From contig NZ_SZZM01000001.1 in assembly GCF_005281615.1 (NCBI RefSeq), positions 372,272-436,271 of the forward strand: 64,000 bases of DNA, given 5' to 3'. Shown in pieces: positions 1 to 64,000 of the stretch. Each line of letters opens with the position of its first letter. The stretch's first letter is position 1. The stretch comes from Rhodoligotrophos defluvii (GTDB lineage Bacteria; Pseudomonadota; Alphaproteobacteria; Rhizobiales; Im1). The notes under the pieces are model-generated. The model ran no database searches and was not told the origin of the DNA. It was given only the letters and a program-made list of their open reading frames with translations. The translations under genes and the position numbers were made by a program.

Positions 1-176
1 CGATCCGCTTCAACGACCTGGTGGAAAAGGGCAAGGTTCCCCAGGAGCTGCTCGATCGCCTGCCGCCGGCCGAAGCTTACAAGAAAGCCGTTTTCCCGAG
101 CCTGGAGGCGCAGAATACCGCGAGCCCGATCATTACCCAGACCTGGGACAGCGTGGTGGGCGCGAACGTCCAGTAG
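1..176 (+). CDS. ABC transporter substrate-binding protein, C-terminal tail (partial)
   Basis: An open frame runs from the window edge (first full codon at base 3) to a TAG at 174-176. It ends in a stretch (LLDRLPPAEAYKKAVFPSL...TWDSVVGANVQ) typical of the C-terminus of periplasmic binding proteins of the spermidine/putrescine or iron type. Two permeases and an ATPase follow directly on the same strand, in the usual binding protein-permease-permease-ATPase order, which supports the assignment. The ligand cannot be told from this tail. Confidence 0.6.
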   Translation, partial: IRFNDLVEKGKVPQELLDRLPPAEAYKKAVFPSLEAQNTASPIITQTWDSVVGANVQ

Positions 177-228
177 CCAGCTTTGACGGGGCGTGGCGTC
201 ACGTTCGCCCCGCCCTTTCGGCGCCACA

Positions 229-1131
229 ATGACAGAACGGGCTCAACTCGCCGCTTCGATGATTGCCGGTGCCGGCCAAGCAAAGCGGCCTCTGCCGCTG
301 GCCTGGATCGGTCTCATCCCGTTCTTCGCCTTCGCCGTCCTGTTCATGCTGCTGCCGGCGGCCTATCTGGTGATTGGCAGCTTTCAGGACACGGCGGGGA
401 ATTTCACCCTCGACAATCTCGCGCGGCTGTTTCAGCCCAATATTCTCAGCGCCTACTGGATCAGCATCCGCATCAGCGCCGCATCCGCCATGCTCGGCGC
501 GCTGCTGGGGTTCTTTCTGGCCTATGCCGCCGTGCTCGGCGGCCTGCCTGCCTGGATCCGACCGACCTTGATGACGTTCTCAGGCGTCGCTTCCAACTTC
601 GCCGGCATTCCCCTGGCCTTCGCCTTCCTCGCCACCCTCGGCCGCACCGGGCTGGTGACCTGGCTCCTTGCCACCTATTTCGGCTTCAATCTCTATGCCG
701 CCGGCTTCAACCTGCTGAGCTTCTGGGGGCTCACCCTCACCTATCTCTATTTCCAGATCCCGCTCATGGTGCTGATCCTCACCCCCGCGCTCGACGGGCT
801 GAAGAGGGAATGGCGGGAGGCCTCCGAGATCCTCGGCGCCTCGCGCTGGCAGTATTGGCGTCATGTGGCGCTGCCGGTGCTATGGCCCAGCATCCTTGGC
901 ACGACCCTGCTGCTATTTGCCAATTCCTTCGGCGCCGTGGCCACGGCTTACGCGCTCACCGGCTCGTCGCTCAACATTGTCACCATCCTGCTTTACGCGC
1001 AGATCCGCGGCGATGTCCTGCATGACCCGCATCTCGGTTATGCGCTGGCCTTGGGCATGATCGTGATCACCGGGCTGTCCAACGGGGTCTATCTCTGGCT
1101 GCGCGCTCGCAGCGAAAGGTGGCTCAGATGA
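229..1131 (+). CDS. ABC transporter permease (PotB/ThiP-like, first of two)
   Basis: A hydrophobic protein of about 300 residues with roughly six membrane helices. It has the inner-membrane ABC permease coupling signature near EWREASEILGASRWQYWRHVALPVLWPSI (EAA loop) around residues 200-225. It should form the membrane channel with the next gene, powered by the ATPase at 1932. The frame is open back to a GTG at 193. I chose the ATG at 229 because it matches the usual length, but neither start has a convincing ribosome site. The stop overlaps the next start (ATGA), indicating translational coupling. Family level is solid; the substrate (polyamine, iron, opine or similar) is unknown. Confidence 0.85.
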   Translation: MTERAQLAASMIAGAGQAKRPLPLAWIGLIPFFAFAVLFMLLPAAYLVIGSFQDTAGNFTLDNLARLFQPNILSAYWISIRISAASAMLGALLGFFLAYAAVLGGLPAWIRPTLMTFSGVASNFAGIPLAFAFLATLGRTGLVTWLLATYFGFNLYAAGFNLLSFWGLTLTYLYFQIPLMVLILTPALDGLKREWREASEILGASRWQYWRHVALPVLWPSILGTTLLLFANSFGAVATAYALTGSSLNIVTILLYAQIRGDVLHDPHLGYALALGMIVITGLSNGVYLWLRARSERWLR

Positions 1132-1916
1132 AGGGATCGCGCTTCGGCTCCTGGCTCGCCTTCGCCATCGGCACGCTTTATTTCCTGGTGCCGCTGATCT
1201 CGACGCTTGAATTCTCCATGCGCATGCGGCGCGGCGAATATTCCTTCGAGGCCTACCGGGTGGTGCTGCAGGACCCGCGCTTCCAGCAGAGCTTCCTCTA
1301 TTCCACCACCCTGGCACTCGCCACCATCGCCATCGGCGTGCTGCTGGTGCTGCCCACCGCCTATATCATCCGGCTGCGGCTGCCGAAGCTCCGGCCGATC
1401 GTCGAGTTCATCACCTTGCTGCCGCTGGTGGTGCCGGCGATCGTCATCGTGTTCGGCTATCTCCGCATCTATAATTCCTCATCCTGGCTGCCGTTCACCG
1501 CGAGTGCATGGGCCACGGACCTGCTCCTGACTTTCGGCTACGTGACGCTGTCCCTTCCCTATATGTACCGGGCGGTCGACTCGGGCCTGCGGGCGATCGA
1601 CGTGCGCACCCTGACGGAGGCGGCGGAAAGCCTCGGCGCTGGCTGGCCCACCATTCTGTTCAAGGTGATCCTGCCCAACGTGCGCAGCGGCATCCTCTCG
1701 GGCGCGTTCCTGACCTTCGCCATCGTCATCGGCGAGTTCGTGTTCGCGAGTTTGCTCAACCGCCCCGCCTTCGGGCCCTATCTGCAACTCGTCGGCGCCA
1801 ACCGGGCCTATGAACCGGCGGCGCTCGCCATCATCGCCTTCCTGGTGACCTGGGCCTGCATGGGCCTCATCCAGGTATTCGGGCGCGGCCCCCGCAGCGC
1901 CCGCCCAAGTCTCTAG
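1128..1916 (+). CDS. ABC transporter permease (PotC-like, second of two)
   Basis: About 262 residues with six predicted membrane helices and the EAA-loop region (TLTEAAESLGAGWPTILFKV) around residues 160-180. It pairs with the upstream permease. The ATG at 1128 is chosen over the GTG at 1119 because AAAGGTGG precedes it and it overlaps the previous stop as ATGA. The gene lies 15 bases before the ATPase gene, so the three are one operon. Confidence 0.85.
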   Translation: MKGSRFGSWLAFAIGTLYFLVPLISTLEFSMRMRRGEYSFEAYRVVLQDPRFQQSFLYSTTLALATIAIGVLLVLPTAYIIRLRLPKLRPIVEFITLLPLVVPAIVIVFGYLRIYNSSSWLPFTASAWATDLLLTFGYVTLSLPYMYRAVDSGLRAIDVRTLTEAAESLGAGWPTILFKVILPNVRSGILSGAFLTFAIVIGEFVFASLLNRPAFGPYLQLVGANRAYEPAALAIIAFLVTWACMGLIQVFGRGPRSARPSL

Positions 1917-1931
1917 TCCAAGGACCGGTGC

Positions 1932-2996
1932 ATGGCGTTTCTCGAACTGGAAAACCTGAGCAAGTCCTTCGGCGGCAATGTGGGCGTGCATCAGGTCAAC
2001 CTCGCCATCGCGCGCGGTGAGTTCGTCTCGTTCCTTGGACCTTCGGGCTGCGGCAAGACCACGACCTTGCGCATGATCGCAGGCTTCGAGCCGCCAAGCA
2101 TGGGAGCAATCCGCATCGACGGCAGGGACGTGACCGGTCTGCGCCCCAATCAGCGCAATATCGGCATGGTCTTCCAGTCCTATGCGCTGTTTCCCAACAT
2201 GACCGTGGCCGAGAATGTCGGCTTCGGGCTCAAGGTCGCACGCAAGCCGGCGAGCGAGATCGCCGCGCGGGTCGCCGAGATGCTGCAACTGATCGGCCTG
2301 CCGGAGCACGGCGATCGCTATCCCTATCAGCTGTCCGGAGGCCAGCAACAGCGGGTGGCGCTGGCCCGGGCACTTGCGCCAAAGCCGAGCGTCCTGCTGC
2401 TGGACGAGCCACTTTCCGCGCTGGATGCCAAGATCCGCATCTCTCTGCGCGAGGAGATCCGGCGGGTGCAGCGGCAGCTCGGCATCACCACCATCTACGT
2501 GACCCATGACCAGGAAGAGGCGCTCTCCATGTCGGACCGCATCGTGGTCATGAACGAAGGCCGCATCGAGCAGCTCGGCACACCTTTCGAGATCTACAAC
2601 TATCCCCGCACACGCTTCGTCGCCTCTTTCGTGGGCACGCTCAACCTGCTGCACGCCAAGGTTGTCGACCCGGCGAGCGGACGGATGGAGGTCGACGGCC
2701 AAGGCTTGAACCTGGCCGGGCATCTGAACGGCGCAAAGGCAGGCGACCGCGTCACCTTCGCCCTTCGCCCGGAGGCGATTTCCCTGCGCGCGGAGCAGCC
2801 GGACATTCCTCTGCTGTCGGGCACGGTCGAGGACGTGAGCTTCCTGGGTTCCATTGTGCGCATGCGGGTGCGCTTCGGCGAGAATGCCGTATCGCTCGAC
2901 ACCTTCAACACCCCAAGCGAGCAGCCGCCGGCGCCGGGCGCGCGCGTCACGATCAGCTTCGCAGCCCAGGATCTGCGGCTTCTTGACCACAGCTGA
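1932..2996 (+). CDS. ABC transporter ATP-binding protein (PotA/UgpC type)
   Basis: A 354-residue ATPase with Walker A (GPSGCGKTT), Q-loop (VFQSYALFPNMTV), signature LSGGQQQRVALARAL, Walker B (LLLDEPLSALDA) and H-loop (YVTHDQEEAL). A C-terminal region from about residue 240 fits the TOBE domain of the MalK/PotA/UgpC group. It energises import through the two permeases just upstream. ATG follows GGACCGGTGC, so the ribosome site is weak. Nothing in the sequence fixes the ligand. Confidence 0.9.
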   Translation: MAFLELENLSKSFGGNVGVHQVNLAIARGEFVSFLGPSGCGKTTTLRMIAGFEPPSMGAIRIDGRDVTGLRPNQRNIGMVFQSYALFPNMTVAENVGFGLKVARKPASEIAARVAEMLQLIGLPEHGDRYPYQLSGGQQQRVALARALAPKPSVLLLDEPLSALDAKIRISLREEIRRVQRQLGITTIYVTHDQEEALSMSDRIVVMNEGRIEQLGTPFEIYNYPRTRFVASFVGTLNLLHAKVVDPASGRMEVDGQGLNLAGHLNGAKAGDRVTFALRPEAISLRAEQPDIPLLSGTVEDVSFLGSIVRMRVRFGENAVSLDTFNTPSEQPPAPGARVTISFAAQDLRLLDHS

Positions 2997-3090
2997 CCCG
3001 CATCTGTTCAAGATGCGTTGACGCGGACAGGCGATTCATTGAAGCGTGACCCACGTCGTCAGGCGATCCGCCTCCGTGGGCCCCTAGTAT

Positions 3091-4620
3091 GTGATGCCGT
3101 CCGAATCATCCTCCACATCGGCACCCCGGACCGTTGTCCGAACGCCCGTTTCCGTGCGGCGGCTCAACACGCTCGATCCGCGCCGCATCATCCTGGTGGT
3201 CGGCGTGATGCTGATCGGGCTCGCGCTGTTCATGCTGCCGCCCATGGTCACCGATCTCGCTGCCGGCCATGACGACTGGCAGACCTTTGCGCTTTCGGCC
3301 CTGATCACCGGCTTTTTCGGCCTGATGCTCACGCTCGTGAGCGATTGGCAGGGCACGGAAAGCATCTCGCGGCGGGACGGGTTCGTGATCACCGCCGTCA
3401 CCTGGCTCGCAGTCTCGATTTTCGGCGCGGTGCCATTCGTGCTGCTGGATCAGGACATCTCGCTTGCCGACAGCTGGTTCGAGAGTGTTTCCGGCCTGAC
3501 GACCACTGGCTCTTCCGTTCTTGTGGGCCTCGACAACATGCCACCGGGCGTGCTCCTGTGGCGCTCGATCCTGAACTGGCTCGGCGGTGTGGGTATCGTC
3601 GTCATGGCCATCATCATGCTGCCGTTCCTGCGGGTGGGCGGCATGCAGCTGTTCCATACGGAAAGCTCGGACCGTTCGGACAAGATCGTGCCGCGCGCTG
3701 GGCAGCTGGTCCGCTATATCGCAGTTTGCTATGGGCTTCTGACACTTTCCTGCCTGGTCAGCTATGTCATATCGGGCATGACGCTGTTCGACGCGGTGAA
3801 CCACGCGATGACCACGGTGGCCACCGGCGGCTTCTCCACTCACGACGCATCGTTCGCCTTCTTTCCAAATCGATCGACCATCTGGGTGAGCACGGTGTTC
3901 ATGTTCCTCGGGAGCCTGCCCATCGTGATCTATATCCGCATGTTGCGAGGCGGCAGCTGGGCCTTTTGGAACGACGTCCAGGTGCGCGGCTTTGCCCTGA
4001 TCGTCGCCACCTTCGTAGTCGGTCTCTCGATCTGGCGCTATTTATCCACAGACCTCAGCCTTCTCGCCGTTCTCACCGAGGTGTCGTTCAACGTGGTCTC
4101 CATCATTTCGACCACGGGTTTCGCCTATGGCGACTACACCGCCTGGGGGCCGCCCGCTGTGGGCGCCTTCTTCATGCTGACCTTCCTGGGCGGTTGCACG
4201 GGCTCGACCAGCGGCGGCATCAAGATCTTCCGAATCCAGATCATGTGGCTGACGGTGCGTGGCTACCTCGTCGGCCTCATCAGTCCGCACCGGGTCCACA
4301 AGACCCTTTATGATGGCCGTGCTATCGGCGAGGACGTGCCCATCGCGGTGCTCGCCTTCGTGTCAGTGCTGTTCGCATCATTCATGCTGTTCACACTGGC
4401 CCTGATGGCATTGGGCATCGATTTCGTCACCAGCGTCACTGGGGCGGCCACCGCGCTCACCAATGTGGGGCCGGGACTTGGGCCGGTCATCGGCCCGGTG
4501 GGCAATTTCTCGAGCCTGCCGGAGACAGCCAAGGTGCTGCTCGCCTTTGCCATGCTGCTGGGGCGCCTCGAATTCTTCACCCTGCTCGTGATGCTCGACC
4601 CGAACCTCTGGCGGAGGTAA
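3091..4620 (+). CDS. trkH: TrkH/KtrB-family potassium uptake protein
   Basis: A membrane protein of about 509 residues with repeated helix-pore-helix units. Filter-like segments are SGLTTTGSSV, MTTVATGGFSTHD, ISTTGFAYGDY and ALTNVGPGLG; the second and fourth follow the T-x-G pattern of TrkH/KtrB filters. It ends with the family-like LLGRLEFFTLLVMLDPNLWRR. It forms the ion-conducting subunit of a low-affinity K+ (or Na+/K+) transporter, which normally needs a cytoplasmic TrkA/KtrA partner that is not in this window. A GTG at 3091 and an ATG at 3094 are both possible starts. It converges with the TetR gene. Confidence 0.88.
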   Translation: MMPSESSSTSAPRTVVRTPVSVRRLNTLDPRRIILVVGVMLIGLALFMLPPMVTDLAAGHDDWQTFALSALITGFFGLMLTLVSDWQGTESISRRDGFVITAVTWLAVSIFGAVPFVLLDQDISLADSWFESVSGLTTTGSSVLVGLDNMPPGVLLWRSILNWLGGVGIVVMAIIMLPFLRVGGMQLFHTESSDRSDKIVPRAGQLVRYIAVCYGLLTLSCLVSYVISGMTLFDAVNHAMTTVATGGFSTHDASFAFFPNRSTIWVSTVFMFLGSLPIVIYIRMLRGGSWAFWNDVQVRGFALIVATFVVGLSIWRYLSTDLSLLAVLTEVSFNVVSIISTTGFAYGDYTAWGPPAVGAFFMLTFLGGCTGSTSGGIKIFRIQIMWLTVRGYLVGLISPHRVHKTLYDGRAIGEDVPIAVLAFVSVLFASFMLFTLALMALGIDFVTSVTGAATALTNVGPGLGPVIGPVGNFSSLPETAKVLLAFAMLLGRLEFFTLLVMLDPNLWRR

Positions 4621-4649
4621 GCAGGGCCGAGGCCGGATGGGCCGCAAGG

Positions 4650-5279
4650 CTAGTGAATGCTGCTGCGGGTAGGGTCGGAGAAGATCAGCTTGACGAAGGT
4701 GCGGAAGGCCAGCACCTGACGCTCGAGACGACGGGGATCGTTCAGGGCCTTCGCCATGATGATGGCGCCATCCACGACACAGGAGAGCATGTCGGCCACA
4801 TCGCGCAGGTCGACGGGCTCGCGCGGCGGGTGCACGGCCGCGATCTCCTCGAGAATGGCCGTGAACCGCGCGTTCCAAGCCTCCACGGAGCGGGCGTTGA
4901 GATCCCGCACTTCCCGGTCGAACAAGCGTTCCTGATAGCAGATGCTGGCAATCAGGCAGCCGGGATGGCCGCTTGGCAAATCGGCCATCACCTCGGCCAG
5001 CAGCTTGAGGCCAATGAGGAAAGCCTGCAGCGGGTCATCGGACAGCTGGCGGCCGCGGCTGAAGATCTCGTCGAACAGCTGGTCATTGGTGGCCACGTAA
5101 CGCTTCAGCATCTCGCGGGCGAGCTCGTTCTTGTCCTTGAAGTGATAGAAGAAGCCGCTCTTGGTGATGCCTGCCTCGGCGATGATCTCGTCGATCGAGG
5201 TTGCACCGAAGCCCTTGGCCAGCACCGACGCCTCTGCAATCTGCAGGATCCGTTCGCGTGTATCCGTTCCCTTCCGCAT
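4650..5279 (-). CDS. TetR/AcrR-family transcriptional regulator
   Basis: About 209 residues. The N-terminal HTH is clear (RERILQIAEASVLAKGFGATSI then IIAEAGITKSGFFYHFKDKNELAREML, residues about 8-55), followed by a helical ligand domain. The start at 5279 (MRKGTDT) is preceded on the minus strand by GGGGTGTGTG; the frame runs further upstream but would cover the operator. A 19-base near-perfect palindrome sits 16 bases upstream of the ATG, so autorepression is likely. The divergent homocysteine S-methyltransferase-family gene at 5508 may be under the same control. The ligand is unknown. Confidence 0.88.
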   Translation of the reverse strand: MRKGTDTRERILQIAEASVLAKGFGATSIDEIIAEAGITKSGFFYHFKDKNELAREMLKRYVATNDQLFDEIFSRGRQLSDDPLQAFLIGLKLLAEVMADLPSGHPGCLIASICYQERLFDREVRDLNARSVEAWNARFTAILEEIAAVHPPREPVDLRDVADMLSCVVDGAIIMAKALNDPRRLERQVLAFRTFVKLIFSDPTRSSIH

Positions 5280-5295
5280 CACACACCCCGAGATG

Positions 5296-5314
5296 ACTGC
5301 ACCAACGGTACAGT
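5296..5314. promoter_or_regulatory. Putative TetR operator palindrome
   Basis: The 19-base stretch follows ACTGyACC-3-GGTrCAGT, with both arms matching except for two symmetric positions. It lies just upstream of the TetR start codon in the region shared with the divergent gene at 5508. A related half (CTGTACCG) recurs at 5410-5417. The size and position fit TetR-family operators; binding itself is inference. Confidence 0.55.
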
Positions 5315-5507
5315 TTTCACCAAGAGCGCGCGTGCCCAAGTGTGGGCGGCGACCGCAGCGCCCGGTCTAACCCGCTGGGGGTCAACGAATTTCTGAAACC
5401 GGATACCTCCTGTACCGGGAGAAGTCTAGTTGCTGAATGCGGATTGAGGCAAATACCTGAACCCGAACGGCGCACCAGACGCGCCAACGTCATCCTCGGA
5501 GGTAGCG

Positions 5508-6461
5508 ATGCCCAAATATCGAACTGATCTGCCGCAGCTGAAGGGCGGCACGTTTCTCAGCGACGGCGGGATCGAGACGACCCTGATCTTCCATCACGGC
5601 CTGGACCTGCCGCACTTTGCCTCTTTCGTCTTGCTGAACACGCCAGAGGGGCGACGGCATCTTACGGACTATTACGAGCAGTATCTGCGCGTGGCACGCG
5701 ACCGAGGCGTGGGCTTCATTCTCGACAGCGCCACCTGGCGCGCCAATCCCGATTGGGGAACGAAGCTCGGGTATGGCCGCGAGGCGTTGAGCACGATCAA
5801 TGCGGCATCCATCGCGCTGCTCCAGGATCTCCGCAAGCGCTGGGAGACGCCCGCAACCCCTTGCGTGATCAGCGGCGCGATCGGGCCCCGCGGCGACGGC
5901 TACAAGGCGGGACGAATGGATGCCGCGGAAGCAGAGGACTACCACGCCGAGCAGATCGAGACATTCGCCAAGACCGAGGCGGACATGGTGAGCGCCTACA
6001 CCCTCAACAATGTTCACGAGGCCATCGGCGTCGCCCGCGCGGCGGAAGCGCATAAGATGCCCTGCGCCATCGCGTTCACGGTCGAGACCGATGGGAAGCT
6101 GGTCACCGGCCTGTCGCTGCGAGAGGCCATCGAGAAGGTGGACCACGCGACGGGCGCATATCCCGCCTATTATCTGATCAACTGCGCCCATCCCGCCCAT
6201 TTCGACCACATCCTGAAGGCGGGCGAGCCTTGGTTGCAGCGCATCTTCGGCATCAAGGCCAATGCCTCGACGAAGAGCCACGCAGAGCTGGACGAATCGG
6301 AAACCTTGGACGCGGGCGACCCTCAAGATCTCGCAAGGCGCTATGACGCGCTCCGGCACAGGCTTCCTTCCCTGCGGATCCTAGGGGGCTGCTGCGGCAC
6401 TGATCACAGGCACGTGGCGGCGATCTGCGATGGATGGCTGCCGCACAGGCTGAGCGCCTGA
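5508..6461 (+). CDS. Homocysteine S-methyltransferase-family protein
   Basis: 317 residues. Seen: an N-terminal LSDGGIETTLIF motif, INCAHP near residue 225 and LGGCCGTD near residue 295. These give the three zinc-binding cysteines of the Pfam S-methyl_trans family. Such enzymes move a methyl group from a donor (S-methylmethionine, betaine, methylated thiols) to homocysteine or a related thiol. GGAGG lies 4 bases before the ATG, an excellent start. It is transcribed divergently from the TetR gene and ends at a hairpin terminator. The methyl donor cannot be inferred. Confidence 0.85.
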   Translation: MPKYRTDLPQLKGGTFLSDGGIETTLIFHHGLDLPHFASFVLLNTPEGRRHLTDYYEQYLRVARDRGVGFILDSATWRANPDWGTKLGYGREALSTINAASIALLQDLRKRWETPATPCVISGAIGPRGDGYKAGRMDAAEAEDYHAEQIETFAKTEADMVSAYTLNNVHEAIGVARAAEAHKMPCAIAFTVETDGKLVTGLSLREAIEKVDHATGAYPAYYLINCAHPAHFDHILKAGEPWLQRIFGIKANASTKSHAELDESETLDAGDPQDLARRYDALRHRLPSLRILGGCCGTDHRHVAAICDGWLPHRLSA

Positions 6462-6475
6462 GCGCGGTCGAGCTG

Positions 6476-6504
6476 CCGGGCCTTCGCGCGAATGCGAAGC
6501 CCGG
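6476..6504. terminator. Hairpin between convergent genes, likely bidirectional terminator
   Basis: CCGGGCCTTCGC, a 6-base loop and GCGAAGCCCGG form a strong stem with one bulge. It sits 15 bases after the methyltransferase stop and 22 bases before the convergent acetyltransferase stop. There is no long T run, so efficiency is uncertain. Confidence 0.6.
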
Positions 6505-6525
6505 GGCCGTGCCGGCTGGCGCGGC

Positions 6526-7815
6526 TCACCCCGTCTTGCGGCAATCCCGGCTGCGTGCCGCGCGGGCGCGCCGCCGGTGCACGCTCCTGAGGAGCTGGCC
6601 CGTCCGGCTGCGCAAGCCCCGATAGGCCTGAACAAGCGCCGTTGCCGGGGCTACCAAACCGTTCGCCTGGCGCGACGTCGCGATGAGCAGATCGGCGACA
6701 GGACGCCGGGCAGGCCACAGCTCATTCATGAGGCTCTTGCTGCCATCGGTGCAGGCGTCGATCCAGCTGATGCTCGGATCGCGAAGCGCCGCACGGGTGC
6801 CTTCGATTTCCACCAGCACCCCCGGAGATAGATTGGCGAGGCGATCGTCATAGGCGGTCTTGAACGCCCACACCCTTCCGCCGCGACGGTAATTGACCGT
6901 CATGGCAACCGGCCGCCCATCCAGCTCGAGGCTATAGACCAGCGCATTGCCCCGTTCCGCGCTCGCGGTGGAGACCGCCTCAAAGAACATCCGCTCTCCG
7001 GGATCACAGGCCAGGGCGGTGGCCGTTCCGTGCAGCCCCTTCCAACCGGTGGCTTCGAGGGTCAGGAAATCGTGGCACCATGCGGCCGCATCATGCGGCC
7101 CATCGAAGATCCGGAACTTGACCGTGCCCAGCTCCTCCAGTCTGCGCCAGCAGCGGCGCCACTCGCGCAACCGCTTCTTCGAGAGCGTCGCGGACAAAAA
7201 GGCATCCGCGCATGGCACATCGGCGGCAAGCAGCGGCCGCTCGACCTGCTGAATGGTTCGATGAGCTAGCCCCTCGCTGCGCAGAAAGCCAAACAGCTGG
7301 TCAGAGAATCGGGTATCAAGCGCAAGGGACGGCCAATGCAGGAGCTTCACGCTGCTGCCGGCCAAGCTATCGAGCAGGGCTGCAAGGAATTGCGCCTCAC
7401 AGCCCGTCCTTACCAACGGGGTCGTGTCGAAACAATGCCGATGCAGCCATACCGCGCTCACGAAGCCAAGCGGAAACGGCCCCGAAGCGACGGGCGCAAG
7501 CGGTAGCACACCGAGCGGATGCTCCGCGCTGCCGACCAGCATGACGTGGGCATCATCTCCACTGAAATTGGCAATGGCAGGTCGGAGCGCCCAAGGCTCG
7601 AAGAACGGGTTGCTCTCGGAGGCGAGCGCGACGAGGTCGTCCCAGATGGGGCGAAGGTCTGGCTCAGCGGCCGGCGCAAGCGCCGCGACCGCTGACCGAT
7701 GCGGCCGCCGCCGCCACCTTCCCGTCGTCAACAGTGGCGCAAGGACCTCGAATGCATGCGATGCGCTCAGGGCTTCCAGCATGGCCTTCCCCAGTTCAGA
7801 TCCGACCTTCGCCAT
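6526..7815 (-). CDS. GNAT-type acetyltransferase, CelD/BcsL-like (Acetyltransf_6)
   Basis: About 429 residues. The C-terminal half has the CelD/FemAB-like GNAT pattern: FLTLEATGWKGLHGTA at about 245, NALVYSLELDGRPVAM at about 290 and WAFKTAYDDRLANLSPGVL at about 315. These proteins are linked to cellulose or exopolysaccharide production and probably acylate polysaccharide or a carrier-bound precursor. The start overlaps the last 20 bases of the flippase gene, so the two are one transcript and probably one polysaccharide pathway. The substrate is unknown. Confidence 0.72.
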   Translation of the reverse strand: MAKVGSELGKAMLEALSASHAFEVLAPLLTTGRWRRRPHRSAVAALAPAAEPDLRPIWDDLVALASESNPFFEPWALRPAIANFSGDDAHVMLVGSAEHPLGVLPLAPVASGPFPLGFVSAVWLHRHCFDTTPLVRTGCEAQFLAALLDSLAGSSVKLLHWPSLALDTRFSDQLFGFLRSEGLAHRTIQQVERPLLAADVPCADAFLSATLSKKRLREWRRCWRRLEELGTVKFRIFDGPHDAAAWCHDFLTLEATGWKGLHGTATALACDPGERMFFEAVSTASAERGNALVYSLELDGRPVAMTVNYRRGGRVWAFKTAYDDRLANLSPGVLVEIEGTRAALRDPSISWIDACTDGSKSLMNELWPARRPVADLLIATSRQANGLVAPATALVQAYRGLRSRTGQLLRSVHRRRARAARSRDCRKTG

Positions 7816-9274
7816 GGCGGCCTCGGCCCAGAAGACCGCATGATACTGCAGGTCGCGTTGTTCTTGATATCAGCGATGGCGCGATGAACGGCACAATGCC
7901 CAGCCGGCGCCACACCTGACAGGCCAGCCAGAATTGGACGAGGATCATGGCTGACGCGGTGGCGATCGCCGCCCCTATAAGGCCGAGTATCGGAATGAGC
8001 ACGAGATTGGCGGCAATATTGAATGCACCCGCGGCGATATAGGCGGGCATGCACGCCCGCTCATGGCCGGTCAGATTGAGCATGTATTCGACGGGTCCGG
8101 TCGCGGCGCGGAACAGGTGCGCGAGAACCAGGATTGCAAGCGCGGCATAGGCCGAGGTGAACTCCGGCGAGAACAGGGCCAGGATCCACGGACCGGCAAC
8201 GACGAGGAGACCGGCGCCGACGAGCGATGGCACGAAGATGAGGGCGGTGCTGGCGCTCACCAGCCTCTGCAGCGCCTCCCGCCCTGACCCAAAATGGGTC
8301 TGGGCGATTTTTGGCACAGCGATGGCCGCGACGGCAAAGAACAGGAACCCGAGAAGGCCCGCGGTGCGCAGGGCCGCGACGTAGGCCGCGACCGCCTGCG
8401 GCTCCGCGAGAGCACCGAGCAGTAGAATATCGGTGTTCTCGAGCATCGCCCTGAAGGCTTCCATCACCAGCAGCGGCAGGGAAATGGCCATCCAGTAGCG
8501 CGTGTGGTGGCGGGCTTTCACCGCGCGCAGGCGTCCGGCCAGATTGATGTGGATCGAAGTGATCTGCCAGCCGAGACACAGCACCGACCCGACCAGCATC
8601 GCCGCCATGGCGATGGCGGCATCGGGCCTGATGCCGGACATTGCGACGGCGCCGGTGCCCAAGAGCATGAGCAGTGGCTGCAGGACGTAGGGCGGACCGT
8701 AGGCCAGGGTCTGCCAGCCGAAGGCGCGGGCCATGCCCTCGTGCAGGTCCATCAAGGCGAAGATCGGGACACAGCAAAGGGAAATGATGATCGGCACGCG
8801 GTAAGGCGCTGAAATCTCAGCGCCGATCGTCAGCACGATCAGCAAGCCGAGGGCGGCACCTGCGAAGCTCGCCAGCGTCACGATGAGGCGCAGACGCGTG
8901 ACGACGCCCTTGAGGCGTTCCGTAAAGCGACGCTCCTGGTATTCCGGAATGAACCGCAGGAGCGCGGCATTGGTGCCGAGCGGCAGCAGCAGGCCGAGCA
9001 CGGTGGCCCAGGACAGAGCGTAGCTGTAGATCCCGAACTCGGCGGCGCCCATCCATCTGATCAGCACGATCATCCCGAGATAGGCAAGGGCCGCGCCGAC
9101 CACCCGAATGAGCAGAACGAGCAGCGCGCCGCCCACCAGCGCGTGCTGGTCCAAGGACAGCCTGATCCCAAGCTGCTCGACGAGAGCGGTTATGCGGTTC
9201 GGACTCACGCCAGGGGTGTTCCACGAGAATATCGAGCACCGTTCACATGGCCCGCTCAGCAAATTGCGGGCCAT
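7796..9274 (-). CDS. Polysaccharide (O-antigen/EPS) flippase, Wzx/MVF type
   Basis: A protein of about 490 residues with some 12-14 hydrophobic helices across its length. It has features of the polysaccharide-synthesis flippase family (GMIVLIRWMGAAEFGIYSYALSWATVLGLLLPLGTNAALLRFIPEYQ near residues 67-115). It should move lipid-linked sugar units or a similar glycolipid across the inner membrane. The true start may be internal, because the first 35 residues look unlike the family; I kept the longest frame. It is cotranscribed with the overlapping acetyltransferase. Confidence 0.8.
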   Translation of the reverse strand: MARNLLSGPCERCSIFSWNTPGVSPNRITALVEQLGIRLSLDQHALVGGALLVLLIRVVGAALAYLGMIVLIRWMGAAEFGIYSYALSWATVLGLLLPLGTNAALLRFIPEYQERRFTERLKGVVTRLRLIVTLASFAGAALGLLIVLTIGAEISAPYRVPIIISLCCVPIFALMDLHEGMARAFGWQTLAYGPPYVLQPLLMLLGTGAVAMSGIRPDAAIAMAAMLVGSVLCLGWQITSIHINLAGRLRAVKARHHTRYWMAISLPLLVMEAFRAMLENTDILLLGALAEPQAVAAYVAALRTAGLLGFLFFAVAAIAVPKIAQTHFGSGREALQRLVSASTALIFVPSLVGAGLLVVAGPWILALFSPEFTSAYAALAILVLAHLFRAATGPVEYMLNLTGHERACMPAYIAAGAFNIAANLVLIPILGLIGAAIATASAMILVQFWLACQVWRRLGIVPFIAPSLISRTTRPAVSCGLLGRGRHGEGRI

Positions 9275-9541
9275 CCCACGCCTTGCTCCGGCGATGGCCT
9301 AAGCCGAGCAGCAAGCTCACGCGATGCGGGGGCAAGCAATCCAGGTACAGCGCCGATCCATCTCGCCGCGAAAGCATCGAGGATGCAAGCTTGCGCTGCC
9401 CGTCCCCCGCCGGGGTGGGGACAGGCGAGGTTCACTTTGAGACAAGCTCTGCACCCTGAGCCGAGAGCCCGCAAGGGACTGTCAGAAACCCGCACGCGTG
9501 TCGGTTTGAGCCACGGGCCGACGGGATCGGCATCCCGCCGA

Positions 9542-10282
9542 CTATATGATGCCGCCGTTGGCGCGCAGCACCTGCCCGTTGATCCAGGCACCGTCTGGCC
9601 CGGCGAGAAAGGCGACAGCCGCGGCGATGTCCTGCGGTGTCCCGAGCCGCTCGAGCGGCGTGATCTTAGCGATTTGCTCGACCGCCTCCGGTGTCTTGCC
9701 GTCGAGGAAGAGCGCCGTCGCCGTTGGCCCGGGCGCGACGGCGTTCACGGTGATGTTGCGGCCGCGCAGCTCTTTTGCGAGGACGTGGGTCATCGCTTCG
9801 ATGCCGGCCTTGGTGGCTGCGTAGATGCCGTAGGTCGGCTGATAGAGCCCAACCACGCTCGAAGAGAAACTGATGATCCGGCCGCCGCTGCGCAATCTTC
9901 TTGCTGCCTCGCGCATGCCGTTGAAGACGCCCTTGAGATTGACCTGAACCTGGCGATCGAACAGCGCATCCGTGGCTTCTGCCACCGGCGCGAGCTGCAT
10001 GATCCCCGCATTGTTGACCAGCACGTCCACACCACCAAACGCGGCCTCGGCAGTGTCGAACATGCGAGCGACCGCGACGGGATCGCTCACGTCCGCCAGT
10101 ACGGTGCTTGCCCTGCCGCCGGCCTTCCGGATCTTGGCGGCAACATCTTCGGCTGACCCCGCGCTGCCGGCGTAGTTGACGACAACGCGGAAACCGTCCT
10201 GCGCGAGCCGTTCGGCAATGGCAGCGCCGATGCCTCGGGAAGCGCCCGTGACGATCGCAACTTTGCCGCTGGTTTCAGGCAT
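9542..10282 (-). CDS. SDR-family oxidoreductase
   Basis: 246 residues in the classical short-chain dehydrogenase form: TGASRGIG (NAD(P) loop, residues 12-19), NNAG, the serine region ISFSSSVVGLYQP, catalytic YxxxK in YGIYAATK, and the family's C-terminal GPDGAWINGQVLRANGGI. The start at 10282 is preceded on the minus strand by AAGGAG at proper spacing, which rules out the much longer open frame. The substrate is unknown; a 3-ketoacyl reductase-like or sugar/alcohol dehydrogenase role is possible. Confidence 0.9.
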   Translation of the reverse strand: MPETSGKVAIVTGASRGIGAAIAERLAQDGFRVVVNYAGSAGSAEDVAAKIRKAGGRASTVLADVSDPVAVARMFDTAEAAFGGVDVLVNNAGIMQLAPVAEATDALFDRQVQVNLKGVFNGMREAARRLRSGGRIISFSSSVVGLYQPTYGIYAATKAGIEAMTHVLAKELRGRNITVNAVAPGPTATALFLDGKTPEAVEQIAKITPLERLGTPQDIAAAVAFLAGPDGAWINGQVLRANGGII

Positions 10283-10329
10283 TGGTCCGCTCCTTCTCCT
10301 TCGCGACGGGGAAGCCCCGCCATGTCCTA

Positions 10330-10515
10330 TCAATTCGGCCAGGCCGAGCCGAGGATGATCGCGCAGAAATTCATCCTCTGATAGCTCGGATCCTTCAGCG
10401 CCAGCACGTCGGCCTTGACGTTGCCGAAGGTGGTCAAGGGCTTCTTGATAACGCCTTGCACGAAATGATCGATGATGCCCGCGCGCGAATGCCAGCAATG
10501 GTCTCGGAGATAGGC
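10330..10515 (-). pseudogene. C-terminal remnant of an HD-domain (cyanamide hydratase-like) protein
   Basis: The minus-strand frame ending with TGA at 10330 reads FVQGVIKKPLTTFGNVKADVL, then KDPSYQRMNFCAIILGSAWP. That matches the C-terminal block I remember from HD-domain phosphohydrolases of the cyanamide hydratase type. No HD metal motif or start codon is found upstream, so only the last 50-60 residues remain. The rest of 10283-10779 shows no other gene, only the palindrome at 10732. Confidence 0.45.
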
Positions 10516-10731
10516 GAATGCTCCGGATGCCCATGGCGCACGTCTTTGCGCCGGAGATCGGCGCCTTTGGCACACCGCAGCGCGGTGCGGCGCGGATGGA
10601 GGGCGGTCACGGCAGGCCTGCTGATCACGCTTGGCATCCGAATTGCGCTTGAAGGCCGGACGGAATCCTTAAGCTCGAGTCGGGTTGATGATGCTCGCCA
10701 GAGCCCTTGTCAGCCCCTGAGAACTGTGTAA

Positions 10732-10750
10732 CTGTGATCTCATATCACAG
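10732..10750. promoter_or_regulatory. Inverted repeat upstream of the amide/amine catabolic operon
   Basis: CTGTGAT and ATCACAG are perfect 7-base arms separated by 5 bases. The site is centred about 39 bases before the ATG of the FAD oxidase at 10780, a typical operator position. GntR/FCD regulators, two of which are encoded at 19976 and 22775, often bind palindromes of this size; which protein binds here is inference. Confidence 0.5.
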
Positions 10751-10779
10751 AATAACACGGCGGGAGGGAAGCGTTTGGG

Positions 10780-12204
10780 ATGGGGGATGCAGCGGACAGC
10801 TACATGAGAAGAGCCCGACGGCGGTTCGGGAACGAGGCTGTGGCCTTGGAGCGACCCCAGCGCCGGGCGCACTCCGCTGGGCGCATCTTCTCGCCCGGGT
10901 TTCGGGCCGAGCCGTATTGGTGGGATGCCGCACCGCTTCGCCGTGAGGAGATACAGCAGCCGCTTCCGCAGTCTGCCGAGATCGTGATCGTCGGCTCCGG
11001 CTTCACCGGTCTTTCGGCAGCGCTGACGCTTGCGCGCGCAGGCCGAGACGTCGTCATTCTCGACCAGGACAGCATCGGCGCCGGCGCAAGCACGCGCAAT
11101 TTCGGCATGCTCGGGCGCCAGTACAAATATGACCTCCTCACCCTCATCAGCCGGTTCGGGATCGAGCGGGCCAAGACGCTCTACGCCGCGTGCAACGAGG
11201 CATTCGCCTTCGTTAACGCCCTGATCGAGCGGGAAGGGATCGACTGTTTTCACGCCCCATCAGGACGGTTCGTGGCCGCAAACACACCGGCCCATTTCGA
11301 TGCTCTGGAAAAGGAGCTGGCGGCGCGGCGAGAGTTGTTCGGACACCAGTTCCATATGGTGAGACGTGCCGAGCAGGGCGAGGAGCTCGGCACAGCGCAA
11401 TTCGTCGGCGGCGCGGTGATACCGGAGCACCGGATGGTGCATCCGGGCCTGTTTCATAGAGGACTGAGCGAGCGCGTCGCTAGGGCCGGCGCGTCCTTCC
11501 ACGCGCAAACCCGGGTGGTCGGCATCGAGCGCCAAGGCGCCGGTTGGTTGGTGCAGACGGACCGAGGCCCGATCGCCGCGCGGGAGCTCATCGTCGCCAC
11601 CAATGGCTATACCGGCAGCGCCACGCCTTGGCTGCGTCGGCGCATCGTACCGATCCGCGCCTATATGATCGCGACCGAGCCGCTCGATCCTGCGCTGCTC
11701 GCCAGTGTTCTGCCCAGCCGGCGCGGCTTTCACGACTGCGCGCGCGACATGCAATATGCCCGCATTTCCCCCGACGGCACGCGCCTGCTGTTCGGCGCCA
11801 TGACGGGCGAGCAACATGACGACCTGACTGATGTCGCCGCTGCCCTGCACCGGAGAATGCTGGCGCTGTTTCCGCAGCTGGGCCCCGTTCGCCTCAGCCA
11901 TGTCTGGACAGGACAGTGCGGCGGCACGTTCGACTTCTTCCCCCATCGTGGACAGCATGAAGGCATGCACTACGCGCTCGGCTATTGCTTCGGTGCCGGC
12001 ATGCCGTTCGGCACTTATCTCGGCGACGCGGTCGCACGGGGCATTCTCGGGGAGGAGGCCGTAACGGCGCTCGACTTCCCGACCATGCCGACAAATCCGC
12101 TGTATTGGGGCAGGCCCTGGTTCCTGCCCTTCTACCTGCGCTTCCAGAAGTGGCTCGACTGGAGGGACGGCGCGCGTGTCGTTCGCCGCGCGGGAGCCGC
12201 ATGA
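10780..12204 (+). CDS. FAD-dependent oxidoreductase, DAO/glycine oxidase family
   Basis: 474 residues. FAD-binding Rossmann motif VIVGSGFTGLSAALTLARAG at about residues 68-87, then the DAO-family GAGASTRNFGMLG segment, and a C-terminal FGAGMPFGTYLGD block. Enzymes of this family oxidise secondary or tertiary amines and N-substituted amino acids (sarcosine-, gamma-glutamylputrescine-oxidase-like) to imines, releasing H2O2 or passing electrons on. It is the first gene of the operon with the ABC importer and the dimethylformamidase-like pair, so it probably acts on the imported compound or its breakdown product. A 67-residue extension precedes the Rossmann motif. Confidence 0.82.
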   Translation: MGDAADSYMRRARRRFGNEAVALERPQRRAHSAGRIFSPGFRAEPYWWDAAPLRREEIQQPLPQSAEIVIVGSGFTGLSAALTLARAGRDVVILDQDSIGAGASTRNFGMLGRQYKYDLLTLISRFGIERAKTLYAACNEAFAFVNALIEREGIDCFHAPSGRFVAANTPAHFDALEKELAARRELFGHQFHMVRRAEQGEELGTAQFVGGAVIPEHRMVHPGLFHRGLSERVARAGASFHAQTRVVGIERQGAGWLVQTDRGPIAARELIVATNGYTGSATPWLRRRIVPIRAYMIATEPLDPALLASVLPSRRGFHDCARDMQYARISPDGTRLLFGAMTGEQHDDLTDVAAALHRRMLALFPQLGPVRLSHVWTGQCGGTFDFFPHRGQHEGMHYALGYCFGAGMPFGTYLGDAVARGILGEEAVTALDFPTMPTNPLYWGRPWFLPFYLRFQKWLDWRDGARVVRRAGAA

Positions 12205-12224
12205 AGACAAGGGAGGGAAATGGC

Positions 12225-13760
12225 ATGCGGAATGAACGAAAAATACGGGCGCTGCTTCTCGGCGCCGTGATCTTCGGCCTGGGTCCGGTGGCCGCTGGTG
12301 CACAGGATTGCGTGAAGGTCATCGGCACGGAGCCCGGAGTCCCCAATCTCACGATGGATCCCGCGTTCGTGAACCTGGCGGACGACAGCTATCAGCAGAA
12401 TGCGGTCTATAACAGGCTGGTCAATCTCGACTCGAGCTTCCAGCCGATTCCGGAGCTGGCAAAGTCGTGGAACGTCTCGGAGGACGGCCTCACCTGGACC
12501 TTCGAGCTCGAGGAGGGCGTAACCTTCCACGACGGCCGCCCGATGACGGCAAAGGACGTGGTCTACTCCTTCCGCCGTCTGCTGGATCCGAAGGTGGGCT
12601 CGCCGGCTGCAGCGGTGCTCAACTTCCTCGATGCCGATGGCATCACCGCCATCGACGACCACACCGTGGCGTTCAAGACGCCCACCGTGGTGGCCGACTT
12701 GCCGACCGTGCTGGCGATCAAATACGGCTTGGTCGTGCCGGAGGGCTCGACCAGCGAAGAGCTGAAGCTCAAGGCGGTCGGCACCGGACCGTTCGTTCAG
12801 GATGTCTACTCGCCGACCGAGACGCGCCGTGTCTTCCAGCGCAACAACAACTACTGGCGCAAGGGGCTGCCGAAGGCGCAGTGCCTGGAACTGAGCGTCG
12901 TCACGGAGGAGGTCTCGCGCATCGCGGCGATCCGTTCCGGCGCGGCCGACCTGATCCTGAGCGCCGGGGCAGCCGCGGCCGGCGTGCTTGCCAATGATCC
13001 GACGCTCAAGCTGGAGAAGTCCGCGCCCGGCACCTATCTCACCCTGTCCATGTGGACCGACACGCCGCCATTCAACGACGTGCGGGTGCGGCAGGCTCTC
13101 AAGAAGGTGGTCGACCGTCAATTGCTGGTCGACACGATCATCCTGGGCAATGGCGTGGCTGGAAACGACAATCCGGTGCCACCGACGAGCCCGCTGGCCT
13201 ACACCTCCGAGATCAAGCCTCAGGATATCGCGGGCGCAAAGAAGCTGCTGGCCGAGGCTGGCCATCCGAACGGGCTCACTATCGAGCTCAATACGGGCGA
13301 GGGCTATCCGGGAATGGTCGCGCTGGCGCAGGCCTTCCAGCAGATGGCAGCCCAGGCCGGCATCACGGTGAACGTGATCAACAATCCGGCCGATTCCTAT
13401 TGGGACGTGATCTGGATGAAGAAGCCGTTCTTCACGTCCAATTGGTCGGGTCGCCCGCCGGCCGAAGGCCTGCCCTACACCTTCACCTCCGACGCGAAAT
13501 ACAACGAGGCGAAGTGGAACAATCCCGAATTCGACCGGCTGTTGAAGGAGGCACGGTCGGAGACCGACGTGGAGAAGCGCAATGCGCTCTACAAGGAAGC
13601 GCAGAAGCTCCTCTCGGACGATGGCGGGGTGATCATTCCCTATTTCGTGAGCGACGTGGCGGTCATGCGCGCCGACTGCGAAGGCTATGTGCCGCATCCG
13701 CAGGTGCCGATCCTCAATTACGAGAACTTCGTCTGCAAAGGCAAGGAAGCCGCGCAGTAG
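12225..13760 (+). CDS. ABC transporter substrate-binding protein, family 5 (Dpp/Opp type)
   Basis: About 511 residues with an N-terminal signal peptide (RNERKIRALLLGAVIFGLGPVAAGAQ). It shows the SBP_bac_5 pattern: PELAKSWNVSEDGLTWTFEL, VTFHDGRPMTAKDVVYSFRRLLDP, and VRVRQALKKVVDR. The ATG at 12225 is chosen because GGGAGGG lies 8 bases upstream; an ATG at 12201 overlaps the previous stop as ATGA but would add eight residues. It captures peptides or other N-containing organics in the periplasm for the permeases that follow. Confidence 0.88.
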   Translation: MRNERKIRALLLGAVIFGLGPVAAGAQDCVKVIGTEPGVPNLTMDPAFVNLADDSYQQNAVYNRLVNLDSSFQPIPELAKSWNVSEDGLTWTFELEEGVTFHDGRPMTAKDVVYSFRRLLDPKVGSPAAAVLNFLDADGITAIDDHTVAFKTPTVVADLPTVLAIKYGLVVPEGSTSEELKLKAVGTGPFVQDVYSPTETRRVFQRNNNYWRKGLPKAQCLELSVVTEEVSRIAAIRSGAADLILSAGAAAAGVLANDPTLKLEKSAPGTYLTLSMWTDTPPFNDVRVRQALKKVVDRQLLVDTIILGNGVAGNDNPVPPTSPLAYTSEIKPQDIAGAKKLLAEAGHPNGLTIELNTGEGYPGMVALAQAFQQMAAQAGITVNVINNPADSYWDVIWMKKPFFTSNWSGRPPAEGLPYTFTSDAKYNEAKWNNPEFDRLLKEARSETDVEKRNALYKEAQKLLSDDGGVIIPYFVSDVAVMRADCEGYVPHPQVPILNYENFVCKGKEAAQ

Positions 13761-13772
13761 AGCTGAACGCGA

Positions 13773-13808
13773 CGGGCCGGTCCGGATGGTCATTCATCCC
13801 CCGGCCCG
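13773..13808 (+). promoter_or_regulatory. Stem-loop between binding-protein and permease genes
   Basis: CGGGCCGG (13773-13780) pairs with CCGGCCCG (13801-13808), with an inner GGATG/CATCC stem. It lies in the only long gap (88 bases) of an otherwise compact operon, right after the binding-protein gene. Such stems often act as partial terminators or 3' RNA-stabilisers, giving more binding protein than permease. No T run follows. Confidence 0.5.
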
Positions 13809-13848
13809 GCATCCCTGCGCTGGCATGAACGGATTTTCCGGCTGAACG

Positions 13849-14799
13849 ATGAACGCTGCCCTCACACTCATTCTGCATCGGCTGGTTTATTCGCTGGGCA
13901 CGCTCGCCCTGGTATCGGTGATCATCTTTGCCGCGGTGGAGGTGCTGCCCGGCGATATCCCGAGCCGCATCCTGGGCCGGGAGGCACCGCTCGAAGCGCG
14001 CGAGAAGCTGCGCGTCGAGCTGGGTCTGAACCGGCCGGCGGTCGAGCGCTACTTCGACTGGGCGGCAGGCGCCCTGAGGGGGGATTTCGGAACCTCGATC
14101 TCGGCGCGGCGGCCCGTTGCCGACATGGTATGGGCCCGCCTCAGCAATACCTTGGCGCTCGCCGGGCTGGCTCTACTCATCTATATCCCGCTGTCGATCA
14201 TCCCGGCGCTGGTCCAGGCGCTCTATGCGAACAAGCTGCCCGACCGGATCATTTCAACTCTGACGGTCCTCGTCCTGTCGACGCCCGAATTCCTGCTGGC
14301 CACCCTGCTGCTGTTCGGGCTTGCCGTTGCCCTGCCACTGTTCCCGCCGCTCGCGCAGGTTTCAGCGGCGACCGGGCCGCTCGATTTCATCCGCATCATC
14401 ACGCTGCCCGCGCTGTCGCTCGCCATCCTGCTTGCCGTCTATGGCACCCGCCTGTTGCGTGAAAGCCTGATCGAGCTTCTCGATTCCGACTTCATCCGCA
14501 TGGCGGAGCTCAAGGGCCTGCCGCGCCGGCGCATCATCCTGCGGCATGCGCTGCCCAACGCGCTGATCCCCTGGCTCAACGCCACGGCCATCAATTTCGC
14601 CTTCATGATCGGCGGCGTCGTCGTGGTGGAGCGGGTGTTCATCTTTCCAGGCTTCGGCTCTCTGCTGGTCGACGCGCTTCAGCTGCGCGACATCCCATTG
14701 ATCGAGGCGTCCGTGCTGATCGCGGCCTTCATTTTCATTGCGGTCAATCTGCTCGCGGATATCGGCGCGATCCTGCTCAATCCCAAGCTGAGGACCTGA
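13849..14799 (+). CDS. ABC transporter permease (DppB/OppB type)
   Basis: 316 residues with about six helices. The DppB-like N-terminus is LVYSLGTLALVSVIIFAAVEVLPGD, followed by an ELGLNRPAVERYFDW segment. The EAA region is DFIRMAELKGLPRRRIILRHALPNAL at about residues 215-240. It pairs with the permease at 14804 to form the channel of the importer. Confidence 0.9.
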   Translation: MNAALTLILHRLVYSLGTLALVSVIIFAAVEVLPGDIPSRILGREAPLEAREKLRVELGLNRPAVERYFDWAAGALRGDFGTSISARRPVADMVWARLSNTLALAGLALLIYIPLSIIPALVQALYANKLPDRIISTLTVLVLSTPEFLLATLLLFGLAVALPLFPPLAQVSAATGPLDFIRIITLPALSLAILLAVYGTRLLRESLIELLDSDFIRMAELKGLPRRRIILRHALPNALIPWLNATAINFAFMIGGVVVVERVFIFPGFGSLLVDALQLRDIPLIEASVLIAAFIFIAVNLLADIGAILLNPKLRT

Positions 14800-14803
14800 A
14801 GCC

Positions 14804-15703
14804 ATGGTGGTCCAGCCTCTGCCGAAAGGAAGGGAAAGCCGCATATCGAGCCTGTTCTGGTCGGCTCCGAGCAGCTTCCGCATCGGCGCCGTTATCCTTG
14901 CCATCCAGATTCTCCTGGCGGTGCTCGGGCCCTGGATCGCTCCCTTCGCACAACAGCAGATGATGACAGGCCGCCCCGTGCAGGGCCCTGATCTGCTGCA
15001 CTGGTTCGGCACCGACCAACTCGGGCGCGATGTGTTCAGCCGCACGCTTCACGGCGGTTGGATCGTGATCGTGCTCTCCGCCAGCGGTACCATTCTTGGC
15101 GTGGCCCTCGGCTCGGTCATCGGGCTGACCTGCGGCTACGTTCGCGGATGGCTGGACGAGATCGTGATGCGGCTGGTCGAAGCGGTGCTGAGCATCCCGT
15201 TCCTCGTGCTTGCCCTGCTTGCGGTCTCCATGGCCGGCCCGGAGCTTTCCGGCTCGCCTCTCCTGGTGGTGCTGGTGGTCGCGCTCATCTACACGCCGCG
15301 CATCGCACGCATGGCACGCGCAGCAGCGCTCGACATTGTCACGCGGGACTATGTCACCGCGGCGCGGCTTCGCGGCGAGCCGACCTACTCGGTCGTGGTC
15401 CGCGAAATGCTGCCCAATGCCATGGGCGTGCTTCTCGTGGAGTTCGCCGTGCGCGCGGGCTATGCGCCGGTGCTGATCGGCACCCTCGGTTTCCTGGGCT
15501 TCGGCATGCGGCCGCCAACCCCTGAATGGGGGCTGATGATCAGCGAATATCGCAACCTGCTGACCGTTCAGCCCATGGCGGTATTCGGCCCGGGCCTGAT
15601 GTTGGCGAGCCTGGTGATCGGACTGAACTTTTTCACCGAGGGCTTGGCTCGCGTGCTCGGCCGCTCGCCGATGCGGGGCTCGCCCCTGCGGGGTGCCGCA
15701 TGA
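14804..15703 (+). CDS. ABC transporter permease (DppC/OppC type)
   Basis: 299 residues. DppC-like DLLHWFGTDQLGRDVFSRTLHG near residues 65-85, EAA region RDYVTAARLRGEPTYSVVVREMLPNA at about 182-207, and the closing TPEWGLMISEYRNLL block typical of OppC. It starts 4 bases after dppB-like and its stop overlaps the ATPase start (ATGA), so the operon is translationally coupled. Confidence 0.9.
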   Translation: MVVQPLPKGRESRISSLFWSAPSSFRIGAVILAIQILLAVLGPWIAPFAQQQMMTGRPVQGPDLLHWFGTDQLGRDVFSRTLHGGWIVIVLSASGTILGVALGSVIGLTCGYVRGWLDEIVMRLVEAVLSIPFLVLALLAVSMAGPELSGSPLLVVLVVALIYTPRIARMARAAALDIVTRDYVTAARLRGEPTYSVVVREMLPNAMGVLLVEFAVRAGYAPVLIGTLGFLGFGMRPPTPEWGLMISEYRNLLTVQPMAVFGPGLMLASLVIGLNFFTEGLARVLGRSPMRGSPLRGAA

Positions 15704-17361
15704 GCAAGGCTTGTATCGAGGTCACGGGGCTGACGCTGGACTACCGCACACCGGTCGGGTGGCAGCGGGCGGTCAATGATGTCAGCTTCGACGTGCGCCG
15801 GGGCGAAGTGCTCGGCCTTGTGGGCGAGAGCGGTTCTGGCAAGAGCACGGTCGCCTACCAGCTTCTCGGCTACCGACCGCCCAACGCGCGCCTGCGGTCA
15901 GGCCGCGTGCTCTTCGAGGGAACGGATATCGCCTCCCTCCCATTGGCCGAGCTGCAGAAGCTGCGGGGCAACCGCATCAGTTTCGTCCCGCAGAACCCCA
16001 CCACTGCGCTCAATCCGGCGATGACAGTCGGCGACCAGATAGCGGAAGTCCTCAGAGCCCACAAGCGCCTGGATCGTCAGGGCATCGATGCCCGTTTCGT
16101 GCAACTCATGGCGCAGGTCGGGCTCGGCGCCATCGGGGATATTGCCCGTCGCTTTCCGCATCGCCTGTCGGGCGGGCAGCAGCAGCGGGTCGCGATTGCC
16201 ATGGCACTCGCCTGCGAGCCCGAGCTGGTGGTGCTGGACGAGCCGACGACAGGGCTCGACGTGACGGTGCAACAGCAGATCGTGGAGCTCCTGCGCAGCC
16301 TGCGGTCCAGCCGCGGCGTGTCGATGCTCTATGTGACCCATGACCTGCCGCTATTGCGCCAAATCGCGGACCGGGTCGGGGTCATGTATCGCGGCGAGCT
16401 GGTCGAGATCGGGCAGACCGAGCAGATCTTCACCCGCCCGCGCAACCCATACGCACGCACGCTGATCAAAGCGGTGCCGCTGTTTCAGCCGGCGCCGGTC
16501 CGGCCGGTTGAGCTGGGCCAGACGCAGCAGCCACTGCTTGCGGCGGACAAGCTCTGCATCGGTTATGGCGGCCGTCGTGGTCTCTTCGGCATCGGCCAGG
16601 CGCAGGGCACCACCGTGGTGCACGATGTCTCGCTTTCGATCGGCATGGACGAGACCTTTGCGCTGATCGGTGAGTCCGGTAGCGGCAAGTCCACCATCGC
16701 CCGCGCGCTCTGCGGATTGGTGGCGCCCCTTTCGGGAACCATCCTTTATCGGGAAAAACCGCTGGCGCCCACCATTGGCGAGCGCACCGCCGATCAACGG
16801 CGAGAGATCCAGTATATCTTCCAGAACCCGGACGCATCCCTCAATCCGCGCATGCGGGTCGGCGAAATTCTCGCGAGGCCGCTCGACGTGTTCTTCGGAG
16901 AGAGGGGCCGGCAAGTGCGGGCTAAACTGGAAAAGGCGCTGGAGGATGTCCGGCTGGACCCGGCCTATCTCAGCCGTTTTCCCCATGAACTGTCCGGCGG
17001 CGAGCGCCAGCGTGTCGCCATCGCGCGGGCGCTGATCGCGCGGCCCTCTCTGCTCCTCTGCGACGAGGTGCTCTCGGCGCTCGACGTCTCGGTGCAGGCC
17101 CGCGTGCTGGAGCTGCTCAAGGAGTTGCGCGCGCGGACAGGCGTCTCGATGCTGTTCATCTCCCATGACCTCGGGGTCGTGCGCTCGCTGGCCGACCATG
17201 TGGGCGTGCTCTATCAGGGCCGGCTGGTCGAGGTCGGTCCAACGGAGAAAATCTACACGAGCCCGGAACACCCCTATACGCGCCGCCTGCTGGCTGCCGC
17301 CGTCGGCACCCTCGGCGCATCAGCAGGTGCGGCGGCGGTTCGTCTCAACGAGGCAATGTGA
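15700..17361 (+). CDS. ABC transporter ATP-binding protein, two ATPase domains (DppD-DppF fusion type)
   Basis: 553 residues with two complete ATPase cassettes. The first has GESGSGKST, LSGGQQQRVAIAMAL and VLDEPTTGLDV; the second, from about residue 280, has GESGSGKST, LSGGERQRVAIARAL and LCDEVLSALDV. Each is followed by the oligopeptide-transporter C-terminal block (NPYARTLIKAVP; HPYTRRLLAA). A single protein thus replaces the usual DppD/DppF pair. The second Walker B reads CDEVLSALD rather than DEPTSALD, a common variant in this subfamily. Confidence 0.92.
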   Translation: MSKACIEVTGLTLDYRTPVGWQRAVNDVSFDVRRGEVLGLVGESGSGKSTVAYQLLGYRPPNARLRSGRVLFEGTDIASLPLAELQKLRGNRISFVPQNPTTALNPAMTVGDQIAEVLRAHKRLDRQGIDARFVQLMAQVGLGAIGDIARRFPHRLSGGQQQRVAIAMALACEPELVVLDEPTTGLDVTVQQQIVELLRSLRSSRGVSMLYVTHDLPLLRQIADRVGVMYRGELVEIGQTEQIFTRPRNPYARTLIKAVPLFQPAPVRPVELGQTQQPLLAADKLCIGYGGRRGLFGIGQAQGTTVVHDVSLSIGMDETFALIGESGSGKSTIARALCGLVAPLSGTILYREKPLAPTIGERTADQRREIQYIFQNPDASLNPRMRVGEILARPLDVFFGERGRQVRAKLEKALEDVRLDPAYLSRFPHELSGGERQRVAIARALIARPSLLLCDEVLSALDVSVQARVLELLKELRARTGVSMLFISHDLGVVRSLADHVGVLYQGRLVEVGPTEKIYTSPEHPYTRRLLAAAVGTLGASAGAAAVRLNEAM

Positions 17362-17672
17362 TGGCCTACCCGATCGAACCTGACCCGGCTCTGGCCGCCG
17401 AGTTCAAGAAGACGCCGCTCGGCCACCACAGCCCGGCACTGCAGCGGCTGCTCAGGATCTTCCGTACCCTGCCCGTGGCCGGCAAGCACGCGCTGCTGCG
17501 GGTGGACCACCAGCGCCGCTGGGTCCTGGTGCAGTTCAACGGCCGCAAGGGCGAGCCGCTGACCATTCACCGCGATCACGTCTTCACCGATTGGAACGAG
17601 GCGGAGTGGGCCGTGTTCAAGCTGCGCTGGAAGGCCTATTTCGGCAGCGACGTTCCGGAGGCGCTGCGATGA
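17361..17672 (+). CDS. dmfA1: N,N-dimethylformamidase alpha (small) subunit-like protein
   Basis: A protein of 103 residues (104 from the GTG at 17358), rich in basic and aromatic residues (HALLRVDHQRRWVLVQFNG, FKLRWKAYFG). I do not recognise a motif of its own. It is assigned because it lies immediately before, and overlaps by ATGA, a gene resembling the large subunit of N,N-dimethylformamidase. That enzyme is known as an alpha2-beta2 enzyme with a roughly 15 kDa small subunit encoded just upstream. GAGG before the ATG gives a reasonable start. The symbol follows the Alcaligenes naming and is tentative. Confidence 0.6.
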   Translation: MAYPIEPDPALAAEFKKTPLGHHSPALQRLLRIFRTLPVAGKHALLRVDHQRRWVLVQFNGRKGEPLTIHRDHVFTDWNEAEWAVFKLRWKAYFGSDVPEALR

Positions 17673-19903
17673 CACGCGTGCTTGCCGGCTATACCGACCG
17701 CATCAGCGTCTGTCCTGGGGAGACGATCGCCTTCAAGGTGTCGGCGGAGGATGGCGCATCCAGCTATCGGGCCTCGCTGGTGCGGCTCCATTGCCTGGAT
17801 TCCCACCGGGACGGGCCCGGCCTTCAGGAAGAGGTTGTTCCATGCGCCTTCGATGGCGTCCATCCGGCCCGCCATCAGCCCATTCACATAGGGTCCTGCG
17901 CGGTCGTCGATGGTGGGCCCGCCGTTGCCCGCCTGCGCAGCTTCTCCATCGCAGCAATGATCTGGCCGACGCTCCGAAAAGACGAGGACCAGGTGATTGC
18001 CTCGGCGTCAGGGGGCGAGGGTGGGTTCGCGCTCGCCCTCGATCCAGGAGGCCGGCTCACCCTTTCCTTCTCCAACGGCAGCAGGTTGACGCTGAAGCAG
18101 CCGCTCCTGTTGCGCGAATGGGTTTTGGTGGCGGCGAGCTATGATGAGCAAAGCGGTCTCGCTGCATTGCACGCCACGCCGGCCAACACGCATGCGGGCT
18201 ATTTCCCTCCGGAGCACCTTTCGGGCGTGGTGGAGGCTGGCCTGGCGACCGGCGGGGAAGGGACCCTGGTCCTTGCGGCCGGGCGTGATAGCCAGCAGCG
18301 GTTCGTGCATCACTTCAATGGCAAGATCGACAGTCCGCGGCTCACGGACAGCGCGCTACCGGTCGAGGCGCTGCGGCGGATTGTTGCTGATCCGTTTGAT
18401 CCTGAACGCTCGGCCCATGTGATCGGTGCCTGGGACTTCGCGCAGGAGATGGGTCGCGAGACCATCGTCGATCTTTCGCCGAATCGCCTGGACGGTCGCC
18501 TCGTCAACATGCCGACGCGCGCCATGAAGGGCTGGAACTGGTCGGGGCGCTGGCAGGACTGGAAGCACGCGCCGCAGGAGTATGGCGCCATTCACTTCCA
18601 TGATGACGACCTGTCCGACTGCCGCTGGGAGACGGATTTCACCTTCACGATCCCTGCGGATCTGCCAAGCGGTTTCTATGCCGCGAAGCTCGAAAGCACG
18701 GGCGATCCGGAGCATGTGGTGTTCTTCGTGCGCGCACCGCGGGGCAGGCCCGGCGCCAAGGCGGCATTCCTCGCCTCGACCGCAACCTACATGGCCTATG
18801 GCAACTACCGGGTCATGAACCGCAGCAATCTCTACGAGATGTATCTGGGCCAGCTGCCGGAACTGGTCGAGAGCGACCTCTTTCTCAACGCGCGGCCGCA
18901 ATACGGGGACTCTCTCTACGCCACCCATAATGACGGCAGCGGGATCTCGATCGCGACGCGGCTGAGGCCGATCGTCAATATGCGTCCGAACACCACCCTG
19001 TCGGCCTTCAACGACGACGGCTGGATCCTGGGCTGGTTCAAGGCGCTGGGGCTGGAAGTCGACATCATCACCGACGAGGACCTGCACAATGAGGGGCTGG
19101 CGCTGCTTTCGGACTACCGTCTGGTGATCACCGGCAATCATCCCGAATATGTCTCGACGCGGATGTGGGATGCGTTCCAGGCTTTCCTCGACCGGGGAGG
19201 GCGGCTCATGTATCTGGGCGGCAACGGCTTCTACTGGCGGATCGCTTATCACAGCGAAGTGCCGGGCGTGCTGGAGCTGCGCCGGACGGAGGATGGGCCG
19301 CGCCCCTGGGAGGCGGAGCCTGGCGAATACACCATGAGCTTCAACGGCGAGTATGGCGGGCTGTGGCGGCGCGCCGGCCGGCCCCCGAACGGGCTGATCG
19401 GGGTCGGCTTTACGGCATCGGGCTTCGATATTTCTTCCTATTACCGCCGCACGCCCGAAAGCGCCGATCCACGGGTCCGCTTCATCTTCGAGGGGGTGGA
19501 GGATGAGATCATCGGCAATTTCGGTCTGGCGGGGGGCGCTGCCGCGGGCCAGGAGATCGACCGCTACGACCGATCTCTGGGCTCACCGCCCCACGCGCTG
19601 GTGGTTGCGCGCTCGGAGGACCATACGGAGGAAATGATGGTGGCCAAGGAAGACATGCCGGCCACCAACTACATCATCGGCGGCACCGAAAATCCGCTCG
19701 TCCACGCGGATATGACTTTTTTCGAGACGCCAAATGGCGGTGCGGTCTTCTCCACCGGCTCGATCACCTGGGCCGCGAGCCTGCCCTATAATGGCTTCGA
19801 CAACAACGTGTCGCGGGTCACCGCCAACGTGTTCCGGCGTTTCGTTGATCCGGCGCCGTTTGTTCTCCCCCGGAGGGAGGCCGTTGAAGCCCAGGCGCCA
19901 TGA
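17669..19903 (+). CDS. dmfA2: N,N-dimethylformamidase beta (large) subunit-like protein
   Basis: 744 residues, close to the roughly 760 of known large subunits. An N-terminal part includes a LamG/concanavalin-like beta domain (about 85-210). The catalytic part follows, with ASTATYMAYGNYRVMNRSNLY at about 369-389, SLYATHNDGSG at about 415-425, NHPEYVS (His491, Glu493), and YLGGNGFYWRI. In the Paracoccus enzyme a mononuclear iron is held by two tyrosines and one glutamate with a nearby histidine. The HPE motif fits that pattern, and Tyr374 or Tyr377 and Tyr417 lie at roughly the right distance. The known reaction is hydrolysis of dimethylformamide to formate and dimethylamine. Here the substrate may be a different N-substituted amide brought in by the adjoining importer. 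Confidence 0.72.
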   Translation: MTRVLAGYTDRISVCPGETIAFKVSAEDGASSYRASLVRLHCLDSHRDGPGLQEEVVPCAFDGVHPARHQPIHIGSCAVVDGGPAVARLRSFSIAAMIWPTLRKDEDQVIASASGGEGGFALALDPGGRLTLSFSNGSRLTLKQPLLLREWVLVAASYDEQSGLAALHATPANTHAGYFPPEHLSGVVEAGLATGGEGTLVLAAGRDSQQRFVHHFNGKIDSPRLTDSALPVEALRRIVADPFDPERSAHVIGAWDFAQEMGRETIVDLSPNRLDGRLVNMPTRAMKGWNWSGRWQDWKHAPQEYGAIHFHDDDLSDCRWETDFTFTIPADLPSGFYAAKLESTGDPEHVVFFVRAPRGRPGAKAAFLASTATYMAYGNYRVMNRSNLYEMYLGQLPELVESDLFLNARPQYGDSLYATHNDGSGISIATRLRPIVNMRPNTTLSAFNDDGWILGWFKALGLEVDIITDEDLHNEGLALLSDYRLVITGNHPEYVSTRMWDAFQAFLDRGGRLMYLGGNGFYWRIAYHSEVPGVLELRRTEDGPRPWEAEPGEYTMSFNGEYGGLWRRAGRPPNGLIGVGFTASGFDISSYYRRTPESADPRVRFIFEGVEDEIIGNFGLAGGAAAGQEIDRYDRSLGSPPHALVVARSEDHTEEMMVAKEDMPATNYIIGGTENPLVHADMTFFETPNGGAVFSTGSITWAASLPYNGFDNNVSRVTANVFRRFVDPAPFVLPRREAVEAQAP

Positions 19904-19975
19904 TCGGATCTTGAAGCCCGGCCGATTCTACCGGAAAAGGGCCCTGGCCTCTCGCGAGGCGGAAAGGAAGCAACA

Positions 19976-20677
19976 GTGTCGGCACGAATTCGCGAGGAGC
20001 TCGCTCGGCTGGACCTCCGCCAACCGGAGCGGGTCACGCTGAATGACCGCGTCTACAGCGAGCTGCGGCGGCTGATCATTTCCGGACGGCTGCGCCCGGG
20101 GCAAAGCATTTCGATCCGCGCGCTGGCGAATGTCATCAATGTCAGCCCGATGCCCGTGCGCAGCGCCTTGCAGCGTCTCGTGACGGAAGGTGCGCTTGAT
20201 GTTCAGCCAAACCGTGCCTTCGCGCTTCCCGTGCTGACGCCGGAGGATTTCCGCGAGATTGCCGACGTGCGCGCGACCGTAGAGGGGTTTGCGGCGGAGC
20301 GCGCGGTCCCCAACCTGGGGGAGGAGGATGTCGCGTTCCTCCGCGAAATCAACCGGCAGATGTTCGAGGCCGGAAATGCCGGCCAGGAAAACTATCTCGA
20401 GCTCAACCGGCAATTCCATTTCCACATTTACAACGCCAGCAAAATGCCGCGTCTTCTGCGCTTCATCGAGACTCTGTGGCTGCAGATCGGTCCTCTGCTC
20501 AACCTGGTCGCCGCGCGCGAGGATATCCCCATCGGGCTGCAAGCACACCACGCGATGGTCGCCGCCGTAGCGGCCAAGGACGCGGCCGCGGCCAGAGCAG
20601 CGGTCGAGCGCGACATCCTGGACGCCGCGAAGGTGATCGTCGCGGGTTTGGGCCGAGGTGATTTCGCGACCCGCTGA
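19976..20677 (+). CDS. GntR-family regulator, FCD subfamily
   Basis: 233 residues: N-terminal winged HTH (LNDRVYSELRRLIISGRLRPGQSISIRALANVINVSPMPVRSALQRLVTEGAL, about 22-75) followed by an all-helical FCD ligand domain (LNRQFHFHIYNAS; Asp/His metal-type residues). The start is GTG with AAGGAAG upstream. It lies 72 bases after the amidase gene on the same strand and probably controls that operon, possibly through the palindrome at 10732. It is a paralogue of the regulator at 22775, with a similar HTH and FCD pattern. Confidence 0.85.
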   Translation: MSARIREELARLDLRQPERVTLNDRVYSELRRLIISGRLRPGQSISIRALANVINVSPMPVRSALQRLVTEGALDVQPNRAFALPVLTPEDFREIADVRATVEGFAAERAVPNLGEEDVAFLREINRQMFEAGNAGQENYLELNRQFHFHIYNASKMPRLLRFIETLWLQIGPLLNLVAAREDIPIGLQAHHAMVAAVAAKDAAAARAAVERDILDAAKVIVAGLGRGDFATR

Positions 20678-20688
20678 CGGTCGAGGGT

Positions 20689-21051
20689 TCACGGCTCGAC
20701 GGTCCCCTGCCTTGCCGCCCAGTCGACCGGGTAGAGCGCGTAGAAATAGGCGGCGCGCCCTTTGGCTATGTATTTGAGATGGGTGCCAGACGGCAGCCAG
20801 ACGATATCGCCGGTATTGCACTCATGCTGGCCGTCGTCGAAGGCGATCGTCAGCGGACCTTCCAGAATGAAGAGGATCTCATCATAGGTGACGGTCCAGT
20901 CGATGGTGGTGTTTTCGAGATATTCGATGCCGCCGCCCATGTGCTCGCTTATGGAGCGGTCGATGACGCGGGCGATGGAGGTGGTGCCGGTTGGCGTCAC
21001 GGCTGGCTTGAGCTGCATCTGCGCACGCTTGAAGACCTTCGCCTTGGACAT
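20689..21051 (-). CDS. Cupin-domain protein (EutQ-like)
   Basis: 120 residues forming a single cupin: YDEILFILEGPLTIAFDDGQHECNTGDIVWLPSGTHLKYIAKG. The usual metal histidines are only partly kept. The arrangement resembles EutQ/ethanolamine-utilisation-type cupins. The start at 21051 has TAGGAGC at correct spacing. It lies between the two GntR genes on the opposite strand and downstream of an FAD oxidase, so it may be an accessory enzyme or sensor of the amine pathway. Confidence 0.72.
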   Translation of the reverse strand: MSKAKVFKRAQMQLKPAVTPTGTTSIARVIDRSISEHMGGGIEYLENTTIDWTVTYDEILFILEGPLTIAFDDGQHECNTGDIVWLPSGTHLKYIAKGRAAYFYALYPVDWAARQGTVEP

Positions 21052-21162
21052 GGCCGTTGCTCCTAACCTTTTGCTTTTTCCGAATCGCGAAACTGCCCTG
21101 AAGTTATTGCTTGGTCGCATTTTCTTCACGCGAACCGGTACCCACTTCGCTCGAAAATGCTC

Positions 21163-22593
21163 CTACTGTGCCTGGATGTTGGCTTTCGATGGCGTCACGC
21201 CCGAGGGCGCGAGCTTGGCAAGCCAGGTGGTGATCGGGTCTGGCTTGCGGCCGTCGTGCTCCAGCTGGTCGCGCCGGCGCACCGCCCCGCGCACGAAATG
21301 CGCGCCGATGAAGCGGAACGGCTCCGGCGGGAAGCCGCGGGTGACCGGGCGCACCAGCGCGCAGCCGGCCCAGTGGTTCTCAAGGCCAAGGGCGAGCGAG
21401 GCGAGGACGTGCCCGCCCATATAGGTCATGCCGATGCCGTTGCCGGAAAAGCCGTAACCGTAGAGAATGTCGGGATTTCCGGGCAGGTGGCCGAAAAGCG
21501 GGAGGCCGCTGGCGGTCCGGTCGATGGGGCCGCTCCAGGCACTTGCGAGCGTGAAGTCGGCAAGCGCTGGATGACCATCCCGCAGGGCCCGGCGCATGTC
21601 GTCCACGCGCGAGGAGGGCTGATCGAAACGGCGGTCGACGATACCGCCGAAACCGATATTGCCGCCGGTAACGCCGACATTGAGGCGGCCGTCGCGGGTC
21701 ACCCGGTAACCCGCCACGAACACTCGGGAGTCGATCATCAGCGGCCCGCGCGAATAGCCCACGCTCGCGAGCTTTTCCGGCATCGGGGTCGAAACCGCAT
21801 CATCACTGGCGATGTTGAAAATCGCCGGGGCAAGCTCCGGCACCGCGCCCGACCACGCATTCATGGCAAGGATCAGCTTTCCCGTGCGCACACGTCCGTG
21901 CGCAGTTTCCACAACGAGCTGACCACTCCGGCTGAAGCGCCTCATGGCCGATTTTTCATGGATGCGGATGCGTCGGTTCAAGGCAACCTGCCGCAGGCCG
22001 CGCGCCAGAAATCCCGGGTGAATGGTCGCTGCGGTTTCATCAAGCACGCCCGCGAGATGGCGGGTCGAGCCCGTGAGGGCTGCGATCTCCTCCCGTGTCA
22101 CCGGCCGTGCCGGCGCGTAGTCATGACGCGCCAGCCTGTTTAGGGCGTCGTCCCAAGCGCCGCGCTGTGCCGGGCAGGTCGCGCCCCAGATCCAGCCGAC
22201 GCGATCGAACCAGCAATCGATGCCGTTTTCACGGCAAAAGCTCTCGATGCCGTCGACCGCCTCCCGCGACAGCTTTACGAGACGCAATGCTTCTTCCTCG
22301 CCCCGCAGAGACGCGAGCGCGCTGAACTTCGCCCAAGCTGAAAGCAGCATCCCGGAGTTCCGGCCGCTGGGCCCCCCGCCGCAAATGTCTCTTTCCAAGA
22401 GGACGATGTCGAGTTCGGGCCTCTGCTCCTTAAGGCGGATCGCCGTCCAAAGGCCGAGATAGCCGCCACCCACGATACAGACATCCGCCCGCTGCTCGCC
22501 ATCCAGGGCTGGCGCGAGATCGGGGCGCTCAGCTAATGCCTGTTGCAGCCAGTGGCTGCGCCAGACGATGTCTTGCTCGGGCAGTGTGTCCAT
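21163..22593 (-). CDS. FAD-dependent oxidoreductase, gamma-glutamylputrescine oxidase-like
   Basis: 476 residues. A tryptophan-containing N-terminus (IVWRSHWLQQAL), Rossmann motif VCIVGGGYLGLWTAIRLKEQ at about 38-57, GGGPSGRNSGMLLS, and a C-terminal YGYGFSGNGIGMTYMGG block mark the DAO/PuuB-OrdL group. It likely oxidises an amine or N-alkylated amino acid. It is divergent from the GntR gene at 22775, and the shared region holds TTGATC palindromes. It is the second such oxidase in the cluster, which suggests two successive oxidative N-dealkylation steps. Confidence 0.82.
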   Translation of the reverse strand: MDTLPEQDIVWRSHWLQQALAERPDLAPALDGEQRADVCIVGGGYLGLWTAIRLKEQRPELDIVLLERDICGGGPSGRNSGMLLSAWAKFSALASLRGEEEALRLVKLSREAVDGIESFCRENGIDCWFDRVGWIWGATCPAQRGAWDDALNRLARHDYAPARPVTREEIAALTGSTRHLAGVLDETAATIHPGFLARGLRQVALNRRIRIHEKSAMRRFSRSGQLVVETAHGRVRTGKLILAMNAWSGAVPELAPAIFNIASDDAVSTPMPEKLASVGYSRGPLMIDSRVFVAGYRVTRDGRLNVGVTGGNIGFGGIVDRRFDQPSSRVDDMRRALRDGHPALADFTLASAWSGPIDRTASGLPLFGHLPGNPDILYGYGFSGNGIGMTYMGGHVLASLALGLENHWAGCALVRPVTRGFPPEPFRFIGAHFVRGAVRRRDQLEHDGRKPDPITTWLAKLAPSGVTPSKANIQAQ

Positions 22594-22610
22594 CGTATCC
22601 GTCGGCTCCT

Positions 22611-22622
22611 ATTTGATCAAAT
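22611..22622. promoter_or_regulatory. Palindrome ATTTGATCAAAT, candidate GntR operator
   Basis: A perfect 12-base palindrome just upstream of the FAD oxidase start, in the divergent gap. A second copy of its core, TTGATCAA, lies at 22755-22762 directly before the GntR start. A half copy (ATTTGATC) is at about 22686-22693. Three related sites between a GntR gene and its divergent neighbour fit autoregulation plus control of the oxidase. Confidence 0.5.
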
Positions 22623-22774
22623 TCAAACCAAAAAATCTCTTGGCATGCAACGAGAAATAACGATAGTACATATCTATGGGGCCATATTTGATCCGAACTG
22701 GGAATCTGAGGTGCAAGCCACCGCTGTTTCTCGGATTGCGTGGTGGGAAGCGAGTTGATCAAAAAAGGGAGCGA

Positions 22775-23533
22775 ATGCGCTCAGGTGTCGAGATGGTGCT
22801 GAACACCGACCATGGTCATCCACGTGAGCGGCTCAACGGCACCGCCCATAGCCGGATCTACGCGGCACTCAAGCAGGCGCTGATGAATGGCGACTTCGTT
22901 CCGGGGCAACGGCTCGTCGTCCGTGCCATTGCGGAGCGGTTCGAGACCAGCGCGATGCCCGTGCGTGAGGCCTTCCGGCAGCTGGTGAGCGATGAAGCCC
23001 TCTTCGATCATCCCAATAGGGGCGTCATCGTACCGGAAGCCACCGTCGAAATCATCGCGGACATCGCTCGTGTCCGCTGTTCCATCGAGGGCGCCGCGGC
23101 GGAGTGGGCTGCGTCCACGATTACCGCCCAAGAGCTTGCTGCCATCGAAGCCATCAACGAGCGGATGGGCGACTGCACTGTGCGAGGCGACACCGCCGAC
23201 TACCTCGCGCTCAACCGCACGTTCCACTTTGCCATCTATGCGGCGTCCCGCTCGGCCACCCTGTTGCCGATCATCGAGCGCCTGTGGCTGCGTGCCGGCC
23301 CCTGGCTCAACATCATGCGCAACGAGGCGACCCTAGGCCTTGGGCTGGACCACCACCTGGAGGTTCTCGAAGCCTTGCGCAGAGGCGATGGGCGTGCCGC
23401 CCGGAGAGCCATCGCCGCCGACATTTCCGATGCAGCCGACATCATTCTGCGTGCGGCCGGCGGCGCGCATCAGGGGCAGATCGATACCGTTCGGCGCGTC
23501 GGCAGGCCTGGAAGGCGCCGAAAGGTCGTCTAA
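22775..23533 (+). CDS. GntR-family regulator, FCD subfamily
   Basis: About 252 residues. The HTH is IYAALKQALMNGDFVPGQRLVVRAIAERFETSAMPVREAFRQLVSDEAL, then an FCD domain with LNRTFHFAIYAASRS. The frame is open upstream, but the ATG at 22775 has a good ribosome site (AAAGGGAG). It lies 33 bases before the beta-keto-acid cleavage enzyme gene, so it is probably cotranscribed with and regulates that gene and the divergent oxidase. Confidence 0.85.
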   Translation: MRSGVEMVLNTDHGHPRERLNGTAHSRIYAALKQALMNGDFVPGQRLVVRAIAERFETSAMPVREAFRQLVSDEALFDHPNRGVIVPEATVEIIADIARVRCSIEGAAAEWAASTITAQELAAIEAINERMGDCTVRGDTADYLALNRTFHFAIYAASRSATLLPIIERLWLRAGPWLNIMRNEATLGLGLDHHLEVLEALRRGDGRAARRAIAADISDAADIILRAAGGAHQGQIDTVRRVGRPGRRRKVV

Positions 23534-23566
23534 GGATTGAACCGGGGACAACCAGAAGAGGGCTTC

Positions 23567-24502
23567 ATGCAGGCAAGGTCGAAAGTCATCATCACCTGCG
23601 CGGTGACGGGCTCAATCCACACGCCGACCATGAGCCCATATCTTCCCGTCACGCCAGACGAGATCGTGGACGCCGCGGTGGGCGCGGCGGAGGCCGGCGC
23701 TGCCATCATTCATCTCCATGCGCGTGATCCGCAGACAGGCAAGCCCTCGCCCGATCCGCGCCTCTTCATGAACTTCCTGCCGCGCATCAAGCAGCAGACC
23801 AACGCCGTGATGAACATTTCGACCGGCGGCGGGCTGAAGATGAGCCTGGAGGAGCGGCTCGAGGCCGCTCATGCCGCCAAGCCGGAACTGTGCTCACTCA
23901 ACATGGGGTCCATGAATCTCGGGCTCCATCACGTGGCGGTCAAATATTCGGATTGGAAGCACGACTGGGAGAAGCCCTATCTCGAAGCCACCCGCGGCGG
24001 CATCGTCTCCAACACCTTCGAGCAGATCGAGCGGGTCATCGTGGACGTCGGGCAGGCCTATGGCACGCGCTTCGAGTTCGAGTGCTATGACGTGGGCCAC
24101 CTCTACACCCTGGCTCATTTTCTCGACAGGAAACTGCTGACGCCACCCCTCTTCGTGCAGAGCATTTTCGGCCTGCTCGGCGGGATCGGCCCTGATCCGG
24201 AAGACCTGCTGCATATGCGGCGCACGGCCGACCGGCTGTTCGGAAGCGACTACCAATGGTCCATCCTTGCGGCAGGCCGGCATCAGATGGGACTGTGCAC
24301 GATGGGCGCCATCATGGGCGGCAATGTGCGCGTGGGGTTGGAAGATAGCCTCTATGCCGGCAAGGGCCAGCTTGCCAGGAGCAATGCGGAGCAGGTGGCG
24401 AAGATCCGTCGTATTCTCGGCGAGCTGTCGCTGGACATCGCCACACCCGATGAGGCGCGCGATATGCTGAAGCTGAAGGGCGGTCACGAGGTTGGCTTTT
24501 GA
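23567..24502 (+). CDS. Beta-keto acid cleavage enzyme (BKACE, DUF849)
   Basis: About 311 residues. IITCAVTGSIHTPTMSP at the N-terminus and IIHLHARDPQTGKPSPDP, whose His49 and His51 match the zinc-binding HxH of 3-keto-5-aminohexanoate cleavage enzyme (Kce). Later EFECYDVGHLYTLAHF carries the third metal ligand region. Family members condense a beta-keto acid with acetyl-CoA, giving acetoacetate and a new CoA thioester. The thioesterase gene overlaps its stop. The particular keto acid is unknown; the neighbouring oxidases and amidase suggest an amine-derived one. Confidence 0.85.
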   Translation: MQARSKVIITCAVTGSIHTPTMSPYLPVTPDEIVDAAVGAAEAGAAIIHLHARDPQTGKPSPDPRLFMNFLPRIKQQTNAVMNISTGGGLKMSLEERLEAAHAAKPELCSLNMGSMNLGLHHVAVKYSDWKHDWEKPYLEATRGGIVSNTFEQIERVIVDVGQAYGTRFEFECYDVGHLYTLAHFLDRKLLTPPLFVQSIFGLLGGIGPDPEDLLHMRRTADRLFGSDYQWSILAAGRHQMGLCTMGAIMGGNVRVGLEDSLYAGKGQLARSNAEQVAKIRRILGELSLDIATPDEARDMLKLKGGHEVGF

Positions 24503-24939
24503 GCAGGGAACCGCGAGTCACCTTTGCCGGCGTCACGCATCCGTGGATGTGTGACGTGATGGGGCACGTTAATGTGCGCCACTACGCCGCCATGTTCGAT
24601 GACGCGAGCTTCCAACTGCTTGGCTATCTCGCCGGGACCGGGCAGGAAACAGAGACCGGCAGGGGGTGGGCCGACGCGCGCTTCGTGATGGAATATAAGC
24701 GGGAGCTATCGGCCGGGACGCTGGTGACCATCCGCACGCAGGTTACCCGGATCGGCCGGAGTTCTCTCACTTACCGGCACGAGATGTCAGGCACCCTTGA
24801 CGGAGCGCTGCGGGCCGAGGCCGAGGTCGTGACGGTGCGGTTCGACCTTTCGGCACGGGCACCCACCGCGCTGGAACCGGAGATCAGAGAGAGGGCCGGA
24901 GCGCTGCTGAGGAACCATCCAGAAAAGGCATCACCGTAA
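24499..24939 (+). CDS. Acyl-CoA thioesterase, hotdog fold (4HBT)
   Basis: 146 residues starting at a TTG that overlaps the previous stop. The hotdog active-site pattern is HPWMCDVMGHVNVRHYAAMFDDASFQL (D-x2-GHxN). It probably hydrolyses the CoA ester released by the adjoining BKACE, completing that step. The coupling by overlap makes a shared pathway likely; the acyl group is unknown. Confidence 0.78.
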   Translation: MSREPRVTFAGVTHPWMCDVMGHVNVRHYAAMFDDASFQLLGYLAGTGQETETGRGWADARFVMEYKRELSAGTLVTIRTQVTRIGRSSLTYRHEMSGTLDGALRAEAEVVTVRFDLSARAPTALEPEIRERAGALLRNHPEKASP

Positions 24940-24955
24940 CGATTGGACATCTCAT

Positions 24956-26044
24956 TTATGTGCTGCTCGCCAGCGCGGCTGATCGTTTGAACTTTATGAC
25001 GGCTCTGGTTCCATCCTGGGGGATCGATCGAAATGTGAAATCTGCCCTGGCATTCTCTACAAGCGTCTGGACCATGAGCTCGCCAAGTTTGCCGCGCTGT
25101 GGCCAAGTCTTCCCGGCAGGCATTCCAACGCCATCGTCCGCTACAACGACTTCGCAACCAGCCTCGTCCACGGTGCTATGAAGTCTGATCGTTCCGCCCT
25201 CTCGATCACGAAAGGCATGCTTAAGTGAATTGATAAGCAATTCGTTTACGACCAAGCCCGTAGGCATGGCCACATTGATCGACGCTGGATATGCATGCAC
25301 CTGCAGGTCGAGCTTAATCCCTTCCGTCGCGTGCGAAGCCATCACCAACGCGGCGATTTGGCTGAGATAAGCTCCAAGGTCAATCTCACCCTCGTCATCC
25401 GCTATTGAAAGGACGTCGTAAAGGCTAGAGAGGGCAGCCACGCGGCCGGAAAGGCGCTCGAAGGCTTGGCGGTCTATCGTTGCAGCGTTTCGCATCTCCA
25501 ATCGGATCAGTGCCGTAATCATCTGAAGGTTGTTTTTGACCCGATGTTGTAGCTCTCGAAGGCGTAGATCCTTTTCTCTCGCGCGATCTTGCGCCTCCCG
25601 TTGAGGAGACCCGCGGCTTGAGCTCGGCGGTACGAAGGCAACCAGCCTGTATTTGGGCCGTCCGGTGTCATCTTGGATCAGATTGGAGTGAACATCGAGA
25701 GCCGTATGCTGCGCTCCCGATGTCTGCAGATTGAACGTGCCGAGCAATTCGCTTCCTTGCACGATTGCGGAAGCTAGATCCGGTCCATTGGACCCATCGA
25801 TCCGCTCAGCCTGTAGGAGATCCCAACTTTGGCCAGCTGTCTGTCCCGCCTGCACTCCTGAGAGCCGCTCGAACTGCGGATTTACGTAGATGATCGTTTC
25901 CTCGCCACGGAATTCCGAGAGCGCTATAGCGATCGGAACCTGGTCCAGGAACTTCTTAAACTGATGGCTCTCCAACGCGTCGGCGAGCTCAGGACTGCTG
26001 ATCAGGCCTTCTACCGTTTCCGGCTCCTCGCCAGCGGATGTCAT
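24956..26044 (-). CDS. PAS-containing sensor histidine kinase, HisKA_2 type
   Basis: 362 residues: PAS domain (about 30-140, PIAIALSEFRGEETIIYVNPQFERLSGV), then the HisKA_2 dimerisation box RELQHRVKNNLQMITALIRLE (His167 as phospho-acceptor), and an HATPase domain (NELLINSLKHAF, VVADDGVGMPAG, LGELMVQTLVENARADF). The LOV-type flavin cysteine motif is absent (GQSWDLLQAE instead of the Cys-containing form), so light sensing is unlikely. No partner response regulator is adjacent. Confidence 0.85.
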   Translation of the reverse strand: MTSAGEEPETVEGLISSPELADALESHQFKKFLDQVPIAIALSEFRGEETIIYVNPQFERLSGVQAGQTAGQSWDLLQAERIDGSNGPDLASAIVQGSELLGTFNLQTSGAQHTALDVHSNLIQDDTGRPKYRLVAFVPPSSSRGSPQREAQDRAREKDLRLRELQHRVKNNLQMITALIRLEMRNAATIDRQAFERLSGRVAALSSLYDVLSIADDEGEIDLGAYLSQIAALVMASHATEGIKLDLQVHAYPASINVAMPTGLVVNELLINSLKHAFRDREGGTIRLHSTVDEAGCEVVVADDGVGMPAGKTWPQRGKLGELMVQTLVENARADFTFRSIPQDGTRAVIKFKRSAALASST

Positions 26045-26102
26045 GATGTTGATCTCTTCGGACCGAAAAAATCGATGTTATCAACACGGACACGATCATC
26101 CA

Positions 26103-26300
26103 ATGGATTCCAGGCGTGCAGCGGGACCAACAGCGGATTTGCCGCGCCTAGTGCCAGCGCCTTCGATTTTCGCGACCACGGGTGAGGACGCTCTCATTGA
26201 GCTGGAAATCCTCGGCAACATGTTCGAGGACATCTATAAAGGTTGCGGTCTTCTCGGAGGGTCGGTGAGCTCGTCTGACCCGGAATATTGGCGCCGTTGA
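26103..26300 (+). CDS. Possible small protein, unrecognised
   Basis: A 65-codon open frame starting at ATG 26103 (the frame is open from 26043), with an acidic middle (GEDALIELEILGNMFEDIYKGCG). There is no good ribosome site and no recognised family. It lies divergent from the sensor kinase and before the tRNA. Apart from this frame I see nothing in 26045-26363. Treat as uncertain. Confidence 0.25.
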   Translation: MDSRRAAGPTADLPRLVPAPSIFATTGEDALIELEILGNMFEDIYKGCGLLGGSVSSSDPEYWRR

Positions 26301-26363
26301 TAACCGGGTGATGACCAGTGTGCGCCTAATGCTCCTGGCCTGAACCTAAGCTGTTGAAAAGAA

Positions 26364-26440
26364 TGGTACAGCTGCCCCGGCTCGAACGGGGGACCTCCTG
26401 ATCCACAATCAGGCGCTCTAACCAACTGAGCTACAGCTGC
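26364..26440 (-). tRNA. tRNA-His (GTG anticodon)
   Basis: The minus strand folds into a full cloverleaf of 77 bases including an encoded CCA: acceptor stem 7 pairs (1-72 is G-T), D arm GCTC/GAGC, anticodon stem CCTGA/TCAGG with loop TTGTGGA (anticodon GTG), and T arm CCCCG/CGGGG with TTCGAGC. The base before position 1 is C, not G, and position 73 is A. Alphaproteobacteria are known to lack the G(-1):C73 identity pair in tRNA-His. Confidence 0.95.
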
Positions 26441-26575
26441 GCTGTCATTTGGCGCGCAAAATAAGCGCAAGCCCGGCCATTGACAAGGTGGGATGCGTGC
26501 TCCCGCACCACTTTGCGGATAACCGCTGCGGGCCGGCACCGGCTCGCCCGGCCGCCGGCCCGGCATGGCCGTGTG

Positions 26576-27310
26576 TCAGAGCCCGGCCGACTGCTGCATC
26601 ACGCGGCTGATGCCTTCCTGCATCGGCTTCATGGCGTCGCCCGCCAGGCGGCCGGACAGGCGCGACACCTCCCGCATCTGCCGGCTGAGGGCGACCAGCC
26701 TCTCGCGCAGGAAGGATTGCTGCAGAGACATGATCTGGACGGGGTCGCGCTGGCTCATCATCTCGCGAATGAACCCGAATTGCGCGGATATGTTGGCTTG
26801 CGTGAAATGCAGCACCGTCTGCTGCAATTCATGGGCGCTATCCTGCCAGCCGAAGAGGGCAACGGCATGGATGTTCCGCATCTCTTCCCCGTCGCGCCGC
26901 GCGGCGGAAGCGGCCGCCGGTGCCGAAATGCTCGCAGAGGATTTCCCGGCCGCGCGCTTCACCGCGGGGTTGCGCGGCACGGCCTGTTTCTTCGCAGCGC
27001 GTGCTGGTCCTGCGGCAACCATGGTCTTTGCCGGCGGCTGCACCGGTTTCTCCTTCGCCCTGTGGGCGCGTGCCGGGCGCGATGGGGCGGCGCGGAGCCT
27101 GCGCGGCTTGGTCGCAGCGCTGGCCGGCACCCCGGAAGCCTTATCAACGGCCGGGCTGGCCGGGGTGCTCACCGCTGGCATTTCGCTCGTGCCTTCAACT
27201 GCATAGGCGGAGCCGCCCGCCTCGAGATCCGCTGTGACCGCGCCGGTTGGGCGCGGCTCTTTGGCTTGGCCATTGGTCAACTTTTCGTCGTTCTGGGCGT
27301 TGTTGGTCAC
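26576..27310 (-). CDS. Phasin-family protein
   Basis: 244 residues. The N-terminal 135 residues are low-complexity, rich in Ala, Pro, Lys and Arg. The C-terminal 100 are amphipathic helix in phasin style (HELQQTVLHFTQANISAQFGFIREMMSQRDPVQIMSLQQSFLRERLVALSRQMREVSRL). Phasins coat polyhydroxyalkanoate granules. The start is GTG with AGGAG 8 bases upstream. The basic Ala/Pro/Lys N-terminus resembles PhaF-type phasins that can touch DNA; that is inference. Confidence 0.8.
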   Translation of the reverse strand: MTNNAQNDEKLTNGQAKEPRPTGAVTADLEAGGSAYAVEGTSEMPAVSTPASPAVDKASGVPASAATKPRRLRAAPSRPARAHRAKEKPVQPPAKTMVAAGPARAAKKQAVPRNPAVKRAAGKSSASISAPAAASAARRDGEEMRNIHAVALFGWQDSAHELQQTVLHFTQANISAQFGFIREMMSQRDPVQIMSLQQSFLRERLVALSRQMREVSRLSGRLAGDAMKPMQEGISRVMQQSAGL

Positions 27311-27650
27311 GGGAGATTCTCCTCATTAACTCTGTTCGCCGGCGGCGGATGCACGACCGAATTTTTGTGCAATTGTCAACTTGGATGGGCGATAGTCTAA
27401 TCCGATGAATGTTGCAGCGCAACAAAGACGCTCGGCGCGAACATCCGGTAGAGGGCCCGGATGCCGCGGCCGACACGGCAGGTGGGAGGTAATCCGTGCC
27501 ATCGGTCTCTCATGTCCATGATTTGGGCGCCTTTTCATTTAATAGGAGGAAAAGACTCGCTGGTGATTCCCCCTCGTTAATACGATCGGGGTATGATGCG
27601 GATGGTGTTGGGTACGCATCAGGCAAAAGGATGGCCCAGGAGAGACGCGC
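27311..27650. other. Divergent intergenic region, phasin and PdhS-like kinase
   Basis: 340 bases without a gene. On the minus strand a TTGACA (27379-27374) could be a -35 box for the phasin gene, but no good -10 follows. On the plus strand AGGAGAG lies before the GTG at 27651. Nothing else was recognised. Confidence 0.4.
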
Positions 27651-30600
27651 GTGAGCACAGGGGCTGTACCAAGCCTGGATGCGCTGCAGCACGCAGGCGT
27701 AGCCGCGTGGTTGTGGGACCCCGCCCGCGCTCGCATCGTATGGGCCAACGAGGCCGCCATCGGCTATTTCGGCGGTGAGTCGCTGTTCGACCTGATCGAT
27801 CGGCGCTTCGACCGGCGCGAGCCCGGTGTGGCGCGTCTCGCCAGCCTGGCCGACACCCTGGTCCGCCCTGGCCAATCCTCCGAGGAGGTGCTCGACTTTC
27901 CCTCGAGCCCCATGGGCGAGCCCCTCGCCTGCGATTGCCACGTCCATCGCCTGAGCGACGGCCGACCAGGCCTCCTGGTTGTCGCCAAGCCGATCCATGC
28001 CGGCCCGGCCACCCCGCCCGCAGAGCTCGCCCTCGGCGTGATCGATGCCTTGCCACAGGCGGTTCTGACCCTGGACCGCGACGGGCGCAGCCTGCATGCC
28101 AACGCGCAGGCGGGGGAGCTCCTGGCCGATGCCCGGCGGCGCGGTCTGGCCGAGCTGCTGGGCGATGAGCGCAGCGCGATGCGGTTCATCAGCCGTGTCC
28201 TGGCCGCCGGGGTGGCGAGCGAGGTTCGGCGCGTGGACACGCGCTACGGCGCCCGCGACCTGCGCCTTGAAGGGCGGAGGATCGAACCGCATGGGGGAGA
28301 AGCCGGGCAAGGCGGCCAGGCCGACGTACGCATTCTCCTGCTCATCGACGATGTGGCCGAGCGGCGGGCCCTGGAGCGCAGCTTGCAGGACAACGTCGCC
28401 CGGCTGGCTGACTTCGTTGCGGCGGCCGCGGATTTCACCTTCGAACTCGACCGGGACCTGGCATGGCAGGAGGTGGGCGCCGACTTCACCGAGGCCACCG
28501 GCATTGCCGCCGAGGAGATCGTGGGCCAGCCATGGCGGGCGGTTGCAGAGCGGTTCGGCTTCGATAGGGATGGGGTAATCGCAGCGGCGATGGCAGATGG
28601 CCGATCGTGGCGCGCGACGATCGAATGGCACAAGGCGGAAGCCAAATTGGCAACCTGCCTCAGCGCCGTCGCGGTTGCCGATGTGGAGCACAGCCGGACG
28701 GCCTATCGCGGCATCGGGGCGCTGATCCGACGGGAGACGCAGGATCCGCTGCCGATCGCCGGCACGCAGGCCGCAGACAGCCCCTCGCCTGCACCGATGG
28801 AGCACACGGCCACGGGCAGCGAGGCAGCGAGCGATGCTCCCGTTCCCGATGCGGCAGAAGACTCCGCTGTCGATGCGGTGGCGCCGCAGCAGGCAACGCC
28901 GATGGTCACCGAGCATGGGGCTGACCGGACGGCGTGGGCAGCCCCCGCTCCCGGCCCAGGCCCACAACGGGAATCCCAGCGCCCAGGCCTCAGTCCGGAG
29001 GATGCTGCTGCCTTCGAGCGCCTCGCGCGCCGGCTGCGCCAGGACATCGGCAGTGCCGAGCCGGAGCCGGCCGCCGCACCCGCTTCCGATGAAGACGCCC
29101 CCCGAACCGAAGCGGTCAGGGCCGAAGCGGCCGCGCCGCTGGCCGCTATCGCTGAAGCGGTGACCGATATCGATGTCCTCCCGCCGCAGGCGCCGGAGCC
29201 GGAGCCGACCCGCTCGCCGGATGAGGGGCCTGCCATGGAAGCACCTGGCAAAGCCCATGTGCCGGCCGAGACGCTGGCCGTCACCCTGGCCCGCCAGCTC
29301 ATGGGGGGCCTCGACGCGCCGTCATTGATCCATCGCGACGGCGAGATCCTGGCCGCCAACAAGGGCGCGGCGGAGGTGCTGGGTTATGACAGCCCGGAAG
29401 CGCTGGAGGTGGTGGGGCTGGATGCAGTCCTGCCCGGCTGGCGGGTGCGCGGCGAGGAGGCCTGCGTGTCCACGCCGGAAGGGCGGATCGCCAGCAACTC
29501 GATCACCGCGCGCACGCTCGACTGGCCGGACGGACCGGTGCGCCAGCTCATGTTCACCCCGCGGGACAAGCCGCTGCCGGGCAAGAGTGCGCAGAGCGAG
29601 CTTTGGGCGCCGAGCGATGCCACGCTGAAGACGATCCTGGAGACGGCCACCGACGGCATCATCGTGATGGATGCGGCGGGGGTCATCCGCAGCATCAATG
29701 CCGGCGCGCAGGCCATTTTCGGGATCGATGCGCGGGAAGCGGTCGGCCGGCGCTTGAGCGACTTCCTCAACGCGGAGAGCGCGAAGACCTTCAAGGACTA
29801 TCTCGCGGCCATGGTCGACGGCAGCCTGGCCACCATCTTCAACGATGGGCGGGAGGTGACCGGGATCGAGCGCCAGGGTGGCGAGATTCCGCTGTTCCTG
29901 ACCATAAGCCCGGTGGTGGAAGGCGACGGCTATTGCGCCGTCCTGCGCGACATCACCCACTGGAAGAAAGCGGAGGCCGACCTCAGGGCGGCCAAGGAAG
30001 AGGCCGAGCGGACCAGCGCGCAGAAATCGGAATTTCTCGCCAATATCAGCCACGAGCTGCGGACACCGCTCAACGCGATCCTCGGTTTCTCGGAAGTCAT
30101 GAAGGCTGAACGCTTCGGCGCGATCCGCAACGACAAATATCTGAGCTATATCGGCGATATCCATGCGAGCGGCGAGCACCTGCTCAGCCTGATCAACGAT
30201 CTGCTCGATCTGTCCAAGGTCGAGGCCGGCAAGCTCGAGCTCAACTTCACCGCGGTCAATCTGGTGGACCTGATCGACCAGAGCGTGCACATCATGCAGG
30301 ACCAGGCGCGGGAAGCCCGCGTGCTGATGCGCACCAGCATCCCGGCTGCCCTGCCGCCCGTCGTTGCCGACCAGCGATCCATCCGGCAGATCGTGTTGAA
30401 TCTCCTGTCGAATGCCATCAAGTTTACCGAGCCCGGCGGGCAGGTGATCGTGTCACTCGTGACCACGCCGCAGGGCGAAGTGAAGCTCCGCGTGAAGGAC
30501 ACGGGCATCGGCATGACCGAGGACGAATTGCAGGATGCGCTAAAGCCGTTCCGCCGGCTGGAGACAAAGCGCCGCCGCGCGAGCGGCACCGGCCTCGGGC

Positions 30601-30719
30601 TGCCGCTGACAAAGGCGCTGACCGAAGCGAACCGCGCCGGCTTCTCCATCAGCAGCCGGCCGGAAAGCGGCACGCTCGTCGAGATCACCTTCCCCACCAC
30701 CCGCGTTCTGGCGGAATAG
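27651..30719 (+). CDS. Large PAS histidine kinase, PdhS/PleC/DivJ-like
   Basis: 1022 residues. N-terminal PAS-like regions (about 10-110, 125-240, 255-350); a long Ala/Pro/Glu-rich linker (about 365-540); further PAS domains (about 560-630 and 655-775, LKTILETATDGIIVMDAAGVIRSINAGAQAIFG). Then HisKA (KSEFLANISHELRTPLNAILGFSEVM, His801) and HATPase (NLLSNAIKFTEPGGQV, DTGIGM, GTGLGLPLTKALTEANRA). There are no membrane segments. Length, layout and C-terminal block resemble the cytoplasmic cell-cycle kinase PdhS of Brucella, which acts on DivK. Start GTG with AGGAGAG. No receiver domain. Confidence 0.78.
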   Translation: MSTGAVPSLDALQHAGVAAWLWDPARARIVWANEAAIGYFGGESLFDLIDRRFDRREPGVARLASLADTLVRPGQSSEEVLDFPSSPMGEPLACDCHVHRLSDGRPGLLVVAKPIHAGPATPPAELALGVIDALPQAVLTLDRDGRSLHANAQAGELLADARRRGLAELLGDERSAMRFISRVLAAGVASEVRRVDTRYGARDLRLEGRRIEPHGGEAGQGGQADVRILLLIDDVAERRALERSLQDNVARLADFVAAAADFTFELDRDLAWQEVGADFTEATGIAAEEIVGQPWRAVAERFGFDRDGVIAAAMADGRSWRATIEWHKAEAKLATCLSAVAVADVEHSRTAYRGIGALIRRETQDPLPIAGTQAADSPSPAPMEHTATGSEAASDAPVPDAAEDSAVDAVAPQQATPMVTEHGADRTAWAAPAPGPGPQRESQRPGLSPEDAAAFERLARRLRQDIGSAEPEPAAAPASDEDAPRTEAVRAEAAAPLAAIAEAVTDIDVLPPQAPEPEPTRSPDEGPAMEAPGKAHVPAETLAVTLARQLMGGLDAPSLIHRDGEILAANKGAAEVLGYDSPEALEVVGLDAVLPGWRVRGEEACVSTPEGRIASNSITARTLDWPDGPVRQLMFTPRDKPLPGKSAQSELWAPSDATLKTILETATDGIIVMDAAGVIRSINAGAQAIFGIDAREAVGRRLSDFLNAESAKTFKDYLAAMVDGSLATIFNDGREVTGIERQGGEIPLFLTISPVVEGDGYCAVLRDITHWKKAEADLRAAKEEAERTSAQKSEFLANISHELRTPLNAILGFSEVMKAERFGAIRNDKYLSYIGDIHASGEHLLSLINDLLDLSKVEAGKLELNFTAVNLVDLIDQSVHIMQDQAREARVLMRTSIPAALPPVVADQRSIRQIVLNLLSNAIKFTEPGGQVIVSLVTTPQGEVKLRVKDTGIGMTEDELQDALKPFRRLETKRRRASGTGLGLPLTKALTEANRAGFSISSRPESGTLVEITFPTTRVLAE

Positions 30720-30723
30720 TGGA

Positions 30724-32679
30724 TCAATCCCGCAGGGCTGGCAGATCCTTGTAGAGGTCCAAGGCCTCCGGATTGGCCAGAGCTTCGCGGTTCTTGACCT
30801 CGCGGCCGTGGATGACATCGCGCACGGCGATCTCGGTGATCTTGCCGGACTTGGTGCGCGGGATATCCGCGATGGCGATCACCTTGGCGGGCACGTGCCG
30901 CGGCGAGGCGCCGGTGCGGATCTGGGTCTTGATGCGCTTGACCAAATCCTCGCTCAGCGCGACCCCCTCGCGCAAGCGCACGAACAGCACCACGCGCACG
31001 TCGCCGTCCCAATCCTGTCCGATGGCGATCGCCTCGATCACCTCCGGGATCTGCTCGACCTGGGCATAGATCTCGGCGGTGCCGATGCGCACGCCGCCGG
31101 GATTGAGGGTGGCATCGGACCGGCCATGGATGATCATGCCGCCATGCTCTGTCCACTCGGCGAAATCGCCATGGGTCCACACGTTCGGGAAGCGGGCAAA
31201 ATAGGCGTTGAAATATTTCTCGCCCGTCGGGTCGTTCCAGAACATGACCGGCATGGAGGGAAAGGGCGCGGCGCATACCAACTCGCCCTTGCCGCGCGGC
31301 AGCGGCCTGCCCTCGTCGTCGAAGACATCGACGGCATTGCCCAGCATGGGCGATTGGATCTCGCCCTCGTAGACCGGAGCCAAGGGATTGCCGCCAACGA
31401 AGCAGCCGCACAGGTCGGTGCCGCCGGATATGGAGGCCAGGTGAATGCCGGGCTTGATGCCGGCATAGACGAAGGCGAAGCTTTCGGGCGCGAGGGGCGA
31501 GCCGGTGGAGAACATTGTCCGCAATGCCGGGAGCTTGTGGGTATCGATCGGACGCCAGCCGGTCTTCTTCAATGCATCCACATATTTCGCCGAGGTGCCG
31601 AACTGGGTCATGCCGACCTCCTCGGCATAGTCGAACAGCACGCGCTCCGAGGGCGCGAAGGGCGAGCCGTCATAGAGCACGAGCGTTGCCTCGGACATGA
31701 GCCCCGACATGAGCCAGTTCCACATCATCCAACCGCAGGTGGAGAAGTAGAAGAAGCGGTCGCCTGCGCGGATATTGCCGTGCAGCTGATGCTCGGTCAG
31801 GTGCTTCAGGATGATGCCGCCAGTGCGATGCACGATGCATTTCGGCACCCCCGTGGTGCCACTGGAGAACAGAATGAAAATGGGGTGGTCGAAGGGCACC
31901 TGCTCGAAGGCGATCTCGCCCACCGGCTCATGCCCTAGAAATTCCCCGTAGGTGGCTGCCTTGGGAAGCTTGCGGACCGCCGCCTCCGCCGCGCCGGTAT
32001 AGTCGATCACCACAACGGTCTCGATGGTAGGCAGCTGGGTGAGCACATGGGCGATCTTGTCGGTGATGTCGAGCTGCTTGCCGTTGTAGAAATAGCCGTC
32101 GCAAACGACCAGCACCTTGGGCTCGATCTGGCCGAAACGGTCGAGAATGCCGCGTTCGCCGAAATCCGGCGAGCACGACGACCAGATGGCGCCGATCGCC
32201 ACGGTGCCGAGAAAGGCCACCGTCGTTTCCGGCATGTTGGGCACGACCGCCGCGATCCGGTCGCCCGGCTTCACGCCAGCTCGCCTGAGCGCGCGCGCCA
32301 TGCGCCCGACTGCATCATGGAGCTCGGCCCAGCTCAGTTCGCTTCTGACCTTGTCCTCGCCTCGGAAGATGATCGCCGGTGCGCTGTCACGGCGCCGCAG
32401 GGCGTTTTCCGCATAGTTGAGGCGGGCGTCGGGGAAGTAGCGGGCCCCGGGCATTTTGTCGCCGTCCACGAGCACCCGGGTGCCGCGGACTGAGGCCTTG
32501 ACGCCGCAGAAGTCCCAAGCCGCGTTCCAGAAGTCTTCCTGCCGCTCGACGGAAAAGCGATGCAAGGCCTGGAAATCAGCGAGATCGAGACCGTGCCGCT
32601 CGCCCACCAGCCTGATGAACGCGGCCATACGGCTCTGCGCCTTCTGCTCCTCCGAAGGTGTCCAGAGGGGTTGCATCAT
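30724..32679 (-). CDS. aacS: Acetoacetyl-CoA synthetase
   Basis: 651 residues, the standard length. Adenylate-forming enzyme with an acetyl-CoA-synthetase-like N-terminus (MQPLWTPSEEQ), P-loop ILFSSGTTGVPKCIVHRTGG at about 265, GGTDLCGCFVGGNPLAPVYEGE (acetoacetate-type pocket) and TKSGKITEIAVRDVIHG near the end, carrying the catalytic lysine. It activates acetoacetate with ATP and CoA. The start at 32679 has GGAGG upstream. It is convergent with the PdhS-like gene. It could salvage acetoacetate from poly-hydroxybutyrate, or from the BKACE reaction at 23567. Confidence 0.92.
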   Translation of the reverse strand: MMQPLWTPSEEQKAQSRMAAFIRLVGERHGLDLADFQALHRFSVERQEDFWNAAWDFCGVKASVRGTRVLVDGDKMPGARYFPDARLNYAENALRRRDSAPAIIFRGEDKVRSELSWAELHDAVGRMARALRRAGVKPGDRIAAVVPNMPETTVAFLGTVAIGAIWSSCSPDFGERGILDRFGQIEPKVLVVCDGYFYNGKQLDITDKIAHVLTQLPTIETVVVIDYTGAAEAAVRKLPKAATYGEFLGHEPVGEIAFEQVPFDHPIFILFSSGTTGVPKCIVHRTGGIILKHLTEHQLHGNIRAGDRFFYFSTCGWMMWNWLMSGLMSEATLVLYDGSPFAPSERVLFDYAEEVGMTQFGTSAKYVDALKKTGWRPIDTHKLPALRTMFSTGSPLAPESFAFVYAGIKPGIHLASISGGTDLCGCFVGGNPLAPVYEGEIQSPMLGNAVDVFDDEGRPLPRGKGELVCAAPFPSMPVMFWNDPTGEKYFNAYFARFPNVWTHGDFAEWTEHGGMIIHGRSDATLNPGGVRIGTAEIYAQVEQIPEVIEAIAIGQDWDGDVRVVLFVRLREGVALSEDLVKRIKTQIRTGASPRHVPAKVIAIADIPRTKSGKITEIAVRDVIHGREVKNREALANPEALDLYKDLPALRD

Positions 32680-32930
32680 ACTCACGCCTCCCAGGGTTCC
32701 CGTCGATTTTGCGCGCACCATAAGAAAAGATCCGCTAGACCCCAAGGGATTTTACGCGCCGCTGACAGCCTCGCCGGGCGATGTGGTGCTTTCTGGCAAT
32801 CGGTGCCCGGGCCGGGCGCGAAAGTGCTACAGTAGCGTCAAGCGAATCGGTCGGTCGCGGCGGTCGCAAAACCGCCTTGAGCTTGGCGTAACGGGTGGCT
32901 CCCCGGCCAAACAAAAGGGAAACGACCCTC

Positions 32931-35360
32931 GTGAAACGCGTTGTGATTGGTCTGATTGCGGTTATCGTGGTCGCGGTGCTGGCCGTTGCCGCGCTGCCAT
33001 TCGTGGTCAGCGCCGACTTCGTCGCCCGCCAGATCACCGAGGTGGTGCGTGACCAGACAGGTCGCGAGCTTGCCCTGGGTGAAGAGCCGCATCTGTCCTT
33101 CTATCCGGACTTCGCCATCGAGCTGCGGGACGTGGCCCTGAGCAACCCGCCAGGCATGCCGGCAGGCGACGTGATGCTGACCGACAACCTTCGGGTCAAG
33201 GTGGCGCTCTGGCCGCTCTTGTCGGGCAAGCTGCAGATCAAGGCCTTTGTGGTCGAGACGCCGCGGCTGAATTTGCTCATCGACGGCGAGGGCCATAGCA
33301 ACTGGGTGTTCGACAGCCGCCAGCCGACGCCGGCGGAAACCAGCCGGGATGCGGCGGCGAGCGACGAGGAGCCGCTGGATATCATCGACGCGCCGGCCGA
33401 TCCCGCGGCCTATCCCAGCACGGCCATGCGAGCGGTCGAGCTAGCGCCGGTTGAAATCCAGAACGGAACGGTGCGCTATCTCGACGAGCGCAACGGCGTG
33501 ACCTTCATGGCGGAGGACGTCAACCTCACGCTGAGCCTGGCCGACCTCGACTCGCCGTTCAGCGCGCGCGGCTCGCTGATCTGGAATGGCCAGCGGGTGA
33601 ATCTCGACGCGGTGCTGCGGCATCCGGCACAGCTGGCCGCCGGGTCGGCCTCGGCCGCCGAGGTCACCCTGGCCTCCCCTCTCCTGAATGCCGGCTATGA
33701 CGGGCAGATCTCGCTGAAGGATGGGCTCTCGCTCGCCGGGGTTGTCGGCTTCAGCACGCCCAGCTTGCGGGAGCTCATGCAGTGGGCGGGGCAGCCGCTG
33801 CCGGACGGGCAAGGCCTCGGTCCGTTCCGGGCCGAAAGCGCCATCGGCCTGCAACACAAGACGTTGACGCTGAAAGATGCCGACATTGCGCTAGACGGGA
33901 TGAAGGCCCGGGGCAATGTGCGCCTGGAGCTCGATGGCGCGCGGCCCAAGGTGATCGCGACGCTCGGTGTCGACACGGTTGATCTGAACGTTTATCGGGG
34001 CGACGGCGAGCCGACCGCCAAAGGCGGTGCGTCGTCCGAGCCCTCCGCGCTGGTCGATGGCTGGAGCATGGAGCCGATCGATCTTTCCGGCCTTAAGGCC
34101 ATCGACGCCGACCTCACGCTCAATGCGGGCCGTGTCATCTTCGGGAACGTCAAGACCGACGCGGGCGGGCTGCGCTTGCTCATCGACAATGGACTGCTCG
34201 AGGCGCAGCTCAGCAATCTCGCCCTCTATGGCGGCACGGCGGCAGGCAACGTGCAGCTCGACGGTTCCAAAGCCGTGCCGACCTTACGCCTCGCGCTCAG
34301 CGCCAGTGACTTCGCCAGCTACGAGCTGCTGCGCGACCTAACCGGCCTCAAGCAGTTCGAGGGCCGCGGCGCCGCGTCGGTATCTCTCGCCGGGACCGGG
34401 CGCAGCCAGGCGGAGCTCGTCTCCACCCTGCGCGGCAATCTAGTGTTCCGGGTGACGGATGGTGCCCTGCGCGGGGTCGATCTTGGCAAGATGGTGAATG
34501 CAGTGGCGGCCCATGTGGTGGATGGCTGGATGGGCGGCCAAGAGGCCTTGACCGACTTCAGCCTGTTCGAGGGAAGCTTTCAGGTCGAGAACGGGGTTGC
34601 GGCCAATGATGATCTGACCCTGCTGGGACCGCTCGTGCGGGTCTCCGGAGAAGGCTCCGTCGACCTCGCCCGGCAGACCCTGGACTACCGGGTGGACCCG
34701 CAGCTCGTCGCGAAGCTGCAGCCGAAGAATGGCGAGCAGGCGCTGGAAGGCTTCTCGGTGCCAATCGTCGTGAAGGGACCATGGAGCCGGCCCAAGATCT
34801 ATCCCGATATCGAGGGCGTCATGAAAGACCCTCAGGCCGCCTACAAGCAGTTCAAGGGATTGGTGCAGGCGACGCGCGGGCTTGATCTCGGCTCTGGCGG
34901 GAAGGCGATCGACGGGGTGCTGGACAATGTCGGCCCGCTGTTGAACCAGGAGATCGGCAAGAGCCTTGGTCCTGACACGACCAGCAGCTTCACCGGAAGT
35001 GGTGCCGGTCAGTTCTTGGATGGCTTGATGAAGGGCGGCCTGGGTGCCCGCAAGCCGCAGCCGTCCCAGGGTGCGGTCGAGCCCCGGTCCGCCGGAGAAC
35101 AGGCCGATCAGCCTGAACCCGGCGCACAACCGGCCGCCCAGGGTGGCGAGAGCTTGCCGGCGCCCGTGCACGCACCACAGAATGCGGCCACTGAAGAGGA
35201 CAGCACGGACGAGCCGGCCGGGGAAGCGCCGGTGCCCGCCGAGGCAAAGGCCCCCGAGGAGGAGGTCCCGCACGCACCCGCTCCCGAGCAGCCGAGCCCG
35301 CAGATGGCCACGCCCGATCAGCCGGTTCCGCAGACCTCGGGCAAGGGCGATGCCTTGTAG
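32931..35360 (+). CDS. AsmA-family envelope protein
   Basis: About 809 residues. One N-terminal membrane helix (VVIGLIAVIVVAVLAVAALPFVV), then the AsmA N-terminal pattern (LALGEEPHLSFYPDFAIELRDVALSNPPG), and a C-terminal AsmA_2-type region (LTGLKQFEGRGAASVSLAGTGRS ... VDLARQTLDYRVDPQLV). The last 110 residues are a Pro/Ala/Glu-rich tail, probably disordered. The family bridges inner and outer membranes and affects lipid transport and outer-membrane assembly. The start is a GTG (VKRVV); the frame is open upstream to 32895. Confidence 0.82.
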   Translation: MKRVVIGLIAVIVVAVLAVAALPFVVSADFVARQITEVVRDQTGRELALGEEPHLSFYPDFAIELRDVALSNPPGMPAGDVMLTDNLRVKVALWPLLSGKLQIKAFVVETPRLNLLIDGEGHSNWVFDSRQPTPAETSRDAAASDEEPLDIIDAPADPAAYPSTAMRAVELAPVEIQNGTVRYLDERNGVTFMAEDVNLTLSLADLDSPFSARGSLIWNGQRVNLDAVLRHPAQLAAGSASAAEVTLASPLLNAGYDGQISLKDGLSLAGVVGFSTPSLRELMQWAGQPLPDGQGLGPFRAESAIGLQHKTLTLKDADIALDGMKARGNVRLELDGARPKVIATLGVDTVDLNVYRGDGEPTAKGGASSEPSALVDGWSMEPIDLSGLKAIDADLTLNAGRVIFGNVKTDAGGLRLLIDNGLLEAQLSNLALYGGTAAGNVQLDGSKAVPTLRLALSASDFASYELLRDLTGLKQFEGRGAASVSLAGTGRSQAELVSTLRGNLVFRVTDGALRGVDLGKMVNAVAAHVVDGWMGGQEALTDFSLFEGSFQVENGVAANDDLTLLGPLVRVSGEGSVDLARQTLDYRVDPQLVAKLQPKNGEQALEGFSVPIVVKGPWSRPKIYPDIEGVMKDPQAAYKQFKGLVQATRGLDLGSGGKAIDGVLDNVGPLLNQEIGKSLGPDTTSSFTGSGAGQFLDGLMKGGLGARKPQPSQGAVEPRSAGEQADQPEPGAQPAAQGGESLPAPVHAPQNAATEEDSTDEPAGEAPVPAEAKAPEEEVPHAPAPEQPSPQMATPDQPVPQTSGKGDAL

Positions 35361-35378
35361 TCAAGTCACGGGCGTACC

Positions 35379-35855
35379 ATGATCAGAGTGCAGAGTGAGC
35401 CGTTCGATGCCGGCGCGGAGCTCGCGGCGCTGAAGGCGGGCAATACGGCAATCGGCGGAATCGCCCTGTTCGTGGGCACGGTCCGCGATACCTCCAGCGG
35501 AGAGGCGGTGGCCGAGATGACGCTGGAGCACTATCCGGGCATGACGGAGAAGGCGCTGGCCGATATCGAGGAGGAGGCGCACCGGCGCTGGCCCTTGGAG
35601 GCTTCGCTCATCGTCCACCGCTACGGCCGGCTGGCTGCGGGAGACGACATCGTCCTGGTGATCACCGCTTCGGCCCATCGGGAGGCGGCTTTTTCCGCTT
35701 GCGCCTTCCTGGTCGATTGGCTCAAGACGAAGGCGCCGTTCTGGAAGCGCGAGCGCGCGCCGGGCAGCGGCGGCCAGGAGCGCTGGGTCGAGGCGCGCGA
35801 GGCCGATGACGAGGCCGCGGCGCGCTGGAGCGCTGCGACCAGCGGGGATAACTGA
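35379..35855 (+). CDS. moaE: Molybdopterin synthase catalytic subunit MoaE
   Basis: 158 residues matching MoaE: GGIALFVGTVRD near 27-38, LEHYPGMTEKAL, IVHRYGRLAAGDDIVLVITASAHREAAFSAC and the catalytic-lysine region DWLKTKAPFWKRE. It inserts sulfur into precursor Z (cPMP) using MoaD thiocarboxylate. MoaD is not adjacent here. It sits 18 bases after the AsmA gene and 14 bases before the nitrilase-family gene, so the three may be cotranscribed by chance of position. Confidence 0.93.
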   Translation: MIRVQSEPFDAGAELAALKAGNTAIGGIALFVGTVRDTSSGEAVAEMTLEHYPGMTEKALADIEEEAHRRWPLEASLIVHRYGRLAAGDDIVLVITASAHREAAFSACAFLVDWLKTKAPFWKRERAPGSGGQERWVEAREADDEAAARWSAATSGDN

Positions 35856-35869
35856 GGATCGAATTTCGC

Positions 35870-36778
35870 ATGGTTGAGGCTATTGACCAGGTTACGCTCG
35901 CCTTGTGGGCGGTCAATCTCGGGCGCCCGCTCAACGGGATTTCTGCCTGGGTGGCGGGCATCGAGCAGAAGATGCAGCAGACGAAGCGCCAGGGCGCCGA
36001 CATGCTGATCCTGCCCGAATATGCCTGCGAGCAATGGCTGTCGTTCAAGCCGGAGGGGCTGCGTCCCGACCAGGAGATCGCATGGATGGCGGAACAGGGC
36101 GCGCAGGCTCTGCCGCTGCTGGCGCCGCTGGCCGAACGATATGACATGGCGCTGCTGGCGGGGACCATGCCTGTTGCCCATGGGAAGGGCGGCTTCCGCA
36201 ACCGCGCCTGGCTGTTCCTGCCGGATGGCCGGCAAGTTGGCCAGGACAAGCTCTGCCTCACCCCATTCGAAAAGGACCCGGATGCGTGGCAGCTCGAGCC
36301 AGGCGAGCTGGTCCACGTGGTGCAGTGGCGTGGACTGAAGCTCGCCACTTGCATCTGCCTCGACGTGGAGCTGCCGGCGCTGTCGGCCATGCTCGCCCCG
36401 CTCGAACCCGATTTGATCCTGGTACCGTCCATGACGGCGGGCCTGTCGGGCTATTCGCGGGTGTTCGGCTGTGCCAAGGCGCGTGCGGTCGAGCTGATGG
36501 CGGTGGTCGCGGCGGTGGGCGTGGTGGGCGTCGCGCAGGGAACCACGCAGAACGACAGCAATGTTTCCGGTTGCTCGGTATTCCTGCCCTGCGAGCCAAC
36601 CCTGGGCGATACCGGGCTTTATGCGGAGATCCCGCCGGTGGCGGAGGATGAGGCCGACGGGCCGCTGCTCATTGCCCGGGATATTCCGATTGCCACGATC
36701 CGCGCGCTGCGGGCGGGCGCGGCCGAAGTCTGGCCCGGCGCCTGGCGGGCCGAGCCGGTCAAGATTCACATGACGTGA
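35870..36778 (+). CDS. Carbon-nitrogen hydrolase (nitrilase superfamily)
   Basis: 302 residues with the Glu-Lys-Cys catalytic set: ILPEYACEQW (Glu), GQDKLCLTPFEKD (Lys) and ATCICLDVELPAL (Cys). The superfamily hydrolyses amides or nitriles. The CLDVE form of the Cys box differs from the nitrilase CWEN and biotinidase forms and suggests an amidase-like branch. Substrate unknown. Confidence 0.82.
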   Translation: MVEAIDQVTLALWAVNLGRPLNGISAWVAGIEQKMQQTKRQGADMLILPEYACEQWLSFKPEGLRPDQEIAWMAEQGAQALPLLAPLAERYDMALLAGTMPVAHGKGGFRNRAWLFLPDGRQVGQDKLCLTPFEKDPDAWQLEPGELVHVVQWRGLKLATCICLDVELPALSAMLAPLEPDLILVPSMTAGLSGYSRVFGCAKARAVELMAVVAAVGVVGVAQGTTQNDSNVSGCSVFLPCEPTLGDTGLYAEIPPVAEDEADGPLLIARDIPIATIRALRAGAAEVWPGAWRAEPVKIHMT

Positions 36779-36789
36779 GCCGACACTGA

Positions 36790-37065
36790 TCAGTCGTCCC
36801 AGTGGCGGGGCCGGTTCGGCTTGAACCGGCGGCCGGCGGTGGGACTGGGACTGTCGGTCGCGTGCGATTTCGCGCTGCGCATGTTGTCCACGTGGCTATG
36901 CTTCTCGTCGCGCTCGCCACCGCCGCCCGATACGCGGCTGACCGGCGGGTTGGTCGGCGTGCCCGGGGGCCGCGGGTCTTTCCGCTCGGGCATCGGCTTG
37001 CTGCGGTCTTCGTGGCTGGCGCCGGGCCCACCCCAGCGCTGTGTGTTCGGATGCTTCTCGGGCAT
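36790..37065 (-). CDS. Small highly charged protein, unrecognised
   Basis: 91 residues, rich in Pro, Arg, Ser, Gly and Asp (start MPEKHPNTQRWGGPGAS, end RFKPNRPRHWDD), with no hydrophobic core, so probably disordered. The ATG at 37065 has AAGGAAG at good spacing, which favours a real gene. It converges with the nitrilase-family gene, 11 bases apart. No function can be offered. Confidence 0.6.
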   Translation of the reverse strand: MPEKHPNTQRWGGPGASHEDRSKPMPERKDPRPPGTPTNPPVSRVSGGGGERDEKHSHVDNMRSAKSHATDSPSPTAGRRFKPNRPRHWDD

Positions 37066-37144
37066 GATACTTCCTTTGCCGCACAGGTTATCCCTTGCGG
37101 AGACAACCGATGTCGGAGGCCGCGCGTTCCCGACGGCGCGTGGG

Positions 37145-37573
37145 TTATGGGCGGCGGTTGGCCTCGGCCTTGGCAGAAACGCGCGCCATGAACTTGGCGG
37201 CATCGATCACCGCCCGGTCGTGGAAACCTTCGCCGATCAGCCCAGCCTCATCACGGCACGACACCTTGAAGCGCAGCGTCCGGCCCTCGACCGCGATCAG
37301 TTCCACCTCCGCGGTCACGGTCATGCCCACCGGGGTTGCGGCCGAATGGCTGACATCCACATGGGTGCCGACAGTGCGCTCGTGCGGCTCCAGAAATGGC
37401 CGCAGCGCCTCAATGCAGGTCCATTCGATGAAGCCCACCATGAAGGCGGTCGCAAATACGGGCGGCATGTCGGAAAAGCCTGTGAAGGCTTGCGAAACGG
37501 CGGGCACGGTGAGCGTGTGATCCACTCTGAGGCTCTGCACGTGGCGAAGCCCTGGCTTAAGATCCGCATTCAT
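37145..37573 (-). CDS. Thioesterase, fluoroacetyl-CoA thioesterase (FlK)-like
   Basis: 142 residues with a single hotdog domain. MVGFIEWTCIEALRPFLEPHERTVGTHVDVSHSAATPVGM shows the Glu and His positions of the FlK active site (Thr/Glu/His). Fluoroacetate breakdown is only the archetype; most members are general short acyl-CoA thioesterases. It is divergent from the flavin oxidoreductase gene across 115 bases. Confidence 0.78.
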   Translation of the reverse strand: MNADLKPGLRHVQSLRVDHTLTVPAVSQAFTGFSDMPPVFATAFMVGFIEWTCIEALRPFLEPHERTVGTHVDVSHSAATPVGMTVTAEVELIAVEGRTLRFKVSCRDEAGLIGEGFHDRAVIDAAKFMARVSAKAEANRRP

Positions 37574-37688
37574 GGAAGAAAACCCCAGACAAGCACGAGA
37601 ACCGGCGCATGGAACGCCAAGGAGATCTTGACCGCAAGTTATTGGGAGCGGCAGGTTAGCCCTTGCCGACCGCCTTGGAGGATGAAAC

Positions 37689-40029
<2,341 letters not shown>

Positions 40030-40044
40030 GGACCGGGGCGCAGC

Positions 40045-40377
40045 TCAAATTTTGCGGCGTACCGGACGCTTCTTCACCGCGTGTGCCCAGGCGGTTTCAA
40101 GCGCGTTCTGCAGCTTGGCCAGGCTCAGCTTGGATAAGTCGGCGGTGGTCCAGCCCTGCTGTCCCCAGGCGTTCGGCACGGGAGAAAAGGCCTCCGGCGC
40201 CAGCATGCATTTGAACTCCTGCTCGTCGGGCGTGAATTTGAAGTTGGCCGTCTTCTCGTCGGCTGCGAGCGTCACATAATTGCGGACGACCTTGAACGCG
40301 GCCCGATCGAAATGAGGGGCTTCAATGGTGCCCTCCAGGGCGAGTGCCAACCGGCGCAGATCTGCTCCCGTGGCCAT
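40045..40377 (-). CDS. MmcQ/YjbR-family protein
   Basis: 110 residues. LALALEGTIEAPHFDRAAFKV, then TLAADEKTANFKFTPDEQEF and GWTTADLSKLSLAKLQNALETAWAHAV follow the MmcQ/YjbR fold pattern (DNA-binding-protein-like, CyaY-like fold). Function of the family is poorly known. Convergent with the aminotransferase (15 bases). Confidence 0.82.
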   Translation of the reverse strand: MATGADLRRLALALEGTIEAPHFDRAAFKVVRNYVTLAADEKTANFKFTPDEQEFKCMLAPEAFSPVPNAWGQQGWTTADLSKLSLAKLQNALETAWAHAVKKRPVRRKI

Positions 40378-40459
40378 ACGACCTCCTTTTCGGGTGAGCC
40401 TATCCGAACAGCACTGGCAGGCTCATTGACATGTGCATCGCATGTTTTATGTTTTGCGC

Positions 40460-40690
40460 ATGTCGGTCATGATCCAGATCCGCAATGTACCGGAGGCGCT
40501 GCACCGAAAGCTCAAGGCGCGGGCGGCGCTGGCGGGCATGTCGCTTTCCGATTTCCTGCTGAGCGAAATCCGCGAGATTGCGGCGCGGCCCACCCTGGAT
40601 GAACTCCGCGCCCGGCTGGAGCAGCGCTCCAGAGTGAGGCTGAGCCTCTCCCCTGCCGAGGCCGTTCGCGAGGAACGCGAGCGGCCGTGA
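40460..40690 (+). CDS. Ribbon-helix-helix antitoxin (FitA/VapB-like)
   Basis: 76 residues: MIQIRNVPEALHRKLKARAALAGMSLSDFLLSEIREIA is a typical FitA-like RHH domain, followed by a toxin-binding tail. It overlaps the start of the PIN toxin gene by 4 bases (GTGA), the usual antitoxin-first arrangement. The antitoxin looks intact while the toxin is frameshifted. Confidence 0.85.
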   Translation: MSVMIQIRNVPEALHRKLKARAALAGMSLSDFLLSEIREIAARPTLDELRARLEQRSRVRLSLSPAEAVREERERP

Positions 40691-41080
40691 TCGTCGTGGA
40701 TGCGTCCGCACTGCTGGAAATGCTCCTGCGGACGCCGGCTGCTGCAGCCGTGGAGGAGCGGCTGTTCCAACCTGGTCTGACGCTGCACGCGCCGCACTTG
40801 GTGGATGTTGAAATCGCCCAGGTGTTACGCCGGTATGCGGCCGCCGGTGACATTGACGATGCCCCGCGGCCGCGAAGCGCTAGCCGATCTGGCCGATCTG
40901 CCCTTGCGCCGGTACCCCCACGACCTGCTGCTGCCACGGATTTGGGCGCTCAGATGCAATCTCACCGCCTATGATGCGGCCTATGTCGCGCTCGCGGAGG
41001 TTCTCGATGCGCCGCTCCTCACCCGGGACCGCCGCCTGGCCGCGGCGGCCGGCGAAGGTGCAAGGGTGGAGGTTGTTTGA
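40687..41080 (+). pseudogene. VapC-like PIN-domain toxin, frameshifted
   Basis: Frame 1 from 40687 reads MIVVDASALLEMLL...VDVEIAQVLRRYAAAGDIDDA and then turns to nonsense. One base over, the frame continues REALADLADLPLRRYPHDLLL...LTAYDAAYVALAEVLDAPLLTRDRRLA to TGA at 41080. Removing one C from the CCCC run at 40862-40865 restores a complete PIN protein of about 130 residues with Asp4, the Glu of VDVEIAQ, Asp of AYDAAY and Asp of TRDRRL. It could be a true inactivating mutation, a sequencing error, or phase variation at the C run. Confidence 0.85.
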
Positions 41081-41261
41081 GGACAGGATGGATGGCGGGG
41101 CATGCGGGATAGCGATGAGCACTATGTCTACTCCATAGCGCTCCATGACCCTCCTAAATAGGGCTGCGGTGGAATAGAATAGCGATACATGGTGGCTTGC
41201 GGCCTGTCCGCTTTGGCACCATCAGGTGTAAGCGGACGACAGGAATCTGCCCTAGGATGAA

Positions 41262-41274
41262 ATAATTCAATTAT
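41262..41274. promoter_or_regulatory. AT palindrome before the nucleotidyltransferase cassette
   Basis: ATAATT-C-AATTAT lies 18 bases before the ATG of the first nucleotidyltransferase, in an otherwise GC-rich 212-base gap. Its place fits a -10/operator element for the defence cassette. Weak evidence. Confidence 0.3.
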
Positions 41275-41292
41275 CGAGGGGCTGGGGGCGAT

Positions 41293-42732
41293 ATGAAACT
41301 TATAAATGACTTCAAGGACTTTCTATCCGATACCGTCAATCTCAATCAAACCCGTATTGCACTGCTTGAGGACCGAGCGGAGACGATTAAGAGCTTCCTT
41401 CGAGCATCCGACTGGGAACCGACAATCTCCACCTTCATCGAGCAGGGTTCCTGGGCGCACGACACCATTATCCGCCCGGTGGACGGCGGAGAATTCGATG
41501 CCGATCTGCTCGTCCGGATTCGGTCGGTAGATGGCTGGAGTGCCGCTCAATACGTAAAGGAACTTGGGCGCGTCTTCCTGGAAAGCGGACGATATTCCGA
41601 CAAGACGGTCGTCTATGATTACTGCGTCACGATCACCTATGCCGACGATTGTAAGATCGATATCGCTCCGCTGGTGATGGACCGCGAGTACCAGGGAACG
41701 CTCGAGGTCTGCGATAAGCGCAACGATAAATTCGACGAATCCCAGCCCATCGAATACACACGATGGATACGCGAGAAGAACGGGTACTCGGGCAACAACT
41801 CGTTTCGCAAGGCGACCCGGCTCATCAAGTACATTCGGGACATCAAGAAGCGTTTCAGCTGCCAGTCAGTTCTTCTAACGACGCTCATAGGTCACCGAAT
41901 CGAGTGGTTCGATAAGGATTCGAACGCATTCGCGGACACGCCAAGCGCGTTGCAGATAATCATGGGTAGGCTCGACGACTGGTTGCAGGCACGGCCGAAC
42001 AAGCCGGTGGTCAGCAACCCATCACTCCCCGCCGAGGACTTTGCCGATCTCTGGAACGACACCCAGTACGCAAACTTTCGAAATTTCGTGAACAAGTACC
42101 GGAAATGGATCGATGAAGCGATCGACGCCGAGACTCGGTCCGACAGCGTTGAGAAATGGCGTAAGGTCTTCGGCGACGAATTTGCAAAGGGAGAAAATGT
42201 AAAGAAGGCAGAGGCTTCTGCGATGCAGCAGGCGCGTGCGCTTCTCATGGAAGGGGCAGCCCACCTTGATAGCTTGGTCGATAGCGTAATCGACTTTGGC
42301 ATCAGCATCCTACCGCCGGGATTTCGGACACCAGCCCACCTCCAGGCCCCTCGTTGGCAGCCCGCCGAAAACATGTCCCGTAACGTCCAGGTCTTCGCCG
42401 AATATCGCGCGTCCCAGCATTCCGACAAGGGATATCGGATCAGTTCAGGCGAGGCGTTGCCTCCGCGGGGCGGTCTCTGGTTCGACGTCCGTGTCAACAA
42501 GTTCCAGACGGTGCCGGCTGACTGCTACGTGCGATGGCGCATCACCAATACCGGGGCGGTGGCGATCGCCCTCAAGAAAGGGCGGGGCGGCTTCGAGAAG
42601 CCCACCGACGGTGACCGTCGGTGGGAAGCGCTCGAATACCGCGGCGTTCACATGGCGGAAGCATTCATCATCCGTGGAAGCGATGATCGACTCGTTGGTT
42701 TCAGCGAGCCATTCTACGTTGTGATCAAGTAG
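41293..42732 (+). CDS. SMODS/CD-NTase nucleotidyltransferase with AGS-C sensor domain
   Basis: 479 residues. The N-terminal polymerase-beta-like nucleotidyltransferase has QGSWAHDT (Gly52-Ser53), EFDADLL (Asp69, Asp71) and CKIDIAP (Asp123), the three acids of a CD-NTase active site. After a helical middle, the last 75 residues (CYVRWRITNTGAVAIALKKGRGGF ... EYRGVHMAEAFII) match the AGS-C domain, a nucleotide-sensing domain seen next to SMODS enzymes. It likely makes a cyclic or linear (oligo)nucleotide signal on infection. The membrane protein gene follows 20 bases later. GC content is lower than in the core genes, suggesting transfer. Confidence 0.82.
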   Translation: MKLINDFKDFLSDTVNLNQTRIALLEDRAETIKSFLRASDWEPTISTFIEQGSWAHDTIIRPVDGGEFDADLLVRIRSVDGWSAAQYVKELGRVFLESGRYSDKTVVYDYCVTITYADDCKIDIAPLVMDREYQGTLEVCDKRNDKFDESQPIEYTRWIREKNGYSGNNSFRKATRLIKYIRDIKKRFSCQSVLLTTLIGHRIEWFDKDSNAFADTPSALQIIMGRLDDWLQARPNKPVVSNPSLPAEDFADLWNDTQYANFRNFVNKYRKWIDEAIDAETRSDSVEKWRKVFGDEFAKGENVKKAEASAMQQARALLMEGAAHLDSLVDSVIDFGISILPPGFRTPAHLQAPRWQPAENMSRNVQVFAEYRASQHSDKGYRISSGEALPPRGGLWFDVRVNKFQTVPADCYVRWRITNTGAVAIALKKGRGGFEKPTDGDRRWEALEYRGVHMAEAFIIRGSDDRLVGFSEPFYVVIK

Positions 42733-42752
42733 CTTTAGGGAGGGGGCTATCA

Positions 42753-43523
42753 ATGCCCAAGGTAGATACGGTAGGGGACAACTATTACAAGCCGCTTGAG
42801 CAGGCAGAAGCTTTCGGAGCCGCACTATTCTGGGTGGTCTCGATCCTCTCGATTGCGGCGCTCTTCGTCGACAAAGCGGCCTATCCGCTTGCCTACGACA
42901 TCCTACAGATCCTCTTCATCATTTGCGTGCTGCTGTTCTTTTTTCAGGGGCAGATCCAGAAGCTCTATCTATTTCCTCGCGCCGAGGACAAACGCCGACA
43001 GGATTTGCTGTCGAACAGTTACAGCGTGGCGCTGACGCATGAAGAGACCGTCGGCTACTACAATAACGACCAGACAAACCCGTTGAAACGCCTCGCAGCG
43101 TCGGTCATGGAAAGCGCGTACTTCACGCGCGAGATCGTTCGGAAGATGCTCGTCGGACAGCGAACGAAGACCATCGGCTACCTCGCCATCTACCTTGTCG
43201 CCGTATTGAATCGTTCCACGAACCTCGAAGTTCTCGCTGTCGCGGCGCAGGCTGTCTTCAGCGAGGATATTATCGCGCGGTGGCTCCGGATGGAATGGCT
43301 CCGTATCCGCAGCGAGCAGGTTTTCGACAATCTAAACCGGCTGTTCACGGGCAAGCAGGCCTTCTCACGACCTGCAGCTCAATCGCAGGCGATTGATTTG
43401 TTCTCGTTCTATGAGACAACCAAGTCCACGGCCGCGATCCTTCTCTCATCTAGGGTGTTTCACAAGCACAATGTGCGCCTGACGGAGGAATGGGAGCAGA
43501 TTCGCGGTCGTCTCGGGATCTGA
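42753..43523 (+). CDS. Four-helix membrane protein, probable S-4TM-type effector
   Basis: 256 residues with hydrophobic segments at about 21-39, 47-64, 141-153 and 157-172. A conserved-looking cytoplasmic stretch lies between the pairs (KRRQDLLSNSYSVALTHEETVGYYNND) and a C-terminal helical domain of about 80 residues follows. The layout and the SNS/YYNN region recall the SMODS-associated four-helix (S-4TM) pore-forming effectors. It lies between two nucleotidyltransferase genes, so it would plausibly damage the membrane when it senses their product. Family match is from memory and moderate. Confidence 0.6.
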   Translation: MPKVDTVGDNYYKPLEQAEAFGAALFWVVSILSIAALFVDKAAYPLAYDILQILFIICVLLFFFQGQIQKLYLFPRAEDKRRQDLLSNSYSVALTHEETVGYYNNDQTNPLKRLAASVMESAYFTREIVRKMLVGQRTKTIGYLAIYLVAVLNRSTNLEVLAVAAQAVFSEDIIARWLRMEWLRIRSEQVFDNLNRLFTGKQAFSRPAAQSQAIDLFSFYETTKSTAAILLSSRVFHKHNVRLTEEWEQIRGRLGI

Positions 43524-43531
43524 GGCGAGCG

Positions 43532-44395
43532 ATGGTCACAACCATATCTGAAGCTTTTCGCCAATTCAGAACCAACCTTGAAATCACAACTCTTCAGGAG
43601 AGCACTACATCCACCCGTCAGCAGAACGTGCGAGACGCGGTCACCGAAGACTTCGAAATCCTCGAATCCTTTCTGACCGGATCCTATCGCCGGAACACGA
43701 TGATCGCCCCCCTCACGACGGCAGACATCGACGTCTTCATCGTACTCGATCCGAAATACCACGCGGACCGGAACCAGCATGCACTGCTGTCTTCTGTAAT
43801 GAAGACACTCAGGAAGAGGTATCCTACGACACCAAAGATAAAGCCGGACGGCCAAGCGGTGGCCATCACCTTTACAGATTTCAAGGTCGATGTCGTTCCG
43901 GGATTTTATCGAACTGGTGGTGGATTTCTTATTCCGGACGCGAACCTGACAAGATGGATTTCCACGAATCCGAAGAAGCACGTCGACTTGTGGTCTGCGT
44001 CCAACAAGGCTCACAACGGATCACTGGTGCCACTGATCAAGATGCTGAAGTGCTGGAACCGCGCCAAGGTAGTTCGCTTCCGCTCCTTTCATCTGGAGGT
44101 TCTAGTGCGCCATGTTCTGAAGGACATCACCATCACCGACTATCCGAGTGGTGCTCGATGGGTATTCGACAAAATGAGGGACAAGGTCTGGAAGAAGATA
44201 GCCGATCCTGCCGGCTACAGCGACGACGTCGCTTCCCATCTTGCCAAGTCCGACGCCGACGGGATGATCGCCGCTCTAGATCAGGCATATCGGAAGGCCC
44301 TTACTGCGGAAAACTACGCGAAGCAGGGATATGTAAAGTTGGCGATCGACGAGTGGCGGTCGATTTTTGGCGACTATTTCCCCGCGTATGGATGA
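43532..44395 (+). CDS. Second CD-NTase-like nucleotidyltransferase
   Basis: 287 residues with FLTGSYRRNTMI (Gly50-Ser51), TADIDVFIVL (Asp65, Asp67) and FKVDVVPGF (Asp120), a complete CD-NTase/SMODS-type active site, followed by the helical OAS1-C-like half. It lacks the AGS-C domain of the first enzyme. It begins 8 bases after the membrane-protein gene, so the three form one operon. Two intact nucleotidyltransferases in one cassette is unusual for a minimal CBASS, where one is standard. Confidence 0.8.
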   Translation: MVTTISEAFRQFRTNLEITTLQESTTSTRQQNVRDAVTEDFEILESFLTGSYRRNTMIAPLTTADIDVFIVLDPKYHADRNQHALLSSVMKTLRKRYPTTPKIKPDGQAVAITFTDFKVDVVPGFYRTGGGFLIPDANLTRWISTNPKKHVDLWSASNKAHNGSLVPLIKMLKCWNRAKVVRFRSFHLEVLVRHVLKDITITDYPSGARWVFDKMRDKVWKKIADPAGYSDDVASHLAKSDADGMIAALDQAYRKALTAENYAKQGYVKLAIDEWRSIFGDYFPAYG

Positions 44396-44458
44396 GGCGA
44401 CGACGCTCGGAGACCAACGTAACGCCCCTCCTGAATAGATTTGGATGCCATCACCGCG

Positions 44459-46282
44459 CTAACCCGACGCCGTGAGCAACACACACGGATCATCCTCCGG
44501 CGTGAGAATCGTGGTGCGTAGCTTCGCACGCGTAACGCTGACGCGAAAATTCTGTCGAGCCTGCACCATCGGTCCGGCAGCAATATTCTCGCGCGCGATC
44601 CGGTCAAAGTTGGCCACGACCTTGCCTTTTGCACGTCTCGGCCACCCCTCGAAGATGATGACTTCGTCGAACTGTTTTCCCTTGGCTTTGTGCATGTTCA
44701 TCACCACCACGCCGGATTCCGGTTTATGTGCCGTGGCGAAATGCTCCTGCACAAAGGATTGTCGCGTGACGGCAAGGGCATTGCGATACCCGCCGGTGTC
44801 ACGCCAATTCTGGGTCAGGCCCTGTCGAAGTTGGGTGCCGCGTTCGAGCAAGCGCACGTTGCGGACGTCCCTAGCGACTGCCCGTAGTCGCTTGCAACTG
44901 CCGCCGTCCAACGCTGCGCGGACCGCAGCCCAATCGCGGTCAGGGTCTCCGGTCAGGACGACATCAAGGGCATCTGCATAAGTCACTACGGTCGCATTCA
45001 GCACAGAATTTCCGGGGGGTGCCTTGCCCGCTGCCAAGCACTGGTTCCGCTTCTCGAGCGCCGCCTTGAGTCGTGCCGCTTCTGTCAGGTCGCCCCTTGT
45101 CGGTGCGGCACCGCCCCTACCGTGGTAGTAACTACAAAGAAGTTCTACGAATTCGTCGAAATGACCGGCATCGCGGCCCTGTTGCAGCAGGAAGGCGATA
45201 ATTTCCGCCGCGAGAATTGGCCCGTCCATATCGACGGCCGCCGTATGCCCGATGGGCGAAACCTGCCCAAACGGTTCGCGCAACACATCTGACACCAAGC
45301 GGGTCATCTTCTTCGTGGGTACGAGAATCGCAAGCGACCAGTCAGGTTTGCCGCTGTCGATCAGCCGCTTGCGGGCCTGGAGCAACTGACCGACCAAGCT
45401 GGCGAAGGCTTGATTCTGGTTCGATTTGAACCCCTGAAACGCGATGCCGTTGTACTTGCTCTGCCGGAATTTCCCGGTCAGCACATCATTGCCGAACAAT
45501 GCGATTTCGGTGCCTATGCTGCGGTGATTGTCCCCGGCCAAGTCATGCTCCGAAGGATGAAACGCGGCGCGAAAATGATCGAGTCGCTCAGGATCAGCGC
45601 CGATGAAGTCGAATATCCGCTGCTCAGGATCAGCCAGCGCGATCAGCGTGCTGGACATGCCGAGCGCTTGGACCACGCGCCACTGGTCCGCGCTGGTATC
45701 CTGAAACTCGTCGAGAATGATGTACGGATACATGGTCGAAATCAGTGCCCGGACCTTCGCCGAGCCATGCAATAAGGTCGCAACCCGGTCGGCGAAGAGA
45801 TCGAAACAGACCTGGCCTTCCTCCGTCGCCAAACGGATCCGCTCGGCCTGCTCGCGTTTTTTCTTCTCCGCCTTTTCTTCATCGGAGAGCTTGGAGTCGC
45901 CCTTGTAGCCGCTCCGCACCGCCGACAAGGCGATGGCCTCGTTCGGTGGCGTCAGGATCGTCATCCTTCGAGGAAAGCCGACGAGGTAACCGTGCGTTTT
46001 GAGGATGCGCCAGAAGAACGCATGATAAGTGTCCACCTCAATGCGCCGCTTTTCATCCCGAGAAATCTGGCTTTCCTCATCCATCGCCTCCAGTACGCGT
46101 GATACTGTCGCGCGGGCGAAACTGAGAAAGAGGATGCGTTGCTCTTGCCGCAGGGATTGGCGAGCGATCTTCGCGGCCTTGAGGATGGAAACTGTAGTCT
46201 TTCCCGATCCGGGGCCGCCGGTGACGAGCTGATAGCCGTCCGTTGCAAGTACATCCTGCTGCGCTTTCGTCAGTTCGACCAT
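44459..46282 (-). CDS. gajB: GajB-like UvrD/Rep-family helicase (Gabija)
   Basis: 607 residues: Q-motif (LTKAQQDVLATDGYQLV), Walker A GGPGSGKTTVSI at about 23, motif II LDEFQDTSADQW at about 220, motif III-IV region IALADPEQRIFDFIGA and late motif VVMNMHKAKGKQFDEVIIFEG (motif V-like). The start at 46282 (MVELTKAQQ) fits the family. It follows gajA by 11 bases on the same strand. In Gabija, GajB works with the GajA nuclease against phage DNA; this one is longer than the roughly 500 residues of the best-known GajB. Confidence 0.82.
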   Translation of the reverse strand: MVELTKAQQDVLATDGYQLVTGGPGSGKTTVSILKAAKIARQSLRQEQRILFLSFARATVSRVLEAMDEESQISRDEKRRIEVDTYHAFFWRILKTHGYLVGFPRRMTILTPPNEAIALSAVRSGYKGDSKLSDEEKAEKKKREQAERIRLATEEGQVCFDLFADRVATLLHGSAKVRALISTMYPYIILDEFQDTSADQWRVVQALGMSSTLIALADPEQRIFDFIGADPERLDHFRAAFHPSEHDLAGDNHRSIGTEIALFGNDVLTGKFRQSKYNGIAFQGFKSNQNQAFASLVGQLLQARKRLIDSGKPDWSLAILVPTKKMTRLVSDVLREPFGQVSPIGHTAAVDMDGPILAAEIIAFLLQQGRDAGHFDEFVELLCSYYHGRGGAAPTRGDLTEAARLKAALEKRNQCLAAGKAPPGNSVLNATVVTYADALDVVLTGDPDRDWAAVRAALDGGSCKRLRAVARDVRNVRLLERGTQLRQGLTQNWRDTGGYRNALAVTRQSFVQEHFATAHKPESGVVVMNMHKAKGKQFDEVIIFEGWPRRAKGKVVANFDRIARENIAAGPMVQARQNFRVSVTRAKLRTTILTPEDDPCVLLTASG

Positions 46283-46293
46283 GGCGGGGCGCT

Positions 46294-48090
46294 CTAGCCG
46301 AAAATATCGGCGAACAGGTCGGCGTCGCCGGTACCTGTTTCCGGCTTGGCCGGCGGGGGATCGCAACGCTTGCGCAGTTCGATGCAGGCATCGCGCAGCC
46401 ATTGCGGAATCTCCGCCTCAGCGCACTGGGCAAGAAACTCCGCAATTCCCCAATTTCCCTTGGACCAGCCGAAATATGCCTTGAGCGCGGCTACGGCCTG
46501 CTCTTTCGGGTCGGGAAACTGCGCGAGCAGATGCGGCGGCCAATCTAACCCCTCTGCGAACCGCTCCAGCGCGGCCGCCGTTGTGTTGTTGAGCACCAGA
46601 TCCTCAATGCCCTTTTCCTCGTGCATGAAAAGATGCTCGACCTGAGCCTCGATAGCCATCTTGGCGGCGTCGGTCTGTTTGTCGCAAACCGCGAAGGTCC
46701 GCTTGCCCAGACCTCTGTAAAGCAATGCCAGATCGGCAATCTGGCTTTCGCTGCCGGCGTCGATGACGCACAGACCCAAAGCCTCCAGCGACGCGTAGGT
46801 TGCCGGGTTCAACTCTGCCAGCCGACGTGCTGTTGCCGGAAAGGCGGTCGCCTCAGTCGCGCCTTCTGCGATCAGCACCCGCCGAGCAAGCAGCCCTTCA
46901 CAGAAACGCGTGCGAAACTCCTGCCGATAGCGCTTATGCTTCACGCTGTCGGGCAAAGCGATCTTTGCCTGGCTCAAAATGCCATCGTTGGAGCGCGCCA
47001 GAATGACGGTTTCGTCCAGCCCAAACTCCTCCAGCACATAGGGCGAGTGGGAGGTCACAATCGACTGCGCAGAGAGCTTGCGCAGTTCATGCACGATGCG
47101 CTTCTGCGCATAGGGTGGGATCGCGGTCTCAACCTCCTCCATGGCGAAGATCACGTTCTGCTTGTCCTCGGCGATTTGCGAAAGCATCGCCAGCACCAAC
47201 ATATTGATGGTGCCGGTACCCTGTCGGTAGAACGGCGCCGCATGGTCGCCATTTCCCGTAGCTATGAAAGCAGTCACGACCTTACGCAGATGCTCTCGGG
47301 TGAGGCCGGATACTTTGAGGTGCGGCTTCGCGCCCCATTCCTGCGGGACATATTTCTTCAGAGACGTATTGATGCTTTCCAGCACGCCGGAAATCCCCAG
47401 CGCCGGGTCACTCGCCACGTCGAATTCCGCCAGCGTCGCGATGGTCGCTTCCCACATCTGCGGCCGGATTTCCTTCAGACGCAGGATAATATCGAGCAGG
47501 CTGCCGTGCTCCAGGCTTAGCGCGCGCGATGCGGTTCTCAGCGAGCGCAGATAGAGGAACCCACAATGCTGCTTGTCCTTCTTGGAGAAGGTCGTCGGCG
47601 GATCGTCCTCGGCGAGGCTGCGCGTGTAATAGGTGTTGCCGTTGAAATCGTCCTCATCGACGTCATATTCGCCGATGAACGTTACCCGCAACGCTGCGAC
47701 GATTGCGGCAGCATCGACGCCGGACGGATTGGCCTCGGTATAGAGGTCGCCGGTCTCGACGTTCAGCCACTCGATATGCCCGCCGAACCGCGCCTGCTGC
47801 TCGATAGAAAGATGAACGACGGTGACATCAATCCTGATTTTCGGGCCTTCTTCTGGCGCTGCATTCTCGCCTTCGGGCGGGGGCACAACATAGCGGCCCT
47901 GCCAGAAATCATGCTCGTCTACGGGAGGACGACGATTTAGCCGATCCGGCCCCAGAACCAGGTCGATCGCCTCGATTACCGACGATTTCCCTGTATTATT
48001 GTCGCCGATGAGCACGGCATGATCGGGCAACACGATTGTAGTCGAGCGGATGCCCCGGAAATTCTCGATGGTGACGGAATAGATTTTCAC
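46294..48090 (-). CDS. gajA: GajA-like OLD-family ATPase/TOPRIM nuclease (Gabija)
   Basis: 598 residues starting at GTG 48090 with GGGGGAGG upstream. ABC-type ATPase: IENFRG, Walker A GDNNTGKSSVIEAI, Q/signature region, FAMEEVETAIPPYAQKR (Walker B) and SIVTSHSPYVLEEF (His switch). C-terminal TOPRIM: VLIAEGATEATAFPA (Glu), LCVIDAGSES and AVCDKQTD. An OLD-family protein next to a UvrD helicase is the definition of Gabija. GajA cuts DNA when nucleotide levels fall during infection. Confidence 0.85.
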   Translation of the reverse strand: MKIYSVTIENFRGIRSTTIVLPDHAVLIGDNNTGKSSVIEAIDLVLGPDRLNRRPPVDEHDFWQGRYVVPPPEGENAAPEEGPKIRIDVTVVHLSIEQQARFGGHIEWLNVETGDLYTEANPSGVDAAAIVAALRVTFIGEYDVDEDDFNGNTYYTRSLAEDDPPTTFSKKDKQHCGFLYLRSLRTASRALSLEHGSLLDIILRLKEIRPQMWEATIATLAEFDVASDPALGISGVLESINTSLKKYVPQEWGAKPHLKVSGLTREHLRKVVTAFIATGNGDHAAPFYRQGTGTINMLVLAMLSQIAEDKQNVIFAMEEVETAIPPYAQKRIVHELRKLSAQSIVTSHSPYVLEEFGLDETVILARSNDGILSQAKIALPDSVKHKRYRQEFRTRFCEGLLARRVLIAEGATEATAFPATARRLAELNPATYASLEALGLCVIDAGSESQIADLALLYRGLGKRTFAVCDKQTDAAKMAIEAQVEHLFMHEEKGIEDLVLNNTTAAALERFAEGLDWPPHLLAQFPDPKEQAVAALKAYFGWSKGNWGIAEFLAQCAEAEIPQWLRDACIELRKRCDPPPAKPETGTGDADLFADIFG

Positions 48091-48440
48091 CGTTTGCCTC
48101 CCCCCACATGGACAAACTCGTCCATAGCATTGGCGCACATCTTTAAAGACTAACCACCAAATCTCAAAAGAGCGAGGCTCAGTTGGCGATCCGTCGCGCG
48201 ATCTCGCAAGCATTGGAGAGTGCGAAGTAATTTTTCCGCGGCCCCCACGGTCGGGAACGAGTTCCATCAGGGGTGCCAACACCCCATCCATATGGCCGCC
48301 CGCAAGGGTGCCAGAGAGCGATATGTGTGTGCGATCGATATATCGACGCGATAAGGGGGATGACGCGGAATTCTGATAAAATCGCCGTACTGGCAGGCAG
48401 CATGTAAAGCTAACTGAAAATTTGCCGGAAACGCCCGCCG
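48091..48440. other. Intergenic region upstream of gajA
   Basis: 350 bases without a convincing gene. A short AT palindrome (CGATATATCG, about 48335) is the only pattern seen; the promoter for gajA is presumably here. The 74-codon minus frame (48179-48403) has no ribosome site and odd composition, so I do not call it. Confidence 0.4.
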
Positions 48441-49328
48441 TTACAGGTCCTCTGGCCCAATCACCCAGCCTGCGATCTCATGGTCGATCATTCGCCATTG
48501 TTCGGCAAGGTCGGTTAAGTCGGCGCTGCCTATGACCGCATGATCGAGCCCGTCGAATTGGTCGCCGATGTACGTAGCGAGGCCCGCGCCGCCTTCATTT
48601 GCAAACCAAACTCCAGTGAGGTCGGCAATTTCCTTCAATTGCTTAAGTGTTTTCTGCGCATCGCGAATGTCGAAGTTGTCAAGCTCCTTGTTTTGTCGGC
48701 TTCGCTTGTTACCGGCGTGAGCCACATGAGAGCTGACATGCTCGGAGATGCGATCAAGAGCCGTAAGACGCGCTTCGATCTTCGTGAAAATTGTGGGCGA
48801 AATCAGATCGCTCGGGCTGCGCTGTGACGGCGAAACACAGCTCAGTACATCGAAATACCGATGCGCTGCCTCCGTCTTCATAAGCTCGGGATTGCCCCAC
48901 ACTGGGCGCCCCTTGGCCGCGACGAGATTCTCGCGCTGTTCCTGCAGCAGAGGAGCAAGATCGTACTGTGCGTTAAGTACTCTTTCGATATATACTCTCC
49001 GATTGAGCCAGCCACGGCTTGCTTCCACATCGCGAACGACAGAGCGGATCGAGTAGACGCCCTTGGGACCGCTTATTGGACCTTTATCCAGAAGTCGGCG
49101 TGTGCCTAGAAGCAAGCTTGACCAGTACCCCTCCGAAACGAGGTTGAAGATCATCTGGTTGAGTGGAGGCCGCGCGCCTCTTTTCTCATTTGCGAGACGA
49201 ACGATTCGAACAGCCGTCCGAAAGGCGGCATAGTTCCAGAGAAGATCCTGAATGGTCCTGTGGATGCCCGTGGTTTCGTCCTGGAACGCATCTCGCCAGA
49301 TGGCTATCCGTTGGTCATAAGTCGTCAC
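48441..49328 (-). CDS. Unrecognised defence-island protein, possibly HEPN/AbiU2-like
   Basis: 295 residues, soluble and mostly helical. No firm family. EHVSSHVAHAGNKRSRQNKELDNFDIRDAQKTLKQLKEIADLTGVWF (about 195-245) resembles the central helix of AbiU2/HEPN-type proteins, where an Arg/His-rich helix lies before DIRDAQK-like text. It sits directly upstream of gajA on the same strand, 350 bases away, with its own likely promoter. If HEPN, it could be an RNase-type abortive-infection effector; this is inference. Confidence 0.45.
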   Translation of the reverse strand: MTTYDQRIAIWRDAFQDETTGIHRTIQDLLWNYAAFRTAVRIVRLANEKRGARPPLNQMIFNLVSEGYWSSLLLGTRRLLDKGPISGPKGVYSIRSVVRDVEASRGWLNRRVYIERVLNAQYDLAPLLQEQRENLVAAKGRPVWGNPELMKTEAAHRYFDVLSCVSPSQRSPSDLISPTIFTKIEARLTALDRISEHVSSHVAHAGNKRSRQNKELDNFDIRDAQKTLKQLKEIADLTGVWFANEGGAGLATYIGDQFDGLDHAVIGSADLTDLAEQWRMIDHEIAGWVIGPEDL

Positions 49329-49663
49329 TTTTCCTTCACCCCACCAACGTTCCTGCTTGATTCACCATACCCGAATGCCAACCACCGTATAGCCAGGACC
49401 GCAAAGGCTGGAGATTTCAACCTCCGGCTGGTGAGCGGCCTCCAATCCTGCAATCGCTGGCCAGATGAGACAGTGTGGGAGTGCATGCAACGACCCTGTT
49501 GGGGGAAGCCTTCCCCCTGGCCGGCACTGGCGTTGCCGACACACCCCCTTCTGCGGGGCGGTCCCCGCAACGCCCCCGAGAGTTAGAGTGCGGACGGGTT
49601 TTCCGTGACGGGATTGAAAGGTCGGAGGAGAGTCTTCCGGCGCCCGTCGCGGAGATCATCCCG
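49329..49663. other. Leader region of the antirestriction gene with two GC hairpins
   Basis: 335 bases. It holds GGGGGAA-GCC-TTCCCCC (49501-49517) and GCGGGG-4-CCCCGC (49553-49568), then a more AT-balanced stretch and GGAGGAG (about 49624). Such hairpin-rich leaders are common before ardC-type genes on mobile elements. No gene seen. Confidence 0.45.
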
Positions 49664-50413
49664 ATGGCCAGAGAACATCGCGCGGCCCGCAAGAGCGGCA
49701 CGCGCACGAACCTTTATGACGACATCACCGACAAGATCATCGCCGAGCTGGAGGAAGGGCGGCTTCCCTGGGTCCAGCCCTGGGGGACGGCGGCGGCGAA
49801 GGCGCCGCTCGCCATGCCGAAGAACGCCGCAACGTCCCGGCAATACTCCGGGATCAATGTCCTGATCCTCTGGGGCGCCGTGGTGCAGCACGGCTACCCC
49901 ACACAGCATTGGCTCACGTTCCGCCAGGCGTTGTCGCTCGGCGGCAATGTCCGCAAGGGCGAGCGCGGCACCACCGTCGTCTATGCCGATCGCTTCACGC
50001 CCGAAAACGAGAAGCGCCGCGCTCGCGAGACGGGGGACGAGGCTGCGAGCATTCCGTTCCTGAAGCGCTTCACCGTGTTCAATGCCGAGCAATGTGAGGG
50101 CCTGCCGGACGACATCGCCGTCGAGGCCCCGCCACCGCCGCCCGGCATGATCGAGCCGAGGGTCGAGACGCTGATCGAAGCGATCGGGATCGATTTCCGC
50201 ATCGGCGGCAACCGCGCCTTCTACGTCCCGGCACATGACTATGTGCAGGTGCCGCCGCCGCAGGCGTATTTCGAGCCGATAAATTGGCACCGGACGGCCC
50301 TGCACGAGATGGGACATTATGCCGTAAGCTGGATTATGCCGCATGGCCGAGTTCGGCGGCTGCTGCGTCTGCTGTCGGCCATGCGGCAGTTCGGCATAAT
50401 CAGAGCGCTTTGA
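49664..50413 (+). pseudogene. ArdC-type antirestriction protein, C-terminally truncated
   Basis: The N-terminal ArdC domain is intact (YDDITDKIIAELEEGRLPWVQPW, YSGINVLILWGAVVQHGYPTQHWLTFRQALSLGGNVRKGERGTTVVYADRF), as is the zincin motif HEMGH at about 215. The sequence after HEMGH (YAVSWIMPHGRV...) is unlike the family, whose Glu/Asp-rich metallopeptidase end is missing. The change occurs at 50315, where an ATTATGCCG repeat begins, so the tail is foreign DNA. ArdC proteins bind ssDNA and shield incoming plasmids from restriction. Confidence 0.8.
50333..50400. repeat. Inverted repeat at the ardC breakpoint, probable mobile-element end
   Basis: ATTATGCCGCATGGCCGA (50333-50350) is mirrored by TCGGCCATGCGG (50375-50386) and CATAAT (50395-50400). 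The right arm equals the reverse complement of the left except for 8 extra bases (CAGTTCGG). ATTATGCCG also occurs directly at 50316-50324. Such paired sites resemble recombination sites of tyrosine-recombinase elements; which element is unknown. Confidence 0.6.
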
Positions 50414-50652
50414 AGAAGGCGAGTATGGGGTGGAAAGCGGACTGACAGCTTGTTGATCAGCCAGCGAGAAAGCAGACACAGTGCGATTGGCGAATTTGGT
50501 CCTGTTCCCGGACTGACCGGCTTCGGCAGGGAATGCGAAAAAGCTGACGTCCAACATCCGACAGGCACGCAGCTCCGCGCGGTCTGTCGCACAGGTCCAA
50601 TCAAATGCCGGGCTAGAAGTGCAAATCAGCGAGAGCCCTTTTTTGGTGTGCT

Positions 50653-50778
50653 CTATTTGCTAGATTTGCTAGGTTTGAGGGCTGGTGTATTCCCTGGTGT
50701 GCCTTTGTTATCACGGCGGCGCTGATCCAGCTTCCCGGTGGATTTCGCTATCGGCTTTGGACCTGGTTTGAGTGCCAT
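50653..50778 (-). CDS. 41-residue basic small protein
   Basis: ATG at 50778 preceded by AAAGGAGAG at good spacing, 41 codons and a TAG. The product is Lys/Pro/Ser-rich (MALKPGPKPIAKSTGKLDQ... ends PALKPSKSSK), with no hydrophobic stretch. The upstream 100 bases are AT-rich and may hold its promoter. No family recognised. The ribosome site is the main support. Confidence 0.5.
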   Translation of the reverse strand: MALKPGPKPIAKSTGKLDQRRRDNKGTPGNTPALKPSKSSK

Positions 50779-51265
50779 GAATACTCTCCTTTTTTCATTT
50801 AAGAAAATCAGCCTGTACGCACTTTCTTACGTGGTAACAGTCCACACCAGGACTGGTTAAAGTCAAGGCCCATTGTATATTCATACCGTGGCAACACCCC
50901 ACGAATATCGGAAGGCTAGGGCGGAGCACTCTGTATCAGTGTTCCCTGTCAGCGGTGAGGGCGATCAGGTATTCCATATGGAAGAAGTTTCTGAGCGCCT
51001 ACCGTCGGCCGGATTGGCGTCGAAACAAACCGGCTGATTTGGGGTGGCAAGCTGCCCGACCGCTTCTGGGCGCCCAAGCCGGGAAAGCGGCCGTTCAGCA
51101 GGCTACTGTACTTTGACCGCAATGCGCCACCATGCCAGACGTTCGGGCAGACTTTGCCTGCGCCTGAAAGCGGACGTTCAGGTCGGTCTGTGTGGACGGC
51201 AGCAAAGCGCCCCCATGTCGGTCGTAGATGCCAGCTTTGCCTGCGCCCAGAAGCGGTCATTCACG
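50779..51265. other. Gene-free stretch with short repeats
   Basis: 487 bases without a gene. A 30-base motif at 51151-51180 recurs at 51234-51263 (24 of 30 identical), and its core (15 bases) is present inverted at 51058-51072. These look like leftovers of small repeats or element ends. The part near 50820-50900 is AT-rich. Confidence 0.45.
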
Positions 51266-52110
51266 CTAATGGCGGCAGTTGTCGAGGAGCGTGCCTTCGG
51301 TGATCTCCAGATCGAGCCGCGACGGCGCGAGGCCGGACGAAGCGACGGCCGACAGGACCGTTTCGGCAAGCTTTGCATCTTTGAACTGCAGGGGCGGGAT
51401 ATTGACCGAGACCGGACAGCGTTCCGTTCTAGGATGCTGCATCGCGCGTCGCCGTTCGCAGCACCCATTCGCCGATCGCCGGCATCCGGCCTATTGCCTC
51501 GGCCAACGTTATGAAACTGGCCGGGGTCACCGCCGTTCGGTCCGAACGGGTCCACCGAAGCAGAGCTTCGAAGCCCGTCACGGTTGCGGTCGCAAGGTCG
51601 ACCTGCGGTTGGTAGACAAGACTGAACACCTCAAGCGCCAGCGCGGCGCGCAAGGCGCTTTCCAAGCCCCGGCGCGCCTCCACCGCGTCTTTCATGCATG
51701 GATCGAAAAAATCGATGACAGCTGCGGCCGCCCCGTTTGGCCGCATAGAGCGCCAGATCGGCGTTCGAGATGTTTCGGAAACATCCGAGCCCGCGTCGCC
51801 CATGGCCACGCCGAGGCTGGCTCAGACATTCACCGAACGCCCTTCGATGATGTACGTCCGCGACAAGAGGTCGACGAGGCGGCGCGCCATGCTTTCCGGC
51901 GACATTTTGTCGAACTCCGCTTGCATTCCGACGAATTCGTCGCCGTCGAAGCGCGCAACAAGGCCCTCGTCCGCGCACAGCTTTATAAGGCGGGCGCCGA
52001 CCAGTCGCACAGCGGGGCCCCGCCGGATGGCCGAGCGGATCGTTGACGAACTTGAACCTGTCGAGGTCGATGTAGTGGATGGCATATCGATCCGCCCTGA
52101 CCGCCTAGCC
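51266..52110 (-). pseudogene. GGDEF-EAL (c-di-GMP) protein, decayed
   Basis: Pieces in different minus frames line up in order: IHYIDLDRFKFVND (GGDEF N-part, about 52090-52050), ARFDGDEFVGMQ (GGDEF motif as DGDEF), SLVYQPQVDLATATVTGFEALLRW (EAL start, the Glu of the ExLxR box), and PVSVNIPPLQFKDAKLAETVL...LDLEITEGTLLDN up to TAG at 51266. The rest of the EAL domain is missing and at least three frame changes separate the parts. The gene can no longer make a whole enzyme. Confidence 0.82.
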
Positions 52111-52148
52111 GCAGAGATGTTGCCGAGCAGGCGGATCGATATTTGGAG

Positions 52149-52382
52149 CTAGTTGACGTTGGACGACCGGCGGTTGGATCGACGCTCGCAGGCGAGGATT
52201 TCCGCCAGATCAAGCCCGGCCACCAGAGCGGCGAGTACAAGTCGGGCATAGGGCGGCGCGCCGCGATTTTCTCAGGCTCTGAGCGATCCTACGGCCAATC
52301 CCAACCGGCGTGCCAACCCATTGCGGTCGGTTGCGAGGCTCTCCAGCGCGGATTCGACTTCTTGTTGAAACGTCCTGTCCAT
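52149..52382 (-). pseudogene. Small HTH protein with in-frame TGA
   Basis: From ATG 52382 the frame reads TFQQEVESALESLATDRNGL, ARRLGLAVGSLRA, then TGA (52272-52274), then in the same frame ENRGAPPYARLVLAALVAGLDLAEIL to TAG at 52149. The block looks like an HTH DNA-binding protein in which the usual W (TGG) of an RAWENG-type turn has become TGA. Both halves are in frame, so a single base change explains it. It adjoins the decayed GGDEF-EAL gene, and apart from it I see nothing in 52111-52429. Confidence 0.6.
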
Positions 52383-52429
52383 GGAGCTTTAACGCCGCTC
52401 GCCCTGTCGGCAAGAACGATTGCTCGCGA

Positions 52430-53107
52430 TCAGCCAAACAGCGGCCAGATCCGGTTGAGAAGTTCGCCTCCGAACCAGAACACGAAAGCGACCCACGCTG
52501 CTGCCAGAATGGCCGCGACAAACGCGAGAATAAGTGCAAGCCCATCCCGCAAGATCAAGGCGAACGCGATCATGGCGATGGCGGCGACGGGCGGCACGTT
52601 GCCGAAAGGTATCGGCAACCCGATCATGATGGAGAGAGGCAGGATCATCAAACCCGCGACGCGGCCGGCCTGACGTCCGGCAAGCCACTTGAAGCGGCCC
52701 GGCGCGTGCAGGTATTCGATCGCAACCAGCCAGCCGCGCGCTCGCTTGCCGGCGTTTGTCAGCACTCTGGTTGAGACAGACCGCCGAGTGAGCACGGCGG
52801 GCAGCCACGGCTTGCGACGGCCAATGATCATCTGAATGGCAAGGACTGCAACCGCCGTGCCGAACACCATGCCGTATGGCCCCGGGATCGGAATGAGCGC
52901 TGGCAGCACGAGGACCAGAACCAGCATCGGGAACCCGGCCGCACCGAGTCGGTCGACCACATCACCGATCGCGATGCGATCCCGATCTTTGCAGGCCGCC
53001 AGCAGATCGTCGATTACTTCCGACGCGGTGGGCGGTACAGCGTCCTCGTCAACAGCCAGCACGCGACGATCTGATCCTCGTTTCTGAGTGATGGCAAGTC
53101 GGGGCAT
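52430..53107 (-). CDS. exoD: ExoD-family exopolysaccharide synthesis protein
   Basis: 225 residues: SEVIDDLLAACKDRDRIAIGDVVDRLG, then LPALIPIPGPYGMVFGTAVAVLAIQMIIGRRKPWLPAVL and three or four hydrophobic helices (MILPLSIMIGLPIPFGNVPP ... ALILAFVAAILAAAWVAFVFW). It matches ExoD, known from rhizobial polysaccharide and alkaline-stress phenotypes; the mechanism is unknown. ATG at 53137 is an alternative start. It lies just outside the decayed island. Confidence 0.85.
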   Translation of the reverse strand: MPRLAITQKRGSDRRVLAVDEDAVPPTASEVIDDLLAACKDRDRIAIGDVVDRLGAAGFPMLVLVLVLPALIPIPGPYGMVFGTAVAVLAIQMIIGRRKPWLPAVLTRRSVSTRVLTNAGKRARGWLVAIEYLHAPGRFKWLAGRQAGRVAGLMILPLSIMIGLPIPFGNVPPVAAIAMIAFALILRDGLALILAFVAAILAAAWVAFVFWFGGELLNRIWPLFG

Positions 53108-53138
53108 GTGTCTAGCCTCACGCTGTTCTTCCGGCATC

Positions 53139-53387
53139 TTATGCAAGGTCCAAGGCCAGCCGGATTGCTGCAAGTGCGCCAGCACAGGCCGTCGTGAATG
53201 CCGCGCGCGTATTGAGCATCTGTGACCGGTTTAACGCGACGACCAACCGATTGATGTCCGCGGCGCTCAGTTCCTCGCGCCGCGTGATCCGCCTGACCCG
53301 GTGACGGCCGGATGCCCACCAGAGCCAGGCGGATGCCATCGCAAAGCCGACGATGGAAAGATCGAGTATGGTGGAGAGGTTATGCAT
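53139..53387 (-). CDS. Small membrane-anchored protein, unrecognised
   Basis: 82 residues with an N-terminal helix (LSTILDLSIVGFAMASAWLWWASG), then a basic stretch (RHRVRRITRREELSAADINRL) and a second weak helix. No family recognised. It runs in the same direction as ExoD, 31 bases before it. Confidence 0.55.
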   Translation of the reverse strand: MHNLSTILDLSIVGFAMASAWLWWASGRHRVRRITRREELSAADINRLVVALNRSQMLNTRAAFTTACAGALAAIRLALDLA

Positions 53388-53477
53388 GTGTCGGCTGCTC
53401 GTTTTATGAACGTCCCTAGCGTCATCGCGGCCGCAAGCCAGTGAACGAACTGCGGCCCTCCCGTTGTCGCTCTGCGC

Positions 53478-53792
53478 TTACCCACTGGCGCCTTCTAGTG
53501 GCTCAAGAAACGGCCGGGCGGCGTCGATGGCTGCCACGCATTCCGGTGCAGCCTCGGTAAGCAGCGTGACCGGGTCGGCAAAACCGATCCAGACGCCGAA
53601 TGCGCTTGATGACGCCCACCACAGATCGTCCAAAGCACGGTTGACGATCTGCGCTCCTTGCTCGGTTACACAGGCGACGAGCGAGGCCACTACCTCCTGC
53701 GGGGCGCTGGTGTCGGCAAGCGACCTTGCGATGTCCTGCTGCAGCGGCTCGAGAAGAAGAAAGGTGATCAGGGCGACCAGCATGTCGTGCAT
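53478..53792 (-). CDS. Small protein, unrecognised
   Basis: 104 residues with an N-terminal hydrophobic start (MHDMLVALITFLLLEPL) and an amphipathic rest (VNRALDDLWWASSSAFGVWIGFADPVTLLTEAAPECVAAI). No motif recognised. It shares orientation with TerC and ExoD, so it may be part of one transcript. Confidence 0.5.
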   Translation of the reverse strand: MHDMLVALITFLLLEPLQQDIARSLADTSAPQEVVASLVACVTEQGAQIVNRALDDLWWASSSAFGVWIGFADPVTLLTEAAPECVAAIDAARPFLEPLEGASG

Positions 53793-53891
53793 TGTTTCAA
53801 CTCCTTGCGTCCGAACATGTCGAGCTCAATTCCAAGTGCGCCATCTGGCAGCCCTGGCGATGGACTTGCTGTCCAGCGCCAGGGCCGAGCC

Positions 53892-54899
53892 TTAGGGGCG
53901 CGGCAATTCTTCCGGCCCGATATGCGGCGGCTGAGACCGCGTCTTTACCAGGCTCCAGACCACGCCCGACGCGATGATAGCGAAGGTGATGCCAAGCGAG
54001 AGCGCGGCGGGGAACTTCTCGAGACCGAGCAGGTCAGCGACGAAGATCTTCGACCCGATGAAGATCAGCACGATCGCGAGCGCCGGCTTTAGGTATTGGA
54101 ACCGGTGGATCATCGCAGCGAGCGCGAAGTAGAGCGCGCGCAGGCCGAGAATGGCGAAGATGTTCGACGTGTAGACGATGAATGGGTCCGTCGTGATAGC
54201 GAAGATCGCCGGTACCGAATCCACGGCGAAGATCACGTCGGCGATCTCGACCATCACCAGCGCCATGAAAAGCGGCGTCATGAACCAGACGAGCTTGCCA
54301 GTTTTCGGATCGGGCTTCTTGACGAAGAAATCCTGGCCGTGGTGTTCGTCGGTCACGTTGAAGCGGCGCCGCAGGAAGCCGACGATGGGGTTATTGCCGA
54401 TCTCGGGCTCCTTGTCGCCGATCCACAGCATCTTGATGCCGGTGATCACCAGGAACGCGGCGAAGATGTAGAGCACCCAGGAGAACTGCGAGACGAGCGT
54501 CGCGCCGAGGCCGATCATGATGGCGCGCAGGACGATGACGCCGAGGATGCCCCAGAAAAGCACGCGGTGCTGGTATTTGCGCGGAACCGCGAAAAAGGAG
54601 AAAATCAGCGCGATGACGAAAACGTTGTCGAGCGCCAGCGTCTTTTCGACCACGAAACCCGTCACATAGTTCATACCGGATTCCGCGCCGAGCTGCCACC
54701 AGACAAAGCCGCCGAAGGCCAGACCGAGGGTGATGTACATCGACGACAGGATCAGGCTTTCGCGCACCTCGATCTCGTGATTGTCACGGTGAAGGACGCC
54801 GAGGTCGAAGACCAGAAGCGCGATAACAATCGAGATGAAGCCGAGCCACATCCAGACCGGCTTGCCGAGCCAGTCGGCGAACAGAAATGCAAATTCCAC
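53892..54899 (-). CDS. TerC/Alx-family membrane protein
   Basis: 335 residues with about nine helices. FDLGVLHRDNHEIEVRESLILSSMYITLGLAFGGFVWW, EKTLALDNVFVIALIFSFFAVP and VEIADVIFAVDSVPAIFAITTDPFIVYTSNIFAILGLRALYF match the Alx/TerC group (metal, often Mn2+, export or tolerance). The GTG at 54899 with GGAGAG is the start; the frame is open further up. I looked for a yybP-ykoY riboswitch in the leader and saw no convincing match. Confidence 0.9.
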   Translation of the reverse strand: MEFAFLFADWLGKPVWMWLGFISIVIALLVFDLGVLHRDNHEIEVRESLILSSMYITLGLAFGGFVWWQLGAESGMNYVTGFVVEKTLALDNVFVIALIFSFFAVPRKYQHRVLFWGILGVIVLRAIMIGLGATLVSQFSWVLYIFAAFLVITGIKMLWIGDKEPEIGNNPIVGFLRRRFNVTDEHHGQDFFVKKPDPKTGKLVWFMTPLFMALVMVEIADVIFAVDSVPAIFAITTDPFIVYTSNIFAILGLRALYFALAAMIHRFQYLKPALAIVLIFIGSKIFVADLLGLEKFPAALSLGITFAIIASGVVWSLVKTRSQPPHIGPEELPRP

Positions 54900-55000
54900 G
54901 TGAACTCTCCAGCCGGTCGTCCACGGTGAAAAAATGTCCGACATCGCGAGAGGACCGGCATCTCTCGCCAGAGGGGCCCGGACTGGGGCAATCAACATGT

Positions 55001-55030
55001 CCGCCGCCGATCCCGCAGGATCGGCGGCGG
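55001..55030. terminator. Perfect GC hairpin between two minus-strand genes
   Basis: CCGCCGCCGATCC, loop CGCA, GGATCGGCGGCGG: a 13-base perfect stem just downstream of the small membrane protein gene (stop 55039). It is likely a terminator for that minus-strand transcript, although no T run follows on either strand. Confidence 0.5.
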
Positions 55031-55038
55031 TAGACCAG

Positions 55039-55326
55039 CTAGGTTGCGGCCGAAGTCAAACGGCGGATCAGGACGGTCACAACGCCCAGGATCGCGACGC
55101 CGACAAGCCACACGATCGCGATCAGCGGTCCGTCAAGCGGCGCGGCGATCTGTGCGAACCAGGCGATCAGGCCATCGGCAGCGCCCATGCCGGCCATCCA
55201 GCCGACCGCCGCCTCGACGGCGGCATAGGCAGCAAGCGCGAGCAGCGACCATGCGACGATCAGGGCAACGCCGCCGTAGCCGACGACACGGTTGAGCTTT
55301 GCCGCTTGGCGCGGTTGAAGGTGCAT
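55039..55326 (-). CDS. Small two-helix membrane protein, unrecognised
   Basis: 95 residues with two hydrophobic helices (VGYGGVALIVAWSLLALAAYAAVEAAVGWM and LIAIVWLVGVAILGVVTVLI) and short charged ends. No family recognised. It starts 10 bases after the DUF465-like gene stop on the same strand, so they are probably one transcript. Confidence 0.6.
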   Translation of the reverse strand: MHLQPRQAAKLNRVVGYGGVALIVAWSLLALAAYAAVEAAVGWMAGMGAADGLIAWFAQIAAPLDGPLIAIVWLVGVAILGVVTVLIRRLTSAAT

Positions 55327-55336
55327 GGATGCGCCC

Positions 55337-55582
55337 TCACGCCCGCGGCCGCGCCATCGTTGGCGTGAAGGACCTGCGGCGGATCACTGGGATGACTGTC
55401 GCCTGCCCTTCCCGGTTGAGCCGCTCCAGATATTCGATCTGCTCGCGAAACCGCAGCTTGAGCTTCTTTAACCCGTAGAGCCTCAGGCTGTCGGGCGCGG
55501 GACGCGCCTGTTCATGCTCGATACGGGCCTGGATTTGTGCGCGACGATTGCGCAGCGAGTTCAGGAACGGGTCCATGTTCAT
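55337..55582 (-). CDS. DUF465/YdcH-like small protein
   Basis: 81 residues, a coiled-coil-like block (RRAQIQARIEHEQARPAPDSLRLYGLKKLKLRFREQIEYLERL) with the LKKLKLRLK-type core of DUF465/YdcH proteins, and a disordered tail. Function unknown. It starts divergent from the OxyR-like gene. Confidence 0.6.
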   Translation of the reverse strand: MNMDPFLNSLRNRRAQIQARIEHEQARPAPDSLRLYGLKKLKLRFREQIEYLERLNREGQATVIPVIRRRSFTPTMARPRA

Positions 55583-55634
55583 ACCTCCGTGTTGACCACG
55601 AGGCTGATTTGGGTATGCCTTTGCGATTGCGCCA

Positions 55635-55671
55635 ATTGATTGTTGAAATCGTCATGATAGTCGTCAACTAT
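55635..55671. promoter_or_regulatory. OxyR-type tetra-element site
   Basis: ATTG-N7-AAAT-N7-ATAG-N7-CTAT has exactly the spacing of the OxyR recognition site (ATAG-N7-CTAT-N7-ATAG-N7-CTAT); its right half is a perfect ATAG-N7-CTAT. It ends 5 bases before the ATG of the OxyR-like gene, so it fits autoregulation, and may also act on the divergent DUF465-like gene. Confidence 0.55.
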
Positions 55672-55676
55672 CAGCC

Positions 55677-56588
55677 ATGCCGTTCCGACCAACCCTGCGC
55701 CAGCTCGAATATGTCGTCGCCCTTGCCGAATGCGGTCATTTCGGCAAGGCCGCCAAGCGCTGCCATGTCTCGCAACCCACGCTGTCCGTTCAAATTGGGA
55801 TCGTCGAAGAAAATCTCGGCATCCAGCTCTTCGAGCGGACCTCGGCAGCGGTCCTGATCACGCCAGCCGGAGAACGCTTTCTCCATGGAGCACGCGTTAC
55901 GCTTGCCGCGATGACCGATCTGATGGATGCCGTCGCGCAGGACAGCGCTGCCTTGGGCGGTGTCGTCAGGCTGGGTACGCCTCCCAGCTTCGGGCCGTAC
56001 TTCCTGCCGACCTTCCTGCCGCCCCTCCACCGGACATATCCCGACCTCAGAATCTATATCGTCGAGGATCGCCCTGCCGCGATCGAAACCTCTGTCGCCG
56101 AAGGCACGCTCGATTGCGGTGTCGGCCCCTCATGCGGCGAGCCCTCCTTGACCTTCATCCCGATTGGCAGCGAGCGGCTTTATCTCGGCGTGCCGGCCGA
56201 TCACCGCTTTGCGCAAAGGCGATCCGTTGCCATGAAGGAGCTGGCAAACGAACGCCTTCTGGCACTGGGGAGCGGCAACCGTCTTTTGGAAAATGTCCAG
56301 CACCTGGCGAAGGCGTCGGGTGCGACGGTCGTCGACGACTATGTCGGCACCAGCCTCGACGCGATCCGCCAAATGGTCTCGATAGGTATGGGCTGTTCCC
56401 TGTTCCCAGAACTTTACGCACGGGCGGAGTTCCGCAACGCGGAAGACGTGCATCTCCTTGAGGTGAGCGACTGGCGCGAGACCCGCGAAGTCGGGGTCTA
56501 CTTCAGGACAACGGCCGGCCGCGCGGCGCATTTTGAGGAACTGGCCAAAAGGGCCAAGGATGCGGCACAGGCGCTCGGCGTCGGGTAG
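55677..56588 (+). CDS. LysR-family regulator, OxyR-like without redox cysteines
   Basis: 303 residues. The HTH is very OxyR-like (PTLRQLEYVVALAECGHFGKAAKRCHVSQPTLSVQI) and the effector domain matches OxyR throughout (RLYLGVPADHRFAQRR, TSLDAIRQMVSIGMGCSLFPELYA). The peroxide-sensing segment (E. coli GHCLRDQ...FC) here reads GNRLLENVQHLAKA, so both sensing cysteines are replaced. It therefore cannot use the classic disulfide switch. A tetra-element OxyR site precedes it. Confidence 0.85.
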   Translation: MPFRPTLRQLEYVVALAECGHFGKAAKRCHVSQPTLSVQIGIVEENLGIQLFERTSAAVLITPAGERFLHGARVTLAAMTDLMDAVAQDSAALGGVVRLGTPPSFGPYFLPTFLPPLHRTYPDLRIYIVEDRPAAIETSVAEGTLDCGVGPSCGEPSLTFIPIGSERLYLGVPADHRFAQRRSVAMKELANERLLALGSGNRLLENVQHLAKASGATVVDDYVGTSLDAIRQMVSIGMGCSLFPELYARAEFRNAEDVHLLEVSDWRETREVGVYFRTTAGRAAHFEELAKRAKDAAQALGVG

Positions 56589-57482
56589 CTAAACGACTCC
56601 GATCTGCGCCGAGCCCTGCTGCAGGAGCATTCGCAAGGCCGGGTTCGGAAAACGCCGTTCCATCGTCACGGCAAAGAAGGTCTCCGTGATCCCCAGCGGC
56701 TCATCGCCCTCGACGAGGAGGCCGGCCGCCAGCTCGTCCTTGACGACGATGGGCGGCAGGACGGCAAGGCCGACATCTTCGCGGGCCAGAAGCCGCATCA
56801 TCGCCATGTCCTCGACCTCCGCGACGATCTGCGGGCGCACCATCAGGCGATCGGCAAGAGCGTCGAAGCCGGCGCGCACGCTGCTCTCCAGCGTCGGTAC
56901 GATGACGGGATGGTCGCGCAAAAGATCGACGAGGCCCGCTCTGCCAAAAAACCGATGCGGCGTGCCGACGAGGCCGACTGGCTGTTCAGCGATCCGATGC
57001 GCCACGAAGGGCGTCAGTACATCACGCGCGGGCGCGTGGTTGATGAGCACGACGTCGAGGTTCAGTGCTTCCAGCGCGCGCAAAAGCTCGGCGGCCCCGC
57101 CGGAGCGCAAGACGAGCTCAATATCGGTCCGGCCGAGAACGGGCCGCAGAAACTCCATCTGGAAGTTGCGCGACAAGGTGGCGAGCGCCCCGACCCGCAG
57201 CGCCTGGCGCGCCGTACCGGTTTCGCGAAGCGTGCCTAGCAGTTCCTCCCCGGTCGCGAAGATCGCATCGGCATGGTCGAGCGCGATGCGGCCGGCTTCG
57301 GTCAGATGAAGCTGTCGTCCGCGCCGGTCGAAGAGCGCATGGCCGAGCTGCTCTTCAAGTTTGCGGATCTGCACCGAGAGCGCTGACTGGGTCAGGTTCA
57401 AGCGCGCGGCCGTGCGCGTGAGGTTGCCGTCGTGGGCGACGGCCCGGAAATACCGCAGATGGTGATAATTGAGCGCTGCCAT
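56589..57482 (-). CDS. LysR-family regulator, NhaR/CbbR-like, probably of the dab operon
   Basis: About 297 residues: HTH LRYFRAVAHDGNLTRTAARLNLTQSALSVQIRKLEEQLGHALFDR, then a LysR effector domain. Its stop touches that of the OxyR-like gene. Its ATG at 57482 has no ribosome site, because a palindrome (57484-57504) lies immediately before it; a leaderless or upstream start is possible. It is divergent from dabB, suggesting control of the carbon-uptake operon, as LysR proteins do for CO2-linked genes. Confidence 0.85.
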   Translation of the reverse strand: MAALNYHHLRYFRAVAHDGNLTRTAARLNLTQSALSVQIRKLEEQLGHALFDRRGRQLHLTEAGRIALDHADAIFATGEELLGTLRETGTARQALRVGALATLSRNFQMEFLRPVLGRTDIELVLRSGGAAELLRALEALNLDVVLINHAPARDVLTPFVAHRIAEQPVGLVGTPHRFFGRAGLVDLLRDHPVIVPTLESSVRAGFDALADRLMVRPQIVAEVEDMAMMRLLAREDVGLAVLPPIVVKDELAAGLLVEGDEPLGITETFFAVTMERRFPNPALRMLLQQGSAQIGVV

Positions 57483-57483
57483 G

Positions 57484-57504
57484 CCGTTCGATAATAGCGA
57501 ACGG
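57484..57504. promoter_or_regulatory. LysR-type operator CCGTTCG-N7-CGAACGG
   Basis: A perfect 7-base inverted repeat with a 7-base AT-rich spacer, containing the T-N11-A core of LysR sites. It lies directly before the LysR start and about 82 bases from dabB, in the 103-base divergent gap. It fits autoregulation and control of dab. Confidence 0.6.
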
Positions 57505-57585
57505 AATTGAGCAAACAATGCATTTTCTTTCGGAACGCGGCTCGGCTAGCAGCAGGGTGTCGCCACCGCACCCAAGGAAACCACC

Positions 57586-59157
57586 TTGTCGCTCAATCTG
57601 CTGCCGCTCGCCGCACCGCTGTTCCTGCTTCTCGCCGCACTGTTCGCGTCTTCGCGTCCGGGTCGAAGGGCCCCGCACGTAGCGGCCGTCGCCGAGCGAG
57701 CCGCCATGTCGGCCCTCGCTATCGCGGCCGGTTCGCTGGTTCTCCTACTGCTGCAGGGTCCGGGCGACAGCGCCCTCATAGGCTCGGCTGGTATAGGTCT
57801 CTCCGCGCGGCTCGACGTGATCAGCGTGACGATGCTGCTTCTGGTCTCCTTCGTCGGCTGGATCGTGCTGCGCTATTCGCGTACCTTGCTCGATGGCGAA
57901 GCACGGCAGGGCGCGTTCACAGGCTGGCTGTGCGCGGCGCTAGCCGCGGTCCTTCTCCTCGTTCAGGCCGGCAATCTCGTGCAACTGCTCGGCGCGTGGA
58001 TCGCGACGAGCTTTGCGCTCCATCGCTTGCTGCTCTTCTATCCCGAGCGCATCGGGGCGCAGCGCGCGGCGCGCAAGAAGCGGCTCTTCGCGGTCCTTGG
58101 CGCCCTGTCGCTGGCAGGCTCGGTGCTGTTGATGAGCGTGGCCTTCGGCACGACCGATATCGCCGCGATCAATACCATGGCGCGGACCGGCGACGTTTCC
58201 TGGCACGCGCCGGCAGCGGCGGGGTTACTGGCGCTCGCGGCGTTGTTGAAATCGGCCCAATTCCCGACCCATGGCTGGCTGACCGAGGTGATGGAGGCGC
58301 CGACGCCGGTCTCGGCGCTGCTCCATGCAGGCGTCATCAATGCCGGCGGCTTTCTCCTCATCCGCTTCGCTGACGTGATGCTGCTCGCGCCCGGCGTGCT
58401 GGCGGTGCTGGCGATGGTCGGCGGCTTCACCGCCCTCTTCGGCGCACTCGTCATGCTGACCCAGCCAGCAGTCAAGACCTCGCTCGCCTGGTCGACCGTG
58501 GCGCAGATGGGGTTCATGATCCTGCAATGCGGGCTGGCGCTGTTCCCGTTGGCACTGCTCCACATCGTCGCCCATTCGCTCTACAAGGCCCATGCTTTCC
58601 TGGCCTCGGGCGGTGCCGTCGAGCAGGTCGCCTCGATCCGCCGGCCGGGACCGGTGGCCATACCAGATGGCGGCGCGGTCGCCCGCGCCTTCTTCATCGC
58701 GTTGGCGATCTATGGCGCGATCGGTGCAGCCTTCGGTCTTGGCTTCGGGTTTGAGCACAAATCACCCCAATCGCTCGCACTCGGCGCCATCCTCATCTTC
58801 GGCGTCGCCTATCTGCTGGCCCAGGGGCTAGCGGATGCCGCACCGCGCGCCCTGACGACAAGGACAGCAATTTACGCGACCGCAGCTGCCCTCGGCTACT
58901 TCGCGCTCCAGACGGTGGCCGAATGGCTGACGGCGGGCGTGCTGCCGGCGACGCCCGCGCCGGGGAGGCTCGAATGGACCCTGATGGCGCTCGCCGTCCT
59001 GACCTTCGGCCTGGTCGCAGTCGCGCAGGCGCTGTTCCCGCTCTGGGCGGGCCATCCGGCGGCTGCCGGCCTGCGGGTTCATCTCTCCAACGGGCTTTAT
59101 GTCAACGCCATGCTCGATCGCATGCTGGGCGGCTGGTCCGTCCGCAAGCCCTCGTGA
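57586..59157 (+). CDS. dabB: DabB, proton-conducting membrane subunit of DAB carbon transporter
   Basis: 523 residues, an NADH-dehydrogenase subunit 5 (NuoL/MrpA)-like protein with about 13 helices; key signatures are [41 protein letters not shown] and [27 protein letters not shown]. It is followed by the DabA gene, the two-gene set that concentrates inorganic carbon by coupling cation flow to CO2 hydration. The start is a TTG with AAGGAA upstream. It lies divergent from the LysR gene. Confidence 0.88.
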
Positions 59158-59180
59158 CGCTCAAGGATCAGGAAAACCTC

Positions 59181-61604
59181 ATGCTGATGACTGTACACAA
59201 GACCCCACTTCCCGGCTCCGAAGCAGTCATGGCTGCGGCGCACGGCGCAGCGCGCGCCATCCCGCCGCTCTGGCCGCTGGCGTCCAGCGTCGCTGTCAAT
59301 CCGTTCCTTGGCCAGACGGGCGAACCGCTGGCTGTCGCCGCTGCGCGGTTGCGGCGGGTCGCCGGCATCCGGCTCAACATGCCGCGCGACTGGTATCGGG
59401 AGCGCCACCAAAGCGGCGAACTCACCGACGAAGATCTGGCCGAAGCGCTTGGAGCGGCGCCAGCATCAATGCGCCCAAAAACGGTTCCCGCGCTAAAGCA
59501 GGCATTGAATGTCGAGACGTCGGCGGCGCGGGCTTTGCCGACCGTCGCCGAGTTGGCGCGCGAGGCCAGCGGCATCGACTGGCAGGCCGTGGTCGATGAG
59601 CGCATCAGCCATTGGGCGGCAGGCTATTTCGATCAGGGCCAAGCGCTCTGGGCCGCAGCGCAAGGCCGCAGCGCCTATGCCTCCTGGCGCACCGTCGCCA
59701 TGCATGACCTGACCCCGGAGATCGTCGGCCTTGCCCGCTTCGCCGGCACCGTCGCGGACGCTCCCGAAAGCGCCGAGGCCGCCCTGATCGACGCCGTCGA
59801 GACGCTCGGCCTGTCCGAGTCGGCGCTGGAAAGCTGCTTCCACCGCCTGCTGGCAAGCCTGGGCGGCTGGGCGCAGCTCGCACGCTATCGCCTCTGGAAG
59901 GCCGCACTGGCAGGCGGGACCGACAAGACGGTGATCGATCTCCTTGCCATTCGTCTCGTTTGGGAAGCTGCACTTCTGCGGCAATACGAGCACGAGATCG
60001 GCACGCAATGGCGCGAGACCGTGACCGCCCATGCCGAACCGGTCGCCGCAAGCGCGGAGGATCATGTCGATGCGATCCTCCAGGAGGCCGCTGAGCGCGC
60101 CGCCCAGAGGCAGCTGCGGGCCCTCTTCGCCGAACCGCGGCCCGCCGTGCCGGCTTCGTCGCGTCCCGCGATGCAGATGGCCTTCTGCATCGACGTCCGC
60201 TCGGAGGTCTTTCGCAGGGCGCTGGAAACGCTCGATCCCGGGATCAGCACGCTCGGCTTCGCCGGTTTCTTCGGCATGGGGATCGCGCACCGCCGCTTCG
60301 GCTCGGACGTGGTGGAAGCCCGCCTGCCCGTTCTGCTCCGGCCCGGTCTCTTCACCTGCTCGGGAGAGCAGACGCCTGAGACCGAGCGCGCGGATCGCAC
60401 GGCACGGATCGCGGCCCGTGCCAAGCGTGCCTGGGGTCGCTTCAAGCTCGCCGCCGTCTCCTCCTTCGCCTTCGTCGAGGCGACGGGGCCAGTCTATGTC
60501 GGCAAGCTTCTTCGCGACGCGCTGGGGCTCACCCGCAATGCCGCACCGAACGACCCGGCGCCACGGCCGGCCGACACGATCGGCCTCGACCAGCGGATCG
60601 AGATGGCCGAAACCGTCCTCAGGGCCATGTCGCTCACCGATCGTTTCGCGAGGTTGGTGCTGATCGCCGGCCACGGCGCCAGTGTCGTCAACAACCCGCA
60701 TGCCAGTGCACTCCATTGCGGGGCCTGCGGCGGCTATTCGGGCGAGGTCAATGCCCGGCTGCTCGCCTCGCTGCTCAACGCGCCCGACGTGCGCACCAGC
60801 CTTCTCGCACGCGGCATCGTGGTTCCCGAAGACACCTTGTTCCTGGCGGCCCTCCACGACACGACGACCGACGACGTTACCATCTATGACGCCGATCATT
60901 CCTCGGTGGAGCACGCCGCGGACCTGACGGCGGCCAGGGGTTGGCTCCAGACCGCAGGCGGGCTCGCGCGGGCCGAACGGGCAAGGCGCCTGCCCCGCGC
61001 CGAGACACAGGCCGATATTGCCCGCCGCGCCCGCGACTGGGCCGAGTTGCGACCCGAATGGGCGCTCGCCGGCTGCCAGGCTTTCGTCGCCGCGCCTCGG
61101 TGGCGCACGACGGGTTGCGACCTGGGGGGCCGGGCGTTCCTGCATGATTATGACTGGCGGCGCGACGAAGGCTTCGGCGTGCTGGAACTAATCCTGACCG
61201 CACCGGTCGTCGTCGCGAGCTGGATCAGCCTGCAATATTACGGCTCAACCGTCGCGCCGGAAGTCTTCGGCGCCGGCAACAAGCTCCTGCACAACGTCAC
61301 AGGGGGAATCGGCGTCGTCGAAGGCAATGGCGGCCTCCTGCGCGCCGGCCTGCCCTGGCAGTCCGTCCATGACGGTAATGAGCTGGCGCATGAACCGCTG
61401 CGGCTCTCCGTCGTCATCGAGGCCCCGCAGAAGGCGATCACCGGCATCCTCGAGCGCCACGCGGACGTCCGGGCACTGCTCGACAATCGCTGGCTCCATC
61501 TCTTCGCCCTCGGCGAGGACGGCCGCATGGCCTGGCGTTACGCCGGCAACCTCTCCTGGGACGAAGCGGAGGTGGAAACCTTGCGACTTCAGGCGCACGC
61601 ATGA
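59181..61604 (+). CDS. dabA: DabA (DUF2309), zinc protein of DAB carbon transporter
   Basis: 807 residues. The carbonic-anhydrase-like active site is visible: [10 protein letters not shown] (Cys336, Asp338), then [18 protein letters not shown] (His498, Cys513). The His-Cys spacing of 15 equals that of Halothiobacillus DabA (His524, Cys539). The N-terminal [12 protein letters not shown] block is also typical. The ATG at 59181 follows AGGAAAACCTC. With DabB it is known to make bicarbonate from CO2 vectorially. The stop overlaps the next gene (ATGA). Confidence 0.93.
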
Positions 61605-62506
61605 AGACCTTCGTTCCGCAAGCTGTCCCCCTTGCAGACGCCGGCCACCGGTATTCACCCTATGCCTGCCGGCATGCCGTGCTCGCCACGATGCACGGAA
61701 AGGAGGAAGCAATCGCGCCCGTCCTGCGCGACCGGCTCGGACTGATCGTCTCGTCCGCGCCGGATATCGACACCGACGCACTCGGCACCTTCACCGGCGA
61801 GATCCCGCGCGCCGGCACCATCCGCGAGGCGGCAATCGCCAAGGCGCGGCTGGGCATGAAGGCAACCGGCTTGCCGATCGGCCTTGCCAGCGAAGGCAGC
61901 TACGGCCCGCACTCGCAGATCCCATTCGTTCCCGGTGGGGTCGAGCTCATGGTGCTCGTCGACGATATGCGCGGCATCGTCGTCAGCGAGCATCTGATCG
62001 AGGACGCGCCGGTCTTCGGCCACGGTTATGTAGTTGCTGGCGACGATGTGACGCCCATCCTGGATCGTCTCGGCTTTCCCGCGCACGCCTTGATCGTGAA
62101 GCCGGCCGAGAGCGAAGGTGGAGCAGGCAACATCCACAAGGGCCTGCGCGACAGAACCGCGCTCGAGCTGGCCGTCATGTCGGCTAAGGCGCAATCGGAC
62201 GACGGCCGGGCGCTGATCCAGACCGATATGCGCGCCCACATGAACCCGACCCGGATGGCGACGCTCGGCCGCCTTGCCTCTGCTCTCGCCGAACGGCTTT
62301 CCGCGCTGTGCCCGGCCTGCCGCACGCCCGGCTACGGACAGGTCGATGTCGAGATCGGCTTGCCTTGCGAATGGTGCGGGACGCCGAGCCTCATGGTCCG
62401 CCACCGCGTCTTCGGCTGCGTCGCCTGCCCGCATCGTGAGAACCGGCCGCGCGGCGACGGGCTGACCAAGGCCGATCCGGGACACTGTCCCTTGTGCAAC
62501 CCATGA
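61601..62506 (+). CDS. Zinc-ribbon-like protein of the dab operon, possibly DUF6671
   Basis: 301 residues. The first 230 have no motif I can name ([40 protein letters not shown] is a striking block). The C-terminus has four CxxC pairs (CPAC, CEWC, CVAC, CPLC), enough for two zinc-ribbon sites. It overlaps dabA by ATGA, so it is translated with it. I recall a DUF6671 family of this shape, but am unsure. A helper for zinc loading or assembly of DabA is only a guess. Confidence 0.6.
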
Positions 62507-62527
62507 CCGGACGATGGAGAAAGGCCG

Positions 62528-62746
62528 ATGACGAAAGCTGATGACGCGCCGCAGACCAATGACGAGCGGATCGCCTGGGTTCTGGCGCATCCTCGGATGA
62601 GCCCATGGCTGAAGGCGGCCCTCGAAGGCGCCAGGAAATGCCATCCGGTGGAAGTGCAAAACGATCTTGAGATTCTCAATCTGCTCCTGCGTGCGTATGT
62701 CGCCGAAGGCCTCGGCGCCAACGTGCGGAATTCGAACATGACGTGA
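62528..62746 (+). CDS. 72-residue protein at the end of the dab operon
   Basis: 72 residues, helical and charged (RIAWVLAHPRMSPWLKAALEGARKC, VQNDLEILNLLLRAYVAE). ATG with GAGAAAGG upstream, 21 bases after the previous stop. No family recognised. Its place suggests it belongs to the operon. Confidence 0.6.
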   Translation: MTKADDAPQTNDERIAWVLAHPRMSPWLKAALEGARKCHPVEVQNDLEILNLLLRAYVAEGLGANVRNSNMT

Positions 62747-63007
62747 AGTGTGTGGTGATAGGGTCAGTGGCGTCGCATCTGATGCTGGGGCCGGTCGGCT
62801 ACGACCGTTTACGGCTTCCGTCCACCAGATTCTGATGGCCGCAATGGGCCTACGCTGACCAAGCAAACTTTGCCCAACAGGGCAGTGCGGGAAAGGCAGC
62901 TAACCGCCAAGCGCTTCCAACAGCGGACCGTCCGGACTTGATGCGGTGGACGGCTCTCCTCCCTCCCTGCGGTATGATCGCGGGATTGAAGATGGAGGAG
63001 CACCACG

Positions 63008-63256
63008 ATGAGCAACATTGTGACGATCGGTTTGGATATTGCAAAGTCCGTTTTTCAGGTCCACGCGGTGGATTCGTCCGGCGAGGTTGTTGTTCGCCGA
63101 AAGCTGACGCGAGGGCGTGTCCTCGCCTTCTTCGAAAGTCTGCCACGATGCGTGATCGGGATCGAGGCCTGCAGTTCCTCGCACTATTGGGCTCGCGAGC
63201 TGATCGCACTCGGCCATGATGTGCGGCTGCTGCCGGCACAGTACGTAAAGCCCTAT
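63008..63256 (+). mobile_element. IS110-family transposase, 5' fragment
   Basis: Starting at ATG 63008 (after GGAGGAG), the product reads IVTIGLDIAKSVFQVHAVDSSGEVVVRRKL, ..VIGIEACSSSHYWARELIALGHDVRLLPAQYVKPY. That is the RuvC-like DEDD N-terminus of IS110 transposases. Sequence after KPY departs from the family, which should continue KRQKNDAADAEA. The rest of the insertion sequence is missing. The upstream 62.7-63.0 kb stretch contains no other gene. Confidence 0.85.
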
Positions 63257-63514
63257 TCCTGGCGGCTCAATTCCTCCTATCATCCTCGCAACGACTATGC
63301 GGCCGACGTGAAGGCGATGCCCTCGAACAGTCTGGTGCTCGTCGGCGACAAGGATGAGGCCGTCGACAGTACCGCGCTACTCGATCTGTTGAAGGCCAGC
63401 GGCTACCGCGGACGCGCAGAAGTTCTGGCGGAGACGACACATTTCGGTATCTTCCACGATGCCGAGGCACTGAAGCGAATGACCGATTTCATCGCGACTG
63501 TGCCGGTGCCCTGA
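63257..63514 (+). pseudogene. C-terminal fragment of an alpha/beta hydrolase, fused in frame to the transposase start
   Basis: Continuing in the transposase frame, SWRLNSSYHPRNDYAADVKAMPSNSLVLVGDKDEAVDSTALLDLLKASGYRG then TTHFGIFHDAEALKRMTDFI looks like the end of an alpha/beta hydrolase (the Asp of GDKDE and the His of TTHFG being catalytic). The nucleophile half is gone. The junction falls in the shared Pro-Tyr at about 63251-63256. A deletion joining IS110 to the hydrolase best explains it. Confidence 0.72.
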
Positions 63515-63815
63515 TACGAGTGGTTCTCAACCGATCGGCTGCGCGCGCGGGAACTGGTTCAAGATGCCCCGGCAATGGTTCCAAACGGGTTCGGTACCCA
63601 ATGTGACTTCAGCTCACGACTTAGCGGCGATCCAGAGTTGCCGGCCGGCTTCGTGCCCCCACTATGCCGACAAGCAAATGCTGATACGGCAGGTTTCGGG
63701 TGCTCCGCAACCCAGACTCAACGTCTGACTAGGGGTCGGAAGCTGTCGCAAAATATGGTCGAAAGATATGTCTTTGTCGTGAAGGTTGTCGCTCCAACAA
63801 CATGGAGCGCAAGAA
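63515..63815. other. Gene-free stretch before the integrase
   Basis: 301 bases without a gene. The 63750-63800 part is AT-richer and may hold the promoter of the recombinase gene; an element end could lie here but I find no clear repeat. Confidence 0.35.
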
Positions 63816-64000
63816 ATGGAAATATCAGATCAGACTACCTCCCTTGATCCCTACTTCGCGTCGTTCGAGGACAGTTTTTCTGCAAAGAACTACAAACCCG
63901 ATACCCTGGCGAATTACCGATACCTGCTTCGCCGCTTCGGGCGATTGCTCGAAACCGAGGGCATTGCACCCTCGGCGTTGACGCCAGAACTTGCCGTCGA
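63816..64000 (+). CDS. Tyrosine recombinase/integrase, N-terminal part (cut by window edge)
   Basis: From ATG 63816 the frame is open to the window end: EISDQTTSLDPYFASFEDSF, then SAKNYKPDTLANYRYLLRRF, GRLLETEGIAPSALTPELAV. This is the SAM-like core-binding region of site-specific integrases (helix with T-x2-NY-x4-R). The catalytic domain lies beyond the window, so the class cannot be set. It may relate to the nearby transposase scar and to the palindromic site at 50333. Confidence 0.62.
   Translation, partial: MEISDQTTSLDPYFASFEDSFSAKNYKPDTLANYRYLLRRFGRLLETEGIAPSALTPELAV

Follow-up and report, generated by a model that had tools for sequence, protein, structure and literature searches.

Our analysis indicates that the dab operon in the 64,000-nucleotide stretch of Rhodoligotrophos defluvii DNA studied here (the window) is probably a horizontally mobile, LysR-controlled low-inorganic-carbon module, and that its DUF6671 gene probably encodes a general low-CO2-response enzyme rather than a part of DabA. 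The locus comprises, in order, a divergent LysR gene, a 21-bp palindrome, dabB, dabA, the DUF6671 gene, which shares 4 bases with dabA, and a gene for a protein of 72 residues. The genes described in an earlier note on this DNA were all recovered from open reading frames, sequence and family searches, with one correction: the overlapping protein with four CxxC pairs already belongs to a named Pfam family, DUF6671. The features are as follows.

53064..63256, no strand: shared 10.2-kb block, 99.9% identical to Aminobacter plasmid pMET1 and a Mesorhizobium microcysteis contig
53892..54998, minus strand: TerC-family membrane protein (PF03741, 177 bits), inside the same apparently transferred block
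56589..57482, minus strand: LysR-family regulator, ATG start (PF00126, 79.5 bits; PF03466, 76.3 bits)
57484..57504, no strand: perfect 21-bp palindrome CCGTTCG-N7-CGAACGG, a candidate LysR operator by sequence
57586..59157, plus strand: dabB, proton-channel-like membrane subunit, 523 aa, TTG start (PF00361, 5e-37)
59181..61604, plus strand: dabA, carbonic-anhydrase-like subunit, 807 aa, zinc site complete (PF10070, 894 bits)
61601..62506, plus strand: DUF6671 protein, 301 aa (PF20376, 4.5e-42), predicted ITPase-like fold plus C-terminal zinc-ribbon part, four CxxC
62528..62746, plus strand: 72-aa protein, helical in a predicted model, with homologues only behind DUF6671 in dab loci

The first two genes of the operon encode the same two proteins as the DAB/DAC systems DabA2-DabB2 of Halothiobacillus neapolitanus and MpsAB of Staphylococcus aureus. 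DabB scores 128 bits against PF00361 (proton_antipo_M, cut-off 21.5), and its TTG start, which is also used in the pMET1 annotation, is preceded by AAGGA. The adjoining DabA exceeds the PF10070 cut-off of 25 bits by far, and in an alignment with H. neapolitanus DabA2 (PDB 9rd0; E 1.7e-181) its C336, D338, R340, H498 and C513 fall on C351, D353, R355, H524 and C539, given as the zinc ligands and Asp-Arg dyad of DabA2 in the available text of PMC13144422. The window protein thus has the Cys2His zinc site and the Asp-Arg dyad, with the same zinc-site residues as DabA2. The metal residues listed in the earlier note (Cys336, Asp338, His498 and Cys513) are borne out by this alignment, and its reading of the operon as a dab DIC pump adjoining a LysR regulator is supported. 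By homology, DabB and DabA would act together as a membrane-energised CO2 hydratase working in one direction, building up HCO3- in the cell. The window differs from these DAB/DAC systems in the two additional genes behind dabA. DAB1 has a known third subunit, described as a small membrane protein (PMC13144422, in part), whereas the third gene product here is a predicted zinc-ribbon protein.

The perfect palindrome noted previously before the dab genes is present and is likely to be the LysR operator, although mononucleotide shuffling of the intergenic region (103 bp) produces a 7-base arm with a spacer of 3-9 bases in 3.5% of cases, so that the palindrome alone is just moderately unusual. In 5/14 other LysR-divergent intergenic regions (L026, L037, L049, L057 and L084) there is a dyad of the TTCG/T type whose spacer is 7 bases long, and at L037 the gene behind it is Sua5, not dabB. 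Six of the same 14 regions show no such dyad, the extracted regions of the near-identical copies L025 and L036 start past it, and that of L039 came out empty. The best NCBIfam match of the regulator is NhaR, at 97.1 bits; as the cut-off is 219, the protein falls outside the NhaR regulators and appears only weakly NhaR-like.

The third gene product scores 144.7 bits against PF20376 (gathering cut-off 23.8). We aligned it with 74 of 80 candidate proteins, leaving out one fragment and five proteins that have SxHxK where TxHxK was required. The CxxC pairs C237/240, C256/259, C273/276 and C296/299 are kept in 75/75 aligned homologues and in five more outside the alignment. Since the five left-out homologues have SxHxK, position T30 should be read as T or S; H32, K34 and the other named conserved residues hold in them as well. 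The conserved residues other than cysteine (K34, E98, E115, D209, R211 and R218) look like an enzyme site.

The AlphaFold2 model of DUF6671 (pLDDT 92.3, pTM 0.86) suggests what kind of enzyme this may be. Residues 23-243 are predicted to fold like the ITPase superfamily (RdgB/HAM1, YjjX, Maf; also HcgB), and RdgB, YjjX and Maf are among the structural matches returned by Foldseek and VIA. This likeness is seen on the predicted model, with a TM-score by query length of only 0.26 for RdgB (1k7k; Foldseek E 3.3e-5) and similarly low values of 0.25-0.29, at rmsd 7-8 A, across the top four Foldseek matches; VIA aligned 140 residues of 1vp2 (Z 12.6, 4.3 A) and 131 of YjjX (Z 12.4, 3.1 A). Profile similarity to RdgB is weak: hhalign against an RdgB profile built from 17/30 fetched loci gave a probability of 5.3% and E 0.0074 over 60 columns, in a sensible register. 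In that register the T/SxHxK motif falls at the S/TxNxxK loop of RdgB, and E98 falls where YjjX has a glutamate, both of which we take to be catalytic motifs. DUF6671 differs from the superfamily in a C-terminal zinc ribbon and an extra alpha/beta lobe at residues 139-211, the only part of the model that matches the ATP-grasp lid lobe (7wae: Z 10.8, 1.6 A, 70 residues; VIA). A complete ATP-grasp fold has a conserved ATP-binding lysine; position 167 of DUF6671, at the VKP motif, is Arg in 62/75 and Lys in 5/75 aligned homologues. To judge from the model, DUF6671 would be a nucleotide-binding enzyme that combines an ITPase-superfamily-like domain with an eight-cysteine zinc ribbon, and most likely hydrolyses or transfers the nucleotide. 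A literature search found no mention of DUF6671, and none of 15 pattern matches in viral contigs encodes it.

The genomic neighbours of DUF6671 link it to several unrelated DIC systems. A pattern scan gave at least 594 matches, and we assembled 91 loci, comprising 80 similarity-ranked genome loci and 11 plasmid loci. DabA, SbtA or CmpB is present in 57/91 of these mostly similarity-ranked loci; in 39/91, most of them similarity-ranked, DabA and DUF6671 are no more than 5 kb apart. In a sampled set of 71 loci chosen without similarity ranking, DUF6671 has DIC-uptake genes as neighbours in 16/71 loci (17 before one nitrate-type ABC was removed) versus 0/40 control stretches taken from the same genomes (p = 3.9e-4), and in 14/69 when two loci common to the ranked set are subtracted (p = 9.6e-4). 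The link is not significant in the cyanobacteria of the sampled set alone (5/50 versus 0/28, p = 0.10).

The partners of DUF6671 are varied. SbtA, Cmp and BicA-like transporters accompany it at loci without DabA nearby, the BicA-like case being a single SulP protein directly before DUF6671 (L178; 864.7 bits, cut-off 880). Among 14 ABC binding proteins, 13 are nearer to the Cmp than to the nitrate type; L064 and L170 were compared with CmpA (PDB 2i48) versus NrtA (2g29), and 11 others with L064, L170 and L154 as references (L092 and L180 are one and the same locus). The assumption that all neighbouring ABC transporters are Cmp was rejected, as the comparison with CmpA and NrtA makes L154 a nitrate type. 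The ABC genes of L084 were likewise rejected as Cmp, being a urea transporter beside urea carboxylase, with the locus still counted through DabA, and the lone ABC genes of L123-L128 were left out of the count. The cyanobacterial cmpABCD, sbtA/sbtB, bicA and flavodiiron operon genes are induced at low CO2, and DUF6671 stands among such genes in Cyanobium and Synechococcus loci, where flavodiiron is the name we presume for a Pfam pattern among the neighbours. As DUF6671 sits beside several unrelated DIC systems, it probably takes part in how bacteria generally respond when CO2 is scarce and is not the helper of one pump; it would be recruited next to the DIC uptake system that its host happens to use, be it DAB, SbtA/SbtB, the Cmp ABC transporter or, singly, a BicA-like protein. 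It is quite unlikely that DUF6671 is instead a general nucleotide-cleaning enzyme merely hitch-hiking on mobile islands that carry dab among other genes. The predicted ITPase-like fold, the location of the window copy in a block that was recently transferred, and the lack of a DIC neighbour for most sampled cyanobacterial copies (7/51 have one, BicA-like included) are all compatible with hitch-hiking; the enrichment in the sampled set is not, nor is the variety of DIC partners across Alpha-, Gamma- and Betaproteobacteria, Actinobacteria, Bacillota, Cyanobacteria and others, as judged by record names.

The earlier note had suggested that the two extra proteins may supply DabA with zinc or adjust it to CO2, a reading in which the CxxC protein would act as metallochaperone or tuner and the 72-residue protein as its helper; it asked whether the CxxC protein always follows dabA, and held that an occurrence beside dab only here would speak against it. 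DUF6671 adjoins dab in several phyla, which removes that objection, and the link to dab is upheld both by the 39 loci above and by the sampled Alphaproteobacteria, where DabA occurs in 8/14 DUF6671 genomes versus 40/371 others (p = 5.6e-5). The eight invariant cysteines, the overlap with dabA and a position directly downstream of dabA on the same strand in 15/91 loci (a tight distance criterion) would also suit a zinc loader. However, among the sampled Alphaproteobacteria a DabA match is missing from 6/14 of the genomes with DUF6671, and a DUF6671 match from 40/48 of those with DabA. The non-DabA partners and enzyme-like conserved residues of DUF6671 do not fit such a role either. Moreover, the two-subunit DAB2 of H. 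neapolitanus rescues carbonic-anhydrase-deficient E. coli, and the purified DAB2 fusion holds one zinc per molecule, according to the available text of PMC13144422. Because DUF6671 accompanies non-DabA systems and the two-subunit DabA2 has its zinc, we dropped the zinc-loader idea as very improbable.

Homologues of the 72-residue protein occur at L025, L026, L035-L038, L040, L119 and L130, in every case in a dab locus and behind DUF6671. A profile search gave no family match, and its model, built from 3 sequences, is helical (pLDDT 75.6). It may be a small helical accessory partner.

Enzymes that depend on CO2, HCO3- or a lysine carbamate are a second recurrent class of neighbours. Sua5 and PurK use HCO3-, and FolC and MurF carry a lysine carbamate. 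Such enzymes occur in 35/91 loci, mostly similarity-ranked, where the choice of families and the count both rest on these 91 loci: IlvD 12, Sua5 10, MurF or Mur-like 8, PyrC 7, FolC 5, MmdA 5, PurE 4, PurK 4 and crotonyl-CoA carboxylase 4. The Mur count of 8 includes short, Mur-like proteins (286-317 aa) beside dabB in L060, L086 and L102, that of L086 lying at a contig end, and a 186-aa piece in L031. In the sampled set, enrichment does not reach significance (4/71 versus 1/40, p = 0.40). IDH, CysD, TerC and thymidylate kinase also occur as neighbours and fit the CO2 theme poorly.

We considered and rejected the idea that these enzymes are CO2-independent variants. The corresponding lysine, presumably the modified one, is kept in the one PyrC and the one MurF that we compared with solved structures, and all 12 full-length IlvD copies keep the CDK motif, whose lysine is carbamylated in this family, according to the available part of PMC5770437. 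With these lysines kept, spare copies is the better description; at least two ilvD genes score over the cut-off in 5/6 genomes looked at. Because many loci hold spare enzymes of this kind, the likeliest job of DUF6671 would be in coping with metabolic failure when CO2 or HCO3- is short. It is possible, if rather less likely than otherwise, that DUF6671 marks a hitherto unrecognised class of mobile low-CO2 survival islands, which combine any one DIC uptake system with spare CO2-dependent enzymes, and that it acts on the same weakness. Such islands would cover HCO3-/CO2 consumers (Sua5, PurEK and carboxylases) and lysine-carbamate enzymes (IlvD, PyrC, MurF and FolC), and DUF6671 might be, for example, an ATP-using restorer of lysine carbamates or a cleaner of nucleotide by-products of stalled carboxylation. 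In bicarbonate-depleted S. aureus, carboxylases were reportedly not overexpressed, which runs counter to simple compensation, and ilvD, pyrC, purK and murF are unnamed in the available text of that paper (PMC11394868). The accessible part of a 2024 DIC toolkit review does not contain the words hypothetical, gene neighborhood or genome context (PMC10880623). Our literature search returned no paper linking low CO2 or bicarbonate, threonylcarbamoyl and carbonic anhydrase, nor one linking carbamylated lysine, dehydratase and iron-sulfur.

A related operon has been published under a different theme. The och operon of Leptospirillum sp. CF-1 consists of co-transcribed nuoL-like, DUF2309, hypothetical and DHAD genes and adjoins Sua5 (PMC9080137, in part). 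The paper prints primers for its hypothetical gene that admit a reading as GKEAVI and SLCPV, matching motifs of DUF6671, so that the order resembles dabB, dabA and DUF6671 followed by ilvD. The protein is stated to be membrane-located and 823 aa long, a misfit with DUF6671, but this may be a slip, since the figures repeat those of the preceding gene (PMC9080137). The available text presents och as a chromate/oxidative-stress operon with expression data for chromate and ferric iron; it names neither DabA nor DUF6671 and does not mention a 72-aa gene. The module might instead answer oxidative, chromate or metal stress, with DUF6671, DabAB, TerC, CysD and IlvD protecting or replacing Fe-S enzymes or others sensitive to metals. 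The same has been proposed for och, which is chromate-induced and whose dabA homologue raises the tolerance of E. coli to chromate and H2O2 (PMC9080137, in part). TerC in 10/91 and CysD in 8/91 loci agree with a stress module, yet stress leaves the SbtA, Cmp, BicA-like, PurE/PurK, Sua5, FolC, PyrC and MurF neighbours unexplained, and we regard it as unlikely.

If a general low-CO2 role is correct, one uncharacterised family would connect uptake by DAB, SbtA, Cmp and, perhaps, BicA, and would tell how both heterotrophs and autotrophs prepare for low CO2. The published chromate operon would then be re-read as a DIC operon. The family would also offer a handle on which essential enzymes are limited by the CO2 of air through their need for HCO3- or a lysine carbamate, and DUF6671 could usefully accompany CO2 pumps moved into other hosts.

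The gene layout described in the earlier note matches the ORFs and sequence of the window, and its observation of a dab operon carrying extra genes is confirmed:

56589-57482, divergent from dabB: LysR gene (ORF and sequence)
57484-57504: palindrome CCGTTCG-N7-CGAACGG (sequence)
57586-59157: dabB (Pfam PF00361)
59181-61604: dabA (Pfam PF10070, 894 bits)
61601-62506, overlapping dabA by 4 bases: third gene, DUF6671, the CxxC protein (PF20376, 144.7 bits, cut-off 23.8)
62528-62746: fourth gene, 72 residues, with no match to any Pfam family

Residues C336, D338, R340, H498 and C513 of the window DabA align to C351, D353, R355, H524 and C539 of Halothiobacillus neapolitanus DabA2, described as the zinc ligands and Asp-Arg dyad (PMC13144422); judged by this alignment, the zinc site is complete. 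The host genome holds one DabA match, one DUF6671 match and one weak RuBisCO-large match (79 bits), perhaps a RuBisCO-like protein. A dyad resembling the palindrome lies in the gap separating LysR from the divergent gene in 5 of the 14 further regions inspected. The window LysR protein scores under the NhaR cut-off, and CO2 or HCO3- status would be the obvious candidate for its signal.

The CxxC protein does not always follow dabA, nor the reverse. Of 385 evenly sampled alphaproteobacterial genomes, counting the one that the window comes from, 14 had DUF6671 and 48 had DabA; 8 genomes held both (one of them, G187, with just a DUF6671 remnant carrying two stops), 6 held DUF6671 alone and 40 DabA alone. 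Co-occurrence in this sample is nonetheless far above chance (8/14 vs 40/371, p = 5.6e-5). Samples of two other phyla also contained DUF6671: 52 of 292 genomes in that of Cyanobium and 7 of 296 in that of Pseudonocardia, the starting genome counted in each.

The CxxC gene is truly linked to inorganic-carbon (DIC) uptake, and more broadly than the earlier note supposed, the link extending from DAB to SbtA, Cmp and, singly, a BicA-like system. Of the 71 sampled loci, 14 are alphaproteobacterial: 13 come from the class-wide sample, without the window locus and the remnant in G187, and one was added. A further 51 are from the Cyanobium phylum and 6 from the Pseudonocardia phylum. The control was 40 arbitrary 19-kb stretches, 28 of them cyanobacterial, from genomes of the sampled set and of two ranked loci, some genomes serving twice. 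DabA, SbtA or CmpB occurred at 17/71 loci and 0/40 control stretches. One marker, the ABC transporter of L154, was dropped as nitrate type, leaving 16/71 vs 0/40 (p = 3.9e-4), split as 10/20 outside cyanobacteria and 6/51 within. Two sampled loci duplicate members of the ranked set (L122 = L113, L180 = L092); without them the count is 14/69 (p = 9.6e-4), with 9/19 vs 0/12 outside cyanobacteria (p = 0.005) and no significant excess in cyanobacteria alone (5/50 vs 0/28, p = 0.10). At L178, an extra case beyond the 16, a BicA-like SulP lies directly upstream of DUF6671 (864.7 bits, cut 880).

The ranked set of 91 loci, ordered by similarity to the window protein, comprises the best 80 of at least 586 confirmed genome loci (DUF6671 alignment) and 11 of 12 matching plasmid records, leaving out H11, the second plasmid of Arthrobacter sp. 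U41. These loci are not independent lineages, given that ordering and near relatives such as L105-L107 and the Methylocystis loci; flank lengths differ with contig ends, and neighbours were identified from one representative per cluster. DUF6671 is missing from the gene-order map at L032, L068 and L112, and tblastn located it in all 91. DabA was counted at 39 loci, DabB at 33, SbtA at 14, CmpB at 9 (including L084, actually a urea ABC) and P-II at 8. At least one of the DIC uptake markers DabA, SbtA and CmpB occurs in 57/91, a CO2/HCO3-/carbamate enzyme in 35/91, one or the other in 71/91 and neither in 20/91. By a tight distance criterion, DUF6671 lies immediately behind dabA on the same strand in 15/91. 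In Synechococcus, Cyanobium and Vulcanococcus (L064, L050, L052, L059, L091, L110), cmp genes surround DUF6671, and several of these loci also carry sbtA/P-II or flavodiiron-like genes. At L084:11073-19116, genes for a urea ABC transporter and for urea carboxylase, which likewise depends on HCO3-, come after dabBA-DUF6671.

The enzymes considered were annotated recurrent metabolic neighbours, each in at least 4 loci: IlvD (12), Sua5 (10), MurF or Mur-like (8), PyrC (7), FolC (5), MmdA-type carboxylase (5), PurE (4), PurK (4) and crotonyl-CoA carboxylase/reductase (4). FolC and MurF carry a lysine carbamate, and Sua5, PurE/PurK and the carboxylases use CO2 or HCO3-. Lysine carbamates, formed from CO2, are also described for the IlvD/EDD family (PMC5770437), the dihydroorotase family (PMC8659124), and MurD and MurE (PMC3829189). 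Neighbour IlvD copies retain the CDK lysine, and aligned PyrC and MurF representatives the matching one. At least two ilvD copies over cut-off occur in 5 of 6 genomes, two murF in 3 of 6 and more than one class II pyrC in 2 of 6. The excess over control in the ranked set (35/91 vs 1/40) concerns families chosen from those same loci. Because the sampled set showed no significant excess (4/71 vs 1/40, p = 0.40), support for the enzyme theme comes from the ranked set and the published och operon, and the theme may be confined to lineages around DAB islands. Isocitrate dehydrogenase (18 loci), TerC (10), CysD (8) and thymidylate kinase fall outside this scheme; the 72-residue-type protein was counted at 6. 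Isocitrate dehydrogenase, one representative of which scores 677 bits against TIGR02924, is often near DUF6671 (L042, L063, L066, L076, L077, L081, L090, L094, L095, L098, L177, L179, L182). CysD, sulfate adenylyltransferase subunit 2, sits between dabA and DUF6671 or next to DUF6671 at L026, L035, L051, L086, L119 and L130.

In Leptospirillum sp. CF-1, och was published as a chromate and oxidative-stress operon. It consists of nuoL-like, DUF2309, hypothetical ABH19_09595 and dihydroxy-acid dehydratase genes, co-transcribed by RT-PCR, with Sua5 adjoining (PMC9080137). By this gene content och is a dab operon and a relative of the one in the window. Two of the four printed ABH19_09595 primers have a frame reading GKEAVI and SLCPV. 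Both peptides agree with motifs of DUF6671, HGKExxI and xLCPxC, so the gene can be read as DUF6671. This is likely despite the stated 823 aa, 92 kDa and membrane location, the size equalling that given for the preceding gene (PMC9080137).

DUF6671 looks like an enzyme, since H32, K34, R70, K81, E98, E115, D209, R211, R218 and eight cysteines are invariant in 75/75 aligned sequences; five candidates outside the alignment (S not T at position 30) keep them too. Its AlphaFold2 model from that alignment (mean pLDDT 92.3) had RdgB, YjjX and Maf as top Foldseek matches (E 3.3e-5 and weaker, probability 1.0), but for the top four the TM-scores by query length were just 0.25-0.29, at an rmsd of 7-8 A. 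VIA gave 1vp2 (Z 12.6, 4.3 A, 140 residues), 2q16 (12.5, 3.8 A, 137), YjjX 1u5w (12.4, 3.1 A, 131) and HcgB 5d5q (11.6, 2.6 A, 115). Because the sequence-profile match to RdgB is weak (probability 5.3%), placement in the ITPase superfamily rests on the predicted fold. Residues 139-211 also match an ATP-grasp lid (7wae, Z 10.8, 1.6 A, 70 residues), although where ATP-grasp enzymes have an ATP-binding lysine, DUF6671 has Arg in 62/75 sequences. Zinc loading of DabA, one role proposed earlier for the CxxC protein, is disfavoured. The 72-residue protein has homologues at nine loci (L025, L026, L035-L038, L040, L119, L130), always behind DUF6671 and with dabA in the locus, and is a narrow-range dab-DUF6671 accessory. 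Its model, built from 3 sequences, is helical (pLDDT 75.6); perhaps it is a small partner protein.

Plasmid pMET1 of Aminobacter sp. NyZ550 and a Mesorhizobium microcysteis contig both match a 10.2-kb block of the window (53064-63256) at 99.9% identity. Besides the dab operon, the block holds a TerC gene, a second LysR gene and a piece of an IS110-family remnant, and this content, at such identity across genera, indicates that the whole set moved recently between genera. The TerC-family membrane protein lies at 53892-54998 (-). The transposase remnant, directly behind the operon at 63008-63514, matches the first quarter of its model (79 bits), and an ORF starting at 63786 runs open to the window end.

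We propose that the operon is probably a mobile low-inorganic-carbon module, which would include an uncharacterised ITPase-like, zinc-ribbon enzyme (DUF6671; fold predicted) found alongside DAB, SbtA and Cmp systems and singly with a BicA-like one. The cyanobacterial loci in which cmp genes surround DUF6671 offer a natural model for probing its role at low CO2.
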